Part shown: positions 1 to 41,979 of the stretch, piece by piece | Numbering within the stretch: position 1 is the first letter of the stretch | Layout: every line of letters starts with the position of its first letter | Origin: Malikia granosa | GTDB taxonomy: Bacteria; Pseudomonadota; Gammaproteobacteria; Burkholderiales; Burkholderiaceae_C | Reading direction: 5' to 3' | DNA length: 41,979 nucleotides | Assembly: GCF_002980595.1 (NCBI RefSeq) | Contig: NZ_PVLQ01000053.1 | Coordinates: 1 to 41,979 of the forward strand | The notes under the pieces: generated by a model | Databases searched by the model: none | Told to the model about the DNA's origin: nothing | Seen by the model: the letters and a program-made list of their open reading frames with translations, nothing else | Translations under genes and position numbers: made by a program

Positions 1-107
1 ACGTACAGGATGGCGTTGACCACCTCGAAGTTGTCCAGCCGCACGTTGCCCCGCTGGCGTGGCAGCAGTGGAGCGATCTGTTCGAATTGCTCGCGAGTCA
101 GTTGCAT
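1..107 (-). mobile_element. IS5-family transposase, N-terminal part (cut by window edge)
   Basis: The minus strand reads from an ATG at 107 to the window edge without a stop and gives 35 residues starting MQLTREQFEQIAPLLPRQRG. This is the typical start of IS5-family DDE transposases, whose N-terminal domain recognises the element's ends. Only the first tenth or so of the protein is inside the window, so the catalytic residues cannot be checked and it is unknown whether the element is intact. The IS end appears to lie shortly upstream of the start codon, near 160. Confidence 0.8.
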
Positions 108-160
108 CGCAACAGTTTCGAGCCAAGTCCACTGCCTTGTCAACTTGCGTTAACAGGCCC
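108..160 (-). repeat. Probable terminal end of the IS5-family element
   Basis: Reading outwards from the transposase start, the sequence ends at about 160 in GGGCCTGTTAACGC (minus strand), which has the look of an IS5-family terminal inverted repeat. It is followed by CTAG/TAG, a plausible short target duplication. The other end lies outside the window, so the boundary is inferred and could be off by a few bases. Confidence 0.45.
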
Positions 161-531
161 TAGTGAAGCGCTACTACAGCACTACTTGACCGCAACGCGA
201 TCGCATCGGATTGTCATTTCATCGCTGTCGGACGCCATTCCTGCTCACCCGAGGCGCATTCGATGCCATCCATCGAGCTGTTTGGCATTCCCTTGGCGTA
301 GGAACTGCAGCAAAGCAAAGGGCAGGATAGGTGAAGTGGGCCCACCGCTGCGCGTTGACCCCACTTCACTGTCCCTTGTTCGCGCCCAGGGGCGCTCAAC
401 GGGCATCCTGCTCTGCGAGGCTCTCGGCTGCCGCCGGGAAGAAGTCGAACTCGATTGAGCCGAGCCACGTCATCCGCCTGCCCTGGTGCTGCATCGAGGC
501 GATCAGGTGCCGCAGGTGAATCGGCTTGGGC
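161..531. other. Intergenic stretch without a convincing gene
   Basis: About 370 bases between the IS end and the stop of the LysR gene. Short open frames exist on both strands, but none has a ribosome binding site together with recognisable similarity. The one clear structure is a perfect 10-base inverted repeat at 331-340 and 360-369. A minus-strand frame that stops at 396-398 runs back into the LysR gene out of frame; it may be a gene-end remnant, but I do not recognise it. Confidence 0.5.
331..369. repeat. Perfect 10-bp inverted repeat, GTGAAGTGGG / CCCACTTCAC
   Basis: GTGAAGTGGG at 331-340 is exactly complementary to CCCACTTCAC at 360-369, with a 19-base spacer. There is no T-run, so a simple rho-independent terminator is unlikely. 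Because it lies close to an IS end it may be the end of another, decayed element. That origin is a guess. Confidence 0.5.
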
Positions 532-1464
532 TCAACAGGAGGCTCCGGCCTCGGGCTTGCTGAGTCGCCCGCCCCAGCAGTCGACGGTTTCCTTGATGAG
601 CCGGGCCACGATGCGGCAGGCCTGGGTGATCTGGCCTTGCCTGGGCATGGCCAGGGTCACGTAGCGCTTGAGGTCCGGCTGGATCAGCTTGGCCGCCTGC
701 AGCCGACCTGCACTGAGCTCCTCGTCCATCGAGAACGGGCCGAGCAGCGCATAGAGGCCGTATCTGTCGGCGATCAGTTCCTTTTGCACCCGCAGCGAGT
801 CGGCCTCGACTGCCGCCTGCAGGCTGAAGCCCTGGCTGCGCGCGGCTTCATCGAGGATGGAGCGCCAGTGCGCCGGCCGGCGCGGCAGCACCAGTGGCAG
901 GTTCTCGAGCTGGCTGAATTCCACCGTGTCGCCATCGGTCAGCGGCATGTCCGGGCCCGAGACCAGGTAGGTGCTGGCGGTCGAGAGCAGGACCTCGTCC
1001 TGGCTCCTGGGCTGCTCGTAGCGGAACAGGATCGCCATGTCGACGCTGCCGGTATCGAGCAGTGCGTCGAGTTCGCCGCCCTGGCCCTCGCGGATATTGA
1101 GCCGGATGCGGGGGAATTCCTGGCGCAGCTGCTTGAACACCTGGGTCATCAGCGGATGCCCGGCCGAAGGCAGGATGCCCAGCCTGACTTCTCCCATCGG
1201 GACCTTGGCGGTCTGCGTGATGTCAGCGAACAGGGCATCCGTGTCCTTGATCCAGGCGCGCACCCGGCGTTCGACATCGGCGCCGTATTCGGTCAGCACC
1301 ACGCCACGGCCCGTGCGCCGGAACAGCGCGCTGCCGCAGGCCTGTTCGAGCTCGGCGATCTGGCGGCTGATGTGCGACTGCACCGTGTGCCGCTGCGCCG
1401 CCACCTTGGTGAAGCTGCCCATCTCGGCCACTTCCAGGAAAAGACGGAAGTCACTGATGTTCAT
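532..1464 (-). CDS. LysR-family transcriptional regulator
   Basis: A 310-residue protein with the LysR layout: an N-terminal winged helix-turn-helix (about residues 1-60, beginning MNISDFRLFLEVAEMGSFTK) and an effector-binding domain from about residue 90 to the end. I chose the ATG at 1464 because it places the family N-terminus at residue 1; a longer reading frame to 1599 would add an unrelated tail and run into the neighbouring start. It is divergently oriented to the FAH-hydantoinase operon, and the 136-base gap holds interrupted palindromes and TGTCT repeats. It is therefore the likely regulator of that operon, with a pathway substrate or intermediate as coinducer. The ligand cannot be deduced from the sequence. 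Confidence 0.9.
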   Translation of the reverse strand: MNISDFRLFLEVAEMGSFTKVAAQRHTVQSHISRQIAELEQACGSALFRRTGRGVVLTEYGADVERRVRAWIKDTDALFADITQTAKVPMGEVRLGILPSAGHPLMTQVFKQLRQEFPRIRLNIREGQGGELDALLDTGSVDMAILFRYEQPRSQDEVLLSTASTYLVSGPDMPLTDGDTVEFSQLENLPLVLPRRPAHWRSILDEAARSQGFSLQAAVEADSLRVQKELIADRYGLYALLGPFSMDEELSAGRLQAAKLIQPDLKRYVTLAMPRQGQITQACRIVARLIKETVDCWGGRLSKPEAGASC

Positions 1465-1480
1465 GGCCTGGCTCCTGAAA

Positions 1481-1516
1481 TGTCTTTTTTGGCATGTCTG
1501 AGATGCCTGTCTGCAT
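1481..1516. promoter_or_regulatory. Candidate LysR operator between the divergent genes
   Basis: TGTCT occurs three times at 1481, 1495 and 1508, spaced 14 and 13 bases apart. Two overlapping palindromes lie among them: GGCAT-N7-ATGCC at 1491-1507 and ATGC-N6-GCAT at 1503-1516. Interrupted dyads of this kind are typical LysR-type regulator sites. The position is right for both autoregulation and activation of the operon that starts at 1601. Confidence 0.5.
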
Positions 1517-1600
1517 TCTATCTGGATGGGTTTACCTTCCCTAGACTGCCTTCCATCTGTGCAGCTCCAGTGTTTGGCACAGGATTCGAGAGGAAGCAAG

Positions 1601-2455
1601 ATGGGTTTTCTGAGTTTTGAATGGGATGGGCGCCAGACCTACGGCGTCCGGCAGGACGAGGGGTCTTACCTGGAGGCGCCAGCCGCCTTCCGCGAACAGT
1701 TCCCAGACCTGAAGTCGGTCATCGCGGCAGGCCAGCTCGCCGGGCTCAAGGCCGCCGCACTCGCGCAGGGTGCGGTGGTGCCGGCAGGTCAGGCTCGCCT
1801 GCTGCCCGTGATCCCCAACCCGGGCAAGATCTTCTGCGTCGGCCTCAACTACAAGAGCCATGTCGCCGAGATGAAGCGTCCCGACGCCGACCATCCGGCC
1901 ATCTTCGTGCGCTTCGCCGACAGCCTGGCCGCTGCCGATGCTGCACTGCAGCGGCCGGCCTTTTCCGATCGCTTCGATTACGAGGGCGAGCTCGCCATCG
2001 TGATCGGCAAGGGCGGACGCCACATCAGCCAGGCCGATGCCTTCGACCATGTCGCGGGCTACGCCTGCTTCAACGACGGCACGGTGCGCGACTGGCAGCG
2101 GCATACCCACCAGTGGACGCCGGGCAAGAACTTCCCCGTCACCGGGGCCTTCGGTCCCTGCCTGGTGCCGGCCGATGAAGTGGGCGACGTCAACGCGCTC
2201 ACGCTGCAGACGCGGCTCAACGGCCAGATCGTCCAGCAGGCCTCGCTGGACGACCTGATCTTCACCATTCCGGTGATCGTCGAGTATCTCTCGCGCTTCA
2301 CGCCGCTGGCTGCCGGCGACGTGATCGCCACCGGCACGCCCGGTGGCGTGGGTGACAAGCGCAATCCGCCGCTCTACATGCAGGACGGCGACCTGGTCGA
2401 GGTCGAGATCACCGGCCTCGGCATCCTCCGCAACACCGTGGCGCAAGCCGCCTGA
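1601..2455 (+). CDS. Fumarylacetoacetate hydrolase (FAH) family protein
   Basis: A 284-residue protein. The FAH-family fold normally hydrolyses, isomerises or decarboxylates acylpyruvates and related 2-oxo acids using a bound divalent metal. The signature FCVGLNYKSH lies near residue 78. The metal-binding block DYEGELAIVIGKGGR (about 126-140) carries the two conserved glutamates, with the partner aspartate in CFNDG near 159. I start at 1601, preceded by GAGAGGAAG; the in-frame start at 1526 is upstream of any homology. Its stop lies three bases before the hydantoinase A start, so the genes are co-transcribed. In context it probably handles the acid released by the hydantoinase-type enzyme. 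The exact substrate is unknown. Confidence 0.88.
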   Translation: MGFLSFEWDGRQTYGVRQDEGSYLEAPAAFREQFPDLKSVIAAGQLAGLKAAALAQGAVVPAGQARLLPVIPNPGKIFCVGLNYKSHVAEMKRPDADHPAIFVRFADSLAAADAALQRPAFSDRFDYEGELAIVIGKGGRHISQADAFDHVAGYACFNDGTVRDWQRHTHQWTPGKNFPVTGAFGPCLVPADEVGDVNALTLQTRLNGQIVQQASLDDLIFTIPVIVEYLSRFTPLAAGDVIATGTPGGVGDKRNPPLYMQDGDLVEVEITGLGILRNTVAQAA

Positions 2456-2458
2456 AGC

Positions 2459-4561
2459 ATGGCCTCCAGCCCTACACCTACCACCATGGAACACAAACCC
2501 CAACTGCGAATTGCCGTCGACATCGGCGGCACCTTCACCGACATGGCGGCCTTCGACGAGGCCAGTGGCAAGCTGCTGTTCGGCAAGGCGCTGTCCACGC
2601 ACGGCGAGCTCGTCAAGGGCATCCAGGCCACGATCGACAGTGCCGGCATAGACTGGCGCGACGGCCACCTGTTCCTGCATGGGTCGACCATCGCGATCAA
2701 CACCCTGCTCGAGCGCAACGGCGCCAAGACCGCCCTGCTGATCACCGAGGGTTTCCGCGACATCTACGAGATCGGCCGCGTCAACCGCCCCGATGCCTAC
2801 AACCTGTTCTTCAACAAGCACGAGCCGCTGGTCAGGCGCTCGCTGCGCTTCGAGGTGGCTGAACGGCTGCGTGCCGATGGCAGCCTGCACAAGCCGCTGG
2901 ACGAGGAGGCCGTGCGCGAGCTGGCGCGCGAGCTCAAGGTCGAGGGCGTCGAGGCGGTAGCGGTGCTGCTGCTGCATTCCTACCGCAATCCGGCCCACGA
3001 GCAGCGCGTCAAGCAGATCATCCAGCAGGAGATCCCGAACGCCTTCGTCTGCGCCTCGCACGAGCTGTCGCAGGAATACCGCGAGTTCGAGCGCGTCTCC
3101 ACCGCGGTGGCCAATGCCTATGTCGGCCCGCGGGTGTCCGAATACCTGGGGCAGCTCGAGGAGCATCTCGGCAGCAAGGGCTTCGACGGCGACTTCTACA
3201 TCGTGCAGTCGACCGGCGGCCTGTTCCCGGTCGAGCATGCCAAGGTCGGCTGCGTGCGCATGCTCGAGTCCGGCCCCGCCGCTGGCGTGATCGGCGCGCA
3301 GGCGATCTGTGCCCAGCTCGGCATGGGCGACGCGATCGCCTTCGACATGGGCGGCACGACGGCCAAGGCCGGCGTCATCAGCGAGGGCCGGCCGCTGACC
3401 ACCGGCTCGGCGCTGATCGGCGGCTACGAGCGTGCGCTGCCGATCCAGATCCCGATGATGGACATCCATGAGGTCGGTACCGGCGGCGGCTCGATCGCCC
3501 GCGTCGAGACCGGCAACGCCTTGCGCGTCGGCCCCCAGAGCGCCGGCTCGATCCCGGGGCCGGTCGCCTACGGCCGCGGCGGCACCGAGCCGACCGTGAC
3601 CGACGCCAACCTGCTGCTGGGGCGCCTGGATGCCGAGCATTTCCTCGGCGGCGAGCTCAAGCTTGATCTGGCGGGCTGCCAGCGCCAGATGCGCGAGCGC
3701 GTCGCTACGCCGCTCGGGCTCGACCCGACCGAAGCTGCCGATGGCATCCTGCGCATCGCGGTGACGCAGATGTCGCATGCGGTCAAGGCCGTGACGACCG
3801 AGCGCGGCCTCGATGCCGGCAGCTTCACGATGGTGGTCTACGGCGGTGCCGGCCCGCTCCATGCCTCGGCGATCGCGCGCGAGATCGGCATCCGCAAGGT
3901 GCTGATCCCCTATGCGCCGGGCTATTTCTCGGCCTACGGCATGCTGTTCTCCGACCTGCGCTACGACTATGTGCGCTCGGTGTTCCGCAAGCTCGGCGAT
4001 GTCTCGTTCGAGGAGATCGAGGCTGCCTACCAGTCGATGGAAGACGAGGGGCGCGCCGCGCTCGCGCAGTCTGGCATAGCGCCCGACGGGGTCGTGATCG
4101 AGCGCGCGGCCGACATGCGCTATGTCGGCCAGGAGCACGCCGTCACCGTCGACCTGCCGCTGGCCTTCTTCGAGTCCAGGGACCGTTCCGCGATCAAGCA
4201 GCAGTTCGACGAACTGCACAAGGTCCGCTACGGCACCTCGGCGCCCAAGGAGCCGGCCGACCTGGTGAGCCTGCGCGTCACCGTGCTGGGCACGATGAAG
4301 AAGCCGCCGCGCCACAGCGTCGAGTCGGGCCGCGCCACGCCCGAGCCGGACGCGCTGCGTGCCGTCAAGCCGGTCTACTTCCGCAACGGCGGCTGGGCCG
4401 AGACGCCGGTCTACCTCCGCGACCAGCTGCGCTCGGGCAACCGGATCGTCGGCCCGGCGCTGATCGAGGAGCATGCCTCCACCACGGTCATGCAGCCCGG
4501 CGACGAGCTGTGCGTTGATGAACTTGGCAACCTGCAAATTTCCATTGGGAGCGACCGCTGA
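2459..4561 (+). CDS. Hydantoinase/oxoprolinase subunit A (ATP-dependent)
   Basis: A 700-residue HyuA-type subunit, about the normal length. It carries actin-like ATPase motifs: VDIGGTFTD near residues 19-27, FDMGGTTAKAG near 295-305 and the VVYGGAGPLHA block near 460. Family members use ATP to open hydantoin or 5-oxoproline rings, or form the ATPase part of acetone/acetophenone carboxylases. They work as a complex with the B subunit, encoded next. The start is ambiguous: the ATG at 2459 follows the FAH stop by three bases, while an ATG at 2486 is closer to the homologous region; neither has a strong ribosome binding site. The stop overlaps the next ATG by one base (TGATG), which implies translational coupling. 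Confidence 0.92.
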   Translation: MASSPTPTTMEHKPQLRIAVDIGGTFTDMAAFDEASGKLLFGKALSTHGELVKGIQATIDSAGIDWRDGHLFLHGSTIAINTLLERNGAKTALLITEGFRDIYEIGRVNRPDAYNLFFNKHEPLVRRSLRFEVAERLRADGSLHKPLDEEAVRELARELKVEGVEAVAVLLLHSYRNPAHEQRVKQIIQQEIPNAFVCASHELSQEYREFERVSTAVANAYVGPRVSEYLGQLEEHLGSKGFDGDFYIVQSTGGLFPVEHAKVGCVRMLESGPAAGVIGAQAICAQLGMGDAIAFDMGGTTAKAGVISEGRPLTTGSALIGGYERALPIQIPMMDIHEVGTGGGSIARVETGNALRVGPQSAGSIPGPVAYGRGGTEPTVTDANLLLGRLDAEHFLGGELKLDLAGCQRQMRERVATPLGLDPTEAADGILRIAVTQMSHAVKAVTTERGLDAGSFTMVVYGGAGPLHASAIAREIGIRKVLIPYAPGYFSAYGMLFSDLRYDYVRSVFRKLGDVSFEEIEAAYQSMEDEGRAALAQSGIAPDGVVIERAADMRYVGQEHAVTVDLPLAFFESRDRSAIKQQFDELHKVRYGTSAPKEPADLVSLRVTVLGTMKKPPRHSVESGRATPEPDALRAVKPVYFRNGGWAETPVYLRDQLRSGNRIVGPALIEEHASTTVMQPGDELCVDELGNLQISIGSDR

Positions 4562-6357
4562 TGAATCCCGTCATCCACCCGGCCAGCAGCGCTGGCAACA
4601 CCGTCGATCCGGTCACGGTCGAGATCATCCGCAACGGCCTCTATGCCGTGACGGAGGAGATGAAGACCAACCTGACCCGCACCGCCTACAACCTGATCAT
4701 CTACGAGGCGCTGGACTTCACGGTCGGCCTGTTCACCAAGGAGGGCGACACGGTGTCGATCGGTCTGGGACTGCCGATGTTCATCCGCGGCATGTCCGAG
4801 ACGGTCAAGGCCAAGATCCGCCATTTCGGCTACGAGAACATCCGGCCCGGCGACATCCTGGTCACCAACGATGCCTACACCACCGGCAGCCACCTGAACC
4901 ACTTCACCTTCACCATGCCGGTGTTCCACGAGGGCAGGCTCGAGGGCTTCACCTGCTGCATGGCGCACTGGCTGGACGTGGGCGGCACGCTGGGCAACGT
5001 CACCACCGACATCTTCAGCGAAGGGATCCAGATCCCGATCATGAAGTACCAGCGCGAGGGCGTCGTCAACCAGGACCTGATCGACATCATCGCGATGAAC
5101 GTGCGCCTGGCCGAGCGCGCGCTGGGCGACCTGCGCGCGCAGATCACGGCGATCACGACCGGCGAGCGCCGCTACGTCGAGCTGCTGCAGCGCTATGGCG
5201 CCGACGCCGTCAATGGCGCCATCCGCCAGATCATGGATTCGTCGGAAGCGGTGGCACGCCAGAACACGCTGTCGATCCCGGATGGCATCTACGAGGCCGA
5301 GTCCTTCATGGACGACGACGGGCTCGAGATCGGCAAGCGCATCCCGATCAAGGTCAAGGTCATCGTCCAGGGCGACGAGATGACCGTTGACCTGTCCGAT
5401 GTCAGCAAGCAGGTGCGCGGCTTCTACAACTCGGGCTTCACCACCGGCATCGCCTGCGCCCAGGTGGCCTACAAGTGCCTGACCACGCCGACCGACTACC
5501 CGGTCAACGACGGGTCTTTCAGGCCGCTGAAGGTCATCATGCCGATGGGCACGGTGATCAGCGCCGAGCGCCCCTACCCGATGCGGGTCTGGATGACCTT
5601 CCCGATGACGGTGATCGACACCATCTTCAAGGCGCTGGCACCGGCCATTCCGGATCGCTCGATCGCCGGCCACCATGCCGACCTGGTGTTTCCCAACATC
5701 CACGGCATCTCGCCCGAGGACGGCCGGCTGTTCATCGTCGGCATCGGGCCGCTGGGCGGCGGCTGGGGCGCCAAGAGCCGCGAGGACGGTGTGTCGGTCA
5801 CCGTCTGCATCAACGACGGCGACACCCACAACAGCCCGACCGAGCAGCTCGAGGCCAAGTACCCGGTGCTGGTCGAGAAGTACGAGATCCGCCGGGACAG
5901 CGGTGGCGCCGGCCAGTACCGCGGCGGCCTGGGCGCCGAGATGGTGGTGCAGGCGCTTGCGCCCTTCACCGTGACGACGCGCATCGACCGCGTGCACTGC
6001 AAGCCCTGGGGCCTGGAGGGCGGTGGCGACGCGATGGGCAACGGCCTGGCCGTGCGGCACAAGGGCGAGTGGAAGACCGACCACCCGAACGCCAAGATCT
6101 TCAACGTGCGCCTGGAGCGCGGCGATGCCTACAAGATGCTCTCGGGCGGCGGTGGCGGCTTCGGCAATCCGCTCGAGCGCGAGCTCGACAAGGTGGCCGA
6201 GGACGTGCGCGAAGGCTACGTGAGTGCCGAGGTGGCTCGCGAGGTCTACCAGGTCGTCGTCGACGAGCGCGGCCAGCTCGACCATGCCGCCACCGAGGCG
6301 CTGCGCACGGCGAAGCGCGACGGCGTGGCCGACGAGCTGGCCTGGGACGGCCAGTAA
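4561..6357 (+). CDS. Hydantoinase/oxoprolinase subunit B
   Basis: A 598-residue HyuB-type subunit with full-length family similarity. It opens with DPVTVEIIRNGLYAVTEEM, has the conserved GDILVTNDAYTTGSHLNH segment near residues 99-116, and has a glycine-rich LSGGGGGFGNP motif near 533. The B subunit partners the A subunit in ATP-dependent hydantoinases, 5-oxoprolinases and ATP-dependent carboxylases such as acetone and acetophenone carboxylase. Its start overlaps the A stop, so the two are made in equal amounts. Sequence reading alone cannot tell hydrolase from carboxylase. The small CxC protein and GTPase just downstream make a metal-dependent member worth considering. Confidence 0.92.
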   Translation: MNPVIHPASSAGNTVDPVTVEIIRNGLYAVTEEMKTNLTRTAYNLIIYEALDFTVGLFTKEGDTVSIGLGLPMFIRGMSETVKAKIRHFGYENIRPGDILVTNDAYTTGSHLNHFTFTMPVFHEGRLEGFTCCMAHWLDVGGTLGNVTTDIFSEGIQIPIMKYQREGVVNQDLIDIIAMNVRLAERALGDLRAQITAITTGERRYVELLQRYGADAVNGAIRQIMDSSEAVARQNTLSIPDGIYEAESFMDDDGLEIGKRIPIKVKVIVQGDEMTVDLSDVSKQVRGFYNSGFTTGIACAQVAYKCLTTPTDYPVNDGSFRPLKVIMPMGTVISAERPYPMRVWMTFPMTVIDTIFKALAPAIPDRSIAGHHADLVFPNIHGISPEDGRLFIVGIGPLGGGWGAKSREDGVSVTVCINDGDTHNSPTEQLEAKYPVLVEKYEIRRDSGGAGQYRGGLGAEMVVQALAPFTVTTRIDRVHCKPWGLEGGGDAMGNGLAVRHKGEWKTDHPNAKIFNVRLERGDAYKMLSGGGGGFGNPLERELDKVAEDVREGYVSAEVAREVYQVVVDERGQLDHAATEALRTAKRDGVADELAWDGQ

Positions 6358-6365
6358 GCCAGGCA

Positions 6366-6405
6366 GCGGCGGCAGGGCGCGTCAGCCGCGCCGTCAGCCC
6401 GCCGC
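6366..6405 (+). repeat. Nested GC-rich stem-loop between hyuB and the small CxC gene
   Basis: Outer arms GCGGCGG (6366-6372) and CCGCCGC (6399-6405) enclose inner arms GGCGCG (6376-6381) and CGCGCC (6387-6392). No T-tract follows, so it may serve as an mRNA stability or attenuation element rather than a terminator. It sits in the only sizeable gap (96 bases) of this operon, apart from the stretch before the Bug gene. Confidence 0.4.
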
Positions 6406-6453
6406 CTGCTGGCAAGGCCAGCCGGCCGCTTCAACCCATGACATGGAATCGAG

Positions 6454-6825
6454 ATGTTAGCCGTGACCACCATGCAAGAACAGGCCGCACGCCTGATGGA
6501 TCTCTGGAGTCGCCTGTCGGCCCAGCATATCGCCCTGGGCTGCTCCTGCAATATGGGAGGCATCAGCGTCACGCTGGAGGACTTCGAGCGTGACATTGCC
6601 GACTACCTGTGGGCCGAGAGCGAGCGCCTGGGCCGTCCGGACGTGGTCGACTTCCTGCTGCAGCCCGGTCCGATCGAGAGCCAGGACCGCGCGATTCGCC
6701 TGATCCTGGCGCGGATCGAAGAGGGCGAGGCAATCCCCGAGGTGGCCGACTGGCTGCTGCCGCGCATGAAGAAGACCCTGGAGTCCTTCGCCAGCCTGCA
6801 CGGCCCCACCGGCGGGCTGACCTGA
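6454..6825 (+). CDS. Small CxC-containing protein of the hydantoinase operon
   Basis: A 123-residue soluble protein that I do not recognise by family name. Near its N-terminus is the motif LGCSCNMGG (Cys30 and Cys32), followed by an acidic, mostly helical sequence. The CxC pair could bind a metal. It has no signal peptide or membrane segment. An alternative start at 6472 (Met7) would shorten it slightly without touching the motif. Thirteen bases further on begins a G3E-family GTPase gene, whose relatives insert metals into enzymes. By position it could be a small structural or metal-carrying subunit of the hydantoinase-type enzyme; some ATP-dependent carboxylases of this family have a small extra subunit. 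This role is inference only. Confidence 0.75.
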   Translation: MLAVTTMQEQAARLMDLWSRLSAQHIALGCSCNMGGISVTLEDFERDIADYLWAESERLGRPDVVDFLLQPGPIESQDRAIRLILARIEEGEAIPEVADWLLPRMKKTLESFASLHGPTGGLT

Positions 6826-6837
6826 AAGGAGGTCGCG

Positions 6838-7932
6838 ATGAGTCCGATATTTCCCGCCCTGGTGCCCCATGCGGCCGATGCCGGGCCACAGGTGCCCGTG
6901 ACCGTGCTGACGGGCTTTCTCGGCAGCGGCAAGACCACCTTGCTCAACCGGCTGCTGCGCCTGCCCGACCTGGAGGGCGTCGCGGTGGTCATCAACGAGT
7001 TCGGCGCCGTCGGCCTCGACCATGACCTGGTCGACCATGCGCAGGAGGACATGGTGTTGCTCGCCAACGGCTGCATCTGCTGCACCATCCGCGGCGACCT
7101 GGTCGGCGCCTTCGAGCGGCTGGCCGACAGTCCGGCCGCCAGGCAGGGGCGGCTGCGCCATGTCGTGCTCGAGACCACCGGCCTGGCCGATCCGGCGCCT
7201 ATCCTGCACACGCTGATGGGCGACCTGCGCGTCTCCAGGCGCTGGCGCCTGGCGGGCGTGGCCTGCACGGTCGATGCCGTCAACGGCATGGGCACCCTGG
7301 ACCGGCAGCGCGAGTCCGTCAAGCAGGTCGCTGTCGCCGACGAGCTGCTGGTGACCAAGACGGACCTCGCCGATGGCGCTGCCCTCGACGGTCTGCTGGC
7401 GCGCCTGCGGACCATCAACCCGACCGCCAGCATCAGTCGTGCCGATCAGGATGCGCTGGAGTCGCTGCGCGGACTGCTGGACCGATCACCCTGTGCAGTC
7501 CGCGAGATCGTCGACCCGGACTATCAGCCCTTGTCGTTCCGCCCGGTCCCGGCGCCGCACCATCATGCTGTTCACGACGATGGCGTGCGGACCCATTCGA
7601 TCGTGCGCGATCAGCCTCTGCCCCGGGAGGGCTTCCTTGCCTGGCTCGACCTGGTCGCTTCCATGCGCGGCGACGACCTGCTGCGCGTCAAGGGCCTGGT
7701 CAACCTGGAGGACTCCCCCGAGGGGCCCACGGTCATCCATGGCGTCCAGCATGTCTTCCATCCCCCCGAGCTGCTGGATCATTGGCCAAGCGATGACCGG
7801 CGCACCCGGATCGTCTTCATCACGCGCGACATCGATGTCGCCAGCCTGGAGGAAACGCTCAACGTGCTGACCAGGCGGCGCAGAAGACGCCCCGAGCAGC
7901 CCGTGACGGTCCCGCTGCCGCGGGATACCTGA
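6838..7932 (+). CDS. G3E-family GTPase (CobW/P47K-type metallochaperone)
   Basis: A 364-residue protein with the G3E hallmarks in order: Walker A GFLGSGKTT (26-34), the metal-binding GCICC motif (78-82), ETTGLADP (112-119), a TKTD nucleotide-specificity motif (173-176) and a C-terminal CobW domain. A histidine-rich stretch (PHHHAVHDD) lies near residue 240. The start is well supported by AAAGGAGG just upstream. These GTPases move a metal (Co, Zn, Ni or Fe in known members) into target enzymes. Encoded directly behind hydantoinase subunits and a CxC protein, it probably matures that enzyme. The metal is unknown. It is unlikely to be cobalamin-specific CobW, because no cobalamin gene is nearby. 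Confidence 0.92.
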   Translation: MSPIFPALVPHAADAGPQVPVTVLTGFLGSGKTTLLNRLLRLPDLEGVAVVINEFGAVGLDHDLVDHAQEDMVLLANGCICCTIRGDLVGAFERLADSPAARQGRLRHVVLETTGLADPAPILHTLMGDLRVSRRWRLAGVACTVDAVNGMGTLDRQRESVKQVAVADELLVTKTDLADGAALDGLLARLRTINPTASISRADQDALESLRGLLDRSPCAVREIVDPDYQPLSFRPVPAPHHHAVHDDGVRTHSIVRDQPLPREGFLAWLDLVASMRGDDLLRVKGLVNLEDSPEGPTVIHGVQHVFHPPELLDHWPSDDRRTRIVFITRDIDVASLEETLNVLTRRRRRRPEQPVTVPLPRDT

Positions 7933-8010
7933 GGAAGGATTACCCCGACCTTGCAGGCCCAGGCATGTGGCGGGGCCGGACGCCTATTCGTATTTTTCGA
8001 GGAGACAAGC

Positions 8011-8979
8011 ATGAAATCAATCACCAGAATCCTGGTCCCGATGTGCCTGCTGCTGGGCACAGCCAGCAGCATGGCGCAGGGCAAGTATCCGGACGGGCCG
8101 ATCAAGCTGATCGTGCCCTTTGCCGCTGGCGGCGGGGTGGACAATGCGGCCCGGCTCATCGCCAAGCAGATGCAGTCCAGCCTGAATGTCCCGATCATCA
8201 TCGAGAACCGACCGGGCGCCAATGGCTCGATCGGCGGCAAGGCGGTGCAGACGGCAGCCGCCGATGGACAGACCCTGCTGTTCTCTGCCTCGACCCAGGT
8301 GCTGGCCCGACAGGTCATGGCCAGTCCGCCCTACGATCCGCTGACGGACTTTTCCTTCGTGGCCCGGGTGGGGCAGGCGCCCTTGCTGATGGTGATCTCG
8401 CCCGGCTTGCCGCAAGGCAAGCTCAAGGACGTGATGGACGCGGCAAAGCAGAATCCCGACAAATGGTCGGCCGGCCTGCCGGCGCTGGGGGCGGCCAGCC
8501 ATCTGGCCACCTTGATGCTGGCCAAGCAGGGCAATCTGAAGCTGACCACGGTGACCTACCGCGGCACGGCGCCGGCCCTGACCGACGTGGCGGGTGGCCA
8601 TACCCAGATCCTGATCGACTCCATCGTGTCGCTGCAGTCGATGGCCAAGACGGGGCGCGTCAAGCCCATCATCGTGACCTCCGCTGCCCGCAGCTCGGTG
8701 ATGCCCCAGATACCGACGGCGGTCGAGAGTGGCTATCCGAAGTTCGTCGCCGAGTCCTGGTACGGGATCTGGGCCCCCAAGGGATTGGCCGACGACAGGG
8801 TGCAGCAGCTGAACCGGGCCGCCAACGACGCCGTCAAGGAGCTGGCCAAGTCGGGCGCCCTCGAGAAACTGGGCCTGGAGCCGGTCGTCGAGTCGAGCGC
8901 CGACTTCAGGAAATATGCGACCCAGTACCTGGCTGACAATGCCGAATTGCTGAAGGAGTCGGGCTTCAAGCCCGAGTGA
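8011..8979 (+). CDS. Bug-family periplasmic solute-binding protein (TctC-like)
   Basis: A 322-residue extracytoplasmic binding protein. The N-terminal signal peptide (MKSITRILVPMCLLLGTASSM, cleavage after AQ/AQG) leads into the family start YPDGPIKLIVPFAAGGGVDN and the conserved ENRPGANGSIGG segment. Bug proteins bind small carboxylates or related compounds in the periplasm, sometimes for tripartite tricarboxylate transport; no TctA/TctB genes are present here. The start at 8011 has GAGGAG six bases upstream; a frame from 7951 would place sequence before the signal peptide. It is the last gene of the operon and probably captures the operon's substrate. Confidence 0.92.
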   Translation: MKSITRILVPMCLLLGTASSMAQGKYPDGPIKLIVPFAAGGGVDNAARLIAKQMQSSLNVPIIIENRPGANGSIGGKAVQTAAADGQTLLFSASTQVLARQVMASPPYDPLTDFSFVARVGQAPLLMVISPGLPQGKLKDVMDAAKQNPDKWSAGLPALGAASHLATLMLAKQGNLKLTTVTYRGTAPALTDVAGGHTQILIDSIVSLQSMAKTGRVKPIIVTSAARSSVMPQIPTAVESGYPKFVAESWYGIWAPKGLADDRVQQLNRAANDAVKELAKSGALEKLGLEPVVESSADFRKYATQYLADNAELLKESGFKPE

Positions 8980-8997
8980 CCGGCTGGCGTGGCCGAG

Positions 8998-9030
8998 GGC
9001 CTGGGCCCGGCCCAGGCCCAGGCCCAGGCC
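8998..9030. repeat. Tandem hexamer (CCCAGG-type) and inverted repeat after the Bug gene
   Basis: GGCCTGGGCC at 8998-9007 is complementary to GGCCCAGGCC at 9009-9018. The unit GGCCCA then repeats so that 9009-9030 is a tandem hexamer of more than three copies. It could fold as a terminator-like stem, although the perfect arms leave almost no loop and no T-run follows. Hexamer runs of this kind are prone to slippage and may vary in length between strains. Confidence 0.55.
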
Positions 9031-9142
9031 CTTGCTGCTTCCTGTCGGCTGTCGGCATGGCCTGCGGCGGGAGCCGTCATGCCATTTCCGATCAGGCTGG
9101 GTAAACTCAGGCAGCTTCCTGCCCGACCGACTCGAGAGCCAT

Positions 9143-9538
9143 ATGGGATTCATCGACACCACGCGTGCCTGGGCGCGCCGCATCAAGCGAGATGCCATGA
9201 CCTTGTGGTTTGCACGCGCGCACCCGCAGACGCCCTGGTATGCCAAGGTGATGGGCGGACTGGTGCTCGCCTACGCGCTCAGCCCGATCGACCTCATTCC
9301 CGACTTCATTCCGGTGCTTGGCTACCTCGACGACGTCATCCTGCTGCCGGTCCTGATTTGGCTGACGGTGCGGCTGCTGCCGCCCCAGGTCCTGGCCGAA
9401 TCCCGTCACCAGGCCGAGCAGTGGATGGCCGAGCAGGGCGCCAAGCCGCGCAGCCGGGCCGGCGCCGTGGCGATCGTGCTGGTCTGGCTGGTCGTCGCGC
9501 TGATGCTGTCGCTGTGGGTCGCCACGGCGCTGGGCTGA
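9143..9538 (+). CDS. DUF1232 (YkvA-type) small membrane protein
   Basis: A 131-residue protein containing the DUF1232 signature: AYALSPIDLIPDFIPVLGYLDD at about residues 52-73, a hydrophobic hairpin followed by more membrane-prone sequence. A second hydrophobic helix lies at the C-terminus (about 110-131). The family is widespread and its function is not established. I start at the ATG at 9143; an upstream in-frame start at 9032 would add unrelated residues that overlap the repeat region. It is a single-gene unit, convergent with ccoG. Confidence 0.85.
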   Translation: MGFIDTTRAWARRIKRDAMTLWFARAHPQTPWYAKVMGGLVLAYALSPIDLIPDFIPVLGYLDDVILLPVLIWLTVRLLPPQVLAESRHQAEQWMAEQGAKPRSRAGAVAIVLVWLVVALMLSLWVATALG

Positions 9539-9585
9539 GCAGCGGGCGTTCCAGTTGCAGCCTGGCCTGGGCTGTTGCCGGGGGG

Positions 9586-9605
9586 CCTGTCCCGGCTGGG
9601 ACAGG
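9586..9605. terminator. Perfect hairpin between convergent genes
   Basis: CCTGTCCC (9586-9593), loop GGCT, GGGACAGG (9598-9605) form an 8-bp GC-rich stem. It lies between the DUF1232 gene (ending at 9538) and the ccoG stop (9614), where a bidirectional terminator is expected. Neither side has a good T-run, so rho may assist. Confidence 0.55.
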
Positions 9606-9613
9606 GGGGCGGG

Positions 9614-11011
9614 TCAGCGAGGCACGAGGAAGCTGCTTTTTTCCCTCACCTGGGGACCTGCCTGCTCGCCCTCGAGCTGCTCGATCACGAACTGTATCGG
9701 GACGGTCTGGCCGGCCAGCGCCGCGGCCTGCTGGCCGGCCAGGCGCGCCGTTACCGTGACGGTCTGCTCGGCCACCGGTCCCAGCTCGATGCCGGGCGGG
9801 GTGGCCAGCGTCAGGCCTTGCGGACCGACGACGTCGATCCGGTAGCGCTGCACGCTTTCCTGGCTGTTCATGATCTGCAGGCGATAGACGTTCTCGACCG
9901 CGCCTTGCTCGACCAGCCGTGCCAGCACGCCCCGGTCGCGCATCACATCGACGCGGAAGGGGCTGCGCTGGGCCAGGCCGGTCACGAAGGCCGCGCCGAT
10001 GGTCAGCAGCAAGGCGCCATAGACCAGCACCCGCGGCCGCAGCGCCCGCTGCAGCACCCGGTCCCGGCCCCAGCCTTGTTCCAGTCCGGTCTGCGAGGAG
10101 TAGCGGATCAAGCCGCGCGGACGTTCGATCTTGTCCATCACCGCGTCGCAGGCGTCGATGCAGGCGGCGCAGCCGATGCAGTCGCTCTGCAGGCCGTCCC
10201 GGATGTCGATGCCGGTCGGGCAGACCTGGACGCACAGCGTGCAGTTGATGCAGTCGCCGAGGCCGGCTGCCTGGGCATCGGTACCGCGCGGGCGCGAGCC
10301 GCGGGGTTCGCCGCGGGCGCTGTCGTAGCCGATGATCAAGGTGTCACGGTCGAACATCACGCTCTGGAAGCGGCCGTAGGGGCACATGTGCTTGCAGATC
10401 TGCTCGCGCAGGTAGCCGGCATTGCCGTAGGTGGCCAGGCCGTAGAAGCCGATCCAGAAGGTCTCCCAGGGCCCGGTGTCCAGCTGGGTCACGAGTCCGC
10501 CCAGGGTCTGGATCGGCGTGAAGTAGCCGACGAAGGTGAAGCCGGTCCAGAGGCCGATCGCGATCCAGGTCGCCTGCTTGCCAGTCTTGCGCGCCAGCTT
10601 GGCCGCCGTCCACGGCGCGGCATCGAGCCGGATGCGGGCGCTGCGGTCGCCCTCGAACAGCCGCTCGACCCAGAGGTAGATCGCGGTATAGACCGTCTGC
10701 GGACAGGAGAAGCCGCACCAGACCCGCCCGGCCACCGCCGTCACGAAGAACAGCCCGAGTGCGCAGATCACCAGCAGCAGCGCCAGGTAGATGAAGTCCT
10801 GCGGATAGAGCACCAGGTCGAACAGGTAGAAGCGGCGCGCGTCGAGGTCGAACAGCACGGCCTGGCGATCGTTCCAGTTCAGCCAGGGCAGGCCGTAGAA
10901 CAGCAGCTGGGTCAGCCAGACCAGGGCCCAGCGCCATCGGCTGAAGCGTCCGTGGCTGGCTCGGACATGGATCTTGATGGGGGCGGTCTGTGGGGGCAAA
11001 AGCTGGGACAT
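9614..11011 (-). CDS. ccoG: Cytochrome cbb3 oxidase accessory protein CcoG (RdxA/FixG)
   Basis: A 465-residue membrane ferredoxin-like protein. It has several membrane helices in the first half (about 30-45, 72-95, 148-165, 180-200), the conserved CGFSCPQTVY (99-108) and CKHMCPYGRFQ (206-216) segments, and two 4Fe-4S clusters (Cys254, 257, 260, 264 and Cys278, 281, 284, 288). A last membrane helix and an Ig-like C-terminal domain follow. In other bacteria CcoG helps deliver copper to cbb3 oxidase. Here it stands away from any ccoNOP genes, so the oxidase genes must be elsewhere. The ATG at 11011 is preferred over one nine codons upstream. It is divergent from the GntR/MocR gene. Confidence 0.93.
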   Translation of the reverse strand: MSQLLPPQTAPIKIHVRASHGRFSRWRWALVWLTQLLFYGLPWLNWNDRQAVLFDLDARRFYLFDLVLYPQDFIYLALLLVICALGLFFVTAVAGRVWCGFSCPQTVYTAIYLWVERLFEGDRSARIRLDAAPWTAAKLARKTGKQATWIAIGLWTGFTFVGYFTPIQTLGGLVTQLDTGPWETFWIGFYGLATYGNAGYLREQICKHMCPYGRFQSVMFDRDTLIIGYDSARGEPRGSRPRGTDAQAAGLGDCINCTLCVQVCPTGIDIRDGLQSDCIGCAACIDACDAVMDKIERPRGLIRYSSQTGLEQGWGRDRVLQRALRPRVLVYGALLLTIGAAFVTGLAQRSPFRVDVMRDRGVLARLVEQGAVENVYRLQIMNSQESVQRYRIDVVGPQGLTLATPPGIELGPVAEQTVTVTARLAGQQAAALAGQTVPIQFVIEQLEGEQAGPQVREKSSFLVPR

Positions 11012-11103
11012 GGGGCAATCGACTCGGAAAAGCCTCACTGTGCCGCGCTTGCATCTGATCGGTAAGATTCAGTTTTCTGAAAAATTACCATATCAGTTCA
11101 AGC

Positions 11104-12519
11104 ATGAAGCTGTACCAGCGCTACGCCGAAGAGATTGCCGACCTGATCCGAACCCAGGTGCTGCGTCCGGGCGATCGCCTGCCCTCGGTGCGCCAGGCGC
11201 GGCGCAGCCGCCAGATCAGCGCCTCGACGGTGTTCGAGGCCTATTACCTGCTGGAGGCGCGCGGACTGGTCCAGGCGCGCCCCCGCTCGGGCTACTACGT
11301 CAACGCGATCCAGCCGAGCAGCGAGCCGGGCACCGCGCTGCCCGCCGCGCAGTCGGCCGTGGTCGAGATCAGCGACCTGGTGTTCGAGGTGCTGGGCTCG
11401 ACGCGCAACCCCGATCTGGCGCCGCTTGGTTCGGCCTTTCCGTCGCCGCTGCTGTTTCCGCTCGAGAAGCTCGCGCGCGGCCTGACCCCGGCGATGCGGC
11501 GCCTGGCGCCGGAGCGCCTGACCGAATACCTGACCATCGGCGACGAGCAGCTGCGGCGCCAGATCACCCGGCGCTACGGGGTCGAGGGCCTGGGCATCGA
11601 CGCGCAGGAGCTGGTGATCACCAACGGTGCCATGGAGGCACTCAACCTGTGCCTGCAGGCGGTCACGGCGCCTGGTGACGTGGTCGCGGTCGAGTCGCCC
11701 ACCTTCTACGCGGCGCTGCAGGCGCTCGAGCGGCTGAACCTGCGGGCGGTCGAGGTGGCGACCCATCCGCGCCACGGCATCGAGCTCGACTCGCTGGCCG
11801 AGGTGCTGCAGCGTCATCCGGTCAAGGCCTGCTGGTTCATGCCCAGCTTCCAGAACCCGCTCGGTAGCCTGATGCCGCAGCAGAACCGGCAGGCCCTGGT
11901 CGAGCTGCTGGCCCGGCATCAGGTGCCGCTGATCGAGGACGATGTCTATGGCGAGCTCTACTTCGGCCTGCACCGCCCTTTGCCGGCCAAGGCCTACGAC
12001 CGGCAGGGCTGGGTCATGCACTGCAGTTCCTTCTCCAAGAGCCTGGCGCCGGGCTATCGCGTGGGTTGGGTGGCGGCCGGCCGCTTCGCGCGCCAGGTGC
12101 AGCGCCTCAAGCTGATGAGCACCCTCTCGACCGCCATTCCGCCGCAGTTGGCGCTGGCGGACTTCCTGCACAGCGGTGGCTTCGACCGCCATCTGCGCCA
12201 GATGCGGCAGACGCTGGCCGAGCGGCAGGCGCTGGCCTTGCAGCTGATCGCCGATCATTTCCCGCCCGGCACCCGGGTGACGCGGCCCGAGGGGGGTTAT
12301 TTCCTCTGGGCGGAGCTGCCGCCCGCAGTCGATGCCCTGCGCCTGCAGCAGCTGGCCCTGGAGCAGGGCATCAGCGTGGCGCCCGGCCACCTGTTCTCGG
12401 CCGACCAGCGGTTCAGCCATCACCTGCGCCTGAACTACGGCCATCCGGACCTCGATCGCCTGAAGTCGGCCATGCCCGTCATTGGCCGGCTGGCATCCGG
12501 GCTCTGCGGCTTCGAGTGA
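11104..12519 (+). CDS. GntR/MocR-family regulator (PLP-dependent aminotransferase-like)
   Basis: A 471-residue MocR-type regulator. The N-terminal GntR winged helix (about 1-66; PGDRLPSVRQ, the SASTVFEAYYLLEARG recognition region, RSGYYV) is joined to a fold-type I aminotransferase-like domain. That domain includes ITNGAMEALNLCLQ (about 172-185), SFQNPLG (248-254) and the PLP lysine in SSFSKSLAPGYRVGW (Lys312). Such proteins sense amino compounds or vitamin B6 and usually control a neighbouring gene. It diverges from ccoG over 92 bases, but ccoG is an unusual target for a MocR protein, so its true target may be elsewhere. Confidence 0.9.
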   Translation: MKLYQRYAEEIADLIRTQVLRPGDRLPSVRQARRSRQISASTVFEAYYLLEARGLVQARPRSGYYVNAIQPSSEPGTALPAAQSAVVEISDLVFEVLGSTRNPDLAPLGSAFPSPLLFPLEKLARGLTPAMRRLAPERLTEYLTIGDEQLRRQITRRYGVEGLGIDAQELVITNGAMEALNLCLQAVTAPGDVVAVESPTFYAALQALERLNLRAVEVATHPRHGIELDSLAEVLQRHPVKACWFMPSFQNPLGSLMPQQNRQALVELLARHQVPLIEDDVYGELYFGLHRPLPAKAYDRQGWVMHCSSFSKSLAPGYRVGWVAAGRFARQVQRLKLMSTLSTAIPPQLALADFLHSGGFDRHLRQMRQTLAERQALALQLIADHFPPGTRVTRPEGGYFLWAELPPAVDALRLQQLALEQGISVAPGHLFSADQRFSHHLRLNYGHPDLDRLKSAMPVIGRLASGLCGFE

Positions 12520-12649
12520 GTTCGGTCGAAGCTGCCGCCTGCAGCGCTGGTTTCCCTATCTCCACCGCGTGGGCAACGACGGCTCCCAGCATCACCAGCA
12601 GCAGCTTGGCGCGCGGGGTGATGCGCAGCTCCGGCAATGCCGACGACAT
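12479..12649 (-). CDS. Possible small protein following the protease gene
   Basis: An open frame of 56 codons starting four bases after the protease stop codon and ending inside the 3' end of the GntR/MocR gene on the other strand. The first 25 codons show the G/C-rich third positions of real genes here and encode MSSALPELRITPRAKLLLVM, followed by a hydrophobic stretch that could be a membrane anchor. The second half looks less coding-like. It may be a genuine short membrane protein or the truncated start of a lost gene. I recognise no family. Confidence 0.3.
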   Translation of the reverse strand: MSSALPELRITPRAKLLLVMLGAVVAHAVEIGKPALQAAASTELTRSRRARMPAGQ

Positions 12650-12652
12650 AGA

Positions 12653-14158
12653 TCACGACAGCGCGACCGGCACGAAGATCTGCTGCTGCCCCCTCAGGAT
12701 CAGCAGCGCGACCGTCTTCGGCTTCGCGCCCAGCGCCTGGCGCAGCGTGTCGATCGAGGCGGCAGGCTGGCCATTGACGGCCAGCACGATGTCGCCGCTG
12801 GCCACGCCAGCACGGGCCGCCGGCCCCGACACGCTCTCGACCTGCAGGCCTTGCGTGATGCCCAGCGCGCGCAGCTCGGTGCTCCTGAGCGGTCGCAGCG
12901 CCAGTCCCAGCTGCAGCCCGGACGTGCCAGCCTTGTCGCCCGCCAGGCTGGCCTCGGCCTGCTCGTCCATGCCGCCGAGCTTGACCTCCAGCGTCTTCCA
13001 GCCATGCTCGCGCCAGACCTTGAGCCGGGCCAGCTCGCCGGGGCGTGACATGCCGATCAGCGACGAGAGCTGTCCCGAGCGCAGCACCGGCTCGCCGTTG
13101 ACCTCGGTGATCACGTCGCCGGCGTGCAACCCATGGCGCGCCGCCGCGCTGCCGGGCAGCACCTGCGACACCAGCGCACCGTCCGGCGCTGGCAGGCCGA
13201 ACGACTCGGCCAGCGGCTGGCTCAGGTCCTGCACCGAGACGCCCAGCCGGGCATGCGAGGCCTTGCCGCTGGCCACGATCTGCTCCTTGACCTTCAGCGC
13301 GACATCGATCGGGATCGAGAAGCTCAGCCCCTGGAAGCCGCCGCTCTCGCTGTAGATCTGGGCATTGATGCCGACCACCTCGCCCTGGCCGTTGAACAGC
13401 GGGCCACCCGAGTTGCCGGGGTTGACTGCCGCATCGGTCTGCAGGAAGGGCACGACCACGTCGCCGGGCAGCGAGCGCCCCTTGGCACTGACGATGCCCT
13501 GGGTCGCGGTCTGTTCCAGCCCGTAGGGGGCGCCGATCGCCAGTACCCGGTCGCCGACCTCGATCCGGCCCGGGTCGCCGAGGCGAACGGTGGGCAGGTC
13601 CTGCGCATCGATGCGCAGCACCGCGATGTCCGTGACGGGATCGGCGCCCAGCACCCGCGCCGGGAATTCGCGCCGATCGGACAGGTGGACCGTGACCTCG
13701 CGGGCTTCGCGTACCACATGGGCATTGGTCAGGATCAGGCCGTCGGCGCCGACGATGAAGCCCGAGCCCTGGCCGCGGAAGGGCGTCGCCTGCGCGCCCC
13801 GGCCCGGCATGCGAAAGCCGGGCATGCCACGGAAGAACTGCAGGAAGGGATCGAGCTCGGGTGAGTCGGCCGGCTCGTCGGCCGACACCTTGTGCAGGCC
13901 GGAGACCGTGACGCCGACCACCGCCGGACCGTAGCGCTTCACGATGGCGCGATAGTCCGGCACCAGGCCCTGCGCATCCAGGGTGGGCACCAGCGGCAGA
14001 CTGGCTTGCGCTTCGGCCGCTGCCGACGGGGCACTGCGGGCCGTGGCCGCCGGGTCGGTCCCGCCCAGCCAGTGGGGCAGGCTGAAGGCGGCGCTGACGC
14101 CTGTGATGCCGATGCTCAGTGCCGCGACACCGGCGGCCAGCAAGGTACGCTGTTTCAT
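12653..14158 (-). CDS. DegQ/MucD-type periplasmic serine protease (HtrA family)
   Basis: A 501-residue periplasmic protease/chaperone. It has an N-terminal signal sequence (residues 1-24), then a trypsin-like domain with the catalytic triad His147 (TNAHVV), Asp177 (VTDIAVLRI) and Ser250 (NPGNSGGPLF), then two PDZ domains (about 300-390 and 410-500; GLHAGDVITEVNG and GVASGDIVLAVNGQ). Length and domain order match DegP/DegQ/MucD, which degrade or refold misfolded envelope proteins. It is the last main gene behind a response regulator and sensor kinase on the same strand. Three OmpR-type half-sites lie in its upstream gap, so envelope-stress control by that pair is likely. Confidence 0.93.
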   Translation of the reverse strand: MKQRTLLAAGVAALSIGITGVSAAFSLPHWLGGTDPAATARSAPSAAAEAQASLPLVPTLDAQGLVPDYRAIVKRYGPAVVGVTVSGLHKVSADEPADSPELDPFLQFFRGMPGFRMPGRGAQATPFRGQGSGFIVGADGLILTNAHVVREAREVTVHLSDRREFPARVLGADPVTDIAVLRIDAQDLPTVRLGDPGRIEVGDRVLAIGAPYGLEQTATQGIVSAKGRSLPGDVVVPFLQTDAAVNPGNSGGPLFNGQGEVVGINAQIYSESGGFQGLSFSIPIDVALKVKEQIVASGKASHARLGVSVQDLSQPLAESFGLPAPDGALVSQVLPGSAAARHGLHAGDVITEVNGEPVLRSGQLSSLIGMSRPGELARLKVWREHGWKTLEVKLGGMDEQAEASLAGDKAGTSGLQLGLALRPLRSTELRALGITQGLQVESVSGPAARAGVASGDIVLAVNGQPAASIDTLRQALGAKPKTVALLILRGQQQIFVPVALS

Positions 14159-14232
14159 GGGGTTCCTCTCATCGTTCGATACGCGGAGCAGTCCGCACGC
14201 GATCGATGTTGGGCCAGCGAGCTGATGCCGGC

Positions 14233-14260
14233 ATTAGGCCAGCATGAAGCGAGCGTTAAG
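14233..14260 (-). promoter_or_regulatory. Three tandem OmpR/PmrA-type half-sites upstream of the protease gene
   Basis: Read on the minus strand, CTTAAC (14255-14260), CTTCAT (14244-14249) and CCTAAT (14233-14238) repeat with exactly 11-base spacing. PmrA/QseB-type response regulators bind direct repeats of CTTAA(T/C) one helical turn apart. The first half-site overlaps the TAA stop of the sensor kinase gene. It is 75 bases or more upstream of the protease start, a suitable distance for activation. Confidence 0.6.
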
Positions 14261-15617
14261 GCGCGGCCGACGAGGAGTCGGACGCCGAGTGGGCGGCTGT
14301 CGGCCCGCCGAAGCGCACCGTGACGCGCAAGCCGCCCAGCGCCGAGGCATCGAGATCGACCCGGGCCTGATGCCGCTCGGCGACCGCGCGCACGATCGCC
14401 AGTCCCAGGCCGCTGCCGGGCACATCCGTGCCGGCGCGCCGGTAGAAGCGGTCGAAGGCACGCTCCCGCTCCTGCGCCGGAATGCCGGGTCCCGAGTCCT
14501 CGACCACCAGCGTCGGGGCCATGGTGCCGTCCGGCGCTGCGACACTGCCGAGCTGCACTTGCACCCTGGCTGCGGCCGGGCTGTGCTGGATCGCGTTCTC
14601 GACCAGGTTGCGCACCAGCGAGGCCAGGCTCGGGGCATGGCCCAGCATCTCCAGCGGGCCGCTCGAGAGCAGCTCGACATCGGTGCGCTTGACGCGGGCC
14701 ATGGGAGCCAGGCTGGCGACTTCGCGTCGCACCAGCTCGTCCAGGTCCAGCGCCTGCATCGCCTGCGCCGGTGCGTCCGGCTCGTTGCGCGCCAGCAGCA
14801 GCAGCTGCTCGACCAGCCGGCTGGCGCGCTCGATGCCCTGCGCCAAGTCGTCCAGCGCTGCTTCGCGCTGCGGGCCTTGGTGGGCCTGGCGCAGCAGGTG
14901 CAGCTGCAGCTTGAGCGCGGTCAGCGGCGAGCGCAGCTCGTGCGCGGCATCGGCCACGAAGGAGCGCTGCGCCTGCCAGGCGGTCGCGAGCCGATCCAGC
15001 AAGTCGTTGAGCGCTTGCGCCAGTGGAGCGATCTCGCCTGGCAGCCCCGCGAGCGGGATCGGCTGCAGGCTGGCGGCATCGCGCGCATGGACCTCGGTGG
15101 CCATGCGCTGCAAGGGGCGCAGGGTGATGATGGCCAGCCACCAGGCAGCCAGGGCCAGCAGAGGGGCCAGCAGCAGCAGCGGCGTCACGCTGCGCAGCGC
15201 CGAGTCGGTCGCCATGCGGCGGCGCACCGCCTCGGGCTGGGCCACCTGTATCACTCGTCCCGGCGTAGCCACGCTGTAGGTGCGCCAGAGCTGTGAGCCG
15301 GCACGGATGTCGGCATAGCCGAGCTGGGCCCGGTTGGGCAGCATTTCGTGGGCCTGCGAGGCATAGATCACGCGCCCGTCCCGCGACCAGATCTGGATCA
15401 CGAAGTCGAGCCGCTCGTCGCTGAGCAACTGTTCGCCAGGCGCAGCCACCTCGCCCTGGTCGCGCAGCGACAGCGCCATCTGGCGCAGCTGGTAGTCGAA
15501 CAGGGCCTCGGCCTGTTCCAGCGTGTTGCGGTAGGCCAGGCTCCCCATGACGACGGCGGCGCAGGCCAGCAGGAACAGCAGGGCCAGCAGCAGGCGCGCG
15601 CGCAGCGAACGGATCAC
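14256..15617 (-). CDS. Two-component sensor histidine kinase (QseC/TctE-like)
   Basis: A 453-residue inner-membrane kinase. Membrane helix 1 (about 8-28), a periplasmic domain (30-143) and helix 2 (144-165) are followed by a HAMP-like linker, a HisKA domain with the phospho-acceptor His226 in DAAHELRSPLTALK, and an ATPase domain with N (NLVENAIQH), G1 (EDSGPGIP) and G2 (GSGLGLAI) boxes. I start at GTG 15617, which overlaps the response-regulator stop by four bases (GTGA); the frame extends further upstream but only as antisense-like sequence inside the regulator gene. It phosphorylates the adjacent regulator. The stimulus is unknown, probably an envelope or small-molecule signal. Confidence 0.92.
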   Translation of the reverse strand: MIRSLRARLLLALLFLLACAAVVMGSLAYRNTLEQAEALFDYQLRQMALSLRDQGEVAAPGEQLLSDERLDFVIQIWSRDGRVIYASQAHEMLPNRAQLGYADIRAGSQLWRTYSVATPGRVIQVAQPEAVRRRMATDSALRSVTPLLLLAPLLALAAWWLAIITLRPLQRMATEVHARDAASLQPIPLAGLPGEIAPLAQALNDLLDRLATAWQAQRSFVADAAHELRSPLTALKLQLHLLRQAHQGPQREAALDDLAQGIERASRLVEQLLLLARNEPDAPAQAMQALDLDELVRREVASLAPMARVKRTDVELLSSGPLEMLGHAPSLASLVRNLVENAIQHSPAAARVQVQLGSVAAPDGTMAPTLVVEDSGPGIPAQERERAFDRFYRRAGTDVPGSGLGLAIVRAVAERHQARVDLDASALGGLRVTVRFGGPTAAHSASDSSSAAP

Positions 15618-16321
15618 TGCGGCCCCGCTGCCGGCTCGCTGGCCAGGAAATAGCCCACCCCTCTCATGCTCTGGATGAAGTCGCTGCCCAGCTTGCGGCG
15701 CAGCTGATGGATGTAGACGCTGATGGCGTTGCTCTCGACCGCCTCGCTCCAGCCGTAGAGCCGGTCCTCGAGCTGGGCGCGCGTCAGCACCGCGCCGGGC
15801 CTGGCCATCAGCGCTTCCAGCACCGCGAATTCCCGCGCCGACAGCAGCACCGGGCGGCCGTCGAGCGTGACTTGCCGTGTTGACGGGTCCAGCCGGACCG
15901 CGCCGTGGCACAGCACCGGCTGGGCATGGCCGCCATGGCGCCGCGTCACCGCACGGATGCGGGCCGAGAGTTCGGCCACCTCGAAGGGCTTGGTCAGGTA
16001 GTCATCGGCGCCGCTGTCGAGGCCCAGTATCCTGGCCTCGGGTGCATCGCGCGCGGTGATCACGATCACCGGCGTCGGGTCGCGACGGTCGCGCAGTTCG
16101 CGCAGCAGCGTGATCCCGTCGACCTCGGGCGCGACCAGGCCCGATTCGGCGGATGCCGGCAGGCCGAGGTCGAGCAGGATCAGGTCGAAGCGCTCGCTCG
16201 CCAGCGCCGCGCGCGCCGCCCGGATGTCGCGCACCCAGTCGACGGCATGGCCTTCGGATTGCAGCACGGCGCGCAGGCCGCTGCCTATCATCCGGTCGTC
16301 TTCCACCAGCAGCAATCTCAT
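15614..16321 (-). CDS. OmpR-family response regulator (QseB/TctD/PmrA-like)
   Basis: A 235-residue regulator. Its receiver domain has the acidic pocket VEDD (6-9), the phospho-acceptor Asp51 (LILLDLGLP) and the conserved lysine in YLTKPFEVAEL. The DNA-binding winged helix follows (about 140-230; VEVAVESNAISVYIHQLRRKL region, ending GVGYFLASEP). A loop after Asp51 (ASAESGLVAPEVDG) is longer than usual. The ATG at 16321 gives the standard N-terminus MRLLLVEDD. It is co-translated with the kinase (four-base overlap). The PmrA/QseB-type half-sites before the protease gene are its probable targets. Confidence 0.93.
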   Translation of the reverse strand: MRLLLVEDDRMIGSGLRAVLQSEGHAVDWVRDIRAARAALASERFDLILLDLGLPASAESGLVAPEVDGITLLRELRDRRDPTPVIVITARDAPEARILGLDSGADDYLTKPFEVAELSARIRAVTRRHGGHAQPVLCHGAVRLDPSTRQVTLDGRPVLLSAREFAVLEALMARPGAVLTRAQLEDRLYGWSEAVESNAISVYIHQLRRKLGSDFIQSMRGVGYFLASEPAAGPQ

Positions 16322-16352
16322 GGGGCTTGCATTCCTTGTCCCAGCGCAACCA

Positions 16353-16366
16353 GACACCAGGGTGTC
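16353..16366. promoter_or_regulatory. Short dyad upstream of the response regulator
   Basis: GACACC (16353-16358) and GGTGTC (16361-16366) form a 6-bp inverted repeat about 32 bases upstream of the response regulator start. It could be an operator or part of the arsA 3' structure. There is no CTTAA-type repeat here, so autoregulation by the same box as at 14233-14260 is not supported. Confidence 0.3.
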
Positions 16367-16427
16367 CAGGGATCGAATTCATCCGGCCGAGTTTAGCGGG
16401 CCCGTGGAGCAGGGCGGCACCGAGCCA

Positions 16428-18188
16428 TCAGCCTCCTGTGCGCGAGACCAGATGCTCCAGCCCCGCGACGCCGACCGGGGACTCGGCCAGCCACGGGATC
16501 AGCGCGCAGCGGCGCGACAGCTCATCGGCCACGCGGCGGATGAACGGCACCTCGTAGCCGCCGCGCTGGCACAGCACGGGGTGGGTCGTGCCGCTGGCGA
16601 GCAGCGACTGGTTGATGACCCAGGCATGGGGCTCGATGCCGGCGCGGGCCAGGTCTCGGCCCAGGCGCTCGGCCTCGTGCACCGGCGTCGCTTCCGGCAG
16701 CGTGACGATGAGCACCCGGGTATAGGCGGGGTCGCGCAGCCGCGGCAGCAACTGGCGCACCGCGTCCGGCATGTCGCCCTGGGTCCGCATCACTTCGCGG
16801 TGATAGGCCTCGGCCGCGTCGAGCAGCAGGATGGTGTGCCCGGTCGGGGCCGTGTCCAGCACGACGAAGCCGTTCTTTCCCTCGTCCACGGTGCGGGCGA
16901 AGGCCCGGAACACCGCGATTTCCTCGGTGCACGGCGAGCGCAGGTCTTCCTCCAGCATGGCGCGGCCACCGGCGTCCAGCTGCGGCCCGGCCTTGGCGAG
17001 CACCTCCTCGGTGTACTGGCGCACCTCTTGCGCCGGGTCGATGCGCGTGACTGTCAGGCCCGGGACGGCGCCGTCGATGGTGGCCGCGATATGCGCCGCC
17101 GGGTCGGTGGTCGACAGCACGACCCGATGGCCCTGCCGGGCCAGCGCCACGGCAATGGCCGCCGCCACGGTAGTCTTGCCGACACCGCCCTTGCCCATCG
17201 TCATCACGACGCCATGCCCGGCAGCCGCGATGTCCTCGACCAGGCCGCTCAGGCCGGGAGGCAAGGCGGTCGCCGGCATCTCATGGCTTGTCGGCGCAGC
17301 CAGGGTTTTCGGGTGGGCCATCTCGCGCAGCGCGTCCAGCCCGACCGTGCCGCGTGGCAGGAAGGGGATGCTCGTGCGCGGCAGCAGCGCCAGGCCGGTC
17401 GGGACATGGGCCAATGCATCAGCCGCGCGCGTTGCCATCGCGCTCGCGATCGGGTCGCCAGAAGCCGCATCCGAGAACAGGCCGTTGACGACCAGGGTCT
17501 GGTTGCGGATTCCCAGCTCGGCCAGCTCGGCGCGCGTGCGCTCGGCTTCGCGCAAGGACGCGCTGTCGGCGCGCGCCACCAAGACGACGGTCGTCGCGTC
17601 GGCATCCGCCAGCCGCGCCACGGTCGCGGCATAGAGCGTCTTCTGCTGCTCGAGGCCCGCCAGCGGGCCGAGGCAGGAGGCGCCGCCCGTCGACGAGGAG
17701 ATGAACTCGTCCCAGGCCGACGGCAGCGTCAGCAGCCGCAGCGTGTGCCCGGTGGGCGCGGTGTCGAAGATCACATGGTCGAAGTCGGCGGTGGCGGACG
17801 GGTCGCCCAGCAGCTTGGAGAACTCGTCGAAGGCCGCGATCTCGACCGTGCAGGCGCCCGAGAACTGCTCCTCCATGCTCTGGATGGCCGCCGCCGGCAG
17901 CAGGTCGCGATACGGCGCCACCATGCGCTCGCGGTAGGCGTGCGCCGCCGCCTCCGGGTCGATGTTGAGGGCGGACAGGCCGCTGGCTCCGGGTATCGGT
18001 GTCGGTACTTGGCCCAGCTCCACGCCCAGCACCTCGTCGAGGTTGGAGGCCGGGTCGGTGCTGACGATGAGCACCGATTTCCCGGCCTCGGCCAGGGACA
18101 GGCCGGTGGCGCAGGACAGCGAGGTCTTGCCGACGCCGCCCTTGCCGGTGAAGAACAGGAAGCGGGTCCGGATCGAGGGCAGGGCCAT
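16428..18188 (-). CDS. arsA: Arsenical pump-driving ATPase ArsA
   Basis: A 586-residue protein with two homologous ATPase halves joined by a linker. P-loop 1 is GKGGVGKTS (15-23) and P-loop 2 is GKGGVGKTT (332-340), each followed by a DTAPTGHT signal-transduction motif (142-149 and again near residue 446). The arsenite-binding cysteines are present as Cys113, Cys172 and Cys420, nearly the same numbering as in the plasmid R773 enzyme. ArsA binds arsenite/antimonite passed on by ArsD and powers an efflux permease. It lies 12 bases after arsD. Its usual membrane partner next door is only a remnant, so the intact Acr3 on the opposite arm of the island is the likely partner. Confidence 0.96.
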   Translation of the reverse strand: MALPSIRTRFLFFTGKGGVGKTSLSCATGLSLAEAGKSVLIVSTDPASNLDEVLGVELGQVPTPIPGASGLSALNIDPEAAAHAYRERMVAPYRDLLPAAAIQSMEEQFSGACTVEIAAFDEFSKLLGDPSATADFDHVIFDTAPTGHTLRLLTLPSAWDEFISSSTGGASCLGPLAGLEQQKTLYAATVARLADADATTVVLVARADSASLREAERTRAELAELGIRNQTLVVNGLFSDAASGDPIASAMATRAADALAHVPTGLALLPRTSIPFLPRGTVGLDALREMAHPKTLAAPTSHEMPATALPPGLSGLVEDIAAAGHGVVMTMGKGGVGKTTVAAAIAVALARQGHRVVLSTTDPAAHIAATIDGAVPGLTVTRIDPAQEVRQYTEEVLAKAGPQLDAGGRAMLEEDLRSPCTEEIAVFRAFARTVDEGKNGFVVLDTAPTGHTILLLDAAEAYHREVMRTQGDMPDAVRQLLPRLRDPAYTRVLIVTLPEATPVHEAERLGRDLARAGIEPHAWVINQSLLASGTTHPVLCQRGGYEVPFIRRVADELSRRCALIPWLAESPVGVAGLEHLVSRTGG

Positions 18189-18200
18189 GGCGCCTCCCGC

Positions 18201-18569
18201 TCAGCAGCAGCCCGAGCCCGGCGTGCAGCAACTGCCCAGCTTGATGCGCGGCTTCTCTGCCGTCGTCAGTGCGATACCGAGCTTTTGCGCCAGTTGCTGG
18301 CGCGACGGGTACATGCCGGTGGAGGCGATGTGGCCGTCGATGGCGATGATGGGCAGGCGGTCCATGCCACCTTCCATCTCCTTGACCACGGCTGGGTTGG
18401 CCACGAAGGCTTGCGGCTGCTGGCCCAGGTTGTAGCGGGTCACGGCCACGCCATGTTCTTCGACCCACTTGAGGTCGGCGGCGAATTGCGCCAGTACCGG
18501 GTCCACGTCCACGCCGCAGACACCGGTCGAGCAGCACATCGCGGGGTCGAACACTTCCAGCTTTTTCAT
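18201..18569 (-). CDS. arsD: Arsenic metallochaperone ArsD
   Basis: A 122-residue thioredoxin-fold protein. The arsenite-transfer cysteines Cys12, Cys13 and Cys18 are in AMCCSTGVCG near the N-terminus. The C-terminus ends in two further vicinal pairs (GSCCTPGSGCC), as in the R773 ArsD. ArsD takes arsenite from glutathione complexes and hands it to ArsA. The ATG at 18569 is preceded by GGAGAAAG and gives the family N-terminus MKKLEVFDPAMCC; an upstream in-frame ATG at 18623 lies within the acr3 remnant and is rejected. It is coupled to arsA. Confidence 0.95.
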   Translation of the reverse strand: MKKLEVFDPAMCCSTGVCGVDVDPVLAQFAADLKWVEEHGVAVTRYNLGQQPQAFVANPAVVKEMEGGMDRLPIIAIDGHIASTGMYPSRQQLAQKLGIALTTAEKPRIKLGSCCTPGSGCC

Positions 18570-18579
18570 GACTTTCTCC

Positions 18580-18789
18580 TTATGCCTGTCGGATCTCATG
18601 CCAGCCCTTGAACTGGTTGACAAATTTCACCACCAGCAACATGACCGGCCCCTCGATGAGGACGCCGACCACGGTCGCCAGCGCAGCGCCTGACTCGAAC
18701 CCGAACAGACTGATGGCGGCGGCCACGGCCAGCTCGAAGCAGTTCGAGGCCCCGATGGCCTCGCCCTGGACATTCGGGTCGATCGACAT
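18580..18789 (-). pseudogene. Truncated acr3 arsenite permease (C-terminal remnant)
   Basis: The minus strand encodes 69 residues; from residue 11 on they match the last two membrane segments of Acr3 permeases ([17 protein letters not shown], then [19 protein letters not shown]). The same region occurs intact in the full acr3 of this island (22049-23077), with the same order of motifs but clear divergence. All upstream membrane segments are missing, and the conserved SNFFELAVA has become SNCFELAVA. It cannot be a working pump. It ends ten bases before arsD, so it was the first gene of an older acr3-arsD-arsA operon. An ATG at 18789 may still allow translation of the stump. Confidence 0.85.
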
Positions 18790-18811
18790 GTCCTTGTCAC
18801 AAAATGCTGCA

Positions 18812-18835
18812 ATAATTCAATAATATTCAAATTAT
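18812..18835. promoter_or_regulatory. AT-rich operator/promoter between the two ars arms
   Basis: An AT-rich island in GC-rich DNA: ATAATT (18812-18817) and AATTAT (18830-18835) are inverted arms, and ATTCAA is directly repeated at 18815 and 18825, ten bases apart. ArsR-type repressors bind AT-rich dyads containing TTCA half-sites over the promoter, so this is the likely ArsR site. It lies about 24 bases before the gapdh start and about 22 bases before the start of the acr3 remnant on the other strand. It could therefore control both arms. Confidence 0.55.
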
Positions 18836-18858
18836 AGCTCTCGTCCTGGAGTCAAGAC

Positions 18859-19902
18859 ATGAAAGTAGGTATCAATGGCATGGGCCGCATCGGCCGTCTG
18901 GCGCTGCGCGCCGCCCTCGGCGCGGCCGAGCGCCAGTCCGACGATCCGCGCGCTGGCAACCGGCTCGAGGTCGTGCACCTGAACGAACTCAAAGGTGGCG
19001 CTGCCGCCACCGCCCACCTGCTGGCCTTCGACACGGTGCAGGGCCGCTGGCGCGCCGACATCGAGGCCGAGGGCGACGACTGCATCCGCATCGGCGAGCG
19101 CCAGCTGTCGTTCAGCAGCCACGCCAATCCGGCCGACATTCCCTGGGGCGAGCTCGGGGTCGAGGTGGTGCTCGAATGCACCGGCAAGTTCCTGACGCCC
19201 GAGACCCTCCAGGGCCACCTGGACCGCGGCGCCAAGCGCGTCATCGTCGCGGCCCCGGTCAAGACCGGCGGCGTGCTCAACATCGTGGTCGGCATCAACG
19301 AGGGCCAGTACGACCCCGCCAGGGACCGGATCGTGACAGCGGCCTCCTGCACCACCAACTGCCTGGCGCCGGTGGTGAAGGTCATCCACGAGAACATCGG
19401 CATCAAGCACGGCCAGATCACCACCATCCACGACCCGACCAACACCAATTTGGTGGTCGATGCGCCGCACAAGGACCTGCGCCGTGCCCGCAGCGCGATG
19501 GCCAGCCTGGCGCCGACGACGACCGGCAGCGCGACCGCGATCGCGCTGATCTATCCCGAGCTCAAGGGCAAGCTCAACGGCCACGCGGTGCGCGCGCCGG
19601 TGCTCAACGCCTCGCTGACCGATTGCGTGTTCGAGCTCAAGCGCGAGACGACTGCCGAGGAAGTCAACGCGCTGTTCAAGGCCGCCGCCGAGGGCGAGCT
19701 CGCCGGCATCCTGGGCTACGAGGTCAAGCCGCTGGTCAGCGCCGACTATGCGCGCGACACGCGCAGTGCTATCGTCGATGCGCTCTCGACCCTGGTCACC
19801 GACGGCACCCTGCTCAAGGTCTACGCCTGGTACGACAACGAGATGGGCTACGCCTGCCGCATGGTCGACCTGGCCTGCCACATGGAACAGGTCGGCATCT
19901 GA
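18859..19902 (+). CDS. Glyceraldehyde-3-phosphate dehydrogenase of the arsJ pathway
   Basis: A 347-residue type I GAPDH. The NAD-binding motif [10 protein letters not shown] (4-13), the catalytic cysteine Cys164 in [10 protein letters not shown] and the C-terminal [14 protein letters not shown] are all present. Its start overlaps nothing and its stop is one base before arsJ. GAPDHs encoded with arsJ can use arsenate in place of phosphate to form 1-arseno-3-phosphoglycerate, which ArsJ exports. Here that role follows from the neighbours. It is unlikely to be the housekeeping glycolytic enzyme, because no pgk or tkt gene is nearby and the gene heads an arsenic operon. Confidence 0.92.
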
Positions 19903-19903
19903 G

Positions 19904-21142
19904 ATGAGTGCCGCGCGCCACTACGCCATCGTCACCGCGGCCTACTGGGGCTTCACGCTGACCGATGGCGCCCTGCGGATGCTGGTGCTGCTGCACTTCT
20001 ACCGCCTGGGCTATTCCTCCGTCACGCTGGCCTTCCTGTTCCTGCTCTATGAAGCGGCCGGCATCCTGGCCAACCTGATCGGCGGCTGGCTGGCGACCCG
20101 CTACGGCATCACCCGCATGCTGACGGTGGGCCTGGCGACGCAGATCACGGGCTTCACGCTGCTGTCGCTGCTCGACCCGGGCTGGACCGCCGCCATGTCG
20201 GTGGCCTGGGTGGTGGCGTCGCAGGGCATCTGCGGCGTGGCCAAGGACCTGACCAAGACCGCGAGCAAGTCGGCGATCAAGGTCACGCAGGCGCAGGCCA
20301 AGGAGCAGGGCGCCGGCCAGCTGTTCAAGTGGGTGGCCTGGTTCACCGGCAGCAAGAACGCGATGAAGGGCCTGGGCTTCTTCCTCGGCGGCCTGCTGCT
20401 GCAGACGCTGGGCTTCCAGGCTTCGCTGTGGGCGATGGCCGGGCTGCTCGCGCTGGTGCTGCTGGGCGTCGCGACCTCGCTGCCAACGATGATGGGCAAG
20501 AGCAAGGCCTCCAAGTCGGCCAAGGAGCTGTTCGCCAAGAACGCCGGCATCAACGCGCTGGCCGCCGCGCGCGTGGTGCTGTTCGGCGCGCGCGATGTCT
20601 GGTTCGTGGTCGGCCTGCCGGTGTTCCTGTATTCGCTCGGCTGGAACTTCACCGGCGTCGGTACCTTCCTGGCGGCTTGGACCATAGGCTATGGCCTGGT
20701 GCAGGCGGCCGCGCCCAGCCTGGTCAAGCGCAGCGCCGACGGCCTGAGCCGCGAGGTACCGGCGGCACGGCTCTGGTCGGCTCTGCTCGCGCTGGTGACG
20801 ATCGGGCTGGCGGCTGCGGTCGCGCTCGAGCTGCCGAACCTGGAATGGATCGTGGTCGGCGGCCTGGGCCTGTTCGGCTTTGCCTTCGCGGTCAACTCGT
20901 CGGTGCACTCCTACCTGATCCTGGCCTATGCCGGCAGCGAGAAGGCGGCCGAGGATGTCGGCTTCTACTACGCCGCCAATGCGCTCGGGCGCTTCATCGG
21001 CACGCTGCTGTCGGGCCTGCTGTACCAGTGGGGCGGGCTGCTGTACGCGCTGGTCGGCTCGGCGTTGATGCTGGTCATCTGCTGGCTGGTGACGCTGGGC
21101 CTGCCGACCGTCCGCGCCCAGGCGCCAGGAGTGGCGGCATGA
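19904..21142 (+). CDS. arsJ: ArsJ, organoarsenical (1-arseno-3-phosphoglycerate) efflux permease
   Basis: A 412-residue major-facilitator-type membrane protein with about eleven to twelve hydrophobic helices. It begins MSAARHYAIVTAAYWGFTLTDGA and has the ArsJ-typical segments GICGVAKDLTKTASKSAIK (around 105) and SKNAMKGLGFFLGG (about 148-161). ArsJ exports the unstable ester made by the adjacent GAPDH; the product then breaks down outside the cell to arsenate. I use the ATG at 19904; the open frame upstream is an out-of-frame reading of gapdh. The stop overlaps the arsR start (ATGA). Confidence 0.94.
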   Translation: MSAARHYAIVTAAYWGFTLTDGALRMLVLLHFYRLGYSSVTLAFLFLLYEAAGILANLIGGWLATRYGITRMLTVGLATQITGFTLLSLLDPGWTAAMSVAWVVASQGICGVAKDLTKTASKSAIKVTQAQAKEQGAGQLFKWVAWFTGSKNAMKGLGFFLGGLLLQTLGFQASLWAMAGLLALVLLGVATSLPTMMGKSKASKSAKELFAKNAGINALAAARVVLFGARDVWFVVGLPVFLYSLGWNFTGVGTFLAAWTIGYGLVQAAAPSLVKRSADGLSREVPAARLWSALLALVTIGLAAAVALELPNLEWIVVGGLGLFGFAFAVNSSVHSYLILAYAGSEKAAEDVGFYYAANALGRFIGTLLSGLLYQWGGLLYALVGSALMLVICWLVTLGLPTVRAQAPGVAA

Positions 21143-21468
21143 ACGATACCGAAGTGGTCAAGGCGCTGGGCGCCTTGGCGCAGGAGTCGCGCCTGCGCCT
21201 GTTTCGCCTGCTGGTGGTCGCGGGTCGCGAGGGTGCTACGCCCGGTCGCATGGGCGAGGCGCTCGGCATCGCGCCGACCTCGATTTCCTTCCACATGAAG
21301 GAGCTGCTCAACGCCGGCCTGGTGAGCCAGGCGCGCGACGGCCGCCACATCATCTACCGCGCGCAGGTCGATGCCATGAACGACCTGCTCGGCTTCCTGA
21401 CTGCCAACTGCTGTGGCGGCGAGCCCTGCCTCACTACCCCCCTCCCCGTGCAATGCACCTCCTGTTGA
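21139..21468 (+). CDS. arsR: Arsenic-responsive repressor ArsR
   Basis: A 109-residue ArsR/SmtB winged-helix repressor with the DNA-reading helix around TPGRMGEALGIAPTSISFHMKEL (34-56). The arsenite site is not in that helix. A cysteine cluster at the C-terminus instead reads CCGGEPC (Cys91, 92, 97), with two more at Cys106 and Cys109. This matches the Acidithiobacillus-type ArsR design, in which three C-terminal cysteines bind As(III). It overlaps arsJ by four bases, so repressor and pump are co-translated. Its probable operator is the AT-rich dyad at 18812-18835. Confidence 0.95.
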   Translation: MNDTEVVKALGALAQESRLRLFRLLVVAGREGATPGRMGEALGIAPTSISFHMKELLNAGLVSQARDGRHIIYRAQVDAMNDLLGFLTANCCGGEPCLTTPLPVQCTSC

Positions 21469-21478
21469 AAGCCTGACC

Positions 21479-21973
21479 ATGACCCCCCGCACCTTCAATG
21501 TCCTGTTCCTCTGCACCGGCAACTCGGCGCGCAGCATCATGGCCGAATCCATCCTGCGCCTGCAGGGCATGGGTCGCTTCCAGGCTTACAGTGCCGGCAG
21601 CCAGCCGGCCGGTCAGGTCCATCCCTATGCGATCGAGCTGCTGCAGCGCAATCACTTTCCCCTGGAGAACCTGCGCAGCAAGAACTGGGATGAGTTCGCC
21701 GCTGCGGATGCGCCCAAGATGGACTTCGTGCTGACCGTCTGCGACAACGCCAAGGCCGAGCTCTGCCCGGTCTGGCCGGGCCAGCCGATCTCGGCGCATT
21801 GGGGCGTGCCCGATCCGGTGGCCGTTGAAGGCGACGAAATCACCAGGCGCAAGGCCTTCTCCGACGCTTTCCTGGTGCTGAACCGTCGCATTTCGCTGCT
21901 GGCGAACCTGTCCTTCGACAAGCTCAGCCGGCTGTCGCTGCAGACGGAACTCGACCGGATCGGTCAGGCCTGA
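21479..21973 (+). CDS. arsC: Arsenate reductase, low-molecular-weight phosphatase type
   Basis: A 164-residue protein of the LMW protein-tyrosine-phosphatase fold. The P-loop CTGNSARS (CX5R; Cys13) begins right after FNVLFL, and a second conserved cysteine occurs in LTVCDNAK (near 84). The SAHWGVPDPV block near residue 115 carries the general-acid aspartate region. It reduces arsenate to arsenite for efflux, with electrons from thioredoxin or glutaredoxin/mycothiol-like systems in different members. It starts at 21479, 10 bases after the arsR stop; the longer frame from 21413 lies inside arsR. A second, unrelated arsenate reductase domain is encoded further down the operon. Confidence 0.93.
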   Translation: MTPRTFNVLFLCTGNSARSIMAESILRLQGMGRFQAYSAGSQPAGQVHPYAIELLQRNHFPLENLRSKNWDEFAAADAPKMDFVLTVCDNAKAELCPVWPGQPISAHWGVPDPVAVEGDEITRRKAFSDAFLVLNRRISLLANLSFDKLSRLSLQTELDRIGQA

Positions 21974-21997
21974 AACGACCAGGTCTGAGACCACAAG

Positions 21998-22031
21998 GCC
22001 TGGGCTCGCATGAGTCCGGGCTTTCGACTTT
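21998..22031 (+). terminator. Terminator-like stem-loop between arsC and acr3
   Basis: GCCTGGGCTC (21998-22007), loop GCAT, GAGTCCGGGC (22012-22021) form a 10-bp stem with two G-T pairs, followed by TTTCGACTTTT. This is the best terminator shape in the island. It lies inside the gene row, 27 bases before the acr3 start, and may lower expression of the efflux and fusion genes relative to the upstream genes. Confidence 0.6.
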
Positions 22032-22048
22032 TGCAAGAGGTAAGCCCC

Positions 22049-23077
22049 ATGGGTCTGTTTGAACGATTCTTGACGGTCTGGGTCGCGCTCGGCATTGCCG
22101 CCGGCGTGGTCCTTGGGCTGGTTTTCCCTGGCCTGTTCCAGGCGGTCGCTGCGCTGGAGTTCGCCCAGGTCAACCTGGTGGTCGCGGTCTTCATCTGGGT
22201 CATGATCTATCCGATGATGATCCAGATCGACTGGCATGCGGTGCGCGATGTCGGCAAGAAGCCGCAGGGCCTGCTGCTGACGCTGGTGGTCAACTGGCTG
22301 ATCAAGCCCTTCACGATGGCGGCGCTGGGCGTGCTGTTCTTCCAGCACCTGTTCGCGCCTTGGGTCGATCCTCAATCGGCCAGCCAGTACATCGCCGGCA
22401 TGATCCTGCTCGGCGTGGCGCCCTGCACGGCGATGGTCTTCGTCTGGAGCCAGCTGGTCAAGGGCGATGCCAACTACACGCTGGTCCAGGTCTCGATCAA
22501 TGACCTGGTGATGGTGGTGGCCTTCGCGCCGATCGCGGCCTTCCTGCTCGGCGTCACCGACGTGACCGTGCCTTGGGAGACGCTGGTGCTCTCCACCGTG
22601 CTCTACGTGGTGCTGCCGCTGGCTGCCGGCATGGCAACGCGCCATCTGCTTCAGCAGCGCTCGACGCAGGCGATAGCCGACTTCACCGCCCGCCTCAAGC
22701 CCTGGTCCATCGTCGGCCTGATCGCCACCGTCGTGCTGCTGTTCGGCTTCCAGGCCGGCACGATTGTCGAGCAGCCGGGCGTGATCGGCCTGATCGCGAT
22801 TCCGTTGGTGCTGCAGACCTACGGTATCTTCTTCATCAGCTGGTGGGGCGCCAGGTGGCTCAAGTTGCCGCACGAGGTGGCGGGGCCGGCCTGCCTGATC
22901 GGTACCTCGAACTTCTTCGAGCTCGCGGTCGCGGTGGCGATCTCGCTGTTCGGCCTGAATTCGGGCGCGGCTCTCGCCACCGTGGTCGGCGTGCTGGTCG
23001 AGGTGCCGGTGATGCTGTCGCTGGTGGCCATGGTCAATGCCTGGAAGCCCAAGGCAGTCGCAGGAGTCATCCGATGA
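22049..23077 (+). CDS. acr3: Arsenite efflux permease Acr3
   Basis: A 342-residue protein with ten hydrophobic segments. The Acr3 hallmark cysteine is in [14 protein letters not shown] (near residue 131), and the conserved [22 protein letters not shown] is in the ninth-tenth helix region (about 285-306). It exports arsenite by proton antiport and, in the presence of ArsA, may be ATP-driven. The ATG at 22049 follows GAGG with suitable spacing; the in-frame ATG at 22010 lies in the preceding stem-loop. Its stop overlaps the start of the arsC-arsH gene. A beheaded paralogue lies at 18580-18789. Confidence 0.96.
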
Positions 23078-24222
23078 GCCTCATCACCATCTATCACAAC
23101 CCCGGCTGCGGCACCTCGCGCAACACGCTGGCCCTGATCCGCAACAGCGGCGTCGAGCCCAACGTGGTCGAGTACCTCAAGACCCCGCCGAGTCGCGACG
23201 AGCTCAAGGTGCTGCTGCTGCGCCTGGGAATGACCGTGCGCGAGCTGCTGCGCCAGAAGGGCACGCCCTACGAGGCCTTGGACCTGGGCAACCCGAAGTG
23301 GAGCGACGAGCAGCTGCTCGACTTCATCGGCCAGCATCCGGTGCTGATCCAGCGCCCGATCGTCGTGACGCCGCTGGGCGTGCGGCTGTGCCGGCCGTCC
23401 GAGGCCGTGCTCGACATCCTGCCGAATCCGCAGCAGGGACCGTTCACCAAGGAGGATGGCGAAGTGGTCATCGATGCCGATGGCCGGCGCGTCCTGCCTG
23501 CCGCGCAGTCCTTGGCGGATCTGCCGCAGCTGGCTGCCGAGCATTTCCGTGTACCCGACCCACAGCAGTTGCGCCCGTTGACACCCTCCGCCCACGCGCC
23601 GCGTTTCCTGCTGCTCTACGGTTCGCTGCGCGAGCGCTCCTTCAGCCGCCTGCTGGTCGAGGAAGCGGCCCGCCTGCTGCAGGCCATGGGCGCCGAGACC
23701 CGGATCTTCAATCCGAGCGGGCTGCCGCTGCCTGACGACGCGCCCGAAACGCATCCCAAGGTCAAGGAGCTGCGCGAGCTGACCCAGTGGTGCGAGGGCA
23801 TGGTCTGGTGCTCGCCCGAGCGCCATGGCGCCATGACCGGCATCATGAAGGCGCAGATCGACTGGATTCCCCTGAGCGTGGGCGCGATCCGGCCGACCCA
23901 GGGCAAGACGCTGGCTGTCATGCAGGTCTGCGGTGGCAGCCAGTCCTTCAATGCCGTCAACCAGATGCGGGTGCTCGGGCGCTGGATGCGCATGCTCACC
24001 ATTCCCAACCAGTCCTCGGTCGCCAAGGCCTTCCTCGAGTTCGACGAGAACAACCGCATGAAGCCGTCGAGCTACCACGACCGGGTCGTCGACGTACTGG
24101 AGGAGCTGGTCAAGTTCACCCTGCTGACGCGCGATGTGGCCCCGTATCTGGTCGACCGCTACAGCGAGCGCAAGGAAAGTGCCGAGGCGCTGATGAAGCG
24201 CGTCAACCAGGCCGCAATTTGA
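23074..24222 (+). CDS. ArsC-ArsH fusion: glutaredoxin-type arsenate reductase joined to ArsH flavoprotein
   Basis: One continuous 382-residue reading frame with two complete domains. Residues 1-140 are a Spx/glutaredoxin-type ArsC with the active site [12 protein letters not shown] (Cys12) and the anion-binding arginines at Arg60, Arg94 and Arg107, the same numbers as in the R773 enzyme. Residues about 175-382 are ArsH, an NADPH-dependent FMN protein: FMN loop [10 protein letters not shown] (183-192), [21 protein letters not shown] (246-266) and the C-terminal [13 protein letters not shown]. The linker 141-174 has no Met or other obvious start, so ArsH is probably not made separately. ArsC reduces arsenate; ArsH oxidises trivalent organoarsenicals. 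The start overlaps the acr3 stop (ATGA). Confidence 0.93.
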
Positions 24223-24312
24223 AACAGTCAGTCTTGCTGCCCTGCAGTCCATGTCGGAAATGGCTTGCCCTGCGCATGGGCCAGAACTAGGATTCAAAAA
24301 AGGGAGCATCCA

Positions 24313-25758
24313 GTGGACTATTTTTGGCATCTGATGGGGGGCGGCGCTGGTAACCTGGCCGCCTATCTGGCGGCACATGTGTTGCTGTGCCTGCTGCCGG
24401 CCTTCTTCATCGCCGGCGCCATGGCCGCGCTGATCCCCAAGGCCAGCATCACGCGCTGGCTCGGGCGCAACACGCCGGCCCAGGTCTCGTATCCGGCGGC
24501 TGCCGCTGCCGGCTCGCTGCTGGCGGTCTGCTCCTGCACCATCGTGCCGCTGTTCGCTGGCATCTACCGCAAGGGCGCCGGCATCGGGCCGGCCATCACC
24601 TTCCTGTTCTTCGCGCCGGCCGGCAACATCATGGCGCTGGCCTATACCGGCAGCATCCTGGGGCCGGAGTTCGCTGCCGCCCGCCTGCTGCTCTGTCTGC
24701 TGTTTGGCGTCGGCATCGGTCTGCTGATGGCCATGCTGTTCTGGAAGGATGACGCCAGCCATGATGCCCAGACCGACACTCTGTTCGCCGAGCAGGCCAG
24801 CGTCGGGCGAGCAGCGACTGGCCTGCTGCTGTCGCTGGTCGCGGTCCTGATCGCCGGCACGCTCAAGCTCTGGCCGCTGACCGAGACCTTCGCCCGCTTC
24901 AGCTTGCCGCTGTCCTGGGCCGCTGACTGGCAGGCGACTCTGTCCGCCTGGGTGCCCTTCGATGCCGCCAAGGGCGAGGAGGGCGTGAGCTTCCAGGGCT
25001 CGGTGCTGATCGCGCTGCTGCTGCTGATTTCCATTACCGCCTGGAAGGGCATGGAGAACATCATCGAGGGCCCGAACCGCTGGACCTGGGTCACGCTGGG
25101 CCTGACCGCGACCACGCTGCTGGTCGCCGCGCTGCGCCTGGTGCCAGTCGCCAACGGGCTGGAAGTCGGACTGACCGGTCGCGTGCTGGCCGTGGCGGCT
25201 TCGCTCGGGGCCTGCTGGCATTTTGCGCGCCAACTCAACGCCGACGACTTCCAGGCCTGGATGTGGGAGGCATGGCGCTTCGTCAAGCAGATCTTCGTGC
25301 TGCTGGTGGTGGGAGTCTTCATCGTCGGCATGGTGCGCCAGATCATCCGGCCGGAATGGATCGAGTCGCTGGCCGGCAGCAACACGGTGCTGGCCAACGC
25401 GGTCGCGGTGTTCTTTGGCGTATTCATGTACTTTCCGACCCTGGTCGAGGTGCCGGTGGCGCGCATGTTCCTCGACCTGGGCATGCACCCTGGCCCGCTG
25501 CTGGCCTACCTGATGGCCGACCCTGAACTGAGCCTGCAGAGCATGCTGATGGTCGCGGCCGTGATCGGGCGTCAGAAGACCGCCGCCTACGTCGGCCTGG
25601 TGGCGCTGTTCAGCATCTGCGCCGGCCTGCTGTACGGTGCCTGGGTCGACGGTCTGGGCTGGCTGCCGCTGAGCCTGGCCCTGGGCCTGTTCATTGCCGT
25701 CCTGGCGGCCGGTCTGGCCTGGCTCCGCCAGCGTCAACGCAAATCGGCTCCCGTTTGA
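24313..25758 (+). CDS. arsP: ArsP-type organoarsenical permease (DUF318 family)
   Basis: A 481-residue membrane protein of the predicted-permease family that includes ArsP. It has about ten hydrophobic helices in two clusters (20-150 and 325-480) separated by a more variable middle. The conserved LLAVCSCTIVPLFAGIYRKGAG motif lies near residue 72 and contains the CSC pair, and FPTLVEVPVARMFLDLGM lies in the second half. ArsP members export trivalent methyl- or aryl-arsenicals. The start is GTG 24313 with GGGAG upstream; an ATG at 24265 would add an unlikely charged tail. Following ArsH and preceding a thioredoxin-like gene, it fits organoarsenical resistance. Transport of another thiophilic compound cannot be excluded. 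Confidence 0.85.
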   Translation: MDYFWHLMGGGAGNLAAYLAAHVLLCLLPAFFIAGAMAALIPKASITRWLGRNTPAQVSYPAAAAAGSLLAVCSCTIVPLFAGIYRKGAGIGPAITFLFFAPAGNIMALAYTGSILGPEFAAARLLLCLLFGVGIGLLMAMLFWKDDASHDAQTDTLFAEQASVGRAATGLLLSLVAVLIAGTLKLWPLTETFARFSLPLSWAADWQATLSAWVPFDAAKGEEGVSFQGSVLIALLLLISITAWKGMENIIEGPNRWTWVTLGLTATTLLVAALRLVPVANGLEVGLTGRVLAVAASLGACWHFARQLNADDFQAWMWEAWRFVKQIFVLLVVGVFIVGMVRQIIRPEWIESLAGSNTVLANAVAVFFGVFMYFPTLVEVPVARMFLDLGMHPGPLLAYLMADPELSLQSMLMVAAVIGRQKTAAYVGLVALFSICAGLLYGAWVDGLGWLPLSLALGLFIAVLAAGLAWLRQRQRKSAPV

Positions 25759-25786
25759 ACCACCTGACCCATCGAAGGAGAACACC

Positions 25787-26026
25787 ATGCTGACTGTCAA
25801 GATTCTCGGCCCCGGCTGTGCCAACTGCAAGAAGCTCGAGGCCGTGGCGCGCGAGGCTGCTACCAACGCCGGCATCGAGGTCGATTTCGTCAAGGTCACC
25901 GACATGAATGAAATCCTGAACTACGACATCCTGCATACGCCAGGCCTGGTGATCAACGAAAAAGTGGTCAGCAGCGCCCATATCCCGACCGTGGCCGAGG
26001 TGCAGGGCTGGCTGACCGGTGCCTGA
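25787..26026 (+). CDS. Small thioredoxin-like protein (redox-active disulfide protein 2 type)
   Basis: A 79-residue thioredoxin-fold protein with the active site GPGCANCKK (Cys11 and Cys14) and the cis-proline region LHTPGLVINEKVVS (about 49-62). It starts at 25787, with GAAGGAG nine bases upstream. This family of tiny thioredoxins is very often encoded beside DUF318/ArsP permeases, as here, where the gap is 28 bases. It may keep the permease's cysteines or its arsenical cargo in the right redox state, or deliver electrons to the arsenate reductases of the operon. Confidence 0.92.
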   Translation: MLTVKILGPGCANCKKLEAVAREAATNAGIEVDFVKVTDMNEILNYDILHTPGLVINEKVVSSAHIPTVAEVQGWLTGA

Positions 26027-26074
26027 GCCAACAGCGCCGGCCCCAGTTGCCGTGCCGCCTCCATGGCCTGTGCG

Positions 26075-26283
26075 TCACAGCTCAGTGGCGATGTCCATGG
26101 CCCAGCTGTGCAGGTCATGGATCCGGCTGATACCCGGCAGGCTCGTCAGGTAGCCGTGCATCGCCGGCGGGTCCGCGCTGTACGGACGCCGTCAAGCAGC
26201 AGGCTCACGGTCGAGCCAGTTCCAGTCCTGCCACGGCGCCAGGCCGCCAGCCTCCACCATGTCGGCCGAGACCCGCGCGTCGG
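26075..26283 (-). pseudogene. Decayed CDF-family cation efflux gene (C-terminal piece)
   Basis: Minus-strand pieces match the cation diffusion facilitator family: a W-N-W-L-D segment (around 26205-26220), then VSLLLDGV in another frame, then GYLTSLPGISRIHDLHSWAMDIATE ending at a TGA at 26075. The last piece is the conserved end of the CzcD-type membrane domain (usually PGV..VHDLHIWAM). At least two frame changes and the missing N-terminal half make it a pseudogene. It adjoins an IS5 transposase remnant, which probably caused the break. Confidence 0.7.
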
Positions 26284-26437
26284 TCTGATCGTCGAGTCCA
26301 GGCTCACCGCTTCAATGCGAACCTGCATCAGGCGCTGCCTCTGCAGGCGCTCGAACACGGCATCGAGCATACCGGCCTTGGTCCAACGGCTCATTCGCGT
26401 GTAGATGCTGTGCCATGGGTCTAAATACAGATGGGGG
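26284..26437 (-). mobile_element. IS5-type transposase remnant
   Basis: From about 26437 the minus strand reads LDPWHSIYTRMSRWTKAG and continues MLDAVFERLQ to IEAVSLDSTI before similarity stops at about 26284. This is the internal segment of an IS5-family transposase leading to the first catalytic aspartate. An in-frame stop lies just upstream (near 26440). There is no N- or C-terminal part, so it is a dead fragment. It adjoins the CDF remnant on one side and overlaps the first bases of the methyltransferase frame on the other strand. Confidence 0.75.
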
Positions 26438-26480
26438 TATCATCCCAGGCCAGGAATCCTTGAACCTTCTTCATTCCCAG

Positions 26481-27191
26481 ATGTACGCTGCCGACCAACT
26501 TCCCCTGCTGCAGAACGAACTGGAACTGCTGGCCGACCTGGTACCCCTGCCAGGGCTGCGCCTCATCGAGCTCGGCTGCGGCAACGCCAGGCTGGCACGC
26601 CAGCTGCTGCAACGCTTTCCCGCCTGCCATGTCACCGGGCTGGAGGTGGATGCCATCCAGCACGCCAGGAACCTCGCGCAGCCGCAAGCCGGGCTCGACT
26701 TCCTGTCTGCCGGCGCACAGGACATCCCTTTCCCGGCGGCCAGCTTCGACCTGGCGCTGATGCTCAAGTCCCTGCACCATGTGCCCCTGCCGCTACTGCC
26801 GCAAGCCCTGTCGGAAGTGGCCCGGGTCCTGAAGCCGGGCGGCCACCTCTATGTCTCGGAGCCGATCTACGACGGCGCCCTCAACGAGCTGGTCAGGCTG
26901 TTCAACGACGAGGGCGTGGTGCGAGCCGCGGCACAGGCCGCGCTGGATCAGGCGCTGGCCACGACGGGTCAGTGGGAAGCGGTGACCGAGCGCCGCTTCG
27001 CGCAGGCCGTGAGCTATCGCGACTTCGACGAGTTCGAGCAGCGCATGATGCGCCCCAGCTTTGCCCAGCATGACCTGAGCGACGCCGTGATCACCCGCGT
27101 GCGCGCGGCATTCGAGCCGCACATGGGCCCGCAGGGCGCCCGCTTCGTGCGCCCGATGCATGTCCGGCTGCTGCGTCGTACGGGTCACTGA
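26481..27191 (+). CDS. Class I SAM-dependent methyltransferase
   Basis: A methyltransferase of the UbiE/Methyltransf_11 type. The SAM-binding motif IELGCGNARLA and the acidic residue of motif II (TGLEVDAIQHARN) are followed by FDLALMLKSLHHVP and the post-motif VARVLKPGGHLYVSEP. The frame opens at 26415, but its first 22 codons overlap the IS5 remnant on the other strand, so I place the start at the ATG at 26481 (236 residues); neither start has a clear ribosome binding site. The substrate is unknown. It does not have the cysteine pattern of ArsM arsenite methyltransferases, so I do not assign it to the arsenic island. Its promoter may have been altered by the adjoining IS insertion. Confidence 0.82.
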   Translation: MYAADQLPLLQNELELLADLVPLPGLRLIELGCGNARLARQLLQRFPACHVTGLEVDAIQHARNLAQPQAGLDFLSAGAQDIPFPAASFDLALMLKSLHHVPLPLLPQALSEVARVLKPGGHLYVSEPIYDGALNELVRLFNDEGVVRAAAQAALDQALATTGQWEAVTERRFAQAVSYRDFDEFEQRMMRPSFAQHDLSDAVITRVRAAFEPHMGPQGARFVRPMHVRLLRRTGH

Positions 27192-27261
27192 AGCGCGGCC
27201 GGGATAGCCCTGCCCAGCTCCCCGCTCAGGGCGGCAATCCCAGCACCGAGCCGGCCGGTTC

Positions 27262-27531
27262 TCAGCCGGTCGACAGGCGCACCAGCAGGGCCGCTGCCAG
27301 GGCGATGGTGCAGGCCCAGCCGGAGAACAGCCAGCGCCAGAGCCTGGTCTGAGGTATGAAGCCGACCCCGCGCACGAAGCCCGCGCTCATGGCCCAGAAG
27401 GCCAGCGTCGCCAGGCCATGGCTGGCCTGGCCTTGTGCATCGGCCAGGTAGACCGGAGCGATCGAGCCCAGCAGCATCAGCACGATTGCTACCAGGAGGG
27501 AGGGCCAGTGCAGCCCGGCTTGCGTCGACAT
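27262..27531 (-). CDS. ybgE: Cyd operon protein YbgE
   Basis: An 89-residue protein with two to three hydrophobic helices (about 10-28, 42-58, 70-86), the usual size and layout of YbgE. It starts 11 bases after the cydX stop as the last gene of the cytochrome bd operon. YbgE accompanies bd oxidase genes in many proteobacteria; its role in assembly or stability is poorly defined. The ATG at 27531 is the first in-frame start downstream of cydX; the longer frame runs back through cydX and cydB out of frame. Confidence 0.82.
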   Translation of the reverse strand: MSTQAGLHWPSLLVAIVLMLLGSIAPVYLADAQGQASHGLATLAFWAMSAGFVRGVGFIPQTRLWRWLFSGWACTIALAAALLVRLSTG

Positions 27532-27542
27532 CGCAGTCAGCC

Positions 27543-27698
27543 TCAGTGCCCGACCGGACTGTCTGACACCGGATCGGGGGGCAGCCCCTGCGCTGCGAAA
27601 GCGGCCTCGCGCGCTTCCTCGTTCTCGCCCCACATCGCGTTCAGGATCGCGAACAGGATGGCGAAGCCCACCCCCAGCATCCAGGCAAAGTACCACAT
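27543..27698 (-). CDS. cydX: Cytochrome bd small subunit CydX
   Basis: A 51-residue single-helix membrane protein that begins MWYFAWMLGVGFAILFAILN, followed by MWGENEE. This is the CydX signature, with the conserved Trp and Glu residues after the helix. It is preceded by GAGGAGAAAACC, a strong ribosome binding site, and starts 15 bases after the cydB stop. CydX binds CydA and is needed for stable, fully active bd oxidase. The C-terminal tail of about 25 residues is longer than in the 37-residue E. coli protein. Confidence 0.95.
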   Translation of the reverse strand: MWYFAWMLGVGFAILFAILNAMWGENEEAREAAFAAQGLPPDPVSDSPVGH

Positions 27699-27713
27699 GG
27701 TTTTCTCCTCGTT

Positions 27714-28856
27714 TCAGTAGGCGCTGTGCTCGTTGGCGCGGATATGCGACTCGGTGACCTTGCCGCGCATGACGCGGTAGGCCCAGCTGGTGTAGATCAC
27801 GATGAGCGGCATGAAGATCAGCGTGGCCACCAGCATCAGGCCTAGGGTCAGGTGGCTCGAGACGCTGTCCCAGACCGTCAGCGAGGCGTTGGGCATGGTG
27901 CTCGACGGCATGATGAAGGGGAACATGGCGGCACCCGCCGTGCCGATCACGCCCGTGATAGCCAGCGACGACAGGATGAAGGCCAGGCCGGTGCGGCGAG
28001 CGATCAGCAGCGCCATGGTCACCAGCGCCGAGCAGGTGGCCATCACCGGCAGCAGCCACAGCAGCGGTTGCTGCTCATAGTTGCGCCACCAGCCGTCGGC
28101 GGCACGCACGACGGTCTTGGCCAGCGGGTCGGGCATGGCCCCGCCATCGACCACCGAGGTGATGACGTAGCCTTCGATGCCGCCCAGGCGCAGCCAGAGC
28201 CCGGCCAGCAGGAAGCTGACCACCGTCACCATGGCGGCGATCAGCGCGCCGCTGATGGCCCTGTGCTGGATTCGGCCTTCGGTCCGGTGCGCCAGATAGA
28301 CCCCACCATGCATCGTGATCATCGCGCTGCTGACCACGCCCGCGAGCAGGGCGAAGGGATTGAGCAACTGCCAGAAGCTGCCGGTGTAGGTGGAGACCAG
28401 GTAGTCGTCGAAATGGAACGGCACGCCTTGCAGCAGGTTGCCGAAGGCCACGCCGAAAATCAGCGGCGGCACGGCGCCGCCGATGAACAGGCCCCAGTCC
28501 CAGACGCTGCGCCAGGTGGCATTGTGGATCTTGCTGCGGTAGTCGAAGCCGACCGGGCGGAAGAACAGCGCCCACAGCACCGCCAGCATCGCCCAGTAGA
28601 GGCCGCTGAAGGCGGTCGCGTAGACCAGCGGCCAGGCGGCGAAGATGGCGCCGCCGCCGGTGATGAACCAGACCTGGTTGCCGTCCCAGTGCGGGCCAAC
28701 GGTATTGATGACCACCCGCCGCTCGATATCGTTCTTGCCGACGAAGGGCAGCAAGGTGCCCACGCCCATGTCGTGACCGTCCATGATGGCGAAGCCGACC
28801 AGCAGCACGCCGACCAGCAGCCACCAGATGACCTTGAGGGTTTCGTAATCGAACAT
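27714..28856 (-). CDS. cydB: Cytochrome bd ubiquinol oxidase subunit II
   Basis: A 380-residue membrane protein with the CydB layout of about nine helices. Typical segments are MFDYETLKVIWWLLVGVLL at the start, FAIMDGHDMGVGTLLPF (22-38), GPHWDGNQVWFITGGGA and the late TLTLGLML-type helix region. CydB partners CydA in the quinol oxidase of the inner membrane that reduces oxygen to water with high affinity. It starts 13 bases after cydA. Length and helices are normal, with no sign of damage. Confidence 0.97.
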   Translation of the reverse strand: MFDYETLKVIWWLLVGVLLVGFAIMDGHDMGVGTLLPFVGKNDIERRVVINTVGPHWDGNQVWFITGGGAIFAAWPLVYATAFSGLYWAMLAVLWALFFRPVGFDYRSKIHNATWRSVWDWGLFIGGAVPPLIFGVAFGNLLQGVPFHFDDYLVSTYTGSFWQLLNPFALLAGVVSSAMITMHGGVYLAHRTEGRIQHRAISGALIAAMVTVVSFLLAGLWLRLGGIEGYVITSVVDGGAMPDPLAKTVVRAADGWWRNYEQQPLLWLLPVMATCSALVTMALLIARRTGLAFILSSLAITGVIGTAGAAMFPFIMPSSTMPNASLTVWDSVSSHLTLGLMLVATLIFMPLIVIYTSWAYRVMRGKVTESHIRANEHSAY

Positions 28857-28869
28857 GGAAGCTTCTCCT

Positions 28870-30426
28870 TCAGGCGTGGACTTCGTTGTCGTAGCGGCCA
28901 GTTCCCAGGCTGCCAGGACCCTGACGAGCGAACTTGACCATCAGGTACATCTCGACGATCAACAGCACGGTGTAGAAGCCGACGAAGCCGGCCAGCGAAC
29001 CGTACAGGCTCTCGACGCTGAGGGTCGAGACGCTCAGGTGCGTGGGCAGCACGCCGTAGATGGTCCAGGGCTGGCGACCATACTCAGCGACGAACCAGCC
29101 GAGCTCGCAGGCGATCCAGGGCGCCGGCAGCATCCACAGCGCCCACTTGAGCAGCCAGGGGCGCTTGATCATGCCGCCTGGCTTGAGCGTGCTCCAGAAG
29201 CTCAGGGCGAACAGGGCCAGCATCAGGAAGCCCAGGCCGACCATGACGCGAAAGCCCCAGAACATCGGCGCGACGCGCGGCACGGTGCTGTCGACCGCCC
29301 GCTGGATCATCTCGGGCGTGGCCTGGCGCACATCGACGACATATTTCTTCAGCAGCAGACCAAAGCCCAGGTCAGCCTTGTGTTGCTCGAACAGTTGCAG
29401 TGCTGCGGCGTCCTGGCGGTTCTTGCGCAGGGCCTCGAGCGCGACCACGGCGTGGATGCCGTTCTCGATGCGACGGCGATTCTCGGCCTTGATCTCCTTG
29501 ATGCCCGGAATCTCCTTGTCGAGCGAGCGCGTGCCGATCAGGCCCATGACCCAGGGAATCTCGATCGCCCAGTCGTTGGCCTGCCTGGCCTCGTTCGGCC
29601 AGGCCACGACGTTGAAGCCAGCCGGTGCCGGCTCGGTCTCCCACATCGCCTCGATGGCGGCCATCTTGGTCTTCTGCGCCTCGCCGACCATGTAGCCCGA
29701 TTCATCGCCGAGCACGATCACGCTCAGCACCGAAGCCAGTCCGAAGGCCGAGGCGACGCGGAAGCTGCGCTTGGCGAACTCGACGTTGCGGCCCTTGAGC
29801 AGGTACCAGGCCGAGATCGACAGCACGAACATCGCGCCCGTGACGTAGCCCGCCGAGACCGTGTGCACGAACTTGGCCTGGGCATCGGGGTTAAACACCA
29901 CGGCCCAGAAATCGGTCATCTCCATGCGCATGGTCTGGAAGCTGAACTCGGCGCCGACCGGGTTCTGCATCCAGCCGTTGGCGATCAGGATCCAGAGCGC
30001 GCTCAGGTTGGTGCCGATCGCCATCAGCACCGTCACCAGCAAGTGCTGTGTCTTGGGCAGCCGATCCCAGCCAAAGAAGAACAGCCCTATCATGGTAGAC
30101 TCGAGAAAGAAGGCCATCAGGCCCTCGATCGCCAGCGGCGCGCCGAATATGTCGCCGACATAGTGCGAGTAGTAGGCCCAGTTGGTGCCGAACTGGAACT
30201 CCAAGGTGATGCCGGTCGTCACGCCGAGCGCAAAGTTGATGCCGAACAGCTTGCCCCAGAAGCGCGTCATGTCCTTCCAGACGGTCTTGCCCGTCATGAC
30301 ATAGACGCTCTCCATGATCACCAGCAGCCAGACCATGCCGATGGTCAAGGGGACGAAGAGGAAGTGGTACATCGCGGTTGCGGCGAACTGCAGCCGCGAC
30401 AGGTCAACCAGTTGATCAGAAATCAT
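28870..30426 (-). CDS. cydA: Cytochrome bd ubiquinol oxidase subunit I
   Basis: A 518-residue heme-bearing subunit of E. coli-like length, including the long form of the quinol-binding Q-loop (about residues 250-390). Likely heme ligands are His21 in TAMYHFLFVPLTIG, the histidine of AKFVHTVSAGYVTG near residue 188 and the methionine of GFRVMVGLG in the C-terminal part. The conserved GRQPW motif is present near 448. I start at 30426 (MISDQLVDLSRLQFA); an ATG at 30492 would add residues that overlap cydP. The start overlaps the cydP stop by 11 bases, which suggests coupled translation. Confidence 0.97.
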   Translation of the reverse strand: MISDQLVDLSRLQFAATAMYHFLFVPLTIGMVWLLVIMESVYVMTGKTVWKDMTRFWGKLFGINFALGVTTGITLEFQFGTNWAYYSHYVGDIFGAPLAIEGLMAFFLESTMIGLFFFGWDRLPKTQHLLVTVLMAIGTNLSALWILIANGWMQNPVGAEFSFQTMRMEMTDFWAVVFNPDAQAKFVHTVSAGYVTGAMFVLSISAWYLLKGRNVEFAKRSFRVASAFGLASVLSVIVLGDESGYMVGEAQKTKMAAIEAMWETEPAPAGFNVVAWPNEARQANDWAIEIPWVMGLIGTRSLDKEIPGIKEIKAENRRRIENGIHAVVALEALRKNRQDAAALQLFEQHKADLGFGLLLKKYVVDVRQATPEMIQRAVDSTVPRVAPMFWGFRVMVGLGFLMLALFALSFWSTLKPGGMIKRPWLLKWALWMLPAPWIACELGWFVAEYGRQPWTIYGVLPTHLSVSTLSVESLYGSLAGFVGFYTVLLIVEMYLMVKFARQGPGSLGTGRYDNEVHA

Positions 30427-30607
30427 GACCTTGCTCCTTGCTTGACTCAGTGGTGGGGCGCAGCAGCAGATGGCTGGAAGCCTGCTCGGCATCCACCTTA
30501 ACTTTCTGGTCGGCCAGGAAAGCCCACCAGATCGCGGTCAGCAGCAACAGCTTGATGACAATGGTCCAGGCCAGCTGACGCAGCAGCGGATGAGTTGTCG
30601 CCTTCAT
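30416..30607 (-). CDS. cydP: Cytochrome oxidase small subunit CydP
   Basis: A 63-residue protein with one membrane helix (about 12-30; LAWTIVIKLLLLTAIWWAF) and a short hydrophilic tail, the layout of CydP. It is encoded directly in front of cydA with an 11-base overlap and starts inside the end of the regulator gene (four-base overlap). CydP-type proteins occur at this place in betaproteobacterial and other cyd operons; an assembly or stabilising role is presumed. Confidence 0.85.
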   Translation of the reverse strand: MKATTHPLLRQLAWTIVIKLLLLTAIWWAFLADQKVKVDAEQASSHLLLRPTTESSKEQGHDF

Positions 30608-31179
30608 GTCGCCAGCTCCAGCGATGCCTTGGCCGCAGCGCGGCGCGGCCGGTTGCGGGGCAGCAAGCGGCCCAGCACGCGGCAGACGGTCTCCTTCTGG
30701 GCGTCGATCGCACGCGCCAGGTCACTGAGAACGGGCAGCTCGCAGCGGATCGCCTCGATGGTGCGTGGCGGCGCCGACTGCAGCTTACGCCAGTCATGGC
30801 CCAGCAGCTGCAGCATCTGCGACAAGCGGTCCGAGACCGCACCCGTGCGCAGCTCCGCCATGTCGATGCTGCGACTTTGCTGCAGCAGCAGCGCCTCGCG
30901 CATCAACAGTGACCGATCAGGCTCGCCATCCAGCCCGACCGGCTCGAGCCGGCAGGTGGTCAGCGCACAGGCCTCGAGCGCATAGGGGCGCTCGCACAGC
31001 GATTCGATCCCGATCAGGTCGCCAGCGACGGCAAGCTGCACCAGCCTACCACCTGCGGCAAGAGGGGTCTGAAGCGCGACCAGCCCCTGCGTCACGCGCC
31101 AGAGCGGGCCGGCTTCGCCTGCGGCAAACACCATGCTGCCGCGCGCATGATCGCGCGACAACCCATTGTCCTGAAACAT
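30604..31179 (-). CDS. Crp/Fnr-family regulator heading the cyd operon
   Basis: A 191-residue, rather short Crp/Fnr-type protein. It has an N-terminal beta-barrel sensor domain (about 10-100) and a C-terminal helix-turn-helix, LSDLARAIDAQKETVCRVLGRLL. The recognition helix keeps the Glu and Arg of FNR (E-T-V-x-R) but has Cys where FNR has Ser. The N-terminal cysteine cluster that holds the FNR iron-sulfur centre is absent; four or five cysteines lie elsewhere, including SLCERPYALEACALTTC near 60-76. AGGAG precedes the ATG at 31179. Because it is the first gene and overlaps cydP, it probably controls the oxidase genes. What it senses (redox, oxygen, heme, nitric oxide) is open. Confidence 0.87.
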   Translation of the reverse strand: MFQDNGLSRDHARGSMVFAAGEAGPLWRVTQGLVALQTPLAAGGRLVQLAVAGDLIGIESLCERPYALEACALTTCRLEPVGLDGEPDRSLLMREALLLQQSRSIDMAELRTGAVSDRLSQMLQLLGHDWRKLQSAPPRTIEAIRCELPVLSDLARAIDAQKETVCRVLGRLLPRNRPRRAAAKASLELAT

Positions 31180-31264
31180 TTGAAACTCCTGGATTGATCC
31201 GGGTCGTAGCGCTGAACTGGCAGCGAGCTCGACCCAACTGCCCTGTTGCCGGGGCGAAAATTGA

Positions 31265-31657
31265 TCAGGACAGGAGGGAGGGCGGTCCGCGCGAGAGCGC
31301 GGTCAACCAGACGGCCGAGGTGCGCGCCGCCTGGTAGAAGGCGGGCGGCATGTCGGCATGGTGCTGGACCCGTGGCAAGGCGACGGGCACGGGTGGCAGC
31401 CAGGGCTGATCGTCGTGCAATTGGCAGAACGGGCAGTCCTGCATCTGGGCTGCGCGGGACTTGTCCGTGCCGTTGGAGCTGTCGGCCTTGTCGGTCGGCA
31501 CTCGGACCATGCCGGTCGAGGTGCAGATCTCGATCGCATCTCCAGCTCCGGCCGATGCGCGCATGGCCTGGGCGGCCAGTGGCATCAGCGCGTTCAACAC
31601 CAGCACCAGCATGGAAAGCCATGCGGTGAAACGCCGGGTCGAACAGTTTCGCAACAT
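31265..31657 (-). CDS. DUF2946 family secreted/membrane-anchored protein
   Basis: A 130-residue protein with an N-terminal signal or anchor helix (residues 10-30) followed by the DUF2946 pattern: EICTSTGM (Cys45) and a DCPFCQLHDD motif (Cys75, Cys78, His81), then a proline-rich tail. The CxxC-x2-H arrangement looks like a metal site, and DUF2946 genes often lie near copper-related genes, but none is next door here. I start at 31657 because the helix then begins near residue 10; an upstream ATG at 31744 would precede it with an unlikely 29-residue extension. Function unknown. Confidence 0.82.
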   Translation of the reverse strand: MLRNCSTRRFTAWLSMLVLVLNALMPLAAQAMRASAGAGDAIEICTSTGMVRVPTDKADSSNGTDKSRAAQMQDCPFCQLHDDQPWLPPVPVALPRVQHHADMPPAFYQAARTSAVWLTALSRGPPSLLS

Positions 31658-31752
31658 AGTAACGATTATAGATCCCAAGCTGCCAGCCTGGCCGGGCGCC
31701 GATGGCCTTCGATTCTGCGCGCTCCTTGACTCCTTGACCGACATGCCAAGGG

Positions 31753-31960
31753 TCAGTCCTGGATCAGCTCCGCTCTTGCCGAGCTGGCCACGGTGTGACT
31801 CAGCGAGTCCATCACCCGGGAGGCGATCCTGGCCTGCTGCCAGTACAACGGCACGTCCAGCGGAGAGCCAGGCACCAGCTCCACCATGCCACCACTGTCC
31901 AGATGGATCTGCGGATGCAGGGCCCAGCCCAGGCCTACCCAGGGTTGCCGCGACAAACGC
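31753..31960 (-). pseudogene. argP (LysR-type) C-terminal remnant
   Basis: The minus strand encodes about 68 residues resembling the end of ArgP/IciA regulators: GLGWALHPQIHLDSGGMVELVPG and DVPLYWQQARIASRVMDSL. The DNA-binding domain and most of the effector domain are absent, and the upstream frame (to 32049) does not resemble the family. It therefore cannot regulate. It faces the argO remnant on the other strand, the usual divergent argP-argO arrangement, with everything between them deleted. Confidence 0.7.
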
Positions 31961-32051
31961 ATGGGGTTAGGGCAGGGTGTGGGAGTGCAGGTCGACTGGG
32001 CTACCGCAGTGCCGCTCGATCTAGCGCTGCTGCAATTCGTCCTTGGCATTG

Positions 32052-32334
32052 AACTTCAGGCCAGGGGCTGCGCCGAAGTGCCATCGTGCACCAGGCAGTG
32101 GCGTTCACGCTGCTCGACCCCCATGTCTATCTGGACATGGGGCTGCTGGTCGGCACCCTGGGTACCCAGCAGCCGATGCCGCTGCAGGGCTGGTTCGTCG
32201 TGGGTGCCGGCACCGCCAGCCTGTTCTGCTTCAGCTTGCTCGGCTTCGGTGCCCGCCGGCTGGCACCCTGGTTCGCCAGGCCGCGGGCAGGCCCCGCTGG
32301 CGGCCCACTGGCGCCAGCAAGCGCTGCGGGCTGA
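32052..32334 (+). pseudogene. argO/LysE-type amino-acid exporter, C-terminal remnant
   Basis: The plus strand from about 32052 reads LRRSAIVHQAVAFTLLDPHV, then YLDMGLLVGTLGTQQP, and continues GWFVVGAGTASLFCFSLLGFGARRLAPWFARPRA. These are the last membrane segments of LysE-family arginine exporters (typically TLLNPHVYLDTVLLVG). The first half of the gene is missing; a stop lies immediately upstream in frame, and the C-terminus is also replaced by a short unrelated tail. It is a non-functional partner of the argP remnant. Confidence 0.75.
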
Positions 32335-32378
32335 TCGTGCGCAGACAGGACAGTGCCGGAACCGCTAAAGTCCTGTCC

Positions 32379-32969
32379 ATGTCATCACCAGCCACCATGC
32401 CCGAACATTTCACGCCCGTCCCGCTGGACAAGTGCTACCGCCTGATGAACCACGGCCCCACGGTGCTGGTGTCAGCCCGCCACGACGGGACGGACAACGT
32501 GATGGCCGCCGCCTGGGCCGGCGTGCTCGACTACGGCGACGTTCCCAAGGTGACGGTGGTACTGGACAAGGCCACCCGCACCCGCGAGCTGATCGAGGCC
32601 AGTGGCTGCTTTGCGCTGCAGCTGCCCTGCGTGGCCCAGGCCCAGCTGACCGTGGCGGTTGGCACGCACAGCGCCAAGCAGATGCCCGACAAGCTCAGCC
32701 GGCTTGGCGTGCCCATCTTCAACGCTCCCGGGCATGAGCTGCCCCTGGTGCAGGGCTGCGTCGGCTGGCTGATCTGCCGCCTGCTGCCCGAGCTGCACAA
32801 TCAGCAGGCCTACGACCTTTTCATCGGCCAGGTGGAAGCCGCCTGGGCCGACGAGCGGGTGTTCTGCCAGGGACGTTGGCATTTCGACGCGGCCCCGGAC
32901 GAGCTGCGCACGCTGCACCATGTCGCCGGTGGCCAGTTCATCGTGGCCGGAAAAACCGTGCAGGGGTGA
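32379..32969 (+). CDS. Flavin reductase-like, FMN-binding split-barrel protein
   Basis: A 196-residue protein of the flavin reductase-like family. It has PVPLDKCYRLMNHGPTVLVSA at the start, NVMAAAWAGVLDYGDVPKVTVVLDKATRT in the flavin-binding barrel, and CFALQLPCVAQAQLT in the middle. It probably binds FMN and reduces flavin or another small acceptor with NAD(P)H. The ATG at 32379 is just beyond the argO remnant; an upstream in-frame start would read through that remnant. It appears to be a single-gene unit, and no monooxygenase partner is nearby. Confidence 0.82.
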   Translation: MSSPATMPEHFTPVPLDKCYRLMNHGPTVLVSARHDGTDNVMAAAWAGVLDYGDVPKVTVVLDKATRTRELIEASGCFALQLPCVAQAQLTVAVGTHSAKQMPDKLSRLGVPIFNAPGHELPLVQGCVGWLICRLLPELHNQQAYDLFIGQVEAAWADERVFCQGRWHFDAAPDELRTLHHVAGGQFIVAGKTVQG

Positions 32970-33075
32970 GCCTGCCGGGCGGCCGAAGAAGATGCACCAA
33001 ACCCAGGCTGCAAACGCCTGGCTCCAAGCATGCATTGCGCGGGTGGTCCGGTGGTCCGCGCCGCGACCGGCTGGC

Positions 33076-33336
33076 TCAGACCTTGGCGCTGTGCTCGCAG
33101 TCTTCCCAAGGCAGCACCTGGCAGCCGCAGCCAGCGACAACCGGACCGCCCGTGACGACTGGCCCGTTCGACTGCCCCGAGCTGGGGGATCTGGGCGAGT
33201 CGCTGATCCAGCGCGCGAACGGCGTCAGATTGGCCACGTTCTGGATGTACCAGCATTTCTTCTTCGGGTCCCAGCGCGCGCCGAGCGCCTTGGCTTCGTC
33301 CTTCTCGGCGAAGGGAGTCTTGAGGTTGATCCGCAT
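33076..33336 (-). CDS. DUF5710 domain protein with C-terminal cysteines
   Basis: An 86-residue protein. Residues 1-44 match the DUF5710 domain: MRINLKTPFAEKDEAKALGA, then RWDPKKKCWYIQ. This module is also found at the ends of DNA primases, topoisomerases and phage/plasmid proteins. The rest is a short linker and a CGCQVLPWEDCEHS segment (Cys70, 72, 80, His82) that might bind zinc. The start at 33336 is chosen because the domain begins there; the longer frame to 33483 has no similarity. A nucleic-acid-related role is possible, but the function is not known. Confidence 0.72.
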   Translation of the reverse strand: MRINLKTPFAEKDEAKALGARWDPKKKCWYIQNVANLTPFARWISDSPRSPSSGQSNGPVVTGGPVVAGCGCQVLPWEDCEHSAKV

Positions 33337-33586
33337 TCCGCTATTGTCGGGGGCAGATCGCATGGCTGATGGCCGGAGGTGGTCGCTGCTGCCAAACAAC
33401 GGGGTCAGATTTCCAGTGGCGGCCAGCGCCGTGGTTGCATGACTGGGCCTGGTACCCGGTGAATCCCCAGCCGACGTGGCCAAGCTTGTGGAAAAGTACG
33501 GAAAAGATCAGGCAAGTCCTTGTTTCGATTCGCCTTTCATGCGGCGCTCAAAAAACAGGCAAGCATGGCCTTGCTAGGATGGCGGC

Positions 33587-34222
33587 ATGTGCAGCCATTA
33601 CCAAGCCACCATCGATCCCGAGCTCTACCGCCGGCACTTTGGCGTCGAACTGCCAGAGGGTGCCGAGCAGCATGACCTGTGGCCGGGCCATGGGGGCAGT
33701 TTCATCCGTCGGCCGCGCCCCGAGGATCATGGCGGCGCTCCACCCGAGCGCGAGGCGATGGCCGGCTTGTTCGGCCTGATCCCGCACTGGGCCAAGGATT
33801 CGACGATCTCGCGCCGCACCTACAACGCACGCAGCGAGACGGTAGCCGAGAAGCCCAGCTACCGGGACGCCTGGCGGCTTGGACGGCGTTGCATCATCCC
33901 GGCCGATGCAATCTTCGAGCCCGACTGGCGCAGCGGCAAGGCGGTAGCGACGCGGATCGCGCGCGCCGACGGCAAGCCGATGGGGTTGGCCGGCATCTGG
34001 ACCGGCTGGCGCTCGCCCGATGGCCGCATCGTGCGCAGCTACAGCATGCTGACCATCAACGCCGACGATCATCCCTTGATGCGGCAGTTCCACAAGCCGC
34101 AGGACGAGAAGCGCATAGTGGTGATCCTGCCGGATGAGCGCCACCACGACTGGCTGCATGCGCCACTGGGGCACGCAGCCGGTTTCCTGCAGCAGTATCC
34201 GGCGGAATGGATGAGCTCATAG
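33587..34222 (+). CDS. SRAP-family protein (YedK/HMCES-type abasic-site shield)
   Basis: A 211-residue SOS-response-associated peptidase-like protein. Cys2 directly follows the initiator Met and becomes the N-terminal nucleophile that cross-links to abasic sites in single-stranded DNA. Other active-site residues are Asn80 and Glu84 in YNARSET, Glu111 in AIFEPDW and His161 in ADDHPLM. The WAK/GLIPHW block lies near residue 65. It protects stalled forks from abasic lesions. I see no clear LexA box in the 250 bases upstream. Confidence 0.93.
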   Translation: MCSHYQATIDPELYRRHFGVELPEGAEQHDLWPGHGGSFIRRPRPEDHGGAPPEREAMAGLFGLIPHWAKDSTISRRTYNARSETVAEKPSYRDAWRLGRRCIIPADAIFEPDWRSGKAVATRIARADGKPMGLAGIWTGWRSPDGRIVRSYSMLTINADDHPLMRQFHKPQDEKRIVVILPDERHHDWLHAPLGHAAGFLQQYPAEWMSS

Positions 34223-34387
34223 ACAGGAGCTGCGCAGCCATGGCGCACCTGGGACTTGGGGCATGCTGGGTGATTGCTTGAGGTCTGCAACTATCACACC
34301 GATTGAATCATTTGGCTGATGCTGGTTGAGGCTGGAAGCTGCATTGCTAAGCAGGATTGTCGGCTGGCTGCAGTCGAACCGAAGTGG

Positions 34388-35057
34388 TCAATCAACCGGC
34401 GAGCACCTTTGGCCCGCCTTGATATGCGGGATGGCGACGCCAGGATCGAAGAGAAATTCTAACTGCCCTGCAAGCAGGTCGTTCAGCGCGGGTGCTGCAC
34501 CACGGTACGGAACATGTATAGCAAATACCTTCGCTTGAGACTTCATCATCTCTGCAGCCAGATGCGGCGAGCTGCCATTGCCGGGAGAACCGAATGACAA
34601 CTTTCCCGGCTTGGCCCGGATATGGGCAAGAAATCCTGTGGCGTCTTTGGCTGGAAAGCTCGTCAAAGTCACCAGAAAGACGAGAACACGTGCTGCAGTT
34701 GCGACCGGCACCAGATCCTTGGTGGGATCGAACGGCATTTTCGGATAGATGTGCGGATTGACCGATACCATGCCACCCGAGCTCATCAACAGCGTATAGC
34801 CGTCTGGCGGCGCTTTTGCCACCGCCTCGCCGCCAATGTTGCTGCCCGCGCCACTCTTGTTCTCCACCACCACGGGTTGGCCAAGCGCTTCTTGCAAAGG
34901 CTGCGTCAGCGAACGGGCGATCTGGTCCGCAGCGCCGCCGGGCGGGAAGTTAACGATGATCTTGATGGGTTTGGAAGGCCATGCATTCGCCGAATGCCAA
35001 CCCGGGCAGCGCAAGGGACAGCGCTGCCAGAGCAGGCCATCCACGCATGCCGCGCAT
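34388..35057 (-). pseudogene. Bug-family solute-binding protein, frameshifted and truncated
   Basis: The mature-protein frame reads WPSKPIKIIVNFPPGGAADQ, SGAGSNIGGEAVA and HVPYRGAAPALNDLLAGQLEFLFD, clear Bug family. It stops about 100 residues early (IKAGQRCSPVD, TGA at 34388). The signal peptide (MRGMRGWPALAALSLALPGLA, ATG at 35057) lies in a different frame that ends at a TAA at 34950, so a frameshift separates it from the mature part near 34985-34995. With both faults the gene is dead. It is the last remnant downstream of the benzoylformate-type operon, and a complete Bug gene stands right beside it. Confidence 0.88.
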
Positions 35058-35273
35058 GCCGCTCGACTGTAATGCGAGAAGAAGAAATGTTGTTCACGTG
35101 TGTGTTCAAGGAGTTGGTTGCGCGAGGGCTCTTTGTCATCGGCGGCGCAGGCACCGCTTGCGGGTGCTGCAGCGTTGAAACAATGGCGGTGATTCTCGGC
35201 CGATCTCACCGCCTCTAAGCACGGCCGTCGACCCGAACAGAACGGCAGTTATGGCGGCCGTAGCCCGTCGAAC

Positions 35274-36248
35274 TCAATCCAGCGATATGTTGCGATCGCG
35301 GATCAGACGTGGCCAGAACTGGCCCTCCTGGGCCCAATGCTTCTGCATAGCGATGGGGTCGGAGGGCGTCGCCTCGATCCCCATGGTGGCGAACTGGGTG
35401 CGCACGGGATCGGACTGGATGGCCTTCTGCAGCTCGGTGCTGAGCTTGGCGACGATGTTCTTGGGCGTGGACGACGGAACGACAAGGCCTTGCCACGCCA
35501 CCGCCTCAATGTCCGTGTAGCCCAATTCCATCAGGGTCGGCACGTCGGGCATGGACGCCAGGCGCGACTTGGAAAAGGTGGCCAGCGGCTTGAGCTTCCC
35601 GGCCTTCATCATCTGCATGCCCGCGGCCGAGTCCACGACCATCAACGGTAGCTGCCCACCCACCACGTCCTGAATGGCGGGCGCCGCACCACGATAGGCG
35701 ACGTGCACCAGGTCCAGGTTGTTGCGGGCCTTGAGCATCTCCATAGCAAGGTGGTGCGGGCTTCCGACGCCCGGGGTGGCAAAGCTGAGCTTGCCAGGGC
35801 TGGCTTTCGCGGCAGCGAGCAACGCCTTCGCGTCGACATAGCCGGCGTTCGGGTTGACAGCTAGCAGCAGCGGGAACCGCGCCATCATGCCAATGGAGGT
35901 GAAGTCCTTCTGAGGATCGTAGGAGAGCTTCTTGAACAGTGCTGTGTTGAACACCAGCGTGCCGTTGTCAGCAGTGAACACGGTATAGCCATCACCGGGC
36001 GACTTGGCCACATTCTCGGAGGCGATTACCGTGGCGCCACCAGGCTTGTTGTCAATCAGCACGGGCTGGCCGAGCTGCGTGGATAACTGGGTGCCGATGG
36101 CGCGAGCTAGCGCGTCCGAGCCCCCGCCGGCCGCATAGGCCACGACCCAGCGCACCGGTTTGGAGGGGTAGTTGTCGGCCTGGGCCACGCCAAGGCAGCT
36201 GCTGGCCAGGAGGGCGCCGGCTATCAAGAGGGAACGTCGAGTACGCAT
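35274..36248 (-). CDS. Bug-family periplasmic solute-binding protein
   Basis: A 324-residue TctC-type binding protein. A signal peptide (MRTRRSLLIAGALLASSCLG, cut after AQA) is followed by YPSKPVRWVVAYAAGGGSDA, DNKPGGATVIASENV and HVAYRGAAPAIQDVVGGQ in the expected order. It begins 37 bases after the ketopantoate-reductase-like gene and is the fourth gene of the operon, so it probably supplies the operon's substrate, likely a carboxylate. No TctAB membrane genes are present, so the transporter's membrane part is encoded elsewhere or the protein acts in sensing. Confidence 0.92.
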   Translation of the reverse strand: MRTRRSLLIAGALLASSCLGVAQADNYPSKPVRWVVAYAAGGGSDALARAIGTQLSTQLGQPVLIDNKPGGATVIASENVAKSPGDGYTVFTADNGTLVFNTALFKKLSYDPQKDFTSIGMMARFPLLLAVNPNAGYVDAKALLAAAKASPGKLSFATPGVGSPHHLAMEMLKARNNLDLVHVAYRGAAPAIQDVVGGQLPLMVVDSAAGMQMMKAGKLKPLATFSKSRLASMPDVPTLMELGYTDIEAVAWQGLVVPSSTPKNIVAKLSTELQKAIQSDPVRTQFATMGIEATPSDPIAMQKHWAQEGQFWPRLIRDRNISLD

Positions 36249-36285
36249 GGTTGTCTCCGGTTTTGAGGAAAAATAGAAAGAAAGC

Positions 36286-37248
36286 TCAATGGATGACCGA
36301 GCCTGCGGGCGCGGTGCCGGCCTGGCGGGCCTGCACGAGCCGCACGATCTGCAACAAAGTGCGCGTGCAAGGAACGGGAATGTCGTGTGCTGCTGCGGCA
36401 GCCACCACGGCGCCGTTGATGGATTCGATTTCGGTGCGTCGGCCCGCCAGCACGTCCTGCAGCATCGAAGGCTTGTGACCCACGTGCCGCCCAATCGCAT
36501 CTGCCACTCGCGCCTTGCAGGCATCAGCATGGACCGTAACGCCCTGCGCCTGCGCGACGGCCAGGACCTCGTCGACCACGCAAAAGGCCAAAGCCGGTCC
36601 ATCGTCGATCGCGCCGAGCTGGTCCACCGTGCACTGGGTGGCGGTGCAGATGCTGTTGAGGGCAGCGTTGAAAGCCACCTTCTCCCAGATGGCGGTCCAC
36701 ACCGCCGCATCCACGGTGCAGGCCAGGCCGGCTTCGTCGAGCGCTTGTGCCACAGTAGCCACGAAAGGCCGGTCGCGGCCGTCCGCCGACATAAGGCGCA
36801 CGACGCCCTGTCCATGCGAGTGCACATGACCAGGCCCCACGAGGTCTGCGGGCCATGTCGTCACGCCGAGGAGGATGCGCCCTAGTGCGGCGTGCTGGCT
36901 TATGACCTCCACATTGCCCAGGCCGTTCTGCAGTGACAGCACGTGTGTCTCTGGACCGATCAGGTGGGCCACGCCGGCCAGTGCGCTGGCGGTGTGCAGT
37001 GTCTTGGTGAACACGAGCACCAGATCTGGCACGCCGTCGGCCTCATCCGGTCGGCACGCGCGCAGTGCGCGGATGTGGCGGTCACTCTGGTCAGTGTGCA
37101 GCCGGAGCCCCTGCGACTGGATAGCTTGTAGATGGGCGGCATTCACGTCGACTAGCGTTACCTCGTGGCCTCGCTCGGCCAGCAAGCCACCGAAGAGTGA
37201 GCCCATGGCGCCAGCGCCGACCACCGTGATCTTCATGCGGTTCGTCAT
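36286..37248 (-). CDS. Ketopantoate-reductase-family dehydrogenase
   Basis: A 320-residue protein. Its Rossmann motif VVGAGAMGSLFGG (9-21) binds NADP(H)/NAD(H). The conserved catalytic-lysine block WEKVAFNAALNSICT and the C-terminal RTEIESINGAVV are typical of PanE-like enzymes. Family members reduce 2-oxo acids to D-2-hydroxy acids; besides PanE they include D-mandelate dehydrogenases. It starts one base after the aldehyde dehydrogenase stop. Between a benzoylformate-decarboxylase-like gene and a Bug gene, a catabolic role oxidising a D-2-hydroxy acid is more likely than pantothenate synthesis. The substrate is inferred from context. Confidence 0.85.
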   Translation of the reverse strand: MTNRMKITVVGAGAMGSLFGGLLAERGHEVTLVDVNAAHLQAIQSQGLRLHTDQSDRHIRALRACRPDEADGVPDLVLVFTKTLHTASALAGVAHLIGPETHVLSLQNGLGNVEVISQHAALGRILLGVTTWPADLVGPGHVHSHGQGVVRLMSADGRDRPFVATVAQALDEAGLACTVDAAVWTAIWEKVAFNAALNSICTATQCTVDQLGAIDDGPALAFCVVDEVLAVAQAQGVTVHADACKARVADAIGRHVGHKPSMLQDVLAGRRTEIESINGAVVAAAAAHDIPVPCTRTLLQIVRLVQARQAGTAPAGSVIH

Positions 37249-37249
37249 G

Positions 37250-38713
37250 TCAGAACGGGTAGTGGCGTTCGGCGGTCTGCACCGTGATCCAGCGTAGCTC
37301 GGTGAACGAGTCGATGCCTGCGCGGCCGCCGAAATGGCCGTAGCCGGACTCCTTCACGCCGCCGAACGGCATCTGCGGCTCGTCGTGCACGGTCGGCGAA
37401 TTGATGTGGCAGATGCCCGACTCGATGCGCTGGGCCACGTTCCAGGCTTTAGCCACATCGCGGCTGAAGACCGCGGCAGACAGGCCGAAGGCGTTGTCGT
37501 TGGCGCAGGCGACAGCTGCGTCCACCCCGTCCACGCGCACAATGGGCTTGACCGGCCCGAAGCTCTCTTCCTGATAGATCAGCATGTCGGGGGTCACGTG
37601 GTCGAGCAGCGTGGCAGGCATCAAGGTCGAGTCCGCCTTGCCGCCGCATACCAGCTTGGCGCCCTTGGCTAGTGCGTCGTCAATCAGTGCGTTGCAACGC
37701 TCCACGGTGCGCATGTCGACCACCGAGCCCAGCACCACGGGACCCTTGCGCGGATCTCCCAGGGGCAGTGCCTGCGCCTTGGCGGCGAGCTTGGCCACGA
37801 AAGCGTCAGCGATCTTCGCGTCTACGATGATGCGCTCGGTCGACATGCAGATCTGACCCGAGTTAGCGAAGGCGCCAAAGGCCGCGCCATTGACGGCAGC
37901 ATCCAGGTCCGCATCTTCGAGCACCAGCAAAGGGGCCTTGCCGCCCAGTTCGAGCACTGCCGGCTTGAGGTGCCTGGCGCACAGCGCGGCGATGATCCTG
38001 CCCACGCGCGTGGAGCCGGTGAAGTTGATGCGGCGCACCGCAGGGTGCGCAACCATGGCCTCGACAACGGCGCCGGCATCGGCCGGGTCGTTGGTCACGA
38101 AGTTCACTACGCCCGGCGGCAGCCCCGCCTCCTGCAAGGCTTCAATGATCAGGCCGTGGGTGGCCGGTGAAAGCTCGGAGCCCTTGAGCACTACGGTGTT
38201 GCCACAGGCCAGCGGCGTGGCCACGGCGCGCACACCCAGTATCACAGGTGCATTCCACGGTGCCATGCCCAGGACCACGCCCGCGGGCTGGCGCACGGCC
38301 ATGGCCAAGCTGCCCGGCACATCGGAGGGGATGACCTCACCGCCGACCTGGGTGGTCAGCGCGGCAGCCTCCTGCAGCATGCCGGCCGCCACGTGCACAT
38401 TGAAGCCTGCCCAGATAGCCGAGCTGCCGGTTTCCGCCGCCATGGCGGCCGTGAAAGCGTCGGCCTTGGCTTCCAACGCCGCAGCCGCCTTGAGCAGCAG
38501 GCCACGGCGGGCGCTGGGGCCCATGCGCGACCAGGCTGGGAAGGCTCCGCTTGCGGCTTCGACCGCGCGCACGGCATCGGCTGCGGAGGCGGCGGGGGCC
38601 AGCGTGGCGACTTCGCCGTCCAGCGGGTTGTGTCGTTCGAAGAAGCGCCCTTGACTGGCCAGGCATTTTTCGCCGTTGATGAGGAGTTGTATCTGCTGCA
38701 TATGTGTCTCCAT
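37250..38713 (-). CDS. Aldehyde dehydrogenase (benzaldehyde/vanillin/salicylaldehyde dehydrogenase-like)
   Basis: A 487-residue NAD(P)-dependent aldehyde dehydrogenase. It has the APWNAPVILG block (151-160), FTGSTRVG (231-238), the catalytic Glu255 in LELGGKAP, Cys289 in NSGQICMST and the closing PFGGVKESGYGHFGG. Its overall pattern is nearer to aromatic-aldehyde dehydrogenases than to betaine or succinate-semialdehyde enzymes. It lies between a thiamine-dependent decarboxylase that would release an aromatic aldehyde and a dehydrogenase one base downstream, so it probably oxidises benzaldehyde or a ring-substituted form to the acid. Confidence 0.92.
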   Translation of the reverse strand: METHMQQIQLLINGEKCLASQGRFFERHNPLDGEVATLAPAASAADAVRAVEAASGAFPAWSRMGPSARRGLLLKAAAALEAKADAFTAAMAAETGSSAIWAGFNVHVAAGMLQEAAALTTQVGGEVIPSDVPGSLAMAVRQPAGVVLGMAPWNAPVILGVRAVATPLACGNTVVLKGSELSPATHGLIIEALQEAGLPPGVVNFVTNDPADAGAVVEAMVAHPAVRRINFTGSTRVGRIIAALCARHLKPAVLELGGKAPLLVLEDADLDAAVNGAAFGAFANSGQICMSTERIIVDAKIADAFVAKLAAKAQALPLGDPRKGPVVLGSVVDMRTVERCNALIDDALAKGAKLVCGGKADSTLMPATLLDHVTPDMLIYQEESFGPVKPIVRVDGVDAAVACANDNAFGLSAAVFSRDVAKAWNVAQRIESGICHINSPTVHDEPQMPFGGVKESGYGHFGGRAGIDSFTELRWITVQTAERHYPF

Positions 38714-38734
38714 GGGTGGGAAAGAAAGGGCGGC

Positions 38735-40393
38735 TCAGGCCACGACGAGTTCGATCAGGCAGGGCCCTGGGTGCGTCAGCGCGCTTTCCAGCGCGTGGCG
38801 CAGCACCTCAGGCCGGTCGACGCGCTGGCCCGGCAGACCGTGGCCCTTGGCCAGCGCAACGAAGTCCAGGCCCTCTAGGTCGGTGCCCTCGGGCTTGTCA
38901 CCAGGCGCATAGCCGAACACGGGCGCGAAGTCCTGCAGAGCGGCGTAGCGCTGGTTGTTCAGGATGATGAAGCTGATAGGCAGCTTCAGCTTGGAGGCCG
39001 TGAACAGGGCCTGGATCGCGTAGAGGCTGGAGCCGTCGCCGATCAGCGCGATGACGCGGCCTGGCAGGCCAAGCTTCTGGCGACCGAGTGCCACGCCGAT
39101 GGCAGCCGGCATGCCATGCCCCAGCCCGCCGCTGGCCATGGTGTAGAAAGAGTCGGAGCCCCGCATCGGTAGGCACGCCTGCATGACGCCGCGCGAGCCA
39201 GGCGCTTCCTCGACCACCACGTCATCAGGGCCGCGAGCTGCATCCAGTGTCTGCAGCACGAATGCCACGGACATCGGCATGGACGGCTCGGCCTGCGGTG
39301 CCTGACGACGGGGTTCCGGTGTCGTGCGGGGAGTGGTCGGTGCCGGCGCGGCCAGCAGCGCGGCGACGGCAAGGTGCACGCTGGACAGAATGCCCGTGCC
39401 CGCGGGCGTCCAGGCCGCCACCTGCGGATCGTCGACGACCTGCCACAGGTCTGTGCCGACCGGAACGTGGGGACCCTGGCCTTCCACGTGGTAGCTGAAG
39501 GCTGGCGCCCCGAGCACGACTACGAGGTCGTGGCCTGCCAGCGCTTCGACGATGCGCTCGCGCATCGCGGGCAGAAAGCCCGAGAACAGCCGGTGCTTCT
39601 CCGGGAAGCCGCAGCGCGCGCTCATCGGGGCCGTGTAGACGGCTGCCTGGTGCCGCTCGGCCAGTGCCACTACCGCATTGACAGCGTCGTCGCGGTCCAC
39701 TCCTGCACCGACCACGAAGGCCGGGCGCTGGCTGCGGTCCAGTGCCTGCACGAGTTGCGCCAACATGGCCGGATCAGGCGACACCGTATGGCTCACCTGG
39801 CGGACCGGTACCCAGTCGGTATGGCGGTCCCAATCGTCTGCGGGGATGGATATGAACACCGGGCCGCAGGGCGCCTGCATGGCGATCTGGTAGGCACGCA
39901 GCAATGCAAGAGGCACGTCCTCGGCGCGCGCTGGCTCGATAGCCCATTTCACGTACGGCCGTGGCAACTCGGTAGCCTGGCTAGCCGACAGGAAGGGATC
40001 GAAGGGCAGGATGGAGCGCGCCTGCTGACCGGCCGTCACGATCATCGGCGTCTGGTTCCTGAATGCAGTGAAGATGTTGCCCATCGCGTGCCCTACCCCG
40101 GCGGCCGAATGCAGGTTGACCATGGAAGCATTGCGCGTGGCCTGCGCGTAGCCGTCCGCCATGCCGACCACCACGGACTCCTGCAGGCCCAGCACATAGC
40201 GAAAGTCCTTGGGAAAGTCGCGGAACATGGGGAGTTCCGTCGAACCTGGGTTGCCGAAAACGGTGTCGATGCCGAGGTCGCGCATCAGGCGCAGGAAGGC
40301 CTCGCGCACGGTGGGACGGTTGCTGGTGTCAGTGGGCATGGTGTTGTGGGCGATGGGTGTCGAAGTACGCACAGTGTCGAGAACCTGAGACAT
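38735..40393 (-). CDS. mdlC: Benzoylformate decarboxylase-like ThDP enzyme
   Basis: A 552-residue thiamine-diphosphate enzyme with high similarity to benzoylformate decarboxylase. It has the active-site serine in FGNPGSTELP, the cofactor glutamate in LQESVVVGMADG, the catalytic His in LHSAAGVGHAMGN, a second His in FPEKHRLFSG, and the ThDP motif GDGSSLYAIQALFTASKL ending in NN. In the well-known Pseudomonas enzyme the same residues convert benzoylformate to benzaldehyde and CO2. Two starts are possible: the ATG at 40393, and a more family-like one at 40339. It opens the operon, with a LysR gene divergent across a palindrome. Other 2-oxo acids are possible substrates. Confidence 0.87.
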   Translation of the reverse strand: MSQVLDTVRTSTPIAHNTMPTDTSNRPTVREAFLRLMRDLGIDTVFGNPGSTELPMFRDFPKDFRYVLGLQESVVVGMADGYAQATRNASMVNLHSAAGVGHAMGNIFTAFRNQTPMIVTAGQQARSILPFDPFLSASQATELPRPYVKWAIEPARAEDVPLALLRAYQIAMQAPCGPVFISIPADDWDRHTDWVPVRQVSHTVSPDPAMLAQLVQALDRSQRPAFVVGAGVDRDDAVNAVVALAERHQAAVYTAPMSARCGFPEKHRLFSGFLPAMRERIVEALAGHDLVVVLGAPAFSYHVEGQGPHVPVGTDLWQVVDDPQVAAWTPAGTGILSSVHLAVAALLAAPAPTTPRTTPEPRRQAPQAEPSMPMSVAFVLQTLDAARGPDDVVVEEAPGSRGVMQACLPMRGSDSFYTMASGGLGHGMPAAIGVALGRQKLGLPGRVIALIGDGSSLYAIQALFTASKLKLPISFIILNNQRYAALQDFAPVFGYAPGDKPEGTDLEGLDFVALAKGHGLPGQRVDRPEVLRHALESALTHPGPCLIELVVA

Positions 40394-40422
40394 CCTGACA
40401 ACAATATGAGCTTACTAAGTGA

Positions 40423-40439
40423 TATTGGATAATCCAATA
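40423..40439. promoter_or_regulatory. Perfect LysR-type palindrome TATTGGA-TAA-TCCAATA
   Basis: Seven-base perfect arms (40423-40429 and 40433-40439) around TAA lie in the 47-base gap between the divergent decarboxylase and LysR genes, touching the LysR start codon at 40441. It is the probable binding site of that regulator. It would give autorepression and, with coinducer, activation of the decarboxylase operon. Confidence 0.7.
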
Positions 40440-40440
40440 A

Positions 40441-41328
40441 ATGGAACAGCTCGACCTAAACCTACTGCGCGTATTCGACGTGATTTACCGCACACGCAAC
40501 GTGAGCCGCGCTGCTGAGCTGCTCGGCATGTCGCAGCCGTCCACGAGCCAGGCGCTCACGCGCCTACGCCTGGTTTTGGGCGATCCGCTGTTCGAGCGAA
40601 CGCGGGGGGGTGTGAGGCCGACGTTACGCGCCGAGGATCTGGCCCGCTCCGTGCAGTCAGGGCTCGCGCAGATTGAGGAAGGCCTCGCTTCGGAAAACGC
40701 TTTTGATCCAGCACGGTCCACGGCCGAACTGCGCATCCACCTCACGGACATCGGCGAGGCCCGCTTTCTGCCATCGTTGATGCGCGAGATGCGGTGCGTG
40801 GCCCCCGGGATCCGGCTACGGGCCAGGACCTGGCCGCAGCAAGACATCGGCGGTGCACTGGACAGCGGCGACATCCATCTGGCCATCGGCTTCCTACCCG
40901 AGCTCACCACCTCGGCCCATGCGAAGCTGCTGACGGACCGTTACGTTGTCCTGCTACGCGCTGGGCACCCTGCCGCCGGGCAGACCAGGCTGACGCTGCG
41001 CAATATGCAATCGCTGGACTGGATCGCGGTGCGCTCGCACGCGCAGACGCTGGAGATGCTGCAGGCGGCAAACTTGGACGGCAAGATCACACTCACCACC
41101 TCGACTTTTCTTGCGCTGCCGGACATCGTGAAGAACACCGACCTCGCTGTTTTGATGCCGCAGGCGATCGCGCGGGAGTTTACGCCGGCCAACGGCTTCA
41201 AGCTTCTCGACACCGAGCTGCCTTCCAACGACTTCACGGTCTCTGTGCACTGGAGCCGGCGGCATGCGCATTCGCCCTTGGTCCGGTGGACACGGGAAGT
41301 ACTGCTGCGCCTCTTTCAACGTGACTAG
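40441..41328 (+). CDS. LysR-family transcriptional regulator of the decarboxylase operon
   Basis: A 295-residue LysR protein. Its helix-turn-helix domain (about 1-62; MEQLDLNLLRVFDVIYRTRN, with VSRAAELLGMSQPSTSQALTRL) resembles the NodD/SyrM-like or nahR-type subgroup, and a substrate-binding domain follows (about 90-295). The start codon lies one base after the palindrome, so a bound regulator would cover its own translation start region. It is divergent from the benzoylformate-type operon and likely responds to mandelate, benzoylformate or a similar acid. That ligand is inferred from the neighbours. Confidence 0.9.
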   Translation: MEQLDLNLLRVFDVIYRTRNVSRAAELLGMSQPSTSQALTRLRLVLGDPLFERTRGGVRPTLRAEDLARSVQSGLAQIEEGLASENAFDPARSTAELRIHLTDIGEARFLPSLMREMRCVAPGIRLRARTWPQQDIGGALDSGDIHLAIGFLPELTTSAHAKLLTDRYVVLLRAGHPAAGQTRLTLRNMQSLDWIAVRSHAQTLEMLQAANLDGKITLTTSTFLALPDIVKNTDLAVLMPQAIAREFTPANGFKLLDTELPSNDFTVSVHWSRRHAHSPLVRWTREVLLRLFQRD

Positions 41329-41871
41329 CTGTACGCAGCTGTGGGTCAAGTTGGACTGAACACCTCCATTGCTGGCTGAATTGCAGGAACTGCGGACGGG
41401 ATCATGTTGGCATGTCTGGAGCTTGCGGATGAGAGTGGAACGGCCGCATATCAGCCACAGCTGAAACTCGAAGTCTTCACATCCAACGACCGCTCCTGGC
41501 CGATACCGGTCAGCCATCAGACCTTAGCCGACGACCGCAACCCCTTCGAGGCGGAACAAGCCGATCCATGCATACGTCCCCGCTCAGGGGGCAGCCACTG
41601 CCACCATGATCCCGTTGCGCCTGACCATGGGCAGAGTCCTGGGTGGCTTGTTCCTGGCCAGTTCTGGGTGACCAGGTGACCGTGAGCGGGACCACCGTGA
41701 CGGCTCGGCTGGATTCAAGTCCTGGATTGTTTCTATATTAGAAATACTAAGAAAACAAAACCGTTATTTATCTATTTTGAAGGAAATTCTACAGTTGAGT
41801 CCATCGACAGGGCCATGCAGCCAGCCTTCCAGGCTGCAGCCCTTCTGGTTCAACCTGAAAGGAAACTGATC
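41329..41871. other. Intergenic region with no convincing gene
   Basis: 543 bases. The first 370 are GC-rich with only short, unsupported open frames on both strands. From 41715 the composition turns AT-rich, consistent with a promoter for the gene at 41872, and contains the dyad at 41730-41744. A small hairpin (GCAGCC 41817-41822 with GGCTGC 41832-41837) lies in the probable leader RNA. Confidence 0.5.
41730..41744. promoter_or_regulatory. Perfect dyad TTTCTA-TAT-TAGAAA upstream of the DUF4148 gene
   Basis: Six-base perfect arms around TAT, in an AT-rich island about 128 bases upstream of the start codon. It looks like an operator. The regulator cannot be named, since the nearest LysR gene has its own distinct palindrome. 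Confidence 0.5.
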
Positions 41872-41979
41872 ATGCAACGCACCTACGCCTCCATCCTCGC
41901 GCTCACCCTGGCCGCCTTCTCTGCCGGCTCGGCGCTGGCCGGCGATGCTGCTGCCCCTAAGACCCGCGAGCAGGTCAAG
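41872..41979 (+). CDS. DUF4148 family exported protein, N-terminal part
   Basis: Thirty-six codons before the window edge. They encode a signal peptide (MQRTYASILALTLAAFSAGS, cut after ALA) followed by GDAAAPKTREQVK, where T-R-E/A-Q-V-K is the typical start of the DUF4148 domain. A ribosome binding site (AAAGGAAA) precedes the ATG. These small periplasmic proteins of unknown function are abundant in Burkholderiales and often occur in several copies. The rest of the gene is outside the window. Confidence 0.8.
   Translation, partial: MQRTYASILALTLAAFSAGSALAGDAAAPKTREQVK

Follow-up and report, generated by a model that had tools for sequence, protein, structure and literature searches.

The closest described relatives of the locus analysed here are the ATP-dependent hydantoinases, 5-oxoprolinases and caprolactamases, including the caprolactamase CapAB (6yra) and N-methylhydantoinase (7hk5), which share with it a hyuAB core consisting of HyuA, with the motifs DxGGT and GxxPGP, and HyuB, a PF02538 protein. 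The phosphate and adenosine motifs of HyuA have been defined, as have the metal ligands of caprolactamase (D41, H99, D102 and H124), mutants of which are inactive (PMC8453981). The same hyuA-hyuB-small gene order is found in acetone carboxylase, AcxABC, in which the metal resides in the HyuB-type subunit (PMC5214803, PMC5543143) and is held by E89, H150, D153 and H175 (PMC5543143). Acetone carboxylases took up metal in E. coli without chaperones (PMC10865871).

The locus also encodes a relative of the COG0523 G3E GTPases, which include YjiA, CobW, ZigA/ZagA and the nitrile hydratase activator Nha3, the gene of which likewise lies beside that of its presumed client. To our knowledge, few clients of COG0523 GTPases have been identified. 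A review names three COG0523 roles, and the terms hydantoin, oxoprolin and carboxylase are absent from its main text (PMC9164220), as are oxoprolinase, acetone carboxylase and fumarylacetoacetate from the main text of a survey of the family (PMC2770081). A full-text literature search, which covered few subscription journals, returned no hydantoinase paired with a G3E GTPase, COG0523 or a cobW operon, and for oxoprolinase with a metallochaperone it returned only matches unrelated by title.

The window (the whole stretch of DNA analysed, 41,979 nucleotides) contains six genes on the forward strand, the families of which agree with Pfam and with an earlier note made from the sequence alone, together with a divergent LysR gene that is part of the operon unit (Table 1). 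All reading frames from LysR through Bug (532-8979) are open, and the LysR protein probably starts near 1464 instead of at the listed ORF start. The spacing between successive genes from FAH to Bug is 3, -1, 96, 12 and 78 bases, so that the tight spacing described earlier holds at 3, -1 and 12 bases and fails ahead of CxC (96 bases) and ahead of Bug (78 bases). The HyuAB and COG0523 families are both known, and CxC is a small protein family for which no name was found; its motif LGCSCNMGG occupies residues 28-36 of the 123-residue protein, as had been read.

Table 1. Genes of the operon and their coordinates in the window.
Feature	Coordinates	Strand	Remarks
LysR-type regulator	532..1599	-	divergent; Pfam HTH_1 and LysR_substrate; coordinates are those of the ORF as listed
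FAH-family protein (fumarylacetoacetate hydrolase superfamily)	1601..2455	+	PF01557, E 2.1e-69; GAGG upstream of start
HyuA, ATP-binding subunit	2459..4561	+	PF01968, PF05378, PF19278 (Hydantoinase_A with N and C domains)
HyuB, metal subunit	4561..6357	+	PF02538 (Hydantoinase_B), E 1.9e-155
CxC protein, 123 aa, undescribed family	6454..6825	+	no family match; W18, H25, C30, C32 and H116 from alignments
G3E/COG0523 GTPase, predicted metallochaperone	6838..7932	+	PF02492 and PF07683 (cobW and CobW_C)
Bug/TctC periplasmic substrate-binding protein	about 8011..8979	+	PF03401, E 4.6e-48; listed ORF begins at 7951; GAGGAG precedes the ATG at 8011

HyuA belongs to the hydantoinase/oxoprolinase family by its PF01968 domain, its DxGGT phosphate motifs (DIGGT at 21 and DMGGT at 296) and its GxxPGP adenosine motif (GSIPGP at 363), and its closest PDB relatives are N-methylhydantoinase 7hk5 and caprolactamase 6yra_A. 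Those of HyuB, the only HyuB in the window's genome, are 7hk5, 6yra_B, 5l9w_A and 5m45_A. Scores against the caprolactamase NCBIfam models (524 and 288) fall far below the cut-offs of 1000 bits, and those against the ApcC and ApcD equivalog models (303.6 and 134.3 bits) fall below cut-offs of 1500. Pfam gave no sign of the extra Apc subunits within the operon.

Alignment with characterised relatives predicts D52, H111, H114 and H136 as the metal ligands of the window's HyuB, the second aspartate being replaced by histidine, so that the protein departs from the Asp/Glu-His-Asp-His tetrad that is the norm of the family and is found in the Acx and Apc enzymes. Its metal site thus reads HxxH, in contrast to the HxxD of hydantoinase and caprolactamase, and the operon differs from theirs also in the addition of the CxC and G3E genes. 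Because its kinship with PF02538 is certain, HyuB is called a variant of the hydantoinase/oxoprolinase family. The DHHH tetrad is present in all 31 HyuBs read from its clade (22 of 22 clade loci and 9 of 9 more from family f11), which was delimited at about 58% identity or more to the window (lowest 57.99%). It occurs in none of 59 other HyuBs, of which 51 carry DHDH, seven DHNH and one EQDH; these controls comprise the 30 highest-ranking PF02538 hits from a phylum sample of 150 genomes, mainly long frames of the fused oxoprolinase type, with 20 hand-picked hits of the same sample and nine distant Burkholderiales loci. The apparent ligand exchange is new here and absent from the earlier note, which had proposed a metal-dependent HyuAB complex with CxC as third subunit or metal carrier loaded by the GTPase; the changed ligand set of HyuB makes metal dependence more likely. 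Three residues before ligand H136 lies C133 (CMAHW, residues 132-137), which is invariant in 22 of 22 clade loci, is also a cysteine in some controls and may be a further ligand or a redox residue. A second HyuB group in the same order (L073-L079) has asparagine in place of the metal aspartate, giving D-H-N-H in seven of the nine distant loci.

The G3E GTPase of the window has the P-loop, CxCC motif and CobW_C domain by which COG0523 members are recognised, and shares with them the G1, CxCC and TKxD motifs. These are intact, as the earlier note had reported, with GFLGSGKTT from residue 26, GCICC at 78 and TKTD at 173, and the P-loop, CxCC and TKxD are intact in all eight operon copies aligned. 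Histidine-rich stretches are common in metal chaperones; the window's GTPase has a short HHHxxH stretch, and long ones are present in those of the Janthinobacterium and Duganella operons. Searching 15 genomes for G3E genes yielded 55 matches, 30 of them taken further as loci, and the window's genome alone has five cobW-domain matches, four of them above the cut-off. A tree was built from the eight operon copies and 27 other rows (26 genes, one of them twice), leaving out 25 matches that were weaker or not fetched. A single branch in it separates the operon G3Es from the other rows (96/93; 0 of 500 shuffles gave so low a value), for which the bootstrap is not fully settled. The window's GTPase differs from the described COG0523 GTPases named above in belonging to a clade of its own beside hyuAB. 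Family membership and gene order lead us to infer that the operon G3E would deliver metal to a client in a GTP-dependent manner.

The order LysR-FAH-HyuA-HyuB-CxC-G3E is kept in the window and six related loci (L009, L011, L012, L013, L014 and L027), and a divergent LysR ortholog is found in L009, L010/L013, L011, L012, L014, L027, L028 and L030. One of the six copies lies on plasmid CP099606 of Comamonadaceae bacterium OTU4NAUVB1, where the annotation reads LysR, FAH, two hydantoinase genes, a hypothetical protein, a GTP-binding protein and a substrate-binding protein. Further copies are present in Comamonas sp. BIGb0124 (L013, with L010 at the same place), two Janthinobacterium genomes, one Duganella genome and genomes G084 and G168, in the last of which (L026) LysR and FAH were not seen because the contig starts within the operon. 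No Bug match follows G3E in the Janthinobacterium and Duganella loci, and an MFS-type transporter gene follows it in L012. The distribution of CxC is patchy: it was matched in three of 60 genomes of a first sample, the window's included, and is absent from four genomes of the same genus.

Over nine loci, identity to the window is 77-93% for HyuA and HyuB, 41-68% for CxC, 49-68% for G3E and 60-68% for FAH; HyuB taken alone (82-93%) is far more conserved than CxC, and FAH, G3E and Bug are as variable as CxC. Only 28-71% of the four-fold synonymous sites of FAH, CxC and G3E match those of the window, so that the gene order has persisted through much synonymous change; on this sequence evidence its recurrence is more than chance. 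At four-fold sites the match of HyuA and HyuB (0.56-0.76) exceeds that of the other genes (0.41-0.71, with one CxC pair at 0.28) by only a modest margin, which points to purifying selection as the main cause of the high HyuAB identity. Recent transfer was considered as its cause and rejected on the same comparison.

HyuB was searched for in 398 genomes of the order, with up to three candidates scored per genome, so that further clade members may exist there. Seventeen loci had at least 59% identity and nine had 41% or less. CxC lies directly downstream in nine of the 17 (presumably so in one of these, G037, where the gene is split over two contigs) and was not found in seven, and the remaining locus stops at a contig end; all five loci at 90% identity or above, the window included, have it, and none was found beside the nine distant loci. 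CxC occurs in 9 of 399 genomes of the order sample, 18 of 70 of family f11 and 4 of 5 of family f3, and none was found outside the window's own family in a class sample (2 of 369 positive) or a phylum sample (3 of 398 positive), in which only 11 or 12 candidates were scored per genome with a model that may miss diverged members. All nine CxC genomes of the order sample also hold the DHHH HyuB clade, itself found in 14 of 398 genomes (hypergeometric 3e-15, uncorrected for kinship between genomes). Given this and the single clade of operon G3Es, the independent scatter of CxC and the GTPase relative to hyuAB, which the earlier note had named as refuting its proposal, is not seen. On the HyuB tree the CxC label needs two changes within the clade, leaving out the outgroup and the unreadable L070, and four over all rows, which would fit either early gain and loss or repeated gain.

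The G3E gene directly follows CxC in eight of the 14 CxC loci of the first set and is absent beside it in the other six (L028 to L033, where the contig of L031 extends only about 1.2 kb downstream). Those G3Es of these six loci's genomes that entered the tree group outside the clade of the operon copies. No G3E match was found in the stretches of the seven clade loci without CxC and the nine distant hyuAB loci, nor beside any of 11 hyuAB-linked loci of family f11, some of these contigs being short. Operon-type G3Es were thus seen beside hyuAB only where CxC is present, and the absence of G3E beside many CxC and hyuAB loci indicates that it is not strictly required. As the seven clade loci without CxC or an adjacent G3E share DHHH, the exchange reaches beyond the link with CxC and G3E, and neither is indispensable for a DHHH site; a general chaperone could serve the HyuBs that have no G3E beside them.

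The CxC protein of the window has no Pfam or NCBIfam match at 0.001, no PHROG match and no PDB match below E 1. Members of its family likewise have no Pfam or NCBIfam match at 0.001 and match named families weakly at most, the best being AraC_binding_2 (E 0.0023, in one of 23 members), with DUF5076 in three of 14 members (best 0.0088), and the best PDB match of the family is 0.028. In the 14 members directly after HyuB, W18, H25, C30, C32, L52, L85, S111 and H116 are invariant, whereas in 23 diverse members only L14, W18, C30, C32 and L52 are, with H25 close to invariant. Many non-hyuAB members have lost H116, which is missing in L034, L195, L205, L207, L208 and L213, and the CxC of L200, which lies near hyuAB, is without both H25 and H116. 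In the hyuAB type, H25, C30, C32 and H116 are a possible metal site, judging by this conservation. Structure models of the window's protein and its L011 homolog, built from six sequences, consist of helices (mean pLDDT 80.5 and 78.5). Their CxC loop is of low confidence (block means 58 and 47) and forms a hairpin in the first model and none in the second; Foldseek returned no PDB match to them at E 0.001.

Forty CxC loci were viewed, namely the first set of 14 and 26 more (L034 and L189-L213), the latter making up, with L033, all 27 matches in family f11. The hyuAB genes lie within the stretch in 25 of the 40, with CxC directly downstream of HyuB in 17 and nearby or divergent in eight. They were not found near CxC in 15, some on short contigs, where CxC instead neighbours genes for an amidohydrolase (L034, L193, L205 and L206), an FAD_binding_2 flavoprotein (L189 and L194), an Ldh_2 protein (L208), an ABC permease and a Bug protein (L210), an MscS-like protein (L195 and, judging by sequence, L197), a DndB-like protein (L213 and, likewise by sequence, L209 and L212) or still other proteins (L207 and L211). 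A G3E gene directly downstream of CxC was found only in hyuAB-type loci. The idea that CxC is exclusive to hyuAB was abandoned once the family f11 search had revealed it in other operons. Among the amidohydrolase-type loci, L206 (5389-9238) has CxC beside the amidohydrolase and, about 1.5 kb further on and on the opposite strand, a G3E gene that shares 42% identity with that of the window; the stretches of L034 and L205 gave no G3E match.

The reading tentatively preferred, at somewhat less than an even chance, is a metal-dependent HyuAB that has been remodelled and is served by a COG0523 chaperone of its own, with CxC as a metal-binding accessory and not an obligate third subunit. CxC might alternatively be a stoichiometric third subunit of HyuAB, analogous to AcxC or Apc gamma with its structural zinc, leaving G3E to load only HyuB. 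Its position directly after HyuB in 17 loci is that of acxC in acetone carboxylase operons (PMC5214803), both proteins are small and cysteine-bearing, and most contacts of gamma are with the metal subunit (PMC5543143). This is nevertheless an unlikely account: CxC has no kinship with AcxC (hhalign probability 1.7%, E 0.029, with only two sequences on the AcxC side), its models are helical, it is much less conserved than HyuB (although FAH, G3E and Bug vary as much), it is missing at seven clade loci and it has relatives in other operons. That CxC is a diverged AcxC or Apc gamma was rejected, as there was no profile match, PF08882 hit or fold match; it lacks the four-cysteine zinc site, and PF08882 is matched nowhere in the window's genome. 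CxC as an obligate third subunit is therefore left unsupported, while the earlier proposal of metal dependence has gained in likelihood. The most telling argument against CxC being by definition part of HyuAB comes from the 15 loci without hyuAB, which favour a modular accessory.

The same loci agree with a broader view, in which CxC is a general small accessory family of many catabolic operons (a sensor of thiols or metals, a regulator or a targeting adaptor) that takes no direct part in inserting metal, and G3E serves HyuB alone. The variety of neighbouring genes, the reduction of the invariant set to five residues among diverse members and the loss of H116 in many non-hyuAB members speak for it; the hyuAB linkage of 25 loci, the retention of H116 in all 14 members directly after HyuB and the restriction of an adjoining G3E to the hyuAB type speak against it, leaving a possibility that is on the unlikely side. 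It is improbable that the operon is an ordinary hydantoinase operon in which CxC and G3E are mere neighbours by descent, retained through co-transfer. The patchy occurrence of CxC within the genus and the plasmid-borne copy would be explained in this way, but the order has been kept despite strong synonymous-site divergence, the HyuB metal ligand is unlike that of all 59 controls and the motifs of every aligned operon G3E are intact.

Under the preferred reading of a remodelled HyuAB with its own chaperone, the operon would be a LysR-controlled catabolic unit for an organic acid, probably a carboxylate, imported via the Bug protein. Judging by the families involved, HyuA would phosphorylate the substrate, perhaps with bicarbonate as well, using ATP, and the activated compound would pass to the HyuB metal site to be hydrolysed or carboxylated there, the FAH protein acting on the product. 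The Asp-to-His exchange should favour a softer divalent metal, such as zinc, cobalt or nickel, over manganese or iron, and the GTPase would be the dedicated COG0523 chaperone bringing that metal to HyuB. CxC may bind metal via H25, C30, C32 and H116 and either mediate between GTPase and HyuB, as an accessory or a docking partner, or cap HyuB in the manner of the acetone carboxylase gamma subunit, to which it is unrelated by descent. It is plausible that the ligand change created the need for a chaperone; such a need is not required, because seven clade loci have no chaperone gene next to them and, in E. coli, acetone carboxylases were metallated without a chaperone (PMC10865871). A bolder and rather doubtful extension is that CxC is a new family of small metal-docking adaptors, one per catabolic enzyme, which here would act together with a dedicated COG0523 GTPase to place a non-standard metal in a three-histidine HyuB site and so provide new chemistry for the hydantoinase/ketone-carboxylase family.

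The conserved gene order, the single clade of the chaperone and the exchanged HyuB ligand together point to one specific COG0523 client. This HyuB clade includes members that have CxC and G3E and members that lack them, and so offers a natural comparison for why some enzymes of the family would need a chaperone and acetone carboxylases would not. The operon may also reveal the way in which an unusual metal reaches an enzyme.

Several further genes were noted around these loci. Downstream of the operon in the window, on the reverse strand (9614-11038), lies an ORF that by eye resembles a CcoG/RdxA-type iron-sulfur protein with CxxCxxCxxxCP motifs. In L203, a gene on the reverse strand (4815-5417) between HyuA and CxC resembles, by eye and from its start, a subunit of a Rieske ring-hydroxylating dioxygenase. 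L033 (G214) carries a possibly unrelated NicO-type nickel/cobalt permease gene (14443-15273, reverse strand) about 5 kb from its HyuAB-CxC genes, on the other strand, adjoining an ORF that by eye resembles a TonB receptor; nickel was dropped as a candidate HyuB metal, this permease being on the opposite strand, some 5 kb away and found at one locus only. The CxC frame of the same locus (9065-10477, forward strand) continues, uninterrupted by stop codons, into a stretch resembling a signal peptide and a YNCE-like beta-propeller, and would represent either a fusion or a second internal start.
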